64,000 nt of DNA from Medicago truncatula. Its lineage: Eukaryota; Streptophyta; Magnoliopsida; Fabales; Fabaceae. The position numbers and the translations under genes were made by a program. Shown piece after piece: positions 1 through 64,000 of the stretch. The DNA lies in the NCBI RefSeq assembly GCF_003473485.1, contig NC_053043.1, positions 39,532,576 through 39,596,575 on the forward strand. The letters run 5' to 3'. Positions within the stretch are counted from its first letter, which is position 1; each line of letters starts with the position of its first letter. The notes beneath the pieces were generated by a model. That model had not been told where the DNA came from. It made no database searches and was given only the letters and a program-made list of their open reading frames with translations.

Positions 1-840
1 AAACTCTATTTTATTCTATGCCATTTCATATTTCAAGTTTCATTAAAAATGCAGCATGACATACATGTAGTATTTTCATCATAACTTAAATTCTAGAAAT
101 GATAAGGAAGTCAAACCAAGATCAAAATAAAACTAACATCCATAACTACAACTTTCATGTTTACACTGAAACCCAATTCAAAACAAAAAAGCGTGGAAAA
201 GTTGGTTTTCCTAAACTTGGAAAAAGAGTGCGACCCTGTTGACCCCTCTATAGTATTTTAATCATATCTTGAGTTCTAGATGTCGAAATATAGTAAAACC
301 AACGCCCAATTAAAGCTAACATCACAACACCCGAGCTTCCTCGTCCAAAGATACATTTACTTGCCCTGCTCCACTACACTTGAAGCATTCTGCTCCTCCC
401 ACACTTTGCTCAGACCCACCTAAAATAACGGAACAAGATTCGACAATAGTTCTGTACATGTCACAGACGATGGAATAAAAACAAAGTTTTGGCCCGCACT
501 GGACCAATCAGGCTCTGATACCAAATTGTAATATCCTCAAACCGCACAAACAATATTTAATAATAAATCAGAGTTAAATACGAGATGCTACGCCTTCAAT
601 ATTAAAAAAATATACATAATTCATTTCAAAATTCATCGAGATTCATAAAGTAAAACAACATAACACCAACGTTTCAACATCTCAAAATATATCATCAGAT
701 ACATCATGGTTTCTCAACTCAATCCAATAAATAATATAAATAAACAACTCCCGACAAATATTATTATATTCTTGTTTTTTTTTTTAAAGAAAACGGTCGA
801 AGTCTATATACGGCGGATTAATAATAACTGGTACGCTCTT
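1..840 (-). mobile_element. LTR-retrotransposon relic with primer-binding site
   Basis: On the minus strand a segment complementary to 511-523 reads as the plant initiator tRNA-Met primer-binding site (TGGTATCAGAGCC). It follows what looks like an LTR end (about 530-840 read in minus). Positions 1-510 would then be internal leader or gag sequence. The short minus-strand reading frame at 322-507 is not a recognisable intact protein. No second LTR is visible, since the window begins inside the element. The superfamily cannot be settled from this piece. Confidence 0.4.
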
Positions 841-935
841 TTAAAATAGTAGCGCTATAAAGGTATACTTAGAAAATTTTATTATTTTTTCTTAGGAAAG
901 GTTAGACACAAACACTATTCCACATGTCAAATAAA

Positions 936-1140
936 TTATTTTAGAGAACCCTTTGGTGCCTTTAAAATTTGGTTGGAATATTATTTTAGAGAACCCTTTG
1001 GTGTTTTTTTTAAGGAAAAATATTGAACCCTTTGGTGCCTTTAAAATTTGGTTGGAATATTATTTTAGAGAACCCTTTGGTCTTTTTTTTTTAAGGAAAA
1101 ATATTGAACCCTTTTGGTGCCTTTAAAATTTGGTTGGATA
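936..1140. repeat. About 80-bp tandem repeat upstream of Trx s copy 1
   Basis: The block containing GAGAACCCTTTGGTGCC and TTTAAAATTTGGTTGGA occurs as one short unit followed by two units of about 80 bp (roughly 936-978, 979-1057, 1058-1140). The longer units carry a T-rich spacer and AAGGAAAAATATTGAACCC. The equivalent region upstream of the second copy (about 6635-6675) has only one unit, so the amplification happened after the gene duplicated. It lies 275-480 bp upstream of the start codon, within promoter distance. Confidence 0.75.
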
Positions 1141-1414
1141 GTGATACCGTGCACGCAAAACCAATTTAAAGTTTAAATATAGGTTTAAATGTATTTTTTA
1201 CCTTTTAACTATTCAATAGTTGTGATTTAGGCCTCATAACAATATAATATTGATCGGTACATATTCAATTAAACATGCTCATCTTATTTTTAAATATAGG
1301 TGCACTGCATTTGTGTCTTTAAAACAACAATGTTGAAAGACAGAAAACCATAAAACTCCTTTAATTGTCTCTATCTCTCTCTCACACACAGTCACACATT
1401 AATTTGTTCATTCC

Positions 1415-1979
1415 ATGGCCACTCCGACAATAACAATGTCTTCCTTCATCTTTATAATACTTTTTCACACTCTTTCAGCATCCATGGCCACCGCACAACT
1501 CCTCAACGCTGCCACTCAAGATGCTTCCAATGGAGGTTTGGTTTTAATTATTAGCCTAATATTTGTTGTTGAAATTTTGTGTTTCTATTTGTTTGCATAC
1601 GAAGTGGCAATTGTATCACGATATCTTGTTCTAGATATGTTAAAAAATTGATTTTGTGGATATTGCAGTGGCTTCTATTACTGATGAAAATTTTGGTTCC
1701 CTTGTCCTTAACTCTGAGACTCTTGTATTGGTGGAATTCTATGCTCCATGGTGTGCTTCCTGCAAAGGTGTTCATTCCAAAATGGTTGAGCTGGCAAATG
1801 ATTATGCAGGTGCGGTCAAGTTTTTCAAACTCAATGTTGATGACAATCGACTTGCTCCTTATGCATATTGGATTCAAGTTCTTCCAACTGTCCTTTTCTT
1901 CAAGAATGGTGAACACAGATATAGACTTCATAACGTATCCAAGACAACGTTTCTCAAACATATTAAACAAAACCTATGA
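1415..1979 (+). CDS. Secreted atypical thioredoxin (Trx s type), copy 1
   Basis: Exons 1415-1535 and 1669-1979, phase-1 GT-AG intron of 133 bp, giving 143 aa. Residues 1-27 form a secretory signal peptide (hydrophobic core about 9-22), replacing the plastid transit peptide of m-type thioredoxins. The thioredoxin fold follows from residue 41, with active site W68-C-A-S-C72 instead of WCGPC and a retained cis-Pro segment (LPT) before FFKNG. The intron sits at the same place and phase as in the Trx m gene at 10916. Known: legume Trx s proteins are m-derived, ER/symbiosome-targeted, have atypical catalytic sites and are expressed in symbiosis; Trx s1 is reported to act on NCR peptides. Which of s1 or s2 this is I cannot say. 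A LINE insertion lies about 250 bp after the stop. The fold and targeting are clear; the role is inferred from the family. Confidence 0.88.
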
Positions 1980-2228
1980 GATGGGCAGGAAAAAAAAAAC
2001 AAGGTTTCAGCTAGAAGTAAAAGCTATCTCATCAAGCCAATTCTGTCAAATTTGGATGTAATGCTTTCTTGAATAATCATTTGTGGTTTTTCAATTAAAA
2101 AATTATAATAATTTATAGTCACCTACTAAGCATGAGTACTTGGAAAAAAAAAACGAAGCATTTGTATCAAATACGAATTTGAGACATATTGAGGTTTTTC
2201 TTCATTATCCATTGTAAGTGAAATGTGT

Positions 2229-3351
2229 GTCCGGGGCCTGATGGCATCAATTTTGGTTTCATCAAACAATTTTGGGATTTGCTGCAAGATGACTTTATGA
2301 GGTTTTTGGTGGAATTCCATCAAAATGGGAAACTTACAAAAGGTATAAACACAACTTTTATAGCTTTAATTCCAAAAGTTAATAGTCCGCAACGACTTCA
2401 TGATTTTCGGCCTATCTCTTTAGTGGGATGTCTGTATAAGGTGCTAGCTAAAGTTCTCGCTAATCGTCTCCGTTTAGTAGTGGGTAATGTGGTGTCAGAG
2501 TCATAGTCGGCTTTTATTCAGGGGAAACAGATTCTTGACGGTATTTTGATAGCTAATGAAGCGGTAGATGAAGCTAAACGGATGAACAAAGAATTGTTGT
2601 TGTTTAAAGTTGACTTCGAAAAGGCGTATGATTCAGTCGATCTGAGGTATTTGGACATGGTAATGGAGAATATGAATTTTCCGAGACTCTGGCGAATGGT
2701 AGTCCGACGAATGAGTTTCCTATTGAGAGGGGCCTTCGACAAGGAGATCCTTTATCACCTTTTCGTTTTTTGTTGGCTGCAGAAGGTTTCAATGTGTTGA
2801 TGAAAGTGGTGGTTGATGCTAATATGTTTTCAGGGTACAAAATCGGCCGAACAGGCGATGTCTGTTTAACTCATTTGCAGTTTGCGGATGACACCCTTAT
2901 TATTTGAGAGAAAAATTGGTTGAATGTCAGAACCATGAGGTCAGTCTTGCTATTATTTGAAAAGATTTCGTGGTTGAAGGTAAATTTTCACAAAAGCATG
3001 TTGACGGGTGTGAATGTATCGGATTCTTGGTTGACTGAAGCGGCGTTGGTTATGAATTGTCGAAGGGGAACTATCCCATTTGTGTATTTAGGGTTGCCTA
3101 TTGGTGGTGATCCAAGGAAACTTAGCTTTTGAAAACCTGTTGTCGATCACATTGTTTCGCGCCTGTCGTTGTGGAGTAATAAATTCCTTTCTTTTGGTGG
3201 TCGTTTGGTTCTTCTGAAATCTGTTCTGTCTTCCATTTCGGTTTACTTTCTTTCCTTTTTCAAAGCCCCCGCAGGTATAATTTCCTCTATTGAATCTATT
3301 TTTTTTAAAAAAAATTGGGGTGGGGGTGAGCATTCTAGGAAAATTGCTTAG
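2229..3351 (+). pseudogene. LINE reverse transcriptase, degraded
   Basis: Reading across frames gives the reverse-transcriptase fingers and palm: CPGPDGINFGFIKQFWD, FIALIPKV, FRPISLVG, FKVDFEKAYDSVD, then FADDTLII near 2882. In-frame stops (for example TAG after VVSES at about 2503, and TGA within the segment after FADDTLII) and a frameshift near 2745 break it. The endonuclease and N-terminal half are absent because of 5' truncation. It cannot encode an active enzyme. Confidence 0.85.
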
Positions 3352-3521
3352 ATAAATTGGGAGTCGATTTGTACTCCAAAGGAGGACGGAGGGTTGGGGG
3401 TGAGGAGGGTGGGAGCTTTTAATATGGCGTTGGTGGGGAAGTGGTGTTGGAGGATGTTGGATGAAAAGGAGGGGCTGTGGTATAAAGTACTCAAAGCCCG
3501 TTGTGGTGAGAAAGGGGGCGG

Positions 3522-4508
3522 GTGGAGGAGGGAGGACGTCTCTGTTCTCCGTGGTGGCGGTCAGTTTGTAGGATTAGGGAGGGGTTAGGTGAGGGTGTTG
3601 GGAGGTGGTTTGATGACAACATTCGTAGGAGGATAGGTGATGGTAGGAATACTTTATTTTGGTATGATAATTGGTTGGGGGATACACCTTTATGTTGTAA
3701 ATTCCCCCGCCTTTTTGATTTGTCTGTGAGCAAGGAGTGTACGGTGGAGGATATGAGTAGGGAAGGTTGGGAGGTTGGAGGTGGGGGGTGGGCGTGGAGG
3801 CGGAGATTAATGGCGTGGGAGGAGGAAAGTGTGAAGGAATGTTCTATGTTACTTTCTAATATCGTTTTGCAGGTTAATGTTCATGACTCTTGGATTTGGT
3901 TGTTAGATCCTTCCCGTGGTTACACGGTACGGGAAGCCTATCGTTTTCTCACTGATAATGGTAACGCTGTGGATAAGACTCTGGTTGAAGATGTTTGGCA
4001 TAAGAGCATACCCTCTAAGGTGTCAGTATTTGTGTGGCGCCTTTTCCGGAATAGACTTCCTACTCGAGACAACTTGGTTCATCGGCGAGTTCTTCTGATA
4101 GCAGACTCGGTTTGTGTGTTAGGTTGCGGTGCTTATGAAACCGCAAATCACCTGTTTTGCGTATGTAATATTTTTAGTACGCTTTGGGATCATATTTTGC
4201 ATTGGTTAGGCTTATCTGTGGTGTTTCCAGGTGATATTCGGCGGCATTTTACACAATTCTCTAATTTGGCCGAATTTCCTAGACCCACTCATTATTTCCT
4301 GAAAGTAATCTGGTTCGCTTCTGTTTGGGCCATTTCGAAGGAAAGAAATAACCGTGTGTTCCAAGAAACGGTTTATGATCCTTCTTCTTTAGCTGAAGAA
4401 TTGAAGCTGAACTCTTTTATGTGGCTGAAATCATCGCAAACATCTTTGATTTATTCTTATTATGACTGGTGGAAACACCCAATCCCTTGCATGGGTGTTA
4501 TTGTGTAA
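3522..4508 (+). pseudogene. LINE C-terminal zf-RVT region
   Basis: An open stretch of about 328 codons covers the C-terminal part of a plant LINE ORF2. It has DGRNTLFWYDNWLGD, then the zf-RVT segment with SIPSKVSVFVWRLFRNRLPT, the Cys/His positions around CVLGCGAYETANHLFC, and the closing WAISKERNNRVF and KLNSFMWLKS motifs. It is the least damaged part of the element but is cut off from a working reverse transcriptase by upstream stops. G-rich codon use around 3370-3830 differs from the rest of the window. Confidence 0.8.
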
Positions 4509-4617
4509 TTTTATGTAACTTTTTTATGGTGCTATTCAAAAATAGCACCCTACTGTTGTATCTTGGTTGGTCGGTTTACCTTTTGCATGTCTTGTGCACG
4601 GTAAATCGCCATTGTTC

Positions 4618-4619
<2 letters not shown>

Positions 4620-4661
<42 letters not shown>
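4620..4661. repeat. (AT)n microsatellite at LINE tail
   Basis: About 21 AT dinucleotides lie between the LINE 3' region and its short A-run. They may derive from the element tail or from later slippage. Confidence 0.95.
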
Positions 4662-4664
<3 letters not shown>

Positions 4665-4732
4665 TTTTAGTTTGTTCAAAAAAAAGTGAAATGTGTCACT
4701 ATATGATATATAAACACGATAATATAATGATA

Positions 4733-4820
4733 TTTGTGTTAAGACCTACATTTCTTTGTATATTTTGATTGTTCCATAAATTGTCAAATAAAATAGTTGT
4801 TCAAATAACATTTCTCTTCA
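4733..4820 (+). repeat. 88-bp direct repeat, left copy
   Basis: The segment from TTTGTGTTAAGACCTACATT to AACATTTCTCTTCA recurs at 6388-6475 with few differences. The two copies flank about 1.57 kb of unrelated sequence between the two Trx s loci and mark an edge of the tandem duplication. Confidence 0.85.
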
Positions 4821-4962
4821 GAAAAATTAAATTTTATTTAAAATATAAATATCAACAAATAGTTCTTTATTCCATAAAACTAATAGTTAATTTAAAAAAT
4901 TTTAAAGTAGGAGTACCGGTACACCTTAATTTACAGGTGTACCGTAGAAGTTCTCAATTTTT
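4821..4962. mobile_element. Fragment of the GGTGTACCG-end MITE family
   Basis: The stretch ends with GAGTACCGGTACACCTTAAT and GGTGTACCGTAGAAGTTCTC. This is the same terminal pattern as the longer copies at 14886, 15579 and 20978. Only one end is present, so it is a truncated copy. Confidence 0.6.
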
Positions 4963-5559
4963 AAGACTTTGAATAGGATAACTCTACTGGTAAAAAAAGT
5001 GGATAGAATTATTCAATTTGTTTGGTTTCAACTTAAAAGGAAAATAATAACTAAACTTAATTACTCGACAATCGTGGAAAGAGAAAAGACGTGATTTATT
5101 TAGTTGAGTGTTTGTGAGCAATTGCATGTAACACTCCTCTTATATGATTTGCGATACACTTTGGTACTGTAGGTTCGGGTACATAATTCTTGAAGTATTT
5201 GATGCATTGAAGGTATAAATAATTGATACAATGTTTCACTTAGAATTGAATTGCCTCGTTTGTTTGTCTCCGATTAAACTCAATATGAGATTTTTCAAAA
5301 TAAACTTGACAACATCATTTGTATTCATCAATGATGGTTCCAAGCAAGTTAAAAGGCGTGCCAAAAAGACCGCTAAAGATACACAATGTCTAACAGTAAA
5401 ACAAAAACAATTAGCCGATGTTCAAGTAAGTTAAAAGACTCGACCACCACCTATGAGTACTAAACACAAAAGTGGCTTTCAACCACCCTAAGGACATATA
5501 TTTGATAGAACATGCACATACATAATTGAGAGAAAGAATAGAATGATCTCTACACACTC

Positions 5560-5810
5560 ACACTATGAGAGGAAACTACAAAGGAATGATAAAATTCTTC
5601 TATTATTGAATATGAGAGATATGAGATGTGTGCTATACAATCTGTATCAACTGAATACAAAAGCTAAGTACTTATAGGTTAAGTTGAATAACTTGCACTA
5701 CAAGCCACTAACTAACTGACTAACTAGTTAGTTACTAACTAACTAATTAACCAACAAACATAGTTGGATTTATCCATAACTAACTAATTAGAATATGAAT
5801 TATACTTCAA
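5560..5810 (-). repeat. LTR-like fragment, possibly Ty1/copia
   Basis: Read on the minus strand the segment has the TAGTTAGTTAG-rich start and the TTTGTATTCAGTTGATACAG stretch common near the ends of legume copia LTRs. No second LTR or coding region is seen. The assignment rests on resemblance only. Confidence 0.3.
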
Positions 5811-5814
5811 CAAT

Positions 5815-6050
5815 ATTTAACTTTATCCAACAACCGGGGAATTTGGGTTTCAGAATTATTGAATAAGATATTATTATGTTCATTCCACACAATCCATGTA
5901 CAAATAAGCCATATAAGTTGTAGAAACGAGCGCTGAGCTTTCCCACTACTTGTCAAATGTGAAAACTACAAGAAATGATCGGAAATAATCTGGGAGTCCA
6001 CCGCCGAAAAACCAATCTAGTCCCGCACTAACGACCATAGAGTAGCAAAG
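5815..6050 (-). pseudogene. LINE C-terminal relic
   Basis: The minus strand translates to RSFLQLIWLICTWIVWNEHNN followed by ILFNNSETQIPRLLDKVK, which is the closing zf-RVT/C-terminal motif of plant LINEs. Stops interrupt the rest. It is much older than the LINE at 2216 and in the opposite orientation. Confidence 0.6.
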
Positions 6051-6387
6051 GTAGTGCACGATAATAATAATTGTGATTTGTTTTACAATAATATCTTTCA
6101 CTAATGGTATAGAAAACATAGATTAAAAGAAGAGTTAAATATATGTTAAAATATAGAGATGAAAAAATTCGCTATAAATATAGATCAAAATTCGCAATAT
6201 TTATAGGGACGAATATCATAATTTAAAACCTTCAGTTTCAAATTCGCTATATTTATAACGAATGAAGTAGTTTATCGTCCTATGAATTCATAATAGTGAA
6301 ATGCTATTTGAATAATCAGATTCTGACAACTTTTTATCTCATATTCACATCATGTCATCATCTTCTCTCTCTCTATTACTTTGATTT

Positions 6388-6475
6388 TTGTGTTAAGACC
6401 TACATTTCTTTGTATATTTTGATTATCCCACAAGTTATCAAATAAAATAGTTGTTCAAATAACATTTCTCTTCAT
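6388..6475 (+). repeat. 88-bp direct repeat, right copy
   Basis: Partner of 4733-4820. It lies immediately before the point (about 6491) where similarity to the promoter of Trx s copy 1 resumes. Confidence 0.85.
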
Positions 6476-6871
6476 AATACTAATGAGCTGTTTTAAAATC
6501 TATAATGCTATAAAAAGTACTTAGAAAAATTTATTATTTTTTCTTAGGAAAGGTTACACACCAACACTATTCCACCGTTTCCTTAAAAAAAAAAAAAAAA
6601 AAAAAAAAAACTGTTCCACCGTCAAATAAATATTATTTTAGAGAACCCTTGGTGCCTTTAAAATTTGGTTGGATAGTGATACATGCAAGCAAAACCAATT
6701 TAAAGTTTTAATATAGGTTTAAGTGTATTTTTTAACTTTTAACTAATCAATAGTTGTGATAGCTTACCACATTTGGGTCTTTAAAACCAACAATGTTGAA
6801 AGACAGAAAATCATAAAACCCTCCTTTAATTCTCTCTCTCTCTCTCTCACTAAGTCACACTTGTTAATTCC

Positions 6872-7414
6872 ATGACTACCGTCACAATAACAATGTCTTC
6901 CTTCATCTTTATAATACTTTTTCACACTCTTTCAACATCTATGGCCACCGCACAACTCCTCAACGCTGCCACTCAAGATGCTTCCAATGGAGGTTTGGTT
7001 TTAATTATTAACCTAATATTTGTTGTTGAGATTTTGTGTTTTTATTTGTTTGCATACGAAGTGGCAATTGTATCACGATATTTTGTTTTAAATATTGCAG
7101 TGGCTTATGTTACCGATGAAAATTTTGGTTCCCTTGTCCTTAACTCTGAGACTCTTGTGTTGGTGGAATTCTTCGCTCCATTGTGTAGCCCCTGCAAGAA
7201 TGTTGATTTCAAAATGGTTGAGCTGGCAAATGAATATGCAGGTGAGGTCGAGTTTTTCAAATTCAATGTTGATGACAATCAACTTATTCCTTCTAAATAT
7301 GGGATTAAAGGTATTCCAAATGTCCTTATCTTCAAAAATGGTGAACAAAGAGATACACTTTTTGGTAACTTACCCAAGGCAACGTTTATCAGACGTATGG
7401 AACAAAACCTATGA
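6872..7414 (+). CDS. Secreted atypical thioredoxin (Trx s type), copy 2
   Basis: Exons 6872-6992 and 7101-7414 give 144 aa. The intron position and phase are those of copy 1 and of Trx m. The signal peptide is nearly identical to copy 1, with cleavage plausible near residue 27. The active site is L68-C-S-P-C72: the Trp before the first Cys is lost, while the Pro between the cysteines is kept. A cis-Pro (GIPNVLIF) is present. The 108-bp intron (6993-7100) is a multiple of three without in-frame stops, so an unspliced transcript would read through as 180 aa with an added hydrophobic stretch. Upstream sequence aligns with copy 1 from about 6491. Classical insulin-reductase activity is reported absent for Trx s; with this active site it is not expected here. 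The role in nodule secretion is inferred from the family. Confidence 0.88.
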   Translation: MTTVTITMSSFIFIILFHTLSTSMATAQLLNAATQDASNGGLVLIINLIFVVEILCFYLFAYEVAIVSRYFVLNIAVAYVTDENFGSLVLNSETLVLVEFFAPLCSPCKNVDFKMVELANEYAGEVEFFKFNVDDNQLIPSKYGIKGIPNVLIFKNGEQRDTLFGNLPKATFIRRMEQNL

Positions 7415-7931
7415 GATGGGCTATATTTTTTTTTGTTGCATGTTTTGCTTTCTTGAATAATCAATCATTTGTGGTTTTCAATGAAAAAATTATAATCATT
7501 TATGGGATGATTCCCATATTGTGGTTTTTAGATAATTATAGTCACCTACTAAGCATGAGTACTTGAAAAAATGAAGTATTTGTATCAAATACGAATTTGA
7601 GACATATTGAGGTTTTTCTTTATTCTCTGTTGTAAGTGAAATTTGTGACTTTATGATAGATAAACACAATAATATAATGGTATTTGTGTATTTGAGTTTT
7701 GCTGTTGTAAGAAAGCCACATTTTCTTAAAAAAAGAAAATGAGTGGTGATATATTCTCTTATATATATGACATCAGAGGAAGTAATGTTTTATGGTACCA
7801 AAACCATACTCAAGAGACACATAAAAGGTGATGCACATGCACTTAGAAATGAGTGGTGATATATTCATGTACAACCGAGAGAAAGAGAGAGTGGTTTTTT
7901 TGGACTGAGAATTGCTGTTTACACGTTTGGT
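7415..7931. other. 3' flank of Trx s copy 2
   Basis: Similarity to the 3' flank of copy 1 runs to about 7690 (AAGTGAAAT, then AACACAATAATATAATGG). No gene is visible. GAGTGGTGATATATTC occurs twice (about 7741 and 7850). Confidence 0.6.
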
Positions 7932-8874
7932 TTGGCTGAAAAACACGAGTAATTTACTCAAATACCCTTCGGCAGTTAACTACCGAAGTTTTAGAAAATC
8001 AGCTGCATTTTTTTTTTTTTGAAAGGTAATAAAAAAATATTCTTAATCTTGAACAATATATCTCTATTATAAATAAATGCCTTATTTTTTTTTTTCAAAA
8101 TACATGTGTCACCTTCTAATTCTAAGAACATTAATTGTTTCACCATGCCATAAAAATGTACACAAATATTATGCAAGGCAATCCTTATTTATTTATTTCT
8201 TTAATTGTTGTTTGTAGATTTAGGTGATCTTGGAAGTGAATAATGTCCATATAGAACGGCAATTTGATTTTTTTTTTGTTTCGATTTACATAAAAAAATA
8301 TGTGATAGCACGTTTATATTTTCAATTTAGCATAACTATTCTTTCGTTCCTCAATAATTTTACATACTATGTTAACCAATTTTTTTTGGTTACATCGTCA
8401 CCTTTTATTATTTAAACCAATTATAATATCACATGTGTCATCTTTATATAATACAAATGTCTTTAAAATTTAAAGTACACCTAACATGTTTATTTGCTAT
8501 ACAACATTAATTGCTTTCAAGGAAATTTACATGTAGTTACTATATAAGAAAGTGTTTTTTTTTTGTGGTGATATAAGAAAAGGTTTAATTGCGCACAAAA
8601 AACATTGATAAGCAAAACGTTTTTGTTTATATATTAAGAAATGTTAAATTAGGCAGAAAAGTCAATGGTTAAGTTTCACACACACGTATGCATAAAACGT
8701 TGAGAATTGATGTTGATAATTTATGATTTTTATCAACAAAAAAAAATCAGGTTTGAGGTTTCCTCGGTAGTTTACTGCCGAAGTTATCCTCGGTAGTTAA
8801 CTGCAGCCGATTCCATAATTCGGCAGTTAACTGCTGAGGGGTATTTTAGTAAATTACTAGTGTGACACAGCCAA
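7932..8874. mobile_element. Non-autonomous element with about 45-bp terminal inverted repeats
   Basis: The left end starts TTGGCTG and continues GAGTAATTTACTCAAATACC then CTTCGGCAGTTAAC; the right end (8760-8874) is its inverse, ending CAGCCAA. Additional copies of the CGGTAGTTAACTGC-type subrepeat lie just inside the right end. There is no coding capacity. I found no convincing target-site duplication, so the superfamily is open. Confidence 0.6.
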
Positions 8875-9499
8875 TGCATATGTGCCAACATCAATTCTCT
8901 TTTGGATTTTGTCTTTGATGCATGAGTGTATGGGTTTTCCATTGAGTGCACTCCATATATCCTTTGTATGTTGCTACTTTACGACTCTAAGCCCAACACT
9001 CCTTGTGTTAGTTAGGATTCACGGTGACTTTAATAAATTCCATTTTGACTTCTTAAAAAAAACATAATTTAAGTATGAGAGAGAGTTGTCACAAAATGAT
9101 TGTATAAATATCATTTCACCATAGAAATTGATTACTATTTAAGTAAAACGAAAATGATCAAAGTATTCACTCATTTTCTTCAACCAAGTAATTGAACTCA
9201 AATGATTAATGAATTTTATCAAAGAACGTATTCTATGGGAGAGTCTGAATTTGATTCTTGAGTTGAACAATTATTAGTCAGATTTTACGGACCTCATAGT
9301 CAAAATCAAATTATCACTCAATTTTCTAAGAACTATTTTCTGAGCTAAAACGACATAGACCTTCATCAGATTGGAGAAACTAAAAACAAATGCAAATCAA
9401 ACAGTCATACTTTAAAAATTAGTAAAATACTAATTCATCATAACATGTGTGTCTAAGTACTCAACATGAGTTTGAAATTGACTAGAAATTAAAAATAAA

Positions 9500-10440
9500 T
9501 ACTAAAACCAATGACTTGCCTCCCAAAAAGCACTTCTTTAACGTCATACTTGACACATGATGCTTAAGGTTCTCCCTTGAGCCTTTTCTCATTAGGCTCG
9601 TTATCATCCATGCTCTTCAATTATGATATCTTCACATTCTTGACTCCAATTGTATCGCCCCATATCTCTATGTAGTTACCCTTGCAAATTCGATGAACTG
9701 CAAAAGGACCATACCACCCTCTCCTAGACTTTCCACTCTTATGGAACAAATTTTGGACCTTCAACTTCACCTTGTCACCAACTTAAAATTTTGGTCAGTC
9801 AACAAATGTACCCATGGCTCTAGCTAGGTATTCACCAAAAGAAATGGTATTTCCGAGTTCCTCATGACATTCCTTCACTTTAGAAGATTCCACTCAAGGT
9901 TGCTTCTTGGTTCGTGCATCGATTAAGGATTGAGTAGTAATTAGGCAGCATCGAACATTTCCCTCATCACTCTAACTTCAGATATATTATACAATACATT
10001 ATCATTGTTGGATCTTAAGATAATCTCACCCAAGTCGACATCTATTATCTCATTAGATGTAGCAAGGAATGGTCCACCAAGAAGAAGTGGGCACTCATCA
10101 TCGTCTCTTATATCCATCACCACAAGATCTAAAGGAAATGAACTTGTACACCTTCAAAAAAGGCATCTTTTACCACACGGTAAGGGTATGTTATCAAACT
10201 ATTGACAAGTCACACGACTATATCCCATGGTTTTATCTTTAGACATGTTATCTTTTCAAAGGTGGAAATTGGCATCAGATCGATGCTTGAACCTAAGTCA
10301 GAAAAAACTTTAATAAAAAACTCACCGATCGAACATGTATTATTGAAACAACCAAAATCCAGCAATTTTTTTTTAAGTTTCTTCTCGAAAGCGGCGCGAC
10401 AATTCTTAGTGATTAACATCAATTCATCATCCTTGAATTT
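9500..10440 (-). pseudogene. Ty3/gypsy pol relic (protease plus integrase C-terminus)
   Basis: Minus-strand frames give a retropepsin-like segment with DLGSSIDLMPISTFEK (about 10300) and CPLLLGGPFLATSNEIIDV (about 10060). These are followed at 9870-9540 by an integrase C-terminal-like segment (GDKVKLKVQNLFHKSGKSR, then GWYGPFAVHRI). Reverse transcriptase, RNase H and the integrase core are missing between them, and stops and frame changes are frequent. A large internal deletion therefore joined the two ends of pol. Confidence 0.75.
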
Positions 10441-10915
10441 GCCTTTAGTAACAAGAGATCTTCCAAGAATTTAACACAACAAGAACTTTGAGCTAACATT
10501 TAGAGAAGTTTAATTGTTACTTTAGTTAACATATTCAACGACTTTTAATTGAAGAAGTTAAACTAACCCATCAAAATTAGATTATATAAGAATCGAACTT
10601 GAGACAAGAAACACACTCTAAATCCAACATCATAAGATCAACCCAAAAAAAATTTAGTTTTATTTGATTAACTTAAACCCACTAACTTTTTTGGTCAAAA
10701 ACATTTTTGAAAATTACTAGACACAAATTTTGTTGTGGAATATAAGCGTAGTTGCACTTGCAAGTGATCCTAGTCCACAGAAACAATATTATCTTCCAAA
10801 TAAAAACAACAGATACTATAAAACAAAAACATTTCATTTCCCGATTGTCTCTCTCACTCGGTCACACTTGCAACACATTTCACACACTTTTCCAGAGCTA
10901 CGATTCTCTGCAATC

Positions 10916-13900
10916 ATGGCCACCGTACAACTCGAATCCTTCTCCCTTATTCGCTCTCCTATCGTCGCTTCTTCTCGCCGGAGCACTGCCACGTTTCCTC
11001 CATACACCGGCCTCAAGCTCCGACCAGTCTCCGCCACTCGTTTGCGGAGTCAATCCACCGGTAGAGTTTTTCCTCGCGGCGGAACCGTCGTGTGTGAGGC
11101 TCGTGATACCACAGCTGTTGAAGGTTAGGGTTCGGTTAATCTTAACTTAAAATTGATGTTCAAATTTTGTTGTTTTAGATCTGTTGATAGTGATTGGTTT
11201 ATGTGATCATATGCGACTGTGACTGAGAAATTTCAATTTTTTTCGTTGATTTTGTCGGAGAGTTATTTGGGTCACAAGCAAATTGTGAGGGACCAAATTG
11301 GTTCTTTAACCTTTGGTTAGTATTTTGGTGAATTTTTTGTTACACTGTCCAGAAGCGCAGTGGCGGAGCATCCTGGGTAGGCCCACCTATGCCCTTATAT
11401 TGGTTTTATTAGAATCAGGCTTAGCATTATTGTTTAGGGGTCCTTATGACTCAACTTAATCCAGCGGGCCAAAAGCTCTTGATTCAGTTTTTAAGGCGTG
11501 TTTGGATTCGCGTTTGCATGTCAAGTATCACGTCCGGATGCAAGCTTGTTATGAGAATACTGAAGCTAGATACCAAGCTTCTATCCAGACGTGATATTCC
11601 ACTGAAATTTCATAAAATCCACAGCAGAACCAAACAAATGACTAGTTGGTCAATTTGTCCGAACCTTAAATGGTTTGGACCAATTTGTCCAACACGTACA
11701 CTAATTTTGGCTCTTGACCATCACTCTCATCACACATATGTTCCGCATGATCACTCATCACAGACAGGTTGGTTTGGGGTTGGTCAATTTGTTTGATCCT
11801 ATGGTTTAGACCAATTTCTCAAGTCCCTCCAACTCTGTGTGCATCCCTACTTTGAAGAAAGGGGTAGTTAAAATAGTTTGATCTGATGAATTTCTTGTGA
11901 TTTGACTACATATCTGCTTACGTTGGTTCTTATGAGTATTATTGTTATGCCAGATATTATTTTTATATCCCCACAGGGATAATTTTAGACTGTGTTAGTG
12001 TATCATTCTTGCAGTCAATTTGCTAGCAAACAAACATTGAGAGTGAGGTTAGAAATACCAATTTGACATTAACTGATAGGGGAGTTCTCAGCCAGGGTGA
12101 AATGGCCCCAAGCTCATAAGACGCTAAACACAAACATACACATGCTCTTCTATATTGCTTTACCACCTACATATTGAATCCATCACTTTCTCTTGCTTGA
12201 AACTAAGTGCACCCCTCGCCTCCCCTTCTATTTCCCTCCTAGGATGAGACTAGAGGAGTAGGTCATGTGTCTTCAAGTGTACACATTGAAAAGCCTCTCA
12301 ATTATGGGTGTCGAGGAAACACAGGGATCAGGTTTCTATCATGGAGCCTCATGGGGTCTACATTGCTCTATATATCTTAAGGGAGTCACGTGTGGATAAA
12401 TATCACAATGCAGGGCTGCCGCATGACTGCGGCAATTTTTTATAAGTGCCATACAAACTGGCGAGATATGTGACATGCCAAATCCATCCCTAACTAGTTA
12501 ATAGTTTGAAACATGCCACATTTCAAACAAATATGTATTAAAATTAGGCCATTTTGGACAGAATGTTGCCAAGACACTTCAGGGTGGGTGACTAGGTTCA
12601 CAACATTTGGTTTGATCATAGTGTTAGGCTGAGTTCTCAATATTTAGGTTGGGGCTTTAGCTTATTGAACACCACACGCAAAGTTGTTGTTAACCGTGGA
12701 TAAAATAGAAATAATGGAATGCATATGGTATAGACTAAGATTAGATGCCTAAGCATAGTATGCAGTTTTTGGTTTGACCAAATGCCACTTAATGGGTTTG
12801 TTGTTTAAATAGCTGCTTACTCTAATAGTTCTGAGAAAATACTTTTTTGGACCAAAATGCAGAGCAATTCTAGCTTCATATCTCGTACAATTTTTTATTT
12901 TTTATTTTTGTTTTCTCCTTTGCAGCATGCTGATTTATCTTAGCATGAAACATGTATAGATTCTTATTCATATGCCCTGGACTGGATGACCACTTTCCCT
13001 TGAATAACTGACATATATGATGATGTCATCTCATTTACTTTTTATGGTAAATCGAGCTTGTTAAATAAACGAGTTACACAACAACATAGTGAGTAAGTTT
13101 GTGGTTGAGTCTAATTGCATGGTAAGAAGTATGTGACAAAATTTCTTAAAAAAAAGTATGTCAAAATTGATGAAATGGAACTTCCTGTAATATAAATGAT
13201 CCCACACCCATTGAGAGAGAGAATAAAAAAGCTGTTTATGAGTATTAGTGTTGGAACTCTTAGACTTAAAGGATAAATTGAATGTTGTGCGGTTCAATAC
13301 CATCTTCAGAGGGGAGCTCTTTGTCTTCTTGTGGAGGGTAGATTTTAGCTATTACCTTATTAATTTTAGGACTTCTTGTTATATAACTATAAGTAATTAT
13401 GGTGTTAGTTTTCACAATCATTTAGAGAATAGTAGCGATAAATTATGACAACTCTTAATAATCTAGATCAATCTAGTCGGTTTTGAAGCATTGAGGATTG
13501 GTGTACTGGTGGATTACCAATAATCGTATTTGTTGGTACGATGTGATCGCTGTTACTTTTCACATCCTTTGACCAATATCTTACTGTGTATTTGTTTGCT
13601 TTTTTTCAATAAGCCTGTAAAATGGTATAGCTTTTTTGGTGACTCCCAGCCAAAGAAACAAGAACCAGAACTCTGATTTTATTCATTTTAATAATCCAAC
13701 TTGAACATATATTTTTAGTAGTATTTTGTATTTTAGAGGGTTTGCCTTGATTCAACAGTAAAGTCAGGTGCTGCCTTGTGACCTTTGGGGTTACAGATTC
13801 ACAAATTCAACCGTAAGACTTTGTACATCTACCTTTCTCAGACTGCAATTAATGAGAGCTTGGCGCACTGAGCTGCATTTATGTTTTTCAATTTTTGGAT

Positions 13901-14382
13901 GCATTTATCATCTGGTTTGCATGCTTTTTTTAGATCAGGATTTTGCATCTTTGTAAATTTGCAATTTGTGATCAAAGTTTTAACCATCTTCTCATTTGTT
14001 TTCGGAGAATTGTATATCTGAGTGAAATTTTTAGTGAAGTTAAACTTACGTTTTATTGGATATTGCAGTGGCTTCTATTACTGATGGAAATTGGCAATCC
14101 CTTGTCATAGAATCTGAGACTCCTGTGTTGGTCGAATTCTGGGCTCCATGGTGTGGTCCCTGCCGCATGATTCATCCCATAATTGATGAGCTAGCAAAGG
14201 AATATGCGGGTAAGCTCAAGTGTTACAAACTCAACACTGATGAAAGTCCTTCAGTTGCTACTCGGTATGGGATTCGAAGTATTCCAACTGTCATTTTCTT
14301 CAAGAACGGTGAAAAGAAAGATACAGTTATTGGTGCTGTGCCAAAAGCAACATTGACCACAAATATAGAAAAATTCCTGTGA
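10916..14382 (+). CDS. Chloroplast m-type thioredoxin precursor
   Basis: Exons 10916-11123 and 14069-14382, separated by a 2.9-kb phase-1 intron, encode 173 aa. Residues 1 to about 65 are rich in Ser, Arg and Thr with few acidic residues, a typical plastid transit peptide. The mature domain has the canonical active site W97-C-G-P-C101, RMIHPI after it, and the cis-Pro segment [20 protein letters not shown]. Trx m reduces stromal targets such as NADP-malate dehydrogenase and peroxiredoxins using electrons from ferredoxin-thioredoxin reductase. RMIHPI resembles the m4 subtype, but I would not insist on it. The intron 3' end (GGATATTGCAG followed by TGGCTTCTATTAC) is nearly identical to that of Trx s copy 1, which ties the secreted pair to this gene. 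Confidence 0.92.
11124..14068 (+). other. Large intron of the Trx m gene
   Basis: GT-AG intron with no convincing coding content. A short GGTTTGGACCAATTTGTCC-type motif recurs around 11640-11820. Compared with 133 and 108 bp in the secreted copies, this intron is more than 20 times longer. Confidence 0.7.
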
Positions 14383-14885
14383 GATGGCAGACAAAGAAGG
14401 CTTCAGCTGGAAGTAAAGTTATTTTTCCCATTAGCGACATATCATCAAGCCAATTATCTCAAGTTTGGATGATTTGCTTTCTTAAATAATCGTTTATGGT
14501 GTTGTATAGTTATGGGATGCTTCCATATTGTGGTTTTTTTTAGATGATTATAGTCACCAATATGATGCCTTTAAAGTTTTCTGCTCTATTTTAGCAAGTT
14601 GATATCCATCTGACATCGTTGACATTTTTTCCTCCACCACCTTTCACTCAATATTGTTTATATGTACGAAGGAAGAGACATCGATTATTCCCTCTACCTT
14701 CAATATTGTCTGAAGGAGGACTTGGGTACTAACTAACGCCACATCCTACGTGTTTTAAAACTTTTGAAAGCGCTAATCTCAACCACTCTGAGTTAATACC
14801 AGTAATTATCTTTTAGAAGAAATATTGTATCTCCAATACATTATCCTATTAAATAGTGTCCCCGCATAAAAATATAGGGAACTTT

Positions 14886-15265
14886 TACTATACATCCGCA
14901 AATTACGGTGTACCGGTACTCTCGCTTACAATTTTTATAAATTAACTATCATTTTTAATGAAAAAAATAGCTGTTTGTTGACATATATATTTTAAAAAAT
15001 ATCATTTTATAAGAAAAAAACATCGTTTCATTTTTTATAAAAATCGTACTAATTATTTTTACATTTTTTTCTATTATAAGTAATAAGAATTCAGAAAAAT
15101 CAAATTTTATTGTGTTGACGTTTTTGGTAAATAAGATTTAGTTATTATAATTATAGGTGATAGAAAATAATTTTTTTCTACAAAAAATAACTCATTTAAC
15201 TATTATAATTTAAGGATTTGGTGTACCAATACATTCAAATTGTTAGATGTACCATAGAATTTGTC
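14886..15265. mobile_element. GGTGTACCG-end MITE, copy A
   Basis: It begins near TTACTATACATCCGC and GGTGTACCGGTACTC and ends TTAGATGTACCATAGAATTT. The body shares long AT-rich blocks with 15579-15983 (for example TTTGGTAAATAA and GATAGAAAATAAT). Ends are imperfect inverted repeats carrying GGTAC. No coding capacity. Confidence 0.7.
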
Positions 15266-15578
15266 AAAAATATATTCACAGATAACTAGTAGTTGGATTC
15301 TTTTAAGTGCTAACATTTTAGGAATGATTAAAACTGAATTTTCTAAGAATATGGACTAAATCATGTTTTCAATACCGATACGAAACATGTCTAAATCGGT
15401 TCAAGTTGTCAAATCTTAAACTTCGTTACAAGCCATCTTCGTATTGATACAAGCTGTCAACACTCTTGAAATTTCTTAAGTACCAATACAAAATTTGAAC
15501 TGATGCGAGCCTTCTTCGTAAAGATAGATGTTGTGTATTTTAACCGAAAATCTTGAAAAATAGGTAAAAATTTGGGAA

Positions 15579-15983
15579 TTTTTTATGGTACCCTCACAAT
15601 TTTGAGTGTACTGGTACTCTTGTTTCATAAAATATATAAATTAACGATCACTTTAATGAAATAAAAAAGTATTTGTTAATATTTATATTTTAGAAAACAT
15701 CATTTCATAAGAAAAATCATCATTTCATTATTTATAAGGATCATATTAAAAAATTTACATTTTGTCATAAAAAATAATCAATATTCATTGTTATGAGTAA
15801 TAAAAATTCTTAAAAATTAAATTTTATTTCGTCGAAGCTTTTGGTAAATAAAATTTAATTATCTTAGTTGTCAATGATAGAAAATAATTATTTTTCTTCA
15901 AAAAAAACAACTCATTTATTATTAATTTTACGACTTGGCGTACCGATACACCCAAATTTATTGGATGTACCATAGAATTTACC
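15579..15983. mobile_element. GGTGTACCG-end MITE, copy B
   Basis: Same orientation and internal order as copy A, about 0.3 kb further on. It starts ATGGTACCCTCACAATTTTG and ends GGATGTACCATAGAATTTAC. Confidence 0.7.
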
Positions 15984-16145
15984 TAAAAATTTATGTTGCA
16001 AATTTTATCCCTCCTATCAAATTCTAAATACTTACATAACTCGTTCATGCATCATCTTCACATGAAATAGAGTTCAAAAACATAAAAGTAAAATCTTTTT
16101 GGTCTTCTCCATTCTTCTCAAACCTCATAATTCTCAAAAACATAA

Positions 16146-16235
16146 TTTTTTTTTTCTGTGGTGGTTGGGGTTTGAACTCCGAATCTTGCATATATTATGC
16201 ACTGTCCCTATCAATTGAGCTAAGCTTATAAGAAA
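16146..16235 (-). mobile_element. tRNA-derived SINE
   Basis: On the minus strand there is a pol III A-box-like segment, TAGCTCAATTG (complement of 16212-16222), then a B-box-like segment GGAGTTCAAACCCC (complement of 16167-16180), then a run of A (T-run at about 16146-16155). This order and spacing is that of a tRNA-derived SINE. It sits inside the remnant first intron of the truncated defensin locus. Confidence 0.6.
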
Positions 16236-16508
16236 CAAAACAAAAATCATTTGATAATTGGGAGTTAGATTTAGGCCAAATAGACATCAAAATTATACAT
16301 CAATTTTTTTGTACAACATCAATTTTAATTTTTATATATTTACTTTAAATTTTTCTAATAATGGTAGAATTTTGATATTATTAGAAAAATACTTAGTTGC
16401 ATATTAATCTAATTTTATTAATAAAAAAAAAAATCAAATGTGGACTCTAGAAGTTAACTTAGTACAAAAATTCTAATATTGTTGTTGTAATTGTATATCT
16501 GGATGCAG

Positions 16509-16675
16509 AAGAAATTGTGGTGACTGAGGCAAACACTTGTGAGAATTTGGCTGGTACATTCAGGGGACCATGTTTTGGTAACTCAAACTGTGACTTTCAC
16601 TGTAGAACCAAAGAGCATTTAGTTAGTGGCAGGTGCAGGGATGACTTTCGTTGTTGGTGCACTAGAAACTGTTAA
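16509..16675 (+). pseudogene. Defensin second exon without a first exon
   Basis: An acceptor (GGATGCAG) precedes an exon encoding QEIVVTEANTCENL and then a full eight-cysteine domain ending WCTRNC and a stop. Cys spacing and GRCRDDFRC gamma-core match the complete genes at 22350 and 26947. Upstream, about 250 bp still resemble the intron of the 22350 gene, but no ATGGAGAAG-type signal-peptide exon is found back to the Trx m gene; instead there are a SINE and two MITEs. The mature domain is undamaged. Either exon 1 was lost, or it lies at a distance I did not recognise. Confidence 0.7.
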
Positions 16676-19291
16676 ATGGGTTGATGAATTTTCTCCAACA
16701 AGCAGAGATACATATATATGGATAAGACTTTACAGTATAAATAAATAAAAAGCATGCAGTATAACTAGCAATGCATCTATGTATATGTGTACTAAGTCGT
16801 TTCTGAATTATGTGTGTACTCCACAATATAGTGCATAACGTATAAGTTATGCACTTTTTATCATATGAAATGAAATAAACATCAATTGTCTTGGTCCATT
16901 TTGTTTGTCACTTAATTACGTATGTAGAGTAATTGTGCAAAAAGAATTGTGTTATATGTACATTCAAAATTGGACAACTTATGCAACAATCTTTGATATT
17001 GTGAGAAGCACGCAAATCAAAATCAATAAAAAATATTAAAAATTTGTAAAGAAGTTGTTGGTTATACAAAAATGATGTTCATATATCATTTCCTCCTGCA
17101 AAAATTGAAATTCTCTCGTATCAGTTGGAGTTGAATTCTTTAAGGCTCAACAACAACAATCAAGTGTTTAAATGAGTTTGGTATGATTAATACTTAAAAA
17201 GTGTTTATAATATGAATCACATACATCATTAAATGAATGAATTTAAAAAGTCAATTTTGCTTATATTTAAAAACGGATGGAGTACTTAACATTTAATTTC
17301 TCCAATTCAAAACCTCTATGTCATTAAATTTTAACGATACTTTATCTATTCATTTATAATTATCTTTATTTTTTGAAGAGGCAAAAATCATATTTGATTC
17401 GGATATATTTGAATCGTATATTGACTCAACCGTACAGTTCGATTTGGTTTGCAGTTTTTATTTTATCAATCAAGTCAAAACAAACCGCAACATTAAAGAA
17501 ACACTAATTAAACTTTTGTCACCAAGCCCAATACTCATAGAATTCAATCAATTTTTTTTATAGAATAACATGATTTTTTTTTTTTTTTTTTTACTAAGAC
17601 ATGTTTTTTCTCTTGTTAAGTTTCTTTACTTTTGATTTCAAAAATGTATTTATGTTAGATATATCTGTTGGATTAATGATTTAATTGATCAATTTATGGA
17701 TTGACAATAATCAATTATTATAGTTAATCTTTTAATATAAATTATGATGTATTGTGTTAAACACGAATTAGATGATGAATATGTGTAATTGTGTTATAGT
17801 TTCTAAATGGATCATGATAGGTTTGACTATTTAGCTAAGCTCAATGAGAGGTCCCTACCCTCAGTCGGCCGTTTAGCTTTCTAAACGTTATCCCGTCAGA
17901 CGGTTAAGCATTATGACTAGTACTATGGTGAAATCCTAAACCTAAACGGCGATGAGGGTAGTTATCTCTGTCATACTTGTTGGCAATTGTCATTCATGAA
18001 CCTAGATATAAAAGTACACAATTTCTTATTCCTTCTTCTTACTAATTATATGCTATAATCTATATCTATCTATATCTATCGATCTATGACTGAGTATTAA
18101 CACTTATCAATATCTTGAATCATAGAAACTCAATGAGAACTTTTAGAGAATAATAAAATCATAGTTTTTTGCATTTTTTACTGAAGAATGGTTGATTTTT
18201 GGTCCATGGTTTTCATTTGGTGTATGTTGATTGAAACATTTTTGGATGAAAATGAAATTGTAATATTGTTTGATCAAATTTGAAACATAGTTGAAAATAA
18301 GTTGTTTTTAACTTGATTTTGATTTTGGAAACAAATAGTTGCATTGTCTTTCAAAAAAACCGCAAACAACCGAACCAACTCAAACCGCGTTGGTTTTGTT
18401 CCGTTTTTATTTTAAAAATCAATTGAATCAAACCAAACTGCATTATTTTTTAATCTTACGATTCAAATGACTTTTAACCTCAAAATTGAACCAAAACACT
18501 CTTACATACTGGGTTATTATACCATTCAGAATAAAGTATCCTCATCGGTGTCTCCACACTCTATTTATGAACCACCTTAAGAAAAAAAAAATTCAAGTCA
18601 CCACTTTAATTAGATATGTAACATATGTTATGTTATGTTAGAAGACTATTGTATATTTCTCATATCCCACATACACAAAAGACATAACACTATTTTGGAG
18701 ACACTTACGGTTTAGGGACCAACCATTTTGCGATTTGTTTCCGGTTCTTTTCAATTTGGTAGCAGATTAAAACATAACACTCGCGTAGAAAATGGTTCAA
18801 CCTCATGGAACACATTATTGGCATTGCTGTTGGAACCGAAACCTGTGTCATGACTCATGATGATAAGGATGTGCATGTGTCTTCTCTAATTGACGCAAAT
18901 CCTGTTATTCTCTAATAATCGACGTAAATCCTGCATTTTTTGCAGCAATTGATCCATATTTTTTTGTCTGCGACGAGGTATTTGTGGGATACTTCCGTGC
19001 AGTTAAAAAATGTTTTGTTCATAGAGGAGTTATTTGAGAGTTCATCAACAATGTTGTGTATGTCGTTTTGATGGTATAAAATGGACAAGTTATTTGTTTG
19101 TAAATTGCATAAAGACTCGACAAATTTGAGATTTAATTTTCAAATATTAGTTGAATTGGAAACCAAATGGTAGAAGCACCTAGATAGATAGTTTTTTTTA
19201 TAAAAAAAAAAAGCACTGAGAAAGATAGTTGATATTAATTTTTATTTTATTTTTGAGATAGTTGATACTTTTTTTTAAATAAGACAAAATG

Positions 19292-19322
<31 letters not shown>

Positions 19323-19497
19323 TAAAAAAAAAAAAAACAACAACAACAACAACAACATGAAAGAATATAACAACAACAACAACAACAATAATAATAATAA
19401 CAAGTGTTCTCTATAGCACGGGATATATTGAAGAAAATATCAAAGTCTTACAAAAAGAATATAACCTATCGAAAAGATGAAGAAAAAAAGGTGATAA
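16676..19497. other. Intergenic region, no gene seen
   Basis: The first 200 bp resemble the 3' flanks of the other defensin genes (the GTATAAGTTATGCA-type segment). Two segments rich in AACCGCAA and TTTTTATTTTA (about 17430-17495 and 18350-18450) bracket a moderately GC-rich stretch at 17800-18010, suggesting an old repeat insertion. Simple (AAT)n and (CAA)n tracts lie at 19290-19400. Confidence 0.5.
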
Positions 19498-19665
19498 CTA
19501 GGGTACCCATGAAAGAATGGTGTGTAATTTACCCCAACCAATACACATTAGCCACATAAGCACATTTTTAAGTGGTATCTATGAACTATCTTGACCCCAC
19601 CAACAAATTGCTCATTTTCATTGGTTGATGGATAAATTACCCACCATTATTCAAAGGTAATCTAG
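19498..19665. mobile_element. 168-bp MITE
   Basis: Ends are CTAGGGTACCCATGAAAGAA on the left and, inverted, CTAGATTACCTTTGAATAAT on the right, followed by shared GGTGKGTAATTTA. The size and foldback form are typical of MITEs. Confidence 0.65.
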
Positions 19666-19714
19666 AAAAAAACCAAAACAAGGAAAGAGTGTTATTAGCC
19701 AATGTTCAAACAAA

Positions 19715-20160
19715 AAAAAAAGGGTTAAGTTACCAATCATGATAACGGAAAGCTAAATTAATATATTTTGCATTCAGCCATCAATAGGAAAATAACTTGA
19801 CCTTGTCTAAAAGATGATGAATAGAGATTTCTTTTTTGCTAAAATGTCTATTATTCCTTTCTTTCCAAATTACCCAAACACATGAAAACCAAATAACATA
19901 CATAAATAATCGTTGTATTTTTTAACTGCATGTTAAAAAGCCAAACTGCAAAAAATGTTGCAGAATTTACAATTTAAAAACAAGTGATTAGCCGATTCTG
20001 AATCACTACACCCGCTCACACAAAGCTGAGAATCTTGATTAAAGATGTCACGCATAAATAAGCTGACCTTGGTAGGAAAAGAAGGCGCTAAGTAAACGCG
20101 GATAACTTCAAAAGAATGTCATAGTGGCAAAGAAAATCTGGAACAGGAGTATGAACATGG
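19715..20160 (-). pseudogene. LINE C-terminal relic
   Basis: The minus strand gives KVSLFMRDIFNQDSQLCVSG, then CSDSESANHLFLNC, CVWVIWKERNNRHFSKK and LLDKVKLFSY in order but in changing frames. This is the zf-RVT domain and closing motif of a plant LINE. It is decayed by stops and frameshifts. Similar but unreadable sequence may extend to about 20400. Confidence 0.7.
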
Positions 20161-20405
20161 GAAACAGACCGAGCAAACAACTGATATGTTCCACTGACAG
20201 AGTAATAAGCTATCATATCTAATTTATATTGTCAATGATCATCACTGTTAACCTGTAAATTAACATTGTTAAGTAAAACACTACACTCCACTCCACCACC
20301 AGCTCCTCCTCCCACACAAACAATCGACGTCTCTAATTCCAAGCACTTCTCCCTCATCTCACCCCAAAGCAAAGATATTTGCGACCGAAAACCCTTTGAT
20401 TCATT

Positions 20406-20463
20406 GACAACTGATTATTATTATTATTATTATTATTATTAATATTATTATTATTATTATTAT
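20406..20463. repeat. (TTA)n microsatellite
   Basis: About 19 TTA units with one interruption. Confidence 0.95.
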
Positions 20464-20977
20464 CTCAGGGATCTTTTAAGTTATATGTTTATAACAGGTT
20501 AGTCATTTAAGTTTCTTTTGTTATAAATTGGTTTTTAAAGTTTTTTATTGTTATAAATTGGTCATTTAAGTCATACAATATTAAACTGCTACATATTTTT
20601 TCAGCCAACTTCGTTAAAAAATGTTTACGAATCATTTAACATTGAGGTGGTATGTTCAAAAGTGTTTATGACATCAAATATGATTACTTACTTGCCTTTT
20701 TTCTTCTTCTTTTTGAATTCAAGCTTAATTTTACGGTTAAATATTTTATCAACAATATTATAAATCAAATAATCGATCGATTTTGTTTTAAATCAAGACT
20801 GAATAATGCACATATGAATCTAGTTTTGAGAGCGATAAATTTAGACATATCAACTTAACATTTTATAAACGTTTTTAAACTGTGTTTGATGAAAATATGA
20901 TCATATAACATATATTTGTAACTTAAAAGTATGAATTTGTAATAAAAAAAATTAAAAAACTAACTTTATTATAAAGG

Positions 20978-21382
20978 CAAATTCTATGGTACACTCAACA
21001 TTTTGAGTGTACCGGTACACCAAACATTAAATTAATAATTAAATTGATTTTTTTTTGAAGAAAAAATAATTATTTTCTATCATTGACAATTATAATAATT
21101 AAATCTTATTTACCAAAAGCGTCGTTGAAATAAAATTTACTTTTTTTGAATTTTTATTGCTCATAATGAAGAATATTGATTATTTTTTATGAGAAAATGT
21201 TAAAAATTTAATATAATTCATATAAACAATGAAATGATGTTTTTTTTCTCATGAGATGGTGTTTTCTAAAATATAAATAATGATAAATAACAACTTATTT
21301 CAAAAAATGATCATTAATTTATAAATTTATGAAACAGAGTATCGGTACACCTCAATTTATGAGGTGTACTGTAGAAGCTCCC
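20978..21382. mobile_element. GGTGTACCG-end MITE, copy C (inverted)
   Basis: It starts ATTCTATGGTACACTCAACA and ends GGTGTACTGTAGAAGCTCCC. The internal order of blocks is the reverse complement of copies A and B, so the element lies in opposite orientation. Confidence 0.7.
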
Positions 21383-22050
21383 TATTATAAATATCTAATT
21401 TAAAATATCACAAATGATATTTGAGATTATTACTATTATGGTTGTTGTTTTAAGCCTTTATCTCATTATGCCTACCGATTCCACCGCTGGTTTTATATAT
21501 TGAACAATTCCATGGTCCTTGTTACACCGCAAGTCAAAGTTTTCAACATATAACATGAAGGTTACACCGCAACATAACATTAACATCAAGGTTCTTCAAA
21601 AAGAAAACATATAACATCAAGGTTGCCCAATCATTTATTGTGCTTATTATCGACTATTATATATAGTATCTACCATAAGAGACATTGAATCCATTGACTA
21701 ACAAGTATACCTACCAAAAGAGACCTTGTGGTTTATCTTTTAGAGTTGAGAAAATGATCTTATAATTTAGGGCACTTGTCGTATCCACGCCATAATAAAT
21801 AAATAAATAAAAGGCTTAGTACTATAACCACCGGTATATTTTAGTTATTGGATTTTCTCAATGTATTTTTCTAACATTTCAATACATGAATTTGAACCAA
21901 AATTATGATATGTAATTCTTTACATGTAACATAAAAATAGTACATATATTAGCATTTTCCCTAGTCACCTTTATAGCTTATAGGATAGGATTTGAATCCT
22001 ATATTTATCGACTTCACAATGTATCGTAGAAAGCTAAGAAAACCCACGTG

Positions 22051-22349
22051 GGTGTCGTATGTTCCTAGCTAGCATTAACTAATAATCTCCATTCGTACAC
22101 GTTCCCCATGCAAGACTTTTCTCTCTGGAAATTCAAACTTATCGGTCCGTTTCTTTTTATTTTTTTGTCAAAATTGTGATTATTTCAGATATACATTGTG
22201 ATAATCTCTTACTAGTGAAGCTCCCTTTGAGGCTATATATATGTGTGTCTTAAGATCATCACATATATCAAACACATCACACACAAAATATAAGACATTT
22301 AAACTGCATAAGTGATCGTCAATCATTTAAACTTCACTATCATTAAGCG
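22051..22349 (+). promoter_or_regulatory. Promoter of defensin gene at 22350
   Basis: A TATA box (CTATATATATG) lies at about 22233-22242. It is preceded by CTTACTAGTGAAGC, and further up by GGTGTCGTATGTTCCTAG at about 22054. The same three blocks occur in the same order upstream of the defensin at 26947. Conservation of just these blocks, in otherwise diverged flanks, suggests regulatory function. Confidence 0.65.
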
Positions 22350-23223
22350 ATGGAGAAGAAATCAATAGCTGGCTTGTGCTTACTCTTCCTCGTTCTCTTT
22401 GTTGCACGTAATTAGTCCATCATTCTTAGTATAGTAATTAATTATATATTCTGCATTTGTTATCTTTAACTTTCATCTTACATACGTTCTTTTTCAAAAA
22501 TTAAAGTATATATCTTTAATTTCATGTCAAAAAGAAGACATCAAGTCTCGAAAAAAGAAGGCCTAAACCCTAAAGACATCAAAATAATATATCAATTTAT
22601 TTCTTATGTCTCTATTTTAAATTTTTTACCCTTCTAATTAATAAAATAACAAGGATAAACTATTATTATTACTTTAGTTTATTGTTCCTTACTTTATATT
22701 GTTAATTCATACTTTAATACACACACCCATTTGCATAAAAAAAAAGAGAGAGATAGAAACCTAAAGAAAATATATTACCGCTCGTTTCAACTTTCTTCAT
22801 AAAAGTCTAAATGTGGGACTCTAGATCTTAACTGATTATAAGAGAATATATATTATTTTTAATTGATAATATTGCAAACTAGTACTGTTCTTCAAAAAAG
22901 AAAAGCAGTGATGGAATTGGATGGCATGTCATTTTATATTTGACGCACTCTAATTGTGATATAAATATTTGAGACTTTTATTATTATTTTAAAGGTTTTG
23001 ATTAGCAAATAATATCTACATATAATGTTCTAATAAATATTGGTGGTACTTGGATGCAGAAGAAATTGCGGTGACTGAAGCAAGGACTTGTGAGCATTTG
23101 GCTGATACATACAGAGGACCATGCTTCACGGAAGGTAGCTGTGATGACCACTGCAAGAACAAAGCACACTTAATTAGTGGCACGTGCCATAACTTTCAAT
23201 GTTTCTGCACTCAAAACTGTTAA
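22350..23223 (+). CDS. Plant defensin precursor (MsDef1-like), gene B
   Basis: Exons 22350-22407 and 23060-23223 give 73 aa. Exon 1 encodes a signal peptide of about 19 residues with a strong hydrophobic core. The intron interrupts after the first base of codon 20, as usual for plant defensins. The mature part has eight cysteines at 30, 41, 47, 51, 62, 67, 69 and 73 in the CS-alpha-beta pattern. Relative to its sibling at 26947 the gamma-core reads GTCHNFQCFC: it lacks the basic RDDFR loop and is one residue shorter. Plant defensins are secreted, mostly antifungal membrane-active peptides; a changed gamma-core loop usually changes potency or target. The 652-bp intron is unusually AT-rich. The fold is certain; the activity is inferred. 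Confidence 0.92.
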
Positions 23224-23559
23224 GTGTGGATGATGGATTAATTCTCCAACACCAAGATGCATGGAAGGACACATATATATGAATTAGACTTTATGATATA
23301 AATAAATAATAACATGCCTAAGTTGTCTTTGAAATAAGTATGTGTGTACTCATCGTGCATAACGTGTTAGTTATGCATTATTATGGAATGAAATAAACAT
23401 AAATCTATGATTATCTCTTATGTTTTTCATGTTATTTTAATTAACGAGCAATTGATAGCGATTTGACATAAGTTTCTTTCTTAAAGGGAAAAGAAGACAC
23501 AATTGGAACACTAAGTTTCCCAAACCCTAATTAGGGTTTGAAATTTGACACTTTCTTGG

Positions 23560-23672
23560 TCAATTTCTTTTGGCATTTTCAGTATTTATGCGGAAATTGA
23601 AAAATATCTCATTTAGTACTATAGTTGGATTCTTTAGCACATTTATACTATTCAACCAAAACAACCACGTTC

Positions 23673-23705
<33 letters not shown>

Positions 23706-23841
23706 CCAAAACAACTACTAGTATGTTACGAAATATATCGAACGAAAATATCAAGAAGCACAAAGTCTATCGCCTTTATTATATTGATGTCACTCTTCAT
23801 ATTGGAGAAGTTACACTAGATTGTTTATGCATCTTTAAGAC
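23560..23841. other. 3' flank with A-run
   Basis: No gene is supported; the sequence has an A-run of about 25 at 23681-23705. CTTTAAGAC at 23833-23841 is the left target-site copy of the next element. Confidence 0.5.
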
Positions 23842-24869
23842 GGTGCCGTTTAATTTGGGAAATGAGAGTTTTTTTCCATGGTGGAAATTTTGTTTTTCAG
23901 CCATAGATATATCATTTTTATAATTCAATGGTTCAGATTTTAGATAGGATACCTGCTAATGACTTTTTGGCAATTCACATGGAAAAAAATGAGACCTCAC
24001 GTCCAATTGTTTATTACTATCATTTGGTTAATTATAATTTTAAGATTAAATTAATTGCATTAATTAAATACTACTGAATCTCCAAAAATTCAAATTTTAA
24101 AGGTCAATTTTTAATTGCTTTAACTAATTTTTGAATAAATTGCTTTAACTAATTATTAATTACCCTCTAAATTATTTATATTAACGGTTGCTTTTACAGT
24201 TTTACCCCTTCATCAAACACTAACTCTCCCTCACCTTCTTCTCCACCTCTCCTTCATCAAACACTATCATTCATCATCATGTCCTTCATCAAACCTCTTC
24301 AGATTTGTTTCTTTTCTTCTCGCTAAATCCATATCTCTTGCCACATATCAATCAACCACACTCTTTTTTTTAGCATCAACAACAAATAATACACATTTCT
24401 CTTTTGCTGCAAAAAAATAAAAACCAACCCAAGAAACGATCCAAGGTTGAATGACTCGAATCTAGAAAACCCCAACTCTATATCCTGATTCAAGAACACT
24501 TGTCGAAATTATCAAGTAATCAAAGGAGAAAAGAAGAAGAATTGATGTTCTGTGTTTTGTAATCAAATGCTATGTGTTTTGTAGTGATTAAAAAGAAGAA
24601 AATTTAACGTTTTAATGCTTAAGTAGTGGGTGAGATGTGCTTCACGTTGTTGTTGGAAAATAAGGAGGTGCAGTAGAATAAAATTAATGCTTCAAACAAC
24701 AATAAAAAAGAGTATTCAGTTCTTTTGTAGTGTTTAATGCTTCAAACAACAACAAAAAAGTACTGAGTTTTTTTTTTTGGTTCCGCCAGTTTTTAACGGA
24801 TATTTGTCCTGTATAAAGAGACTTTCCCATGGTGGGAAAGAACTCTCCTTTCTCAAATTAAACGGCACC
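23842..24869. mobile_element. Mutator-like non-autonomous element, 1028 bp, 9-bp TSD
   Basis: The left end GGTGCCGTTTAATTTGGGAA and the right end, inverted, GGTGCCGTTTAATTTGAGAA match over about 29 bp with few differences. The flanks are perfect 9-bp direct repeats CTTTAAGAC (23833-23841 and 24870-24878). A 9-bp duplication points to the Mutator superfamily, although the TIRs are short for it. The interior has no transposase. Confidence 0.85.
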
Positions 24870-26700
24870 CTTTAAGACGGTTCAAGTGTTATAAGTTAAC
24901 TTCAAATCTTCAGGTTAACTTGTGTGATGGGTGTAAATGTGAGTAACACTTTCTTGGGGAGGGTGAATATGTTTCTTGAACTATTGAATTATGTGATTGG
25001 TGTCAATGTGAATAACACTTTCTTGAAAAAATAATCGGTGTCTTTGACTTTGGTGTCATTAGATGTCTTTAATTAATTGATTTTTGATAAGAGAGAAAAA
25101 TGAATGAATGATTAAAATAAATTATTTAGATGAGAATAATGGCCGATTAAGAGAGAGATAGGAACAAATGCACCAAAACCAAAGACACTCGAGTGTAATC
25201 CACTTTCTTGGGATAACAACTAGCTAGTTTGGTGAACTATAGATTTGGGTCTCTTCCCTTTAGATATATACCTTGATCCTTCTGGTTAATAAGGTCAATC
25301 TCTTAAGGGAACTGACCTAGCTAGAAAGACACTTGTTCAACCATAAATTTCTAACCGGCTTCATTCATGGAATATTAGGTTTGTTAGTATTGGGGTAGGG
25401 TGGTTTTATTAACTCTACTTGAATTTGACCCCGCCTTCGGTCTCTATTTCTTGAAGATCCCTATCAAGGTATGGAAACAGATCGTCCAACTACATAGACA
25501 TTTTCCTTGGGGAGGTTCTAAGTGAATTAGAAAGATCTCATATAGGTTGATAAGCAATAACAGTATCAAAGTATTTTAATTATCACATCGATAGAGACTT
25601 GCAATATATTTCAGCCGTTCAATTGTTTTATAGTTCTAAGTTAGGATTTCCAAGAGTTTGTAGTAACATAAACTAAAATGCAATAAGTGATCAAACGTTA
25701 CAAGTTAAAAAAGTGTTGACATTAAATTTCAACAACTACTCATCGAATTAATACGTAGTTTGCCACTAAAAATCAATATTATTAATCATTTTCTTAATAT
25801 TCGTGTAAAACTTAAATAAGACATTTAATGCGAGACGAATGGAGTAATTATTTGGACATAACCCTAAATAAAATATGGAAAAGGCTAACTTGTGCATAAA
25901 GACACAAGATAATAACCTAAAAATAGAATTAAAAAATAAATGTTTCATTGAAAAGATAAATTTTAAGCTTTTTAAGATTTTGAATGCACAATTTCCAAGA
26001 TTAAATTTCTACTTTAGTTTCTTATCTCATAAAATATTTATAAAAATATTACGGTACACACATAAATAAGAGAGAGAGAGAGAGAGAAAAAAAAATTAAA
26101 TGATATTGAATGATGTGACAAATTATTTTTGTTTAAATTTTTTACCATTTTATAAGAAATTGATTCTCTTATTTGACATGAAGATTTATTGAAATCTCCA
26201 CCATCCATTGAAAATGAGAGGAAGGAAATTTAGACTAGTTAATTTTATTTTTTTTTAGATAGACAAAATGGTAATAATCATTAAATTTACTCACAAGTAG
26301 AGAAGTCAGGATTCAAACCCAAATCCCGACTTTCGATCTAGTAATTTCGACAATGTTGTCAGCATAGTTATGACTTGTGAAAAAAAAAATGAGTCTTGAA
26401 GGTGAAGATAAAAAAATGAGGAAACATAAGAGAGAATATCTAAATAATGTAATGAACATTGTATTAGTACATTTGTGTTTTGATATTTTAATAGTATATT
26501 ATAAGATTTGTATAACATATATAATATTGCACGTGTAAAAGAAATTTAAAGTATAAAAATTTCATTAAAAAACAATAATTATCTATTAAAAAGTTACATA
26601 TTTGATACTAAATACATAAATTTCTTCACTATTTAATTTTTTTTTTTTTACAAGCTCATATAGAAAAATCTTATATCATAATTTTCCGTTTTTAGAACAA
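24870..26700. other. Intergenic region, no gene seen
   Basis: AT-rich sequence without a supportable reading frame. A (GA)n tract lies at 26069-26088. Confidence 0.5.
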
Positions 26701-26707
26701 CTCATGT

Positions 26708-26946
26708 ACGGGTGTCGTATGTTCCTAGTTTGCATTAATAATGTTGATAAGCTCATGTCTTGCAAGCCCCACAATATTGACTTTCCTCCATGAAAATACA
26801 AACTTGATATCTTCTACTATCTTGTAAGACTTCAACGTCATATTCTTACTAGTCAAGCCCCCTTGGTGCTATATATATGAGTCCTACGATCATGGCATAT
26901 ACCAACCACACCACACACAAACACACACATAATTTATCACTAAGCT
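26708..26946 (+). promoter_or_regulatory. Promoter of defensin gene at 26947
   Basis: A TATA box (CTATATATATGA) lies at about 26869-26880. CTTACTAGTCAAGC is just upstream and GGTGTCGTATGTTCCTAG at about 26710, matching the 22350 gene. The leader is rich in CACA. Confidence 0.65.
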
Positions 26947-27264
26947 ATGGAGAAGAAAACACTAGCAGGCTTATGCTTCCTCTTCCTCGTTCTCTTTGTT
27001 GCACGTAATTAAGTCCATCATTCATACCATTAATCATATAGTGCATTTGTTATATCATCTTATATACTCTATTTTAATATTATTGTAATGTTTATTAATG
27101 CAGAAGAAATTGTGGTGACTGAAGCTAAGACTTGTGAGAATTTGGCTGATAAATACAGGGGACCATGCTTTAGTGGTTGTGATACTCACTGCACTACCAA
27201 AGAGAATGCAGTTAGCGGCAGGTGCAGGGATGACTTTCGTTGTTGGTGTACTAAAAACTGTTAA
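26947..27264 (+). CDS. Plant defensin precursor (MsDef1/alfAFP-type), gene C
   Basis: Exons 26947-27004 and 27104-27264 with a 99-bp intron encode 72 aa. The signal peptide (about residues 1-19) is followed by a short acidic linker and a mature domain with cysteines at 30, 41, 45, 49, 60, 66, 68 and 72. The gamma-core is GRCRDDFRC. As far as I recall, the mature domain differs from the alfalfa antifungal defensin MsDef1 (alfAFP) at only about two positions, so this is probably the Medicago ortholog. MsDef1 inhibits hyphal growth of filamentous fungi and depends on fungal glucosylceramide. The gene is complete, with a conserved promoter and the same intron phase as gene B. Confidence 0.93.
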
Positions 27265-27680
27265 ATGGATTTTCTCCAACACCAAGATGCATGAAATACA
27301 CTTTATAATATAACTAAATAAATAAAATGCGTCGATTATATATATGTGTACTCAATAATATCGTGCATAACGTATTAGTTATGCACTTCTATCTATCATA
27401 TGAAATAATCATCAATCAGTAATTTCGTTTCCAACTCTTGGGTAGTAATTATTTTCTCTGTTAGTTTTATTTGTTATTTACGGTACATTATGATGACTTT
27501 AATGTATTTTATGGTGTTTTGTGAAAGAAAAAATAAAAGAAAAATGATAGTTAAGATTAGAGGGAATAATATATATACGAGGGGGAAAGAGAAAATTAAG
27601 ATGATTTTCTTTCCTTAAGGTCACCCAATCCTTGTCCCACGTGCTCTTCTACTCTCTCGTTTCCTACTTTTTTATAATGT

Positions 27681-28045
27681 GTAATGATGCATAGACACCT
27701 TTTATTCTCATACACCCTTGTACACCTCATGCATTAGGAAGAGAGAAGATGAGAGGAAAGAGAAAGTGTGCTTGTGCGGGGTCCACGTGACTACGTGTTA
27801 GATTTTTGTGTGGGTGTCAAAGGGTGTATTGCCACCTAAGGGTGTCTATGTATCATTACTCTTTTATAATAGAGTAATGATACATAGACATCCTTAGATG
27901 GCAATACACCTTTTGACACCCACATAAAAATCTGACACGTGACCATGTGGACTTTGCACAAGCACACTTTCTCTTTCCTATCCTCTTCTCTCTTCCTAGT
28001 TCATGAGGTGTATGAGAATAAAAGGTGTCTATGTAACATTTTCCT

Positions 28046-28048
<3 letters not shown>
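27681..28048. mobile_element. Two related MITEs head to head, forming a long hairpin
   Basis: Element 1 (about 27681-27862) runs from GTAATGATGCATAGACACC to GTGTCTATGTATCATTACTC. Element 2 (about 27873-28048) runs from AGTAATGATACATAGACATC to AGGTGTCTATGTAACATT. Each has its own terminal inverted repeats, and they are reverse complements of each other over nearly their full length with a loop of about 10 bp. Together they make an inverted repeat of about 370 bp. Confidence 0.8.

Positions 28049-28052
<4 letters not shown>

Positions 28053-28094
<42 letters not shown>
28053..28094. repeat. (AT)n microsatellite
   Basis: About 20 AT dinucleotides directly after the MITE pair. Confidence 0.95.
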
Positions 28095-28098
<4 letters not shown>

Positions 28099-28102
28099 AA
28101 AA

Positions 28103-28270
28103 GAAATGATATATGAACAACCTTTTGAGACAACTTTTGATACAACTTCTTTTTTCTCACTTTTCATTGGTCAAAAACAATGGAGAGAGAAAAAGGAAGA
28201 GAGAGAATAAAAACATACTGTGAGTATGAGAGAGAAAGTTGTCGCAAAATAGATGTACAAATATCATTTC
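28103..28270. mobile_element. 168-bp MITE
   Basis: The left end GAAATGATATATGAACAACC and the right end GATGTACAAATATCATTTC are inverted repeats. A half copy of the same family is at about 9073-9122. Confidence 0.6.
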
Positions 28271-28349
28271 TCTATTGAAAAAGATACATAAACACACCAA
28301 TGTCATACACCCTCTCATACCACTCTTGATGTGGCAGTTGCTGGAAATT

Positions 28350-29019
28350 GATTTTATTTTAATTTAAAAATAAAAGAAAACAAAAGTAAATAAATGAAAA
28401 ATTAAATAAGTCCTTCTCTCTTTTCCGTTTCCGTTCTAATTCCACCCCCCCCCCCCCCCCAACGCTCACAATCTCTCCCATCATCTCTTTCTCTTTCTCT
28501 CTCTTCTTTCTTCCACTCACACTTCCGCCATCTCTACTGGCCTCCGACCTTATTTCAACCACCCTCTCTCCACCGTCTTTGTTTTTTTTGTCATTGTTGT
28601 CACCTCTAAAACACCACCATCAAAACCATTATGGTAGATCTAAGTGTTTTTGAAGGACGAGTGACGACGGTGGGCCGTGTTTTGACGTCGAAGTTGGTGT
28701 GGTGGAGCAGATATGAGTGTTTGATGTCGACGATGGGATGGTGGCGCAAATCTGATTGTTTTGACGCCGGAAATGGTGAAAAACGTTGTAACGGGAGAAA
28801 GATAGAGTGGTTGTTATTTGGTTCCGTCCTCGTTGCATCTTCAGCTTCTCCATCACCAAAATCGTCGTCACCGGAAAGTATCGGTGGAGGTGGCAGAGGA
28901 GAAGTCAGCAGAGAAGAGAAGGGAGCAGAAGGGAGAAGTGACATGTTTGTGTCTATTACAAAATTACCCCTATTTTCTGTTGTTGGACAAAATTATCCCA
29001 ATTTAATTAATAAAAAATG
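28350..29019. other. GC-richer segment of unknown origin with C16 tract
   Basis: Between two MITEs lies a segment with a run of 16 C (28445-28460), pyrimidine-rich sequence and an open frame of about 130 codons on the plus strand from 28631. I recognise no protein family in it in either direction. Composition unlike the surroundings could mean a captured gene fragment. No function is claimed. Confidence 0.35.
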
Positions 29020-29908
29020 GAGTAAATAGTCAAATTTTTCCCTAAAATTGTAAGTTTCATCAATTATCCCTCTGAAATTAACAAAACTTCAATTACCCCC
29101 TGAAATTTTACAACGTTAGTCAATTTACCCCTCCGTCAAATTTTTCTGTTAATGAACATGACATTTTGCAAATACCCCCTGAAGTTTTGCACAAATTTGC
29201 ACTTATGTGCAAAATGCCCCCCAAACTTAAAAAATTTATATTATTTTTTTATTAAAAACAAACAATTAATAGTTAAATATTAAAACTAACTATTAATTTT
29301 GGAATTTGGGAAAACTACATGCATATATACATCAAAATAGGCTCAAAAATGGGGAAAAATATGTATTTTTTAAAGTGACAATAATGGGATGATTTGTGGA
29401 TTAATATTGGGGGTTGTGTAGTTTAAATGGTTTGAGCAAATTGTTGAAGGAGTTGGAGGAGTTAAAAGACTAAGATGGTGAAGGAGAAAATATAAATTTA
29501 AATCTGATTATTAATTTGTTTATAAACCTCTAAAAATAATAATTTGTCTATTAGAAATAATCATTATTGTCACTTTAAAAATACACATTTTTCCCTATTT
29601 TGATGTATATATGTATGTAGTTTTTCCAAACTCCAAAAGTAATAGTTAGCTTTAATATTTAACTATTAATTGTTTGTTTTTAAGAGAAAAATAATATAAA
29701 TTTTTAAGATTTGGGGCATTTTGCACATAAGTGCAAAACTTCAGGGGGGTATTTACAAAACGTCATGTTCACTAACAGAAAAATTTGACGGAGGGGGTAA
29801 ATAGACTAACGTTGTGAAATTTCAGAGGGGATAATTGAAGTTTTGTTAATTTTAGGGGGGGTAATTGATGGAACTTATAATTTCAGAAGGGAAATTGACT
29901 ATTTACTC
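29020..29908. mobile_element. Long-TIR foldback element, 889 bp
   Basis: The left arm from GAGTAAATAGTCAAATTTTT (29020) is the inverse of the right arm ending GACTATTTACTC (29908). Each arm is about 330 bp and pairs along its length, with blocks such as ACATGACATTTTGCAAATA and TAATAGTTAAATATTAAAAC. Flanks TAAAAAATG and TAAAAATG suggest an 8-9 bp target duplication with one indel. There is no coding capacity. Long TIRs and a target site of this size fit Mutator-like foldbacks. Confidence 0.8.
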
Positions 29909-31760
29909 TAAAAATGCTACATAAAGGGTGTATAGAAGAGGTGTGCCATATGTGGTGGTACATGTATCATAACTTTATATTTATTTGTCCTTTCAAAAAA
30001 TAAAAAAAAACCATCCAGTAAGTTAAGGAATATAATGGAATGTCAATATTTGATATTTCATTAGAAAATGATAATTAAATATCGAGGAAAAAAACGTTTT
30101 GTTAAAATGTCAAACAAAATAACATGATTATTTAATTTTGATTGTTTTTCATGCATCAAATGACAAAAAATGACGTGAGATTCCCTTAATTGATGTCCTT
30201 TATTTGAGAAAGAGAGAAACGATTTAATGATTTATTTTTATTTTTTTTGACAGAAGAAACGATTTAATGATTAAAATATATGAAGTCCGTAAATTTACAT
30301 TTCTCTCTCTTATTTTTTTCTTCTCCAAAACAGAATCTTGTATTTGAAGGAAATCCAACTCACAAAAAGAGTGGCATCCAACACTCATAATTTATTTACC
30401 CTAAGTAATTTTGATATATAAATTACTTTTAATTGTAGAAGATATATAAATTACTATTATTATTTTTATGTTTAATAGAGTTGGATAATTCAACTGATTT
30501 GAATTTAAGAGTACGAAATTGAAGAACATGAATTATAAATATTTATTATTAAAAAAAAGGTGATAAATACTTATATTGCAGTCTTAGATTGAAGATTCAT
30601 TTTAGTTCCTAAAAAATTTTGTAACACCGAATTTAATTCATATGAGAAAAAAAAAAAATATTAGTCCTTAAGAAAGATAAATCGAAACAAGTTAATATGT
30701 GTCCTCGTTACATTGTGTTTGTTGATGAAAGAGATGTAAAGAAAAGAAAATAAAGTGAACAAAAGGGATGATTTAGTAGTTTGGAATGAGAAAATTGAAG
30801 ATAAATTAATTATGATAGAAAATAAATATGTGTATTTATAAATGACATAAATGGACTACCAAAAAAATATAAAAGGGCATAAATATCCAAACAAAAACTT
30901 GATATGATAAAAATAAATCGAAATAATTATTTCATTAGAATCAATGTAAATTATAAAATATAAAAGTAAAAATATAAAACATAGTTCATAAAAATCAAAG
31001 TTTTTTTTTTTTCAATTTAATAAATTAATGATAGAATAAAATAAATTTTGAGTAAATGGTCACTTTGAACCCTGACTCTGCACATCGTTGTCATAAAGGT
31101 ACTTGAGTCATGATTAAATATAAAGTAGTCTTTTAATGTGCACCTCCATTATCAATTTAGTTTCTGACATTAAAAATTTATGTTAACTGATGAGGTGGCG
31201 TGCATGAGGTATCATATGGACTAAAGTTAAAGTAGAAAATGGTCTCTTAGATTCCTGAACTGAAAATCAATATTCCAAATTGAATGTCAAATCCCTACAT
31301 CCCTAAATCCCAAATTCAATCCACAAATCTCATCTAATTTCCTTTTGTTCAATTTTTTTTTGGTTAATTCTCTGAATCGTACTAAATTCTAATGTTTATA
31401 AGAAATTACCACATTTTATTCCTCAATTTTAAAAATTATAATCTTTCCTTCATTAATAGTGTAAGTGCGGTGAAACTTATTAGTATGTTTCTACGTATAT
31501 GTTTAATAAATGTAATACAGGTAGAAAAGCGATTTCACTAAGGGAAATATTGTTTAGTACAAGATGGACCAACAAAAACTTACGAATTACACTACCATTA
31601 CCCATGATTTCCACCAAAAGCGGAAATTATACAATTTTGATTTTAAAAAATAAAGAAAAAAACTGTAACAGTTATCTTCTCTCTATTGTGGAATTCCGTC
31701 GCTTTTCTACCCGTACTACATAGCATTGTTCAATGATCTTCGTTTTATATATTAGTTTCA
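29909..31760. other. Intergenic region, no gene seen
   Basis: AT-rich and without supportable frames. Short pieces resembling MITE ends occur near 30600 and 31060 but are too degraded to delimit. Confidence 0.4.
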
Positions 31761-31764
31761 CCGT

Positions 31765-32587
31765 ACTGTTACTTTTTTTATCCTATGTCATTTTTACGCA
31801 TCTTGCAAAATTTTCAAAAATACTTCTGGGTTTTCGGATTATAAAATCCAAAAACATCCAAATTGAGTTCGAATTTTATAATCCAAAATATGCTTATGTA
31901 TAATCGGCAATCAAAATCTCTCCTATTTCAGCAGTTTTGAATTTTACTTTTGAAAACAACCAAAATACAAAGTAAAAAATGACAAAAAAAAAAAAATGTC
32001 AAATAAAATTATAAAAATACCACCAAAAATTTCTAAAAATCATATAAAACTAATGCAAATTCTTTCGAATTTTTCTGAGAATATGAAAAATAAAAAATGG
32101 ATCTAAACGATGGAATTTTGAATTTTGAGAGGCGGAGTCCCGTAAGAAGTCCCTTTTATAGGAGTCTTGATCCTTAGGCCTTTCCTGATTTTCTGGGGAA
32201 GTTTCGGAGCAACCTGGTCAAGTAGTCTGATAACCGTATTTTTTACCATGAACAGTGAACAATGACCCAAAACAGAAGGATGAGGTTAGAAAGATTAATA
32301 TTATCCTTAAAATGAATTTTCATGTAACAAACATGTTCAGAATTTGTGTTGATACAGGTGTTTAGGGGTATTCAGATTCTATAATCCGAAAAAAATCAAG
32401 GAACACGCCCTATTTTTAGAGGTTTTCGGATTATAAAATCCGAATTGGTGAAAAAACTCATTTTTTTCATCCTATAACAAAGGAAAAACTCAGTTCGGAT
32501 TCTAAAATTTGAAAATCTCTAGACCGTTTTCTGAGGGAAAAGAAAAAGGGCGCGCGAGAAATGTATAAGGTGAGAAAAGTAATAGTC
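31765..32587. mobile_element. MITE of the CGGATTATAAAATCCG family, copy 1
   Basis: It is colinear with 43709-44556 over about 820 bp. Blocks such as GGCGGAGTCCCGTAAGAAGT, AAACGATGGAATTTTG and AACAAACATGTT recur in the same order. The interior carries several short palindromes of the form CGGATTATAAAATCCG. Ends resemble TACTGTTACTTTTTTTATCC and its inverse GGTGAGAAAAGTAATAG. The target duplication is not clear for this copy. Confidence 0.7.
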
Positions 32588-32724
32588 TTATTTAAAATAT
32601 GTGTCTTGTTAACTTGTGCCCTTAGGGCACAATATAAGAAAATAAATAAAGAAATTTAACATTGAGAATTGTGCATTTATAACCTTAAAATCTTAAAAAC
32701 TTATCTTTTCAATACAATATTTAC

Positions 32725-33305
32725 TAGGGGTGTTCAAATTCAAACCGATCCAAATTAAAACCGCAAACTGATCCAAAAAAATCAAAAACCGCACAAAACC
32801 GAATATTATTGGATGTGTTTGGATGATATTTTGCGTAAACCGTTTGGATTGCATCGGATTTTGGATTGATTTTTCAAAATCGAACCACATACAAATATTT
32901 TAATATATATTTCCGTTTTATAATTAGAATATATTATATTAAGCTATTATTATTTTATTTTTATTTTTTTAATACTATGTATGAGTTTAATTTAATCAAT
33001 TTTGTTTCTTTTTCGTATGTTTTAAAGATAATCAATCATTATTATTCTGCACTTTATTTTTTTATAAATCATATGCTATATTTTGTATCGAACCTATCAT
33101 TTTATCATATTTTTATAAGATTATTATTATTAAAAAAAGTAACAATTTGTAATTTGGACATCCAAAAACCGATCCAAATTAAACTGCATTAATTTGGATC
33201 GGATCGGATCTGTTTTTTGAAACTAATCATCCAAAATTGAACCAAATCGCATATAATTTTATCTTTGGATCAGATGAGATTCAAACTGGATCGCAAACAC
33301 CTCTA
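32725..33305. mobile_element. hAT-like non-autonomous element, 581 bp
   Basis: The left end TAGGGGTGTTCAAATTC and inverted right end TAGAGGTGTTTGCGATCC match the common plant hAT MITE type, whose interior is rich in AAACCGATCC and AACCGCAA. Flanks ATATTTAC (32717-32724) and ATATTTAT (33306-33313) form an 8-bp target duplication with one difference. Confidence 0.75.
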
Positions 33306-33315
33306 ATATTTATTA

Positions 33316-33633
33316 GGGTTAATGGTGCTTTACCCCCTGTAATATAGGTTATTTTTGGTTTCCCCCCTGTAAAATATTTTTTTTGATTTACCCCCTGTAA
33401 ATTTTATTTTTTTTGGAATACCCCCCTAATAGGTCATAAAAAAACGAAAAATATTCTGCAAAAAAAAAATAAAGTCGTTTTTTTATGACCTATTAGGGGC
33501 TATTTCAAAAAAAATAAAAATTACAGGGGGTAAATTAAAAAAAATATTTTACAGGGGGATAAATCAAAAAAAATATTTTACAGTGGGGAAAACAAAAAAT
33601 GACCTATATTACAGGGATAAAACACCATTAACC
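33316..33633. mobile_element. Near-palindromic MITE, 318 bp, 10-bp TSD
   Basis: The whole element folds on itself: GGTTAATGGTGCTTTACCCC on the left, its inverse ending CACCATTAACC on the right, with a centre at about 33465. The perfect flanking repeat ATATTTATTA (33306-33315 and 33634-33643) is a 9-10 bp target duplication, pointing to a Mutator-like MITE. It inserted exactly at the right-hand target copy of the hAT-like element. Confidence 0.8.
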
Positions 33634-33699
33634 ATATTTATTATTTACTTCTATTTTAAGATCTTTATTTTGTGTCCTATGAGTACAAGTTAACATTTC

Positions 33700-35330
33700 C
33701 CTTAAAAGATATACCAGAAAGACTACTAATCATGTTAGGACATCTCATAGTTAGCTTCTTAAAATTTTACACGTACACATAGTGTTTGACCTATAATCTT
33801 TAAACTATGATAAGAAAGATGACACTTGTCTATGCTTACCAAAACGTGTATTCACAATTTTGCGACTTCTGGTTATGGCATATGATTTGTTTCAAAAGAA
33901 CATGCATGCTAGTATCATAGTCGTTGCTATCAAAATAGACTTCCTCAACCTTAGCCATGATGTCATTTAATTTGTTGCTTTGGAATGATCATATTCAAAT
34001 TTTTGAGCCACTAATTAGTAAAAAAGTACGCTTTGAGATAAGGCTGCATACTAGTATGGACTTTGTCAATAAATCATGTTGTAAAATGTGAAGTTGACAG
34101 TCCAACATAGGGCGTCATAAATCACTCGACAAGTAAAAAAAATTGTTGCATTGCTGGTAAAAATAGTCGAGAGCAAGGTCATATCGTTTTTCATCTAGTA
34201 GCAATAATTTTGCTTAGAAAAACCTACTAAGTACAATGTATTACGCACACAAACGATCAAATACAAATTATTGTTGCTATTTAATCCTTTTATTATTATG
34301 CAATTGTCATACATGTATTTATTTATTAGTCCGGTAGCAAAAACCTTTTTTTACATCAACCAGTAGTAAAAACCTAAAATTCATACTTAACGCTCTACAA
34401 ATTGAGTTAAAAAATCCATAACTAAATGACATAGTTCCTTCATCAACAATAATCGATTGAAGAAAGAGAAACAAGCACAGTTCAAAATTGTTAGCTAAAA
34501 CCTCATTAGTCTTTCATTCACAACAATATTATAATTTTTTTTTATAGAAAATATTAAACATAATCTTATCTTAGTGTTTTAGTTCTTGGAAAAGTCTCTA
34601 CCCGACACTTGACTACTTGCTTTCGGCAGATATACTTTGATGGATTTTCAAAGTGAGTATGGTATTGTAAACAGCAACAAGAAAATTCCGGATATGATAT
34701 ATAGAGTTAGATATAGTTTTTTTCTATAAATAAATATTCAAGGTTTAAAGTGAGTACGACTACATTGGTATTGTAAACAGCGACAAGATAGTAATTTTAA
34801 GGGTGGTAGTTGGATGATATTGTTGTGGTGATATTGATCAACCACAATGTTTTAAGTGGCTTTTTTCCTTTTCTTTCTCTTTCATAAGGTTGTTTTGTTT
34901 TTTAATACACTTGTGATTGTGGTTGGCCAATATTATCCGAATATTATCCGAATATTAATGTCTTCATCTTCATCTCATGAAAGGTGTAAATATTTTGAAT
35001 TGGTTTAAATATGAACACCCTTATTAGCATAGATTGAGATTGATATATGAAAATTAACGTCTTCATCTTCCCTACAACTTTAAATATTAGAAAGAAAACA
35101 GGAAAAAAAAAAAAAAAAAAAAACAAATATGTACTCAATTAGAATGGACTTTGTTCATCAAAATAAACTACATGTTAGACCTAAGCTTTAAATTTTTTGA
35201 CAAGGCATGTCTATTAGTTAAAAATTAAAATCATCAAAATGCAATGGTAGGTGAGGATGTTAATTTTGTGCGGTGCATATAACAAACTTCATCCAAAAAA
35301 CAAAATTTTGTTAAAATCATAAGGCCCGTA
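33700..35330. other. Intergenic region, no gene seen
   Basis: AT-rich with no supportable frame or recognisable repeat. The fragment GTGAGTACGACTACATTGG near 34750 echoes a similar stretch at about 34650. Confidence 0.4.
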
Positions 35331-35335
35331 ATATA

Positions 35336-35430
35336 TTGGGTTTTAGCCCAATCGAGTCTAACGAGGCCCACATCTACCGAGTTAATTCTGAAACTCGACT
35401 CAGTCAGTGACACTGCGAAACCAAACGAAA
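35336..35430 (+). promoter_or_regulatory. Proximal promoter/leader with site II-like motifs
   Basis: AGCCCA (35345-35350) and GGCCCA (35365-35370) are TGGGCT/TGGGCC elements on the minus strand, 60-90 bp before the start codon. Site II elements are common in promoters of plant growth and proliferation genes. Confidence 0.45.
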
Positions 35431-38400
35431 ATGTCGAGAAACGTTAACGGGAACGGTGCTCCGGCGAAAATCGCCACCAGCTCAGAGAAAGACGACGGCG
35501 AACCTCCGTCGAAAAGAGATTCCAGGAAAACACGAGAAAATTCCGATATAGACACTGAAACCGATAGAAAGCACATTAGTTCGAAGAAGAAATCGCGTGA
35601 GAGTTCGGAATCGGATTCTGATAAACGTCGTCGGAGAAAGAGGAAATCGCGTAGAAAATACAGCAGTGAATCCGATTCGGAATCGGATTCCGGTTCGGAT
35701 TCGGAGTCAGAGAGCGATAAATCCGAGCGGTCTGGTTCGGAGTCGGAGTATTCGGGTTCGGAGAGTGAAGGAGAGAGGAAGGAGAGGAAAAGGAAGGAGA
35801 AGCGAAGGAGGAGAGAGAGGGAGGAAGAGAAGAGGAGGAGGAGAGAGAAAGAGAAGAAGAGGAGGAAGAAGGAGAAAGAAGAAGAAGAGAGAAGGAAGAA
35901 AGAGAAACGGAAAATGAAGAAGAAGGAGAAAAAGGAGAGAGGGAAGAAAGGTGCTGTGACTAATTTATGGGGAAAGTATGGGATTATTAGAGAAACTGAT
36001 ATGTGGTAAGAATTTTTTGGTTTTGATTTTTGAAATTTGAGTAATTTATATTTGATTGTTTATTGAATTATTAGATGATAATGATTGAATTATGTGGTAG
36101 AATATAGTGTAGGTTATGAAATTATTGGCTTATGTTTTGTTGATTTGGTTTTGTTTTGCATTTGAGTTATATGTACTGAAATATCATGGGATTGGAATTT
36201 GAGTTTTTAGTGGCATTGTTAGTGTATAAGGTTGTAGATTTTGATTGAAAGATTGTTATGCTTTAATCTGGAGTGGATTTAGTTTGACAGCCTGAGAGAC
36301 GGTTGAGTGGCTGAGTATGGCATCCCTTCCACAGAGGTGGTGGTGTACTTGCAAACACTCTGACGATCAAGTCAGTGATTTGTCGAGAGTGTAAGGTTTT
36401 AGGGTTTAGAGAATGTGTACCTTAAACTGAATCACGAGTTAGCGATGATTTCTTCTAGGGTTTCTCATATGGAAGCCCTAATTGAACAGTTCTCTCTTAG
36501 GACAATTGACATGTCATGATGTGATCATCATCTCACGGTCCTGATTGAGTCTCTGGACTCGCCTGGGTGTGCTTCTATGACGTCTCCATGATATATCATG
36601 GCCCGCATTGATCTGTTTCGTTGGTGGGCTGGACTTGGCCCAGTCCGGAACATGCTTTTAACAATTTGTATGTGAATCATGTAAGATTGGAGAAGTATAA
36701 GTAATAACTAGGGACAGGATTCAAAGTTGTTCTCTTGACATCCAAATAGGCAAACCGTGAAATGAATGACTGACGACAACACTGAAACAAATTCCAGTTT
36801 CAGTATGCTGTAAAAAATCTCTATTTTGGGAAAGCTATACCATTTTAACAACACTTTGCAACTTTACTCTGTCCTGAATATAGTTTCCAGTGTAATCTCT
36901 TGGAAGATGAAGGTAGTTGTTTGGCAGAAGTAAGATAACTTATTTAATATGTGGATTGTAGTTGAAAGATTGAAAACATAGAATATACGTCCGCTGTTGA
37001 TGGTTTATTGTAGTCGTTATCTCGGGGACACCTTAACAAGGTGCTTCATCTAAGTGTGTACTTCTCTGTTTAGAAGCTAGAGACTTGAAGTAACTGAAAA
37101 CCTCATTAGATTGCTAGCATAAGGGTTTAGAAAGGGTTGGTTTACTGCATATCTATTGTAGAAGTAGAATTTGTGGAATTTGTTACTGTATATGTCTCTC
37201 TCCTAAATATAATTTCCAGTCTAATCTCTTGGACGATGACAGTAGTTGCTGGCAGAAGCAAAATAACTTATTTAATGTATTGTAGGGTAAATAGCAGCAG
37301 AAATTCATATCTAGGTTGTAGTTGATAGAGTTAAAACATAGGAATATGCTCCGGCTGTTAATAGTTTATTGCAGTCATTATCTTGTGATGGACACTAGCA
37401 AAATTTACATCTAGTTGGGTACGTCAGTGTTAAGAAACTAAAGACCTAAAGTACCTAAAATTCCTGTTTAGATTGTTAGCATGTAATTGGATATTGAAGG
37501 GACATTCTAATAATATTGAGGGGTCTAGGAAGGGGGAGATGAATGCAAATCTATTGTAGAATTTGTTATTGTAGAAGGTTGTAGAATTTGATTGAAATAT
37601 GTTAAATTAGAACATTAACAGCATTCAGGTTGAGAGTTGTTGTACTTTTCGCAATTTGCATGTGAATTATGTAATATTGTAGAAGAATAATAATAACTAG
37701 TAACAGGATTCAAAGTTGTTCACTTGACAACAAAACAGGACAAAAAATGAAATGACTGACAACAACGCTTTAACAAATTCCACTATCAGCATGCTGTAAA
37801 GAATCTTTATTTTGGAGAAGCCATACCATATCAACAACAATTTGCAATTTCTCTCCTGAATATAGGTTCCAGTCTAATATAATGTAGGGTACTTATATAA
37901 TGTAGGGTAAATAGCCTCGGAAATTCATGTGGATTGTAGTTGATATAGTTTTAAACATAGGAATATCCACCAGCTGTTGATGGTTTGTTGCTGTCGTTAT
38001 CTAGTGACTTACACTTTAGCAAAATTTTATATCGAGGTGTGTACTTTTCCTGTTTAGAAGCTAAAGACCTACGGCAACTGAAAACACTTTTCAGTTTGTT
38101 AGTATGTGATTGGATATTGAAGGGACAGCCTAATGTTATAGCTGGTCTAGGGAAGGGTAGGATCCACTGCAGACCTCCAACTGTTGCGTCAAGACTTCCA
38201 CTTTAACATGTTGACTTGATATTATGGTCATATGTTTAATTTTCTTATGGAAGCTTCAATTTATTTTATTAAGATTTCAATTCTCAAATCATCAGAGCTT
38301 ATCTGTTGATTTCAGAAGATCTTTAATCTTTAAGTACCTACGTTCTAAAGGTCGTGCTGAAGGAAATCATCAGCCTGTATTTTTGGCTGAGTTTGCATTT

Positions 38401-40302
38401 ATTATCTAGCTAATTTAAATTTAGCATTAGTATCCTGTGAACTATGGGTTTTGGTATACCTTGTTTGAGTGATGTTACGAATATTGCAGGACCAAGCGTC
38501 CAGAGTTCACCGCATGGTTGGCAGAAGTTAAGCTGGTAATTATTTTGGTTTGCTTTTATATTACAATTTAACATTAACGCTATTATATTTCCTCTTCCTT
38601 TTTATGTGTGGTCCTCTGTTCATTTTTGCAAAAACTCAAACTAGTGGCTTCTTTATATCATCCTGGGACTGGGAGATGTTTTCCTTGTTTTCTTTACACA
38701 GATTATTAATCTTATTTCCAGTATATGTAGGTATTATTGAGAAATCAAAGTTTTATTACTGATTAGATTGCATATTTTTCTTGCCTATTGGACTGCATTT
38801 CTTGTCCTCTCAATAGAAATGCATAATATCTTTCACCCTTTATATTTTGGCATTCTAGTTTATTTGCATGTCATGTTTACATGGACCATATCCAATTTTA
38901 ATTTGCTGTATTTTAACAGGTAAATATGGAGCATCTGTCTAATTGGGAAGAAAAACAGATGTTCAAAGAGTAAGCACCTAATCCTGCAACTCAAGGAAAA
39001 AAATTAATTAAAAGTGAGAAGGATGGAAAGGGAAAGAAAAAAAAGTGGCACATAGATTTAGCTGTTTTATAACTACTCTTATGTTTATGTTTATATTTAC
39101 TCTTAAGGTGCCACAAGAGAAAAGGATGCTCATTTTAGCTCTTTCATTCTCACCTTAACTGACCTATTGACTCGCTGATTATTCACTTATTAATCACTAT
39201 GTCACACATTACATTTATTACTACGCTGTTGATTCAAAGTTAATTTCTCTGTGATTTCTGGTTGCAGATTTATGGAGGATCACAACACAGCTACGTTCCC
39301 TTCCAAAAAGTAAGCTCTAGCAGAAGTTTAATTTGGCTTATTTTTTGTCCTCATTTTTATGAAATAGGAATACGGCTGTGTACATCCTTGTTCTGCGACG
39401 ATCAGATGAATTTAAGATCTTGAAATGAATCATTATTGTATGTTCATTTCGGTTGACAGATGGTTTAATGTTATGTGGCAGGTATTACAGTCTTGATGCT
39501 TACTACAGGCGTCAAATGGAAAAAGAGATGAAAAAGGGTTATAAGAAGATTCAGCCTAAGGAACGAACAGTTTTCAATGATGAAGAACAGCGCAGGTATG
39601 ATTTTGAACATGCTGCTTAACTAATGTAATCTTAAATTGGTTTTCTTTTGGCAATCGTTCTTTCCCAAACTTATTCTACCCCTATTGTTAGTTACCTACT
39701 TGCTTTACTATTGTTTATATTTATGATGTGTTGGATTTTTTTTTTTAATGACTTGTTCCTTTTCACTCTGTCAGCTGTTCTTCCATTGTAAAAGTCTACC
39801 TATATTATAATTTCTTTTACCGCACTTCAAGTGGAACTATGTTACACATAACAAATATTGTTTCCGTTGACACAAATGTTTCACACTTTCATGATCATTT
39901 TTCAATGGACCTGCAGACAAGAAATGTTGCAAGCACGTGAAAAACAGAAGGAAGAGCAAGTGATAGCTTTGAAGCGTGAAATGGAAAGTGGAATGGTTAG
40001 TTTTTACCAGATCACTTTTACGCAATTTGAATTTCAATCATTTTGTTAATGACAAAAGGTTCTGTTCTCAAATTTTTGTGCAATAATTTTGCAGGCACAA
40101 GCAATGAAAGAGCAAGCTCAACTCAGGGAGGAGATGGCTTACCAGTACAAGCTCGGCAACTTTGAGGTGAGAATTACAAATTCAACTCTATTTGGACCTT
40201 CGTTTTTTAGCTTAAGTCTCAACTAAATTTGCTGCAATTTTTTTATCACTGTAGGCTGCTGCTGCAATCCAGAGAAGGTTGGACCCTGATGCTGCCGTGT
40301 AG
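35431..40302 (+). CDS. Nuclear Lys/Arg/Ser-rich protein, SCI1-like
   Basis: Eight exons: 35431-36005, 38490-38535, 38920-38969, 39268-39309, 39482-39595, 39917-39995, 40095-40166 and 40255-40302, all with GT-AG introns, joining in frame to 341 aa. Residues about 40-120 are an acidic/Ser repeat region with SES and DSD motifs. Residues 120-175 are an extreme Lys/Arg/Glu coiled tract with many nuclear-localisation possibilities. The conserved core begins NLWGKYGIIRETDMWTKRPE and continues through FTAWLAEVK and NTATFPSKKYYSLDAYY to a Gln/Glu-rich helix and YKLGNFEAAAAIQRRLDPD. The core resembles the plant 'style cell-cycle inhibitor 1' (SCI1) family, nuclear proteins linked to cell proliferation control; I hold this name with moderate confidence only. 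The start ATG is chosen at 35431 because nothing upstream in frame is an ATG. The 2.5-kb first intron contains a triplicated block and an insertion. Confidence 0.8.
36228..38165 (+). repeat. Triplicated block in intron 1 of the SCI1-like gene
   Basis: Three diverged copies (about 36228-37140, 37140-37576, 37577-38165) share blocks such as TTCCAGTSTAATCTCTTGG, GGATTCAAAGTTGTTC and TGTTGATGGTTTRTTG, each ending near GATTGGATATTGAAGGGAC. Copy 2 is partial. Confidence 0.75.
36287..36663. mobile_element. Insertion inside the first intron repeat (solo-LTR-like)
   Basis: Relative to the paralogous block at 37577-37680, about 375 bp are extra here. They run from TGACAGCCTGAGAG to TGCTTTTAACA and are richer in GC. 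TG...CA ends would fit a solo LTR, but I see no clear target duplication. Confidence 0.4.
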
Positions 40303-42244
40303 ACTGTGTAGGACACAACTTATTGTGGATATGAATTAGGTGATGAGGTCTCATGACCATGTCATTATGATAAACTCATTTCATGGATATTATGGTGTCT
40401 GGGATATAATATGCCGTGGATGGGGTTTTGTCTGTTGCAATAGAGGAGTAAGATATTCCACATCGACGCCTTTTCTACAGTGTGCTATCATTGCTAATAT
40501 AGATGTGTTGCCTTGTGGTGGAAGTTTTGTCTTTGTATCTGACCAAGTGAGCAAACATCTCCAAACTGTTCAGGCTATACATGCTATGAAAAGGCAGCCT
40601 TGTCCATCTTACTTGGACTGATCGAAATTGGCTATGACATGTAAAACAATATTGGTGGTTAAATTTGTTTGTCTGGCATGTTTTTTATTACTGATCCTTT
40701 ATGTGTAATTTTGATTTTGAATGATGCTTTTGCATGTCTTTATGGTTTAGAAAAAAGTGAGGGCTCAGAACATCCTGCATACTGTATTTAATCTTATGCC
40801 AAATTAAAATATGAGCTTTTTCCTCGAAAAGTATTACTTTGTCATGCCAAAATCTTTGCTTCCAATAAATTGAAAATCTGCTTTTTAAACCAGTTTTGTT
40901 ATTTTCTTAAGAGCCCATGTGAATGATCTGTATGCATCTTCAAATGTTTATTTCAAACATTTAGGTTGTGTTTATAACAGATAAACTAGTTTAGAGGGTG
41001 AATTAGTTGATACCAGATAGACTAGTAAAATGAATTTGAAGTGTTCAGTAAAATTAATTGTTGAATTAGTTGGTAAAATTAATTGTTTAAGTTCATGATA
41101 ACATAGGTTTAATTATTAAGATTGAAATTGATGAGTATCAGGAGAATGTGAATAACTTAGGTGAATCAATGCAATTGTTGTTTAATCTATGATGGTGAGA
41201 TACTTACCCTTAGGAGTATATGTTTGTTGTAGTGGCCTTTGCATGTTGCACTGTGGCATTGTGCATTAATTCAGACGTTATATCTTTTACATTGGTTAGC
41301 ACATCATGTGCTTAACATTAAGGTAATTACTCCACTCAATCACATTTATAAGTAAAATATAATATTTTAGAAACAATAAAACAAAAAAACAATATTATGT
41401 ATCCTAAAACAAGCTAGTTGAAATTATGAAAGCCTTGAAACTTAAAAAGTGGTTTATTAATGCTAGGAATCTAATTCTCTCTTCTCCACTTTCATTTAAA
41501 ATACAGCCTCAAAGAATGAATGCTTCTGCCACCTCATTTTTGTAATGTTATAAAAGGAAATCTATGTAAAAGTCACTATTTATTTTGATTCGTTAAACAA
41601 TACTATAAAGACACTTGTTAGTATTTTTCTTAATTTATTTATCATTTATGCTATCTACATTTGTTCTATGCTTGAGTTTTGATGTCACTTCTTATACGGT
41701 TGATATCATCATTCATGGTATTTAAGTAGTTTATTTGATGATATATCTTTTCATTAATGTTTCATATACACTTCTTCACTTATAATGCTTGCTACAAGTC
41801 TACAACTACTACTAGGAGTCTTAACAGTTTTTTATGTCTAATAACAGTATATTATCAAACCAATGTCAATTATTCTATTTTTTCAGTTAATTATTTTTTT
41901 TTTTTCTACAACTAACTGCTTTCATCACTACTACTATTTTTCTTTCGGAAGTTTACCCTTAACTATCATCAAAGGATAAAATAGAAATAAAAATATATAA
42001 TTCAATTTTAATAAATAAAAGAATGAACTTTGATGAGGTTAAGTGATCAATTGGTTAAGCTAAAGAGGTAAACCCAACACATTGAATTACCTTAGAAGCA
42101 TTAAACAATAATTTCAGTTTTATGAATGGTTTCTTGCAACTCTTAAATGCTAAAATTATTTGATTGAAGCAAACAAGTCATGGAACTTTTACTATAAATT
42201 CATCAAATAATTTTCTATTTATTAGATACACAAGAGAATATATA
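40303..42244. other. 3' UTR and intergenic region, no gene seen
   Basis: 40303 to about 40900 looks like 3' untranslated sequence of the SCI1-like gene (moderate GC, AATAAA-type motifs near 40865). The rest is AT-rich with no supportable frame. Confidence 0.5.
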
Positions 42245-42515
42245 ATGACTTTACTTCTCAAGTTCCTTTATGCTTTGATTATTTTTATTTCTCTACTCTT
42301 TGTTGTAACCAATGGCGGTAAACATTTTCATACCATTTTTTTATTTATCTTATCTTATACATAATATTTCCCTATCTTTAAGTAACATTCATTTATTCTT
42401 ATTTAAAATTGCAGCTCAATTTCTCTGCAGTGATGATAGTGATTGTCCAAGAGATTTGTGTGTCCGTAATAGTCTAACTCTGCGGTGTGTTAATTACATA
42501 TGTCAGTGCAGATGA
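42245..42515 (+). CDS. Nodule-specific cysteine-rich (NCR) peptide, six-Cys type
   Basis: Exons 42245-42317 and 42415-42515 give 57 aa. Residues 1-24 are a hydrophobic signal peptide (LIIFISLLFVVTNG). The 97-bp phase-1 intron falls at the signal/mature junction, the classic NCR layout. The mature part has cysteines at 29, 35, 40, 49, 54 and 56: C-x5-C-x4-C-x8-C-x4-C-x-C, the six-cysteine NCR pattern. It is slightly acidic N-terminally, with Arg at the C-terminus. NCR peptides are made in infected nodule cells of inverted-repeat-lacking legumes, secreted through the ER to the symbiosome, and drive terminal differentiation of rhizobia. I cannot assign an NCR number. A TATA-like ACTATAAATT lies at about 42190. 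Expression is inferred from the family. Confidence 0.88.
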
Positions 42516-43708
42516 TGTTAGCAATTAAATTGCTTAAGTAAATATAAGTTACTTAAAAAGACGATACTTCCTAGACCAAAAAAAAAAGGATACTTCTATG
42601 TATATAGTCTATCTATACATGATATAGGTATATACTATATAGTCAATACATAATACAAGTTACTTCTAAGTATATAGTCTATAATAAAGTCTAAATATAT
42701 TAATTATTCATTGTATTTAAATATAGTCGATTTTTATATTATTGGAATACGAATATCAATAAGCAATTATCAACAAATATAACATGGATCATATTAATAT
42801 GTACTCTTATGGCACATGATAAGGATTCTATAAATAGTAAATAATTATTAAAAAAAATTAATTTTCAGCTTTTTAAAAATAAATTGACATAATTTACGAT
42901 ATATAAGTTCAACATGAAAAAAAGATGTAGGGATTGATTATATTAAGTTCATATAACTAATGAAAATTAACAATATAATGTCAATGAACATTGTCTTTGA
43001 AAACACAAACAATGAATAATTTTAAGGGAGATGGTAACTTGCTTGTATTCTTGGGACATAAGTTTAGAAGTTAAGCATAGAAACACTTTCTTGGAAATTG
43101 TGCATTCATTATATTAAAAGTTTTACCTTTTCAATACAAAAGTTATTTTTTAATTTTATTTTTAGTTTCTTAACTTGTGTCCTAAGGGCTCAAGTCAGAA
43201 TGACCCTAATTTTAATGCAGAAAAATGACTCTTTTAAATGTAAAATAAATTATGCAAATAAACGAGTTTAAAATTTGAAAAGCAAAATGTAAAAAGCATA
43301 CTGAAAAGCATATATAAAGTAAAACTAGATTGTCGACCCATATGTCATATGAGCTAAAATCATTTCATAATGTATTTTGTTTTGGCGGTGTAGTAAATTT
43401 GAAAATACTTAATACCTAATGAATGTTTCAATAATAAAGGATTATTTTTAGGTATCAAAATTCAACTTTCAATAATTGTAGTTCATATTTAAGTACATAA
43501 GTGGTTTTATTATCAAAAAATATAAGAAATAATTAAGGTCTACAAAAACATATAATTTACATAAAAATTTGAGGAGTACTAATAACAATTTTTTCGACAC
43601 ACTCATTCGGGTCCGATAAAAAAAATTCTAACACAATTTGAGGAGTTGCAATTTTTCTTTGTACAGTTTTTCTCTTAATTTTTTACTTTCATACTATTAT
43701 AACATTTA
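42516..43708. other. Intergenic region, MITE remnant at 43103-43195
   Basis: No gene. TATATAGTCTAT-type short repeats occur at 42598-42690. 43103-43195 resembles the interior and right end of the outer MITE at 32605-33697. Confidence 0.45.
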
Positions 43709-44556
43709 GAATATTACTATTTCCACCTTATGGTCTTCTCCAGCGCCCTGTAAAATTTCCAAAAATGCCCTTGTACATTCTGGATTTTAAAATTTGGATT
43801 CATGTTTACTATTTCGGATTTTATAATCCGGACAATTCTTATGTATAATCAGCCATCAGACTCTCTCACATTTCAGCAGTTTTGAGTTTTGCTTTTAAAA
43901 ACAACAAAAAAACTAAGTAAAAAATGTTAAAAACCTGTCAAATAAAATCATAAAAATAGCACCAAAAAGTTCTAAAAATCAAATAAAACTAATGCAAATT
44001 TTTTCGGATTTTTCTGAGAATATGAAAAATGGGTCTAAACGATGGAATTTTGGATTTTGAGGGGCGGAGTCCCGTAAGAAGTCGCTTTTATGGGAGTCAT
44101 GGTCCTTGATTTTTTTTCTGATTTTCTGGGAAAGTTTCGGAGCAATCCGATCAAGTAGTCCAGAAACCCGATTTTTGACTAAGAACAGATAACAAAGACC
44201 CAAAACAAAAGAATGAGAGTTAGGAAGATTAATATTGTCCCTAAAATGATTATCCATGTTACAAACATGTTTAGAATTTGTGCTAATACAGTTCGGATTA
44301 TATAATCCGAACTGTTTTACCTTGAAAAAGGGTGTTTAGGGAGTTTCCGGATTATGTGATCCGGAAACATCATGTAACGCGCCCTATTTTTTGAAGTTTC
44401 CGAATTACAAAATCCAGAAAAATCCGTTACTCATTTTTCCACCCTTTAACAAAAGAAAACATCATTTCGGATTATATAATCCGGAATACTCCGAGGGTAA
44501 TTTTGAAAAAAAATAGAGTGCGCAAGGAAAGGTATTGGGTGGGAAAAGTAATACTC
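43709..44556. mobile_element. MITE of the CGGATTATAAAATCCG family, copy 2, with 9-bp TSD
   Basis: It begins GAATATTACTATTTCCACC and ends GGTGGGAAAAGTAATACTC, imperfect inverted repeats. Perfect 9-bp flanks TAACATTTA (43700-43708 and 44557-44565) indicate a Mutator-like insertion. The interior contains at least four CGGATTATATAATCCG-like palindromes. It is colinear with the copy at 31765-32587. Confidence 0.8.
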
Positions 44557-45026
44557 TAACATTTATGCACAATGAATTATAGTAGCAGGAACTATTTTGA
44601 CTTAAAATTATTGTTTTTGTGTTGTTTCTTTGATGCCATTGTGTTAGTGTTGTTAAATATTGTAGTAGGCACGGTGAATGATATATTATTATCTATGATA
44701 ATCTTGAATGCCTATGATAGTCAATAATATAACCCACAAAAATCTTTCACAACTATCCATTGTTAATTAAAAAAAAGAATGAACAACGGTGTTGTATCAA
44801 AAATTGTATTTCTATATCCCATTCATTCTGCATACATGCAAAGGCATTGTGCATGATAAGCAGTGGCAGCCATGAATTTTGTAGAGTTGAGCAAAATTTT
44901 AACTGTAAATTCACATGTGAGATAATATATAAATAATCATAAATCAAAGTAAAATAGGTTCGTCATTTTGTCAACAAAAGTACAATTTGAAATAAGAGAT
45001 ATGAAATATAACTTGCCAATAGTCTG

Positions 45027-45603
45027 CTAAATAAAATTAGGAGGTAAATGCTCTTTCTGATACCTCTTTGCGGTGAATGTTCGAATAATATCAACATCAT
45101 CAAGTGACTTAAATATCTCCCGCTCGGTGTAAACATATGATGAAGTCATTGACCACACATCGTTGATCTTGTTGCGCAGTTTAGACTTGATAATCTTCAT
45201 TGTTGAAAAAGCTCTTTCAGCGGATGATGTCAACACCGGCAATATCAAAGCCAACTCAATGAGTTTGTAGACAAATAAAAATAACAAATGTTTCTCGGTT
45301 TGAACAATCTTCATAACCAAACTTTGAACATCTTCACAAGAAGAAAAGGAAGCATGCCTTTTCACTTTGAAGTAGATAAGTGTCAAGTTGCTCCTTTATT
45401 GTTACACGGTCATCATTAGAAATGTTTGCATGATAAATATCAGCAAGACGAACAAGCTTATCAACATTAAACTTGGAGAAAGAGTTCTTGGAGTCAAGAC
45501 ATAAGAGACAATCAAGCACATTGTTACTTCCTTCACAAAAGCGGTGATCCATCTTCATACATATTTTGTCAATTGCAACATAAAAAATAACATTTTCACA
45601 CAT
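45027..45603 (-). pseudogene. hAT-type transposase C-terminal relic (ZMYM1-like)
   Basis: Two overlapping minus-strand frames (45603-45334, then 45386-45027) form one protein after a frameshift near 45360. The first has DCLLCLDSKNSFSKFNVDKL. The second has YKLIELALILPVLTSSAERA followed by FSTMKIIKSKLRNKI, the conserved hAT dimerisation motif (P-V-x-T-x-x-x-E-R-x-F-S). It ends at a stop at 45027. The N-terminal two thirds, including the catalytic core, are absent. Confidence 0.8.
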
Positions 45604-46679
45604 ATTATGATGATACTAGTAATCATACATATTATGATAATTCACAATTTTACATGAAATCCCATATAAAATAACAAATTTGATTAACACGTGAAATTCC
45701 ACCTCATGCAGGCAATGCACAAAATAACAAATAGATGTGCAAAATAGAATGCTATCACGGGATTTCAAAGTTATCACGGGAATTTAGAACTGATTGACCT
45801 CAGAGTTATCACGAGACTTTAGAACTGATTGACCTGCAATTTTGTAATAAAGTATAAAGTATAGAGAGTTTAACGAATGGATTAGAGATTTATTCAACGA
45901 TTTAACGTGAGGAAGATGAACGTGAGTTAAGTATTTTTAGTATATAATAATAGCCATACACTAAATTTGGTCATAACCTTTTTAGTTATGCAAGATTATA
46001 AGTACCACTTCTGGGACAGAATTTACTATTGTTTGGATAGAAAATCGCCATTTTAAATCAATAAATTTGACTGAGACCAAAATTTAAATAATTGTGATGC
46101 TTGAACAACCAAAGTATTTAATTTTATAATAGAAAATTATTTTCGTGAGCATAAATACCTATTATTTATTAATCACCAAAAAAAAATGTACTAATATATA
46201 TATAAAGAAAATTACCCCTTTCAGCACTTCTGGGTTAAAAAAATGCACTTTTGAGTTGGATTTTTTTCTCAAAAATACCATCAATCTTCAATATAAATAA
46301 CACATGTAACAAATAGATAAGAATGAATTTAAATATTAAAACAAAAATAACAAATACGATATGAATATATATAAATGAATTTAAATATTAGATGAGTATA
46401 TTTATACTTACTTTTTCATCATTTTAATTGTACCCTAAAACAACTTGAAAGAATTAATAAAATTGTTAGCGCAGTAAAATTGTTTTCATCATTTCTATAA
46501 TAAAGTTGTTGTTGTCATTAATAAAAGAATTTAGATTATTTTTTTTTTGTTATATTGTATTATTATCGGTATCGTTGAAATAAATAATTATGGTTAGTTT
46601 GATTTTCTATAACTTGAAAACAATAAAAAAAAAAAACACCATTCATAACTTTCAGATGATAGCGTAGTAAAACGAGCGG

Positions 46680-46714
46680 AAAGACGGGCAAGTGAGTGTC
46701 CGTCTTTTCGCTAG
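46680..46714 (+). mobile_element. Helitron-like 3' terminus
   Basis: A hairpin AAAGACGG ... CCGTCTTT (46680-46707) is followed three bases later by CTAG (46711-46714) and then T. Helitrons end in a short hairpin plus CTRR and insert between A and T. I could not find the matching 5' TC end upstream. Confidence 0.45.
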
Positions 46715-46744
46715 TATATCTATCAGAATCATTATTAAATTATT

Positions 46745-46921
46745 ATGGGTCGTGTTAACCGGTGCCTCCGGAGTACTCTTTAAGCATGCTAAATTAAGAA
46801 ACTATTCTTTAAAAATGTCAAAGTTTTCAATTTACAATACATTGATTACACAACTTTTCATAAAAAGTTACTATTTAAGTCCTTTAACCAGTGTCTCGGG
46901 TGCACTAGTTAACATTTCCCA
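46745..46921. mobile_element. Short MITE with GTTAAC ends
   Basis: GTGTTAACCGGTGCCTCCGG on the left and the inverse-like GTGTCTCGGGTGCACTAGTTAAC region on the right share the terminal pattern of the outer MITE at 32605-33697. Confidence 0.45.
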
Positions 46922-47149
46922 ATTATTATTAATACTCATCATTATTCATTCCTACTAAATTTCTAAACCAAATTTAAAATTAAAAGTGAAAGTTAATCCT
47001 GATTATTACATATTAAGCTTTTCACATTCTCTTTCATAGTCTTTCCTTTCACACCACTTCTGTCTCTTGTTGTGCTTGCTGTCTACATCTCTTGTTGAAC
47101 TCAGTCAAGCTTCTTACTTTACATACAATAGATAGATACAGTCTTCAAA

Positions 47150-50100
47150 ATGAGGGGTTCTTCGGGTACTATCCACATGGGTGGAAATGGGATCATAAAA
47201 CATAACAGGAAATGCAGAGACATTGTTGTTCTTGTCATCTTTATTGCCTTTTGGATTGCCATGATTGTTAACTCCAGTTTTGCTTTCAACAGAGGAAACC
47301 CATTTAGGTATAAACCTTAAAGTCTCAAACTTTATCATCTCATCGTGTTTCTGTAATTGCCAAGTTTTAGTTCTCAGGTCATTAGTTGCTGTTTCTTAAT
47401 GGGTTTGTTTTTTTGGGTGTTTTGGAAATTTTGTAATGGATGTTTTGCCTTTAATAGCAAAACTGCTCAAATAACCGAGTCGTAGACAGTGTCAGTTCAT
47501 GATTCAATCGGTTGAACCGTCCGGTTTGATTTTTAAAACATTGATTCACACACACACACACACTTGTTCTTGGTTACTGTTAAAGAGTCTCATATTGAAT
47601 GAGATATGGCTTGACAATGTGTTTATAAATAGATATAGTTTTCACCTTACATGCAGGTTTTGTAAGGATGTTGAGTTAGACTCAACCCAAATTCTAAGAT
47701 GGTATCAGAGTCTATCGAAGATCATTGGGCTACCTGCCATCAGGTTTTCGCTATCAGGCCACTAGGGTCACGTTCGAGGTGTGCAGTCATGGGCATGATA
47801 TTGCCTGTACATGGGTTAATAACTGAAAGGCAATCCTCACCTTACAAACCGGTTTTGTAAGGTTGAGTTAGGCCCAACCCAAATTCTAATAGTTACTGAG
47901 GAACTGTACACTAATATTGTTGCTTGTGTGGTTGCTGTCGAACTGAAAGTGTGGAAGTTAGAAGTGGGAATTGATTGTATAGAAATTCTAAGCACATAAT
48001 TTTATTATTCCTTTTTGTTATGGTTGTGTAATTTGTGAAAACTGATACTATGGTTTATTAGGCTTACTTTTGGGCTAGACTACAAAGGAAATGTGTGTGG
48101 GGACAAGCATGCAGGCCTTCATCAATTGGAGCTCAAATACTGGCTAAATCCTAATCAAGTTTATCAAAGTGGATTGAAGGATAGTCAGTTGAAACTTGGG
48201 GATGCTCGCAGTATATGCTTGTTGGACTGCCCTGTTCCGCGTGAAGATTCACTTGTCTGGGTTTGTGATTATCCTGAAGGAGATATTGTTGTTTCAATGG
48301 ATGATTGGATTGATATGAACTATAATTATTATGCGTTCCTCACACCAGAAATGAGAAACTCCTCTCTTCAACTTCAAGGCCCTTGTTATCCTGTCATATT
48401 TCCTAGTGTTAATGGTGAGATAATTTTTCCATTTTAATCCATTCATAGATGCCATGGTTTGTTGTATGCATGCTTATGATTGTGTCGTATGGATGTATTA
48501 CTTTGATTTCTTACCCTGGTTGCATTATTGCTCCTCGTAAGAAGAAGAGGGGAGGATGTTAGGGAACTGCCAATATCCTTTCTATAATTTTTTTTGGATA
48601 TGCATATGTCGGCATAGTAGTTGTTATGCTGGTATTTTTTCCTTCACTATGGTTTGAAATACATGATTCTTAAAGCATACTTTTTTGTGTAGTTCACTGG
48701 AGTTGCCAATTCATTGCTAGAGCATCAAATGTGTCTTTAAGCCTTTGGCAGCAGATGGGTGGAGTTAGCATAAACAAAGACACTGTCATTGATAAGTCCA
48801 TTCACAAGTATATCAATTCTCACTCAGCTGTCTTAAAGGTTAGCTTCTGTTTTTATTAACATTCAACTGGTTGATTCTTTAAATTAGTGTATTCTTGGTG
48901 GTGGTAAAAATGCAATCAACACAAGTATCGAGTAAAAATTATAGATGCTTGCAAATGTACATTTGGTTTAGAGTCATGATTCTTATCTGTTTTTACTCAT
49001 CCTTTATAGCATTTTCACTCTTACCAAGTTCACTTTTTTTGTAACTTTGCATTACACTGTTTCATTTCATCTGTGTTGCCATTAAGCCTGATGTGTATTA
49101 TATGTTGTTGAAATTAGAATTTATACAATTTTTTAATCTATTTACAGAGATACATGGCTGACATAGGAAAGGCATGGCCTGTGTTGATTGTTTGTGGTGG
49201 GATTTTACCTTTGTTTCTCTCCGTGATTTGGCTGCTGATGATCCGCCATTTCGTTGCTGCAATGCCTTGGATAACAGTGGTTTTGTTTGATGTTCTAATA
49301 GTATCAGTTACAATGTTCTACTACCTAAAAGGTTAGAATCCTGGCTGAGCTATTTTGTGAACCAAATATCTGTTTCTTAATGAAATTTCAATTTCAGAAG
49401 AGGACCAAAATATGAATATTGACCTATTTATTTCTATATCGTAAATACCCTACATGAACTACCGTCTTGTGTCCTCTCTGATATATTGACCTATTTGATA
49501 ACAAAACACTTTCTCTGATTGTAATTTGATAGCAAAATCGTTCATCTGGACTTGGAAATGATCCAGATCGTATCCTTGTTCTTCTATGCATTTTGGGCAT
49601 TAGAAACAATAAAAAAAGTATTTACTTCTGGTATACACCTAGAAAAATATTAAATATTAGATGCCTGGATGTTTATGACGGATATATATTCTAGTTGAAA
49701 CCTATTGTACTCTATGTTGTCAAAGCGGAAATGCGGCGCGGCGCGGCCACCCCAAAAATTGACGCGGCGCGGAGTGCAGGCGCGTAGCGGGCGCTATTTC
49801 GGTGACGCGGACACTGATATATTTAATATTAAAATACTATACTGTTAAAAAAATTACTAAAATACCTTAAACATTACTCAAAATTCATGAAGTATTCCTA
49901 ATTTGAAATAAAAGTCACAAGTCTTAAGCAAAACATAAAACATATTTGCAAAAAATACTAATAAAATTCAAGGAAACCGACACTTTAAGCCTCTAAAGCT
50001 TAAAGTAACAAAACTGCAAAACATTAACAATTAACAAGTTCATCCTCCCAATTAACAAATTGACAAATTAACAATTAACAACTAACAAATTGACAAATTA

Positions 50101-53100
50101 ACAAATTCTGAAATCAAGAGATGAAGAGAGGAGAACAAAGATGGGTTCTGAGATGATGAGACGAGGAGATGGATTTTTTTTGTTGATACGATGAAGAAGT
50201 TGAGTTTGTGGCTGTGTATTTGGTTCTGGTGGAGAAGAGTAATAGTCAGGGTTTTGAAAATTACAAAAATGACCCTCAAAACGGTTTTAAATGAAGGGAA
50301 ATCTAGTATTTTACACAGGGTTGTCAAAAGCGCCCGCTTTGACCCGCATCGCGCCCGCTTTTGCCCGCAATTGCGCCCGCTTCATCCGCTTTCTCCAAAC
50401 GCTCCGCGTTAGAGCGCTGTGTCGCGCTTTGTTGTTTTTGGCCGCGTTCGGCCGCTATTGACAACAGAGATTGTACTTGCATATATAACTTTTGAATTAC
50501 TATCTTCTCAAATCTTTTTATTTATCTTTGCAAACATCAATCAAACGAAATGCTGAGTTAATGTGGCCTTTCCTTCATGACTTTCAGTTGGATGGATAGG
50601 AAATGATGCTATAACACCCATCATTGGTGAGCATGATCCTTACATTCACATATATGGAAGGGTAAGAATCGTTGTGCCCAAGTTAGTATATATTCATTCT
50701 ATGATTTCTCCCTCTCCCTCTGCATTGACGACTATATCATGTAAATCTTACAAACAGATTTCGGTTTCAGGAGCTGACTCATCTACGTATTGTCACTATC
50801 CTTATGACTTTTATCATGGTTGTTTCCATTCTTACATCAATCGCTATTGTTCGGCGCATCCTTATGGCAAATTCTGTCCTTAAGGTAAGACAACTATCTC
50901 TCATGCAATTATGCAACTATGATCAAGTTTTTTGTTTAAGTTCTCTGATTGATAAGTGGTAGCAGTTATGTTTTAAGCTGAAAAAAAGAGTAAATCGACA
51001 TTTTAGTCCTTGAAATTGTAACAGGCGGTTAATTTAGTTCCTCATATTTTTGAAATAGCAATTCAGTCCCTTAAATTGAAAAATATCAATTAATTTAGTC
51101 CTTTTTCCAACCATAATTTTAAAGGTTTTATGCTTGTTTCGATGCAGCAAAAGGCAATATGTATGTCTTTTATTGGTTTTGATGGATGTTTACTAAAGAC
51201 ATTTTTTTATGAAGGAACTAAATTGATTGATATTCTTTAATAAATATTTGAGGGACTACATTGACCGATAATTACACTTTCATGGACTAAAATGCCTGTT
51301 TACTTTGAAAAAAATATTTGTCTGGGGTTGAGCCCCCATTCAGGGTCAAATTGTCATGTATTTTCAATAACCTCTTAAGTAATTCACAGAACCGGTATGT
51401 TACACGTGTCTAACCCTGATGCACATTATGTAGTACAGCATAGCAATACTAGAACTGCTTGTACCATTCAATCGATCTGATTGATTCTAATGCAAATATT
51501 GCTAATAGGTTGCTGCAAAAGTGATAGGAGAAGTTCAAGAACTTATTGTTTTCCCAATCATACCATATGGTATCCTTGCAGTGTTCTACATGTTATGGAT
51601 TTCGGCTTTTCTCCATTTATTCAGCTCTGGCCGGGTTGTTCAGAATGACTGCCACTCTAACTGCTGCTCATATAACCTCATGGAAAAGAGGGTGATCTGT
51701 GATCATTGTTGTGGGTATAGCGTCCATTACACACCGCATATTGGAGTTGCCATCCTCTTTCACCTGTTTGGTTGTTATTGGGTTACACAATTTCTCATAG
51801 CAGGCTCATCAACAGTGATTGCTGGATCTGTCGCCTCTTATTATTGGGGTCATGATGAAGCATCGGTAAGTCAAAAAAAAATTGTTCGTATATGAAATGC
51901 ATAATGCAAATCACAGAATATTTTTACCATAATTCCAAGGATTGGCTCTGAGGTGTACCGTTGTTGGTTTATAAATTGTTGAAAAAGGACTATCATTTTA
52001 CCAATTATCTATGAGTATTAAAATTTAAACAATTTTCCATGATAGTTACAAATTTATCTTTTATATGTCATTAAAATTCTATTCGTCTTTGTGAATGCAG
52101 CCTGAAATTCCTTTTCGTTCGATCTTTTCCTCCATGAAGAGACTTATGTATTACAGTATTGGCTCTCTAGCTCTTGGCTCTTTGACTGTATCATTTGTAG
52201 AATCAATCCGCTTTTTGCTTGAATCTATTCGCCGCAAATTGAAAGTCTCCAGTCATGTGCCTGACAACTGGATCGGGAAGGCTGCATATCAATCGTCTCA
52301 ATTTTTTCTAAGGTGTATTGAGTGGACCATCAAATCAGTGAACCGAAATGCTTATATCATGGTAAACTTTGTTAATATGACGATAAACCATTTATCATTT
52401 ATTTGTGCATCATCTTGATATATATGTGCTTATTGTTTTGGTGCAATTATTCTTCAAATAACGATAGTTAATGACCAAGAGAAGTACCATGTTAGATCTG
52501 TTGCTTATTTTTATTAATGCATTCTACATTTCACTAGGTATATGATTTCTGGTTTCATTATTTATTCAATTAGTCATCCTTTTCTGCAGATTGCTATAAC
52601 TGGTAAAAGTTTCTTTAGAGCATCAGCTATTGCAACAGATTTGGTTAAGAATAACATCCTACGGATTGGGCATGTCAATGTGATTGGAGATGTTATATTG
52701 TTCCTTGGAAAACTATGTGTCAGTCTCTCAAGTGCTGTTTTTGCTTTCCTCATGTTAGACACTCACAAGTACAAATCTGCGCATAACAAGCTCTCATCTC
52801 CACTCTTGCCTGTTGTGGTATGTTTTCTATATAACCTAATTGAAAGAGTATGGTTGAAGATCACTTACGGTTTAACCAAATCATAAAACATGGTAATTTC
52901 AATTATCATCTAGCTGGGTAGTTAATCAAAATGTTTTAATGTGTTCTATTATATGAAATCCAGAGGTTTTTATTCCAAACAAATGATTCCTTTGTACTCG
53001 TAAGGTTAATTGCAAATAGACATGGGATAAGATTAATTGCCGACAAGGGCCTATAACCTAGCTTTAGATGAAATGTAATGCTAGACCTAAAAAATGTACA

Positions 53101-53447
53101 TGACAAATAACAAATTAGAATTGTACATGAGTTTATTAAACAATTCAGACCTATTTAAGCAAGCTCTTGCTCGACTCAGCCTATACCGGCATGCAACCTG
53201 TTACTGCAAACAATTATCAGAATCTCATATTGGATATATATTGTGTAAAATGCAGGTTTGTTGGGCTCTTGGATATATTGTTGTAACTCTTTTCTTTGGA
53301 GTTATAGAGATGTCAATTGACACCATCATTCTCTCATACTGTCAGGATTCTGAAGAGCATGGGACAGCACGATATGCTCCTCCCCTTCTCATTGAAACTC
53401 TCAGTGACCAAAATGATATGGAAAGACTTGCACAAGAACCCCGATGA
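47150..53447 (+). CDS. Choline transporter-like protein (CTL/SLC44 family)
   Basis: Ten exons: 47150-47307, 48062-48414, 48693-48838, 49148-49331, 50588-50661, 50771-50884, 51509-51865, 52101-52361, 52590-52817 and 53256-53447. They join in frame to 688 aa, the usual length for the family. A first membrane span (about residues 25-46) is followed by a large Cys-containing extracytosolic loop (about 47-225, with FGLDYKGNVCG and WVCDYPEGDI). About ten further hydrophobic segments follow, including ILPLFLSVIWLLMI and ITVVLFDVLIVSVTMFYY, with FIARASNVSLSLWQQMGG-type and SSTVIAGSVASYYWG motifs characteristic of CTLs. Family members are plasma-membrane or trans-Golgi proteins implicated in choline transport; Arabidopsis CHER1 acts in sieve-plate development. 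The closest subgroup is uncertain. Introns 1, 4 and 6 carry transposon insertions. It is convergent with the MLO gene. Confidence 0.93.
47578..47891 (+). mobile_element. TRIM-like miniature LTR element in CTL intron 1
   Basis: The LTR starts at TGTTAAAGAGTCTCATATTG (47578) and ends at about 47699, followed at once by the tRNA-Met primer site TGGTATCAGAG (47700-47710). A second LTR end (47837-47891, GGTTTTGTAAGGTTGAGTTA then CCCAACCC) matches the last 55-60 bp of the first. Flanking 5-bp repeats GTTAC lie at 47573-47577 and 47892-47896. There is no coding sequence between. The start of the second LTR is diverged. Confidence 0.7.
49712..50469. mobile_element. GC-rich hAT-like element, 758 bp, in CTL intron 4
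   Basis: The left end CTATGTTGTCAAAGCGG and the inverted right end CTCTGTTGTCAATAGCGG form terminal inverted repeats. Perfect 8-bp flanks ATTGTACT (49704-49711 and 50470-50477) give the hAT signature. Both subterminal regions are strikingly GC-rich (GCGGCGCGGCGCGGCC on the left; repeated GCGCCCGCTT on the right) around an AT-rich middle with repeated AACAAATTGACAAATT units. No transposase. Confidence 0.8.
50986..51308. mobile_element. Foldback MITE in CTL intron 6
   Basis: The left arm (AAAGAGTAAATCGACATTTT, then AGTCC) pairs with the right arm (inverse TCAAAGTAAACAGGCATTTT, then AGTCC) for over 100 bp on each side. It includes repeated AATTTAGTYCCTCA. It resembles the arms of the element at 29020 only in general style. 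Confidence 0.65.
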
Positions 53448-54891
53448 AATATTCCCATGTTATTGTTTTCTCAATGGTAGATTTTTTACAGCACTTCAGG
53501 ATTTAGAATCTAGTTGAGATGCTTATATTTTACCCCCTTAGTTGAGTTCTTCCCCTTGTATATAATATATGGTTTATACAATACAATGCTGGAATCTGTA
53601 GCATTTAAGTAGTTATATATTTTTCTGGCAAATTGGTTGTTCTAGGATATATATCATGTTATGGGCAGGCATAGCTAGAACAAGTTTTATACTACTACTT
53701 ATATAATTATAGCCTCTGTTTGGATATGTGGTTGTAATCCACATTTTTTCCAAAATCACGGAAAAAGCAAGCGATAAAGCAGAAGCTCAGCTTCTTAAAA
53801 TCATGGTAGAATTGCATTAGGTACTGTGCAGATATGCTTTTGGGAAAACTAACGTCATTCCAAACATGCTAATGGTCCTTCTCAAAACACCATCTTGTGA
53901 TTAATTGTAAGATCTTTCCAGCTGTAGATTATTGAGTTCCAGTGCTAGGCTTTGTATTTTACTTCTATATATCTTCAAACAGAAGTAACATTTCTTAATG
54001 ACTGAATGCCAGACTAGTGTTTTAAAACTCAGATTAGTTGAGGTGCCATGTCAATGGCATGAATCTTTTGAGAGGAGCAAACCACACTTTAGAAAGCTTT
54101 TAAAGAAGGTAAAACACTTTAATATGCAAACTATGGAGCAGTTGCATAAAACTGCATCCTAACATATCCTGTCCTATACTTCTTAAAGAACATATATGCT
54201 CATGTATCACGTTCTTTCAAAAGAAAAATAAATATAAATCAAATATATATTTGGCCCCCAAAGTTTTTTCCTCCAAAATCGAACTCGCAAACACACCTTA
54301 AGAGTTCAGATATAGTAATTTAGTAGAAAAAACTTGTCATTGAAGAACACAAAATTTAACAAATTGAAATATGTCATGAAAGGAAAATTTAGTAAAGAAA
54401 ACTCTTCCTGTAAATTAAAAGTAGTTGCACCGATAGAGTGAAATGTCAATTTTTAAAGAATTGGTAGTGCTTGATAAGGGATGATGTATAATAATTTTCA
54501 TTCATGAGTAGTTTAATTAGATAAAATAATGTATTGCACAACAATTCCTTACGTTACAAAAAAATACACTACATTCAGTGTCTCCTCAACTATAGATTAT
54601 ATAAATAGTTGTATTGCACTACTTTGTATTCATATGTAAGATTCTGTGTTGGAATTGAAATGCAACTCCTAGGCATCAAGAGACACAAAATGCAACCTTT
54701 CTACAATTGTCCCAATAAAGCATTGTTACCTTACATGGCTTTTTATGGGAACAAAAACAAGTCACCTTATATAGAGCTTCTAGTAATATTCATACAAAAG
54801 ACACATCTATCAATGTACTACTACCCTTACCCTTTGCCATGTTTCATTTATATTCATTGGCATCATGATTTGCTTCCATTATTCCTCAATA
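53448..54891. other. Intergenic region between convergent CTL and MLO genes
   Basis: It should contain both 3' untranslated regions. No other gene is supported; short frames here lack any family resemblance. Confidence 0.5.
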
Positions 54892-57800
54892 TTATCTTCC
54901 ACTTGGCATAGAGGAGGATCTTGGAATTGGTTCTTCTTGTCTAGAATTGAATGGTACTGATGAAGATACTGAAGCTGAGGGTCGAAGGAGGGGCGTAACG
55001 GCCCGACTTGAAGTTTCGTTAGCAATAGGTGAAGGGGTTGATGTAACAGTTGGTACTGGTTGTAATTCTACTTCAGTGCCAGTGACAAGGTCTTTATGTG
55101 GATCACCGATTGTTTGATAGTCTTCTTCAATAGACAATACAGTGCTTGTGTCTGTATGAATGGTGGAGTCGTCGGCGAACATACCATGTCTTCTCTTCTT
55201 CCTAGCTGCTTTACCCCATCCATGAATGGTTTCCCTTATCCTCTGTGGAATTAATGCTGCCTTATAGTTTGTTCCCATCTGAAATAAATGTAGGAATGTT
55301 TTCTATGTTATTGCATGATACATTAATGTAGAAAAAGCCCTTCATTTATATTATTCGTTCAATGCAACAACTCCATTTCTACGTAACACAAGACAAATAT
55401 TATTCACCATTTCATTCTAAAAGGAAACTATCTGTAACTGCAATGCTGTCCAGTGAACATGTAAGTATTGGTAATTATACAACTCCGAAATCCAAACTCA
55501 ATATGGAGTCTTTGCTGCAGTCCTCTCCAACCAAATCATCAGCCGTTTTGGCCAGAGAGGGCTGAAAGGAGTTTTTGGCTGCAGGGAATCCATATTTTTT
55601 CACTTCAAAGCTACAATTTGAAGCTTTGACGTTTGAGTTGAGATCATGGAAACATGTGCTGACACCAATGCAAACACATACTTATATCCTTTTTCTAGGT
55701 CTTGGGTTACCTGTGTAACGAGTGCATAAAGTGGCAAGGTGCTGTAGCTGCAAAGAAACTGCCCAGCAAACCTACAAAGTTGCATACACGAAAGGTTAAA
55801 GGCACATGTCGATTTAACCACCAATTCTTGTGTAAACTAAGCCAATAAATATTTCACAGCAACATTTTGTATTAAATAATTGCAGAAATTTCCATGCTAA
55901 AACTGAAACGACGCAGTAGTTCTTTATTGACTTAGTTTACACAAGATAAGAATTCTTTGATTTAAACCCAGATAGAGGGAAAAAAAACAGAAGCTGTCTC
56001 GATTTCTGCATACCCCAAGATTAGCCTTAAATAAACAAGGAGGTGATTCCTAATAAAGCAGGAGTTATATCCAAACTGCCACTGCAGTAAAAAAAAAAAA
56101 AAAAACATTTCATTTGGTCAAATGCAAGTTTATAAATTTTATTAAACTTTGTTAATATAGAATCTTGGGATAAGGAAGTACCCAGAACCAAAAGAATGAA
56201 GCCAATTCAAAAGCATTCTGCCAAAGAAAACAGAATAGAACATCAGAAGTTAATAAGAAAATAAAAAATGTAAGCAAGAAACAATTGCATAAGATGTAGA
56301 CGAACCATGAACAACCTGGAAGAGAATGAAATGGATTAAGGACAGTAATAGTTCAGGCTTTTTAAACCAGAAAAGTTCATCGCGAGGCCTCAACTTAGCT
56401 TCCGAAAAGAAACCACTAATTCCAGCATTCTCCAATGCTAAGGTTGCAATGACTTGCTGTAGCTTTGTTCCCACCAAAAGAACAAGCTGTGCTTAAACAT
56501 TAACACATAAGAAATACCATGGCACGTTAACACCGTCATATGAGAATTCAAAGGCAAGTTTTAGAGCATCTTCAGCTAAGGAAATATCATGGATATGAGA
56601 AAAAAATAGAAAAAACTCCAATCAAACTAAACACATAATTGTAGTATAAAACTTTAAAGTTACTGATAAATTTTATGATTAATAAAACTATTGTAGGCAA
56701 AAAAAATGTAGTATATTAAGCTAATTTATATACCATTTCAGTGAATATGGCCAGTTTTATGCTACTTCATCAACAAGCATACTACTGTTCTATTCAAATT
56801 CCAAAGAAAAACTCACCAACTACCTCACAAAATGCCAACCACACGCAATTCACAGATTCAAAATGGTTCAGGAACAAGAGAAAAAAGTCCAGAGGGAATA
56901 AGAAAGATTACTTACCGATATAGGAATGATAGCTATCCAGAAATAGAGATTTGATCCTGGATGAAACCCGAAAACAATTAATTGTAAGTTTCAACGGTAT
57001 GCAAAACCAAGTATTATCTAACCACGCTTTTTCAGGTAATTGAAGTGGAATGGAAGCTTTTGCCAGAAGAAATATCCACGGAGAATTTTTTCGAGATCCT
57101 AAATTCAAGGGAAAATATGATAAACTACTTTCACCTCAATTTCTCGTAGTAGGCAATACCTTTAATGTTGAAAAGCATGAAACCGACAACAAATCCCCAT
57201 AGTGGGCCACTGCAAGTGATTTCACAAAACAGACAGGATTATAAACTTTCAACTTCATCAGAACCAAGTTGTGAAAATCAAAGAAACAATAACATAGCAC
57301 GGCCAATAGAATATCCAAGATCAAGCACAACACTTAATATATTCTAGAATGAGAGTCCAAAAGAGATTTACATGAAGCTGCAATAATAGTTATTTCTGAA
57401 TCTCAACTAGTACTAACCTCACACCAACTATCCTTTGGAATTCCTCTTCCATTGATTTAACCATGTAGCTGTGGAAATCATATTTTGATGAAAGGTTGTG
57501 ATTCTACCATGAACAAGGAAAACAGACGATAAAGTAGTTAACATTCACAAAATAGAAGCTTATACATACTACATAGTTCCAAGAAACCTGACATACAAGG
57601 ACCTTCACCAGGTGAAAACCTAATATCAGACAAATGCATGAAGAAATCCAGTTTCCTCTAAAAAATTAGAACTGGAGCTTTTTTAACAGAATAATAAAAG
57701 TTTAGAGATATGAGTTGACAAAGCTCGTGAATCTCATCATACGGTGAGTTAAAAGTTTTTTTATATCATAACTACGAGAAAAAACATGCAAATACACCAA

Positions 57801-60061
57801 GATAAGAACCAATGACTCAAAACCATTTACAAATAAAATACATTTTATTGCATACCGTGATGAAGCCTTTGCGAAGTGTAAGGTAGTCAGCACGAACCAC
57901 AGAATGCCCAAATTGTCGGAAAAAACATGTCTGTAGTTAAACATAAATCTATTAAACAAGGATTTGATTTTTCCCATCAAGACTTACAAATATATGCTTG
58001 TTGAAACAGAACTAAATGAACTAAATCTATTAAGCAAGCGGAGATGTTTAATTACCATCCAAATGAATAATGAATTTGATGTATGAGTCTTGACAAAAGT
58101 CGATTGCCTTCGCATAGTCATCTGCCTAGTAATTTCTGTTGCAACAAATGAAATGGCCAGCCAATTTCTTAATATGGTTACCACATAAATTACATTACCA
58201 CATACTTTTATCACATAAATTACAATAACTACATAAGTGACAGAAGCTATGCAATACGGAATAACAAAACGGTATAAGTTTGTGTGCTTTGTAAGTTTGT
58301 ATCGTAAACTAATATTTTCACAAAGGTTATATAGTTAGTTTATGATAAAAAATAATACAAATAAAAGTTAACACATTAATGTATTAAGCTTACCAGATAA
58401 ATAATTGCGCCGGTCCATGTGAGCCTCATCCTCCCACACTCTCCAACTGTGAATCTGGTTTAATCTAAAAGTGTTATTATGTCAAACAAAAATCCAGAAG
58501 TGATAATATCAGAAAGTTTTTCCTACTACGTCAAAAATCCATAAATGGTTTGATATGATCATTTTATCAATTTTCAAACTCTTCAACTTAATACCATCAT
58601 TAATTAGCCAAAACTAGTCTGTCATAAGCTTGTTAAGATCAATAAGTAAAATGGAAAAGTGTCTGAGGTAGTTCTTCACTGACAGCAGAAACATAATATG
58701 GATTGTTATCAGTTAACTACTCCAATGCATTACTCAAATATTGTTTAAGCATAAAAATGTACAAATTTAACAAACAAACAATAATGATAAATATGGGGAA
58801 GTTAGGTCTCATCTACATTTGATATCTCACCTTCACAATGGCTAACAACATTGTTAGGCAACTGTAAGATACATGTGTTATCGCCATGACAAAAATGAAC
58901 CGATGTAACTGCTCTAGACCTTCGTACGAAACAAATGGTTCATAACCCTGAAAAACATAACAAATTGCAAACCAACCTCCGTTAACATGGAGCAGTAAAA
59001 GCTGAAGTTAATCAACTTTAGTACATGTAAGGTATATAACGCATGCCTCTTTGCAGGAGTTTCTATCCATTCCATTCAACATCCTTCTAATTAAGCGTGG
59101 ATAAGAAGCCGTCAATAATTTACGTCCTTCGGAGCCATTCTCTTCGATTTCTTTATTGATCTCAGATCTAGAGCACGGAGCAAAAGCACTATTATAGAAC
59201 TTTGATGGAATGCAAATATTGGCTATCATGCCAGATGTAGCAGTAAGTAGGAGGGATATAAATCCGAGCAACATCAACTCTGAAAATAATGAAAATTGAT
59301 CAGTGAAAAGATACACATTACATGAAATTAATACAATGCAGAGGTCAGTAAGGACTAAAAATAATGAATCAAAAAGAACTCTTTTCATATTTGGAAGGAT
59401 TTTTGGTACAAAATGATTTGCGCGCGTACCTTCTTTCATCTTCTCCACAGCTTCAAGCAAAGGTTTTCTATTAGTTTTCCGCAGCCACTGCAGCCACAGA
59501 AAAAATACATATCAGAATTCATACCAAAGGAAGAGTTTATTCACAAAACCTTACAAAAGGGATGGTTTGGTCCCTAGTAAGACTTATGTATATGATTAAG
59601 ATAGAATCAAGCTCAAAACATCAAATTAAAAAAGGTAGATCTATACGTATGGCTGGAATTGCATTAGGAGATACTTCTTTCCTTTCAAATAAATGCAGTA
59701 CAGATAAATTTGTCATAGAGAAATATTAAATCCAAAAAAGAATCTAACCACGCTTAAATATTTGCTAGGCAAAATACTTTTTACCCTAAGTCTTAATTCT
59801 TAAGTTAGCAAAATGCCTTAAAAATGGAACAAACTTCCGGTTCCTAGTTCTTACCATGCAACTTTTCCCTACAACTACATAGATTAACACAAAAGACTAA
59901 CAAAGTTCAACAATAAGATTTCAAGCAATACTTACATTGCTTAAACGATTAATGGAGCGCTCCACAAGCAAAGAGACGGCAACAAAGATGGTCAACACAG
60001 TGGCGACGGACCAGGTAGGAGTCAAGGCCAATGACCTTGGTTCTTTTACAGTTTCTGCCAT
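54892..60061 (-). CDS. MLO-like seven-transmembrane protein (MLO4/11/14 type)
   Basis: Fifteen exons on the minus strand: 60061-59936, 59487-59430, 59279-59047, 58947-58831, 58454-58394, 58135-58056, 57930-57856, 57503-57418, 57209-57160, 56956-56916, 56486-56316, 56217-56182, 56081-56014, 55771-55711 and 55278-54892. They join in frame to 549 aa. Landmarks in order: [15 protein letters not shown] and [13 protein letters not shown] in the N-terminal spans, CIPSKF and FAPCSR with conserved loop cysteines, [48 protein letters not shown], and [20 protein letters not shown] in the last span. The cytosolic tail opens with a calmodulin-binding helix (about residues 431-451, [20 protein letters not shown]). 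Arabidopsis MLO4 and MLO11 control root tropic growth. Subgroup assignment rests on the [10 protein letters not shown] and [14 protein letters not shown] segments. The junction after exon 3 uses GC rather than GT. Confidence 0.93.
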
Positions 60062-61919
60062 CTTGAAGTATCCAAAACCACAGTCCGAACCTTATATATG
60101 ACGAATTGCCTTAAAAAATCTAAGGCAACTTGGCCAATTTTTGTTTTGACAGTAGAATTCAACTTAATGCGCATCCACCTTGAAGCAACAATTTTTATAT
60201 ATTCACAGCTGAAACTCCTTGGAATTCGAGAAAGAATAGATGAAAGCTAAACCAAACGTATACTTAATTGACTTAAAATAAGTGTCTCATTCCTCGTCAA
60301 ATTTGAAAGCTTTACAAACAGAAATCATGATACAACATTTGAGTCAACCTATGACTTATTAGTGAGACTGGTGATCAGTGATTCTGATTCCTAATTTAGA
60401 AATAAAGATACAACTAAACAAGGGACCATATATAGAGACCAAATTGAAGCTTCTAATCTCTTCACAACTCTTGCTCGAATTGCAGATTACCAAAGTCTCT
60501 TTCCCCCAATAACCAGAAGGCTAAGACTAAAATAACAATACAACTTGTTAACAAATAGAAATTTGTCAGAAACCCCAAATGAACCTGGTGGTTCCCCACT
60601 TCACATCAAAATCCAGCACAGCACACTCCAAAGATGAATAATTTTCAAAAATTACAGAAACCCCCCATGAGATGGGGGAAATACCAATTTTTCAATATAG
60701 AATTGAAAAGTAAAACAAGACTCTTTCTTTTCCTTACAGAAAGCTCTTGACAACCCTTTAGACCAACCCCATTTTCAAATCAAGCTCATATTAGTAACTC
60801 TGCAAAAAAAAAAAAAAACATGTTAATTCTTTTTTGTTCTAATGTTTCAACAACAATGCAAAGCAGATTTAGACATTCTTAAATCAAAGTAACAACAACC
60901 TTAAACAGTGTCTTGTTAAAAAAAAACATATATAACAGTGTTTGGAAGAATCTAGGAAACTGATAGAAGAATGAAAAGTGAAGATCTCTCTCTCTCACTT
61001 TATGTGTCAGATAGAAACAAGAAGTAACAGACAAAGTTTGAAGGTTAAAGTATAGGACATACATACATACATTGAATGAGTTCACCAAAAAAACTACGTA
61101 AGTTTTTATGATTTCATTTCCATATATGTGATATGAGGAAGGTTAAGTTCGTCTTTTTCCTGAAGGATGCAATATTGCCAATGCAAACACACACATTTTC
61201 AGTATCTTCCATGGGCCACAGCTACATGCCAACTCGCATTACTATTATTGTTTTTTTATTTTTTATTAGTCAAGATCCATTGCCAGACTCTATTTCTTCT
61301 CCCAAAATAAATAATATAAATAGATGAACACTTTTATAAACAAAAATATAACTTTTTAGATTCATCAACTATTATATGAATCTAAACTCATTGGCACATG
61401 TGAAATTTTATATTTGAAGTTTGAGTCATGAGGTTAGTATAGTCTCGACCAAATCATTTTTATTGTCTTAGAAAATCACTCTTAGAAAATAGACAATAAA
61501 GTTACCTGACCAAAAAAAAAAAGACAATAAAGTCTAACAATAATTCAAAAAGATATAATTTAGTTTGTGACAATAATACAAATGAAACAATTTGATCCTA
61601 CAATTCAAAAGGTTCCTTAATATTTTTTCTTGAATAAGTTTTCTCTTGTTGTGCATTCGAAATATTTGTTCCTTAGGATTTTCCTAAAAAAAACACTAAC
61701 CAGTATTTCAGGTAAGTTCGGTTTAGATAGTAAAGAGTTGCACCGCGTAATCAAATCTATAATTTTTTACTTCTCGACATTTAATGTGTGCCAAGTTTTG
61801 AACTTTAAAAAAAGAAAACACACTAACTAGTCTAGTATCTCTAAAATATTGATTAAAAGATTTGAAAATATCATCTTATAAAAAGTGTAATATTTGATGT
61901 TGTTAATATATTAAAGATA
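60062..61919. other. MLO 5' flank and intergenic region
   Basis: Upstream of the MLO start there is a TATATAT-containing stretch (about 60090 on the plus strand) that could hold the promoter. No further gene is seen up to the Helitron-like terminus. Confidence 0.4.
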
Positions 61920-61948
61920 CTAGTATAGATACCCGGCGTTGTCCGGGT
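61920..61948 (-). mobile_element. Helitron-like 3' terminus (minus strand)
   Basis: Read on the minus strand: hairpin ACCCGG ... CCGGGT (61948-61931), seven bases, then CTAG (61923-61920), followed by T. This is the canonical Helitron 3' end with its A/T target. The body would extend to higher coordinates, where RPA-like sequence is found in the same orientation. The 5' end was not identified and may lie beyond 64000. Confidence 0.6.
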
Positions 61949-62292
61949 TAAGTATATCATATTGAAATAATTTAAACTTATAAACTAAAAATCATTAAAC
62001 TACATACCATATTAATGGTTAAATAAAGTTAGAGGACCCACATAACACAAACCCTAACGTTTATTTGAATAAAACTAACAGAAAGGACTAAATGTAGTAA
62101 CAGTGAGAAACTTAGAGGACCGAAATAAATCAATTTTTAGTCAGAGGATCAATCTGATACCAACTAAATAGTTAGAGGACCAAAAAGGTAATTAAGCCTA
62201 AATTAAATTATAAATCACAGAAGTTTATCAAATTAAATTATAAATCACAGAAGAGTTTATCAAAGTGAGACAAAAAATATTAAATAATATTT

Positions 62293-63110
62293 ACTCAAGA
62301 TCATCCAACTCCATAGGCAAATAATTGGTTGACTTAACACCACTTTTGTGTTCTGTGAGTTCTCCCTTTGCATGTAATACTCCGATAATATCTTACAAAA
62401 ATGTGAAAGGTGAAGTTAATATCCAATGCAATAAAAAAAACTATATAACAAATAAATAGGCAATAGATTTTTTTTTTAAATTCCTTAAAAAATACCAATC
62501 AGGTGTGAATCTTCATTCTTAACTTTAAAATTTTCATCATATGATGTGAACTTGAATGCATAAAAAAGAACAACTGAGTCATCAATAGGCTCCACAATGT
62601 CGCATCCTTAAAAAATAGTCTAAAATCATGACAAGTTGGTTTAAATTTATAATTGTTCTTTGAAATGGAGATATTTTTATCTCGTAACACATTCCCTCAA
62701 CCAACATAGATTGATATTGTGCTATTTTATCAGTCCACACAGTGCATTGAATTTTTCTCTCCTAGAATATTAGAAGCAACAAAAGTCAACAAAAAATGTG
62801 AATAACTATACATAAAACTGTTCTAAAAACAATAGTAAAACATAACAAATAAAAATGATAAAAATTAATGACCATATAAAAATAACTTTAAATAATGTAA
62901 AATCATGTTAGTTTGTAAATGTTAATAAAGAAAAAAATTGATGCATACTTTTTCACCCATGAAAATCATATCGATTAAATCAACTTGGTCTCTATCTTTA
63001 AAGTTTGGCATTCTCCACATTCTAATGATCCTAATCTTGAACCTCCATACTCTATATTTATTGTTGATGGTTATGCTATCAATGAGGTCAAATTTTGTAG
63101 TCAAAATTTC
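62293..63110 (-). pseudogene. RPA70-like (DUF223/OB-fold) relic, probably Helitron-associated
   Basis: Minus-strand pieces in order: RVWRFKIRIIRMWRMPNFKD and IDMIFMGEKV (about 63060-62945); KIQCTVWTDKIAQYQSMLVE (about 62750); KNNYKFKPTCHDFRLFF after a frameshift (about 62650); and DIIGVLHAKGELTEHKSG ... LPMELDDLE with a stop (about 62395-62293). This is the order of the first OB-fold of plant replication protein A large-subunit paralogs, a group much expanded in Medicago and often carried by Helitrons. Frameshifts and missing joints argue for a pseudogene, though some gaps could be introns. Confidence 0.6.
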
Positions 63111-64000
63111 TAGAAAAGAATCGAAAAACCAAAATGATGAAATTTATTTGTTAGTTATGAATCAAATTTGAACGAAAATAAAAATAACAAAAAGATAAAA
63201 ATATGTTATATTAAAAAGTAGGATTAGAAAATAGTATATATATATATATATATAAGTTTTGCTAGAAGACGTCTTTTATGAATGTGTCTTTTAGCAAGTT
63301 ATAACCATTTAGAAAAACAAATGACTTGTGAGTGGTTGGTTATTTAGAAAAGGTGTGTGTTCCTATAGACATTTGGGTTTATGGTGTCCTCATAATGGCA
63401 CGCACCAATCATAACTGTTAATGAATTCACAAAACTTATCGCACCCGCATCCGTAAATCAATAAATAAAAATAAAAAACAGAAAACATAACATAAATACT
63501 GATTGCTAAATTGTTGAACAAAATCATTTATAATAACAATAATAAATATAAAACAAAATAAGAATGGATTTCATTAACTCAATTATAAATAAAAATAGAG
63601 AGAAGAGCAGTATTGTTTCCCGCAGAGTAGAGAAAAACAATCTGTAACTCCTATGCAAACACTCCTGATAGCAGCTGCTTGTGGGTGTTAGTTTTTGGTA
63701 AATCTGGCTATATAAAAATCGAAGTATAAGTAAAAGAAATAATAGAATAGGTGTTTGTTAAACCTGAACAAAGAAAAAGTTCAGATCAAAAGAAGGTTTG
63801 AGTTTCGGTTTGTGCTCCAAAAAATTTAGATCAAAAGAAGATTTGAGTTTCGGTTTGTGCTCCAAATATGTGATTAACAAAATCTCATTTATTTATAGTT
63901 AATTTTTGCATTAGAATATGTTGCTGAATGATAATATAAAAAAAAAACTAACCGAAGTCTTTTTTTCCTCAATAAAAAAAACTAATTGAATAATACGATA
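63111..64000. other. AT-rich region, no gene seen
   Basis: It contains an (AT)n tract at 63236-63254 and a duplicated stretch: GATCAAAAGAAGRTTTGAGT followed by TTCGGTTTGTGCTCCAAA, at 63783-63823 and 63831-63867. Confidence 0.5.

Follow-up and report, generated by a model that had tools for sequence, protein, structure and literature searches.

A copied start codon as a possible source of the predicted signal peptide of the Medicago truncatula Trx s thioredoxins

Introduction

The gene cluster examined here raises the question of how a protein that descends from a plastid enzyme came to carry a predicted secretory signal peptide. Descent of Trx s from Trx m, together with the possession of an ER signal peptide, was reportedly described by Alkhalfioui and colleagues in 2008. 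The Trx s proteins of Medicago truncatula are treated in several reviews (PMC6315971, PMC3783977, PMC5786577). One of them describes four isoforms linked to symbiosis, states nodule expression and symbiosome delivery for Trx s1, and lists A. thaliana, L. japonicus, and soybean as species in which orthologues were not found (PMC6315971). The same review ascribes the control of rhizobial differentiation to one family member, so that the redirection of a plastid enzyme to the symbiont lends itself to direct tests. Among the matches listed in the literature searched, we found no account of the origin of the Trx s signal peptide.

Changes of compartment after gene duplication tend to be reconstructed from genes that have diverged far. 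In the present case, the parent gene and its four products have their starts within about 22 kb and differ by a modest silent divergence, so that the rise of a targeting signal can be followed almost base by base.

Results and Discussion

Trx s genes look like tandem copies of a plastid Trx m gene

We analyzed a stretch of 64,000 nucleotides of M. truncatula DNA (the window; positions therein are marked w), which contains a plastid Trx m gene and two Trx s genes that we term s1 (copy 1) and s2 (copy 2) by their position, the published Trx s1 not being equated with either of them (Table 1). Two further Trx s genes are located upstream of the window, namely sA (upstream start codon, ATG1, at L021:8572) and sB (ATG1 at L022:769), and both loci scored above the thioredoxin family cut-off in a genome search for the PF00085 family. 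The genes are very likely identical to the published M. truncatula Trx s genes (Alkhalfioui et al., 2008; Ribeiro et al., 2017).

Using simple pairwise counts of dN/dS with a custom script, we obtained dS values of 0.32–0.47 between the Trx s genes and the Trx m gene at w10916, and of 1.12–1.29 between the Trx s genes and a second Trx m gene (C8); loci L023 and L024 were included in this table of values, and sA was read in the frame that follows what looks like a shift by one base where exon 2 begins, with its first codons omitted. The end of exon 1, the intron ends, and the start of the 3' UTR correspond between Trx s and Trx m when compared by eye. In conjunction with the common start described below, these data bear out the derivation of Trx s from Trx m on which the initial annotation was based, and the Trx s genes look like tandem copies of the gene at w10916. 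Four Trx loci (L023–L026) were fetched as candidate Trx m outgroups, but the comparisons of starts and leaders used L024 alone because no first exon was recognized in the other three.

Table 1. Features of the Trx m gene and of the two Trx s genes inside the window (positions in the 64,000-nucleotide window).
Feature	Position	Strand	Basis or remark
Trx m TATAAA	10817..10822	+	TATA position read from sequence
Leader motif CTCTCACTCGGTCACACTTG before Trx m	10851..10870	+	motif search
Remainder of Trx m leader, 45 bases	10871..10915	+	free of in-frame stops from w10721 on
Trx m exon 1, transit peptide	10916..11123	+	ends GAAG before GT (phase 1); splice sites judged visually
Trx m exon 2, thioredoxin domain with WCGPC	14069..14382	+	PF00085, E 7.4e-32
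Leader motif before s2	6844..6863	+	motif search
s2 exon 1, transit peptide largely deleted	6872..6992	+	sequence comparison
s2 predicted signal-peptide unit MTTVTITMSSFIFIILFHTLSTS, 69 bases, ATG1 up to ATG2	6872..6940	+	
s2 unit tail (TTTCACACTCTTT...), sole part possibly from the Trx m leader	6920..6940	+	weak
Old Trx m start as internal Met in s2, ATGGCCACCGCACAACTC, MATAQL	6941..6958	+	exact motif match
s2 exon 2, thioredoxin domain, site LCSPC	7101..7414	+	PF00085, E 3.2e-24
s1 exon 1	1415..1535	+	
s1 predicted signal-peptide unit MATPTITMSSFIFIILFHTLSAS, 69 bases	1415..1483	+	
Old Trx m start as internal Met in s1	1484..1501	+	exact motif match
s1 exon 2, thioredoxin domain, site WCASC	1669..1979	+	PF00085, E 3.8e-23

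The old Trx m start is retained inside Trx s

The leader motif CTCTCACTNNGTCACACTTG is present without mismatch before Trx m and before s2, and as these are its only matches in the window at up to three mismatches (shuffle mean 0.01), s1 is devoid of it at that level. The start motif ATGGCCACCGNACAACTC is exact in s1, s2, and Trx m, which again are the only matches in the window at up to three mismatches (shuffle mean 0.05). The two motifs are separated by 45 bases in Trx m and by 77 bases in s2, exactly as the initial annotation had it. Transcripts start about 31 bases from the TATA box as a rule, and with the TATAAA listed in Table 1 the Trx m transcript would therefore begin near w10848, at the leader motif.

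In all four Trx s genes, ATG1 lies 69 bases before the internal start codon (ATG2). At this internal Met, sB has retained ATGGCCACCGTACAACTCGAATCCTT, which agrees with the Trx m start in 26 of 26 bases, and the similarity to Trx m of the sequence 3' of ATG2 was reached by none of 400 shuffles for sA, sB, and s2 and by one for s1. Based on the match in sB and on the two extra upstream copies, the internal Met represents the old start, and the predicted signal peptide corresponds to the 23 codons in front of it. Most of the transit peptide has been deleted. Retention of the leader motif and of the old start and loss of most of the transit peptide thus stand as initially annotated, and the same holds for the view that the signal-peptide segment fills the place of the leader.

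The segment encodes a hydrophobic core with a Kyte-Doolittle maximum of 2.7–2.8 in all four Trx s proteins, compared to 1.3 in the Trx m transit peptide; the positive charge that usually precedes such a core is absent from the predicted signal peptide. In three of the four copies (s1, s2, and sA), the old start supplies Ala-Thr-Ala before Gln. MATA before QL in these copies fits the -3,-1 rule, in contrast to MATV in sB, and other sites fit as well, so the old start is one candidate for the cleavage position.

The segment between the anchors does not resemble the Trx m leader as a whole

The initial annotation had proposed that the 5' leader of Trx m was turned into a signal peptide by a new in-frame ATG and about 32 inserted bases, which we now regard as improbable. 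It is in line with this proposal that both anchors are retained, that the Trx m leader contains no in-frame stop, and that the patch TTTCACACWCTTT occurs in the same order, as seen under strict settings with sB (105 and 114 of 2000 shuffles; ungapped, 81 and 97 of 2000). The patch TTTCACACNCTTT is indeed exact inside both segments, at w1463 and w6920 in the two Trx s copies and at w10878 in Trx m, with a fourth match at w13558 that has one mismatch; 0.82 matches are expected by chance, and four were reached in 3 of 100 shuffles. As a match between the two segments, however, the patch is weak, both with sB as given above and, under loose settings, in s2 (615 and 651 of 2000 shuffles) and in s1 (420 and 484 of 2000).

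The alignment of the entire segment argues against leader descent. When the 77 bases were aligned globally to the Trx m leader with fixed anchors, the best score was 4.6, which 379 of 1000 random 77-mers also reached, and shuffles gave a similarly random picture (1889–1930 of 2000 for sB and s2; 109–117 of 120 for the four copies). Apart from the short patch, the segment between the anchors is therefore not recognizable as the leader of the parent. Leader descent simulated at 27% divergence gave scores as low as the observed one in 1 to 25 of 1000 runs, and in 26 to 136 of 1000 with the local score, where the contrast is weaker. Plain leader descent was rejected, since local, anchored global, and simulated comparisons found nothing beyond a patch of 13 bases. 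Furthermore, the new ATG is matched better by the coding start of Trx m than by the leader.

The leader of C8 Trx m was tried as an outgroup and given up, as it could not be aligned to the Trx m leader of the window (1901 and 1864 of 2000 shuffles, loose; 466 and 453 of 500) and its comparison with s2 or sB was not significant (865 to 1760 of 2000). In the anchored test, it came close to s1 alone: the 40 bases before ATG2 of s1 resemble the end of the C8 leader (10 and 14 of 500; 1 of 400 with 16 bases), which would favor leader descent, but the other three copies match it weakly (94–147 of 500; 42–59 of 400), and before ATG2 all four copies are unlike the leader end of the Trx m gene in the window (89 to 399 of 500; 186 to 400 of 400). 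All that may still be former leader sequence is the stretch of 21 bases immediately before the old start, a weak candidate in view of these comparisons.

The new upstream ATG resembles the Trx m coding start

The surroundings of ATG1 resemble the coding start of Trx m, a point absent from the initial annotation. With the ATGs anchored, the similarity of ATGGCCACCGTCACA at ATG1 of sA and sB to ATGGCCACCGTACAA of Trx m was reached by only 1–8 of 5000 shuffles. For the 30 bases after the respective ATGs, the two counts per 5000 were 8 and 4 for sA, 1 and 3 for sB, 97 and 73 for s1, and 68 and 52 for s2; with 40 bases, the counts per 400 were 1 (sA), 0 (sB), 25 (s1), and 9 (s2). The best score between unit 1 and the coding start of Trx m was reached by 28 of 2000 random 45-mers. 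As C8 Trx m likewise starts with ATGGCCACC, this start looks ancestral.

It is in principle conceivable that the upstream segment is a random insert recruited de novo, whose likeness to the Trx m start reflects chance and start-codon context. ATGGCC starts are favored and common in plants, so convergence may explain part of the resemblance at ATG1. When ATGs were not anchored, the comparison between unit 1 and the coding start of Trx m was not significant (664 to 1494 of 2000 for s1 and s2; 113 to 361 of 2000 for sA and sB), and shuffles of codon order reached the score in 133 (s1), 167 (s2), 43 (sA), and 50 (sB) of 2000 cases or, with the first codon kept, in 85 (sA), 68 (sB), 728 (s1), and 51 (s2) of 5000. 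Nevertheless, we consider such a random origin unlikely in view of the low base-shuffle counts for sA and sB and of the rarity of the motif. ATGGCCACCGT occurs 47 times in 430 Mb (reversed control pattern, 39), four times in this cluster, and if all 43 copies outside the cluster were gene starts, they would account for about 0.1% of approximately 45,000 genes. The pattern ATGGCCACCGTNNCA occurs four times (control, 5), and two of these occurrences are ATG1 of sA and sB.

The segment could also have been captured from an unrelated secreted gene by exon shuffling, or it could be transposon-derived filler. In favor of such an origin, about 30 bases of the hydrophobic core have no match in Trx m, and hydrophobic cores of this kind are common in secreted plant proteins. 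Exon 1, however, reads from ATG1 through the old start without an intron in between, and genome searches (E ≤10), run with DNA queries of 122 and 80 bases and with a protein query of 41 residues, returned the four Trx s copies only. The DNA search, which skips common words, was insensitive, since a query of 331 bases from the Trx m leader and exon 1 recovered nothing but itself, with neither the C8 paralogue nor the 26 matching bases of sB among the hits. In sum, we deem capture or filler rather improbable. Two words of the window, 12 and 13 bases long (w46415 and w62945), were considered as nearby templates for the core and are probably chance matches.

A proposed copied start followed by the old start

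The reading that we favor, and hold to be just about probable, is that the Trx s genes are copies of Trx m in which the start was copied upstream, with the old start left behind it and a tail of about 21 bases that is possibly leader. In the common ancestor of the Trx s genes, an in-frame piece of 23 codons, about 69 bases long, would have been placed before the Trx m start. This piece would open with a second copy of the start (ATGGCCACCGT plus ACA), continue with about 30 bases that encode the hydrophobic core and are without match to Trx m, and close with about 21 bases, possibly the remnant of the end of the old leader. Translation would then begin at the copied start and run through the old one, the protein would enter the ER, and the old start region, in which Met-Ala-Thr-Val became Met-Ala-Thr-Ala in three of the four copies, would lie at a possible signal peptidase cut. 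Plastid import would have been lost because most of the transit peptide was deleted.

The copying may have occurred by tandem duplication across the start or by a repair insertion templated by the start. A stricter version, in which a single in-frame duplication of 23 codons across the start codon put the copied start and translated leader before the plastid gene, gave rise to a secreted protein, and let the old start be reused as a signal peptidase site, appears doubtful to us. Some results count against a copied start in either version. The end of the Trx m leader was not found upstream of ATG1 (257 to 400 of 400 shuffles), so that a pure tandem duplication requires a further deletion of about 37 bases, and the duplication model was not significant across the whole segment (13, 18, 77, and 23 of 120 shuffles for sB, sA, s2, and s1). 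When genuine copies of the 45 bases that open the coding sequence were simulated at 27% divergence, they scored as low as observed in only 7, 58, and 163 of 1000 runs with 0, 2, and 4 indels, respectively, so that the middle must either have changed faster or have come from elsewhere. If the strict version applies, a protein was re-targeted by duplication of its own start, and neither by capture of a signal nor by plain translation of a leader.

The direct repeat formed by ATG1 and ATG2 also led us to consider a target-site duplication by a mobile element. It is unsupported, as the insert was not found elsewhere in the insensitive search and the bases preceding ATG1 are not those of the Trx m leader end. 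An internal repeat of ATG1 and ATG2 within the copies was likewise rejected (totals of 23, 7, 31, and 4 of 400 shuffles for s1, s2, sA, and sB; unanchored, 210 to 501 of 2000 for s1 and s2).

Comparison with known cases of re-targeting

The type III antifreeze protein of an Antarctic eelpout, which arose from sialic acid synthase (PMC3449122, PMC7737890; original work by Deng et al., 2010), offers a close parallel. Its signal peptide consists of 54 nt of 5' flank and the first six codons of the parent (PMC3449122), so that the old start lies inside the signal exon. The duplicates of its cytoplasmic parent form a tandem array, as do the Trx s genes, and the signal peptide arose at the 5' end of the parent gene itself. 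Trx s has anchors on both flanks in common with its parent. In the antifreeze gene, the upstream part is described as flanking sequence, and the parent gene was lost for the most part, whereas the upstream ATG of Trx s looks like a copied coding start and most of its segment is unmatched to the leader. Among the relocalized duplicates of Arabidopsis, PRX36/PRX72 is an example in which the original start codon disappeared from one duplicate, a new one was acquired, and the product moved to another compartment (PMC4202327). This pair shares with Trx s a relocalized duplicate with a new start codon, but involves cytosol and cell wall rather than a plastid, and its old start was abolished, while that of Trx s persists as an internal Met.

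The catalytic motif has changed as well: the WCGPC of Trx m is replaced in the four Trx s copies by the atypical active sites WCASC, LCSPC, WCESC, and WCGQEC.

Origin of the Trx s genes

The window spans C2:39532576-39596575 of the searched genome (430 Mb, 42 contigs). Four short thioredoxin genes (Trx s) and one plastid-type thioredoxin gene (Trx m) form a plus-strand cluster in which all starts lie within about 22 kb. The labels of the Trx s copies, sA and sB upstream of the window and s1 and s2 (copies 1 and 2) inside it, are positional and make no claim to match published isoform numbers. Judged from sequence, the Trx m gene of the window is the parent of the Trx s genes, and the descent is rather recent. 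Trx m and sB have 26 identical bases (ATGGCCACCGTACAACTCGAATCCTT in sB), and the Trx s and Trx m genes match up by eye where exon 1 ends, at either end of intron 1 and where the 3' UTR begins. In exon 2, all four Trx s copies lie closer to this Trx m (dS 0.32-0.47, dN 0.34-0.37) than to the paralogous Trx m on contig C8 (dS 1.12-1.29). That Trx s derives from Trx m and carries an ER signal had reportedly been published already, in the abstract of a 2008 study. Exon 2 of sB and Trx m is only 71% identical despite the 26-base identity at the old start; gene conversion or constraint possibly explains that stretch. One review (PMC3783977) reports that no Trx s orthologues were found in A. thaliana, L. 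japonicus, soybean and pea.

Positions of the thioredoxin genes and other features (w, window position; L021 and L022, loci containing sA and sB)
Feature	Position	Strand	Remark
sA	ATG1 at L021:8572	+	Trx s copy, outside window
sB	ATG1 at L022:769	+	Trx s copy, outside window
s1 (copy 1)	w1415	+	Trx s copy
s2 (copy 2)	w6872	+	Trx s copy
Trx m	w10916	+	plastid-type thioredoxin gene
TATA box of Trx m	w10817		
Old start of sB and matching Trx m start	L022:838-863; w10916-10941		26-base identity
Thioredoxin exons of s1, s2, sA and sB	w1669-1979; w7101-7414; L021:8867-9247; L022:1051-1367		
ORF in LINE-like remnant	w3522-4508		zf-RVT, PF13966, E 7.1e-18
ORF	w59008-59460	-	Mlo family, PF03094, E 8.2e-16

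The Trx m leader and the signal peptide

The initial annotation, which did not cover sA and sB, had derived the Trx s signal peptide from the Trx m 5' leader, with an upstream ATG and about 32 inserted bases. Its observation was confirmed: the leader motif common to Trx m and s2 is exact, as is the start motif, which s1 has too. Allowing up to 3 mismatches, neither motif matches elsewhere in the window, and both lie far over shuffle expectation; they are separated by 45 bases in Trx m and 77 in s2. In copy 1, the leader motif is absent at up to 3 mismatches. From the usual spacing between TATA box and transcript start, the Trx m transcript is predicted to begin near w10848, which would probably place the common motif at the leader's 5' end. 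The region w10721-10915 upstream of the Trx m ATG comprises 65 codons without an in-frame stop, so any upstream in-frame ATG would lengthen the Trx m protein.

The proposed interpretation is partly supported. The signal peptide does occupy the place of the leader and the old start was kept, but an origin from the old leader is mostly unsupported: its alignment is no better than random. At 27% silent difference, alignment ought to remain possible for a 45-base leader that had gained one insertion. The best scores among the four Trx s copies were 4.6 (global) and 11.9 (local). In simulations of leader descent with 0, 2 and 4 extra small indels, a global score of 4.6 or less arose in 1, 13 and 25 of 1000 runs at 27% divergence, in 20, 42 and 72 at 35%, and in 157, 198 and 276 at 45%; the local score was as low in 26, 54 and 136 of 1000 at 27%, a weaker contrast than the global one. 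Random 77-base sequences attained the global score in 379 of 1000 cases, and shuffles did as well against the Trx m leader in 1889-1930 of 2000 for sB and s2 and in 109-117 of 120 across the four copies.

The only remaining likeness to the leader is the patch TTTCACACWCTTT, equalled in sB by 105 and 114 of 2000 shuffles under strict scoring, but under loose scoring by 615 and 651 in copy 2 and by 420 and 484 in copy 1. In s1, the 40 bases before ATG2 (the old Trx m start, now an internal Met) resemble the end of the C8 Trx m leader (10 and 14 of 500 shuffles), whereas this likeness is weak in s2, sA and sB (94 to 147 of 500), and none of the four copies matches the window's own Trx m leader there (89 to 399 of 500). 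Only the last 21 bases before ATG2 were therefore retained as candidate old leader.

A proposed copied start and a hydrophobic core

The upstream start, ATG1, points to a second copy of the Trx m start. Its first codons read ATGGCCACCGTCACA in sA and sB, compared with ATGGCCACCGTACAA at the Trx m start and likewise ATGGCCACC in the C8 Trx m. When anchored at the ATG, the match over the next 30 bases was reached by 8 and 4 of 5000 shuffles for sA and 1 and 3 for sB, and in the more derived copies by 97 and 73 (s1) and 68 and 52 (s2). Genome-wide, ATGGCCACCGT occurs 47 times (39 for the pattern read backwards as a control), four of these being ATG1 of sA, ATG1 and ATG2 of sB, and the Trx m start; two of the 4 occurrences of ATGGCCACCGTNNCA (control 5) are ATG1 of sA and sB. 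ATG1 and ATG2 are 69 bases apart and in frame in all four copies. Together, these findings point to a copied start. The event could have been a tandem duplication spanning the start codon, or a repair insertion for which the start served as template.

Other results speak against a copied start. Unanchored comparisons of the ATG1 region gave no significant match (664 to 1494 of 2000 shuffles in s1 and s2, 113 to 361 in sA and sB), the end of the Trx m leader was not found upstream of ATG1 (257 to 400 of 400 shuffles), and a model in which the whole segment was duplicated was not significant either (13, 18, 77 and 23 of 120 shuffles for sB, sA, s2 and s1). Codon-order shuffles were less impressive (43 to 167 of 2000; with the first codon kept, 85, 68, 728 and 51 of 5000 for sA, sB, s1 and s2). 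Had 45 coding bases been copied faithfully, a score as low as observed would arise at 27% divergence in only 7, 58 and 163 of 1000 simulations (0, 2 and 4 indels); the copy would therefore be short, or its middle would have changed quickly.

This middle, about 30 bases, encodes SSFI(F/I)(I/L)ILF. On the Kyte-Doolittle scale this core peaks at 2.7-2.8 over nine residues, compared with 1.3 for the Trx m transit peptide. The predicted signal peptide has no charged residue ahead of the core, so the customary positive charge is absent. Genome searches for a source with 122 bases, 80 bases and 41 residues (E up to 10) returned only the four Trx s copies, which is weak evidence of absence because a comparable DNA search, with a 331-base query taken from the Trx m leader and exon 1, recovered only the query itself and missed the 26-base sB match and the C8 paralogue. 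A copied start, a core of unmatched origin and at most a short leader tail would be the best-supported composition.

The old start as a candidate cleavage site

The old start reads Met-Ala-Thr-Ala in s1, s2 and sA, with Gln following, and keeps the Trx m valine in sB. Under the -3,-1 rule, Ala-Thr-Ala before Gln is a good signal-peptidase context; further sites in the signal region satisfy the rule too. Since the three copies suit the rule while sB retains Val, the Val-to-Ala change looks as if it had refined the old start towards a putative signal-peptidase site. A passage in PMC6315971 reports that Trx s1 is delivered to symbiosomes. PMC3449122 describes the signal peptide of type III antifreeze protein, a derivative of sialic acid synthase, as made of 54 nt of 5' flank and the parent's first six codons. 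Trx s resembles this layout at the old start, but its new start looks copied, not drawn from non-coding sequence. Among the matches listed (titles, abstract openings and cited passages, with subscription journals little covered), no paper addressed the origin of the Trx s signal peptide.

Neighbouring features

The thioredoxin exons of the Trx s copies show pairwise dN/dS values of 0.71 to 1.96 by simple count, above 1 in 4 of six pairs, and their active sites differ (WCASC, LCSPC, WCESC and WCGQEC), which together give a hint of positive selection. In sA, an apparent one-base shift opens exon 2 (L021:8867-8890), and the exon 1 frame meets a stop soon after; a pseudogene, different splicing or an assembly error are possible explanations. 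Between s1 and s2 lies an apparent LINE-like retroelement remnant (w2230-4560, limits by eye).
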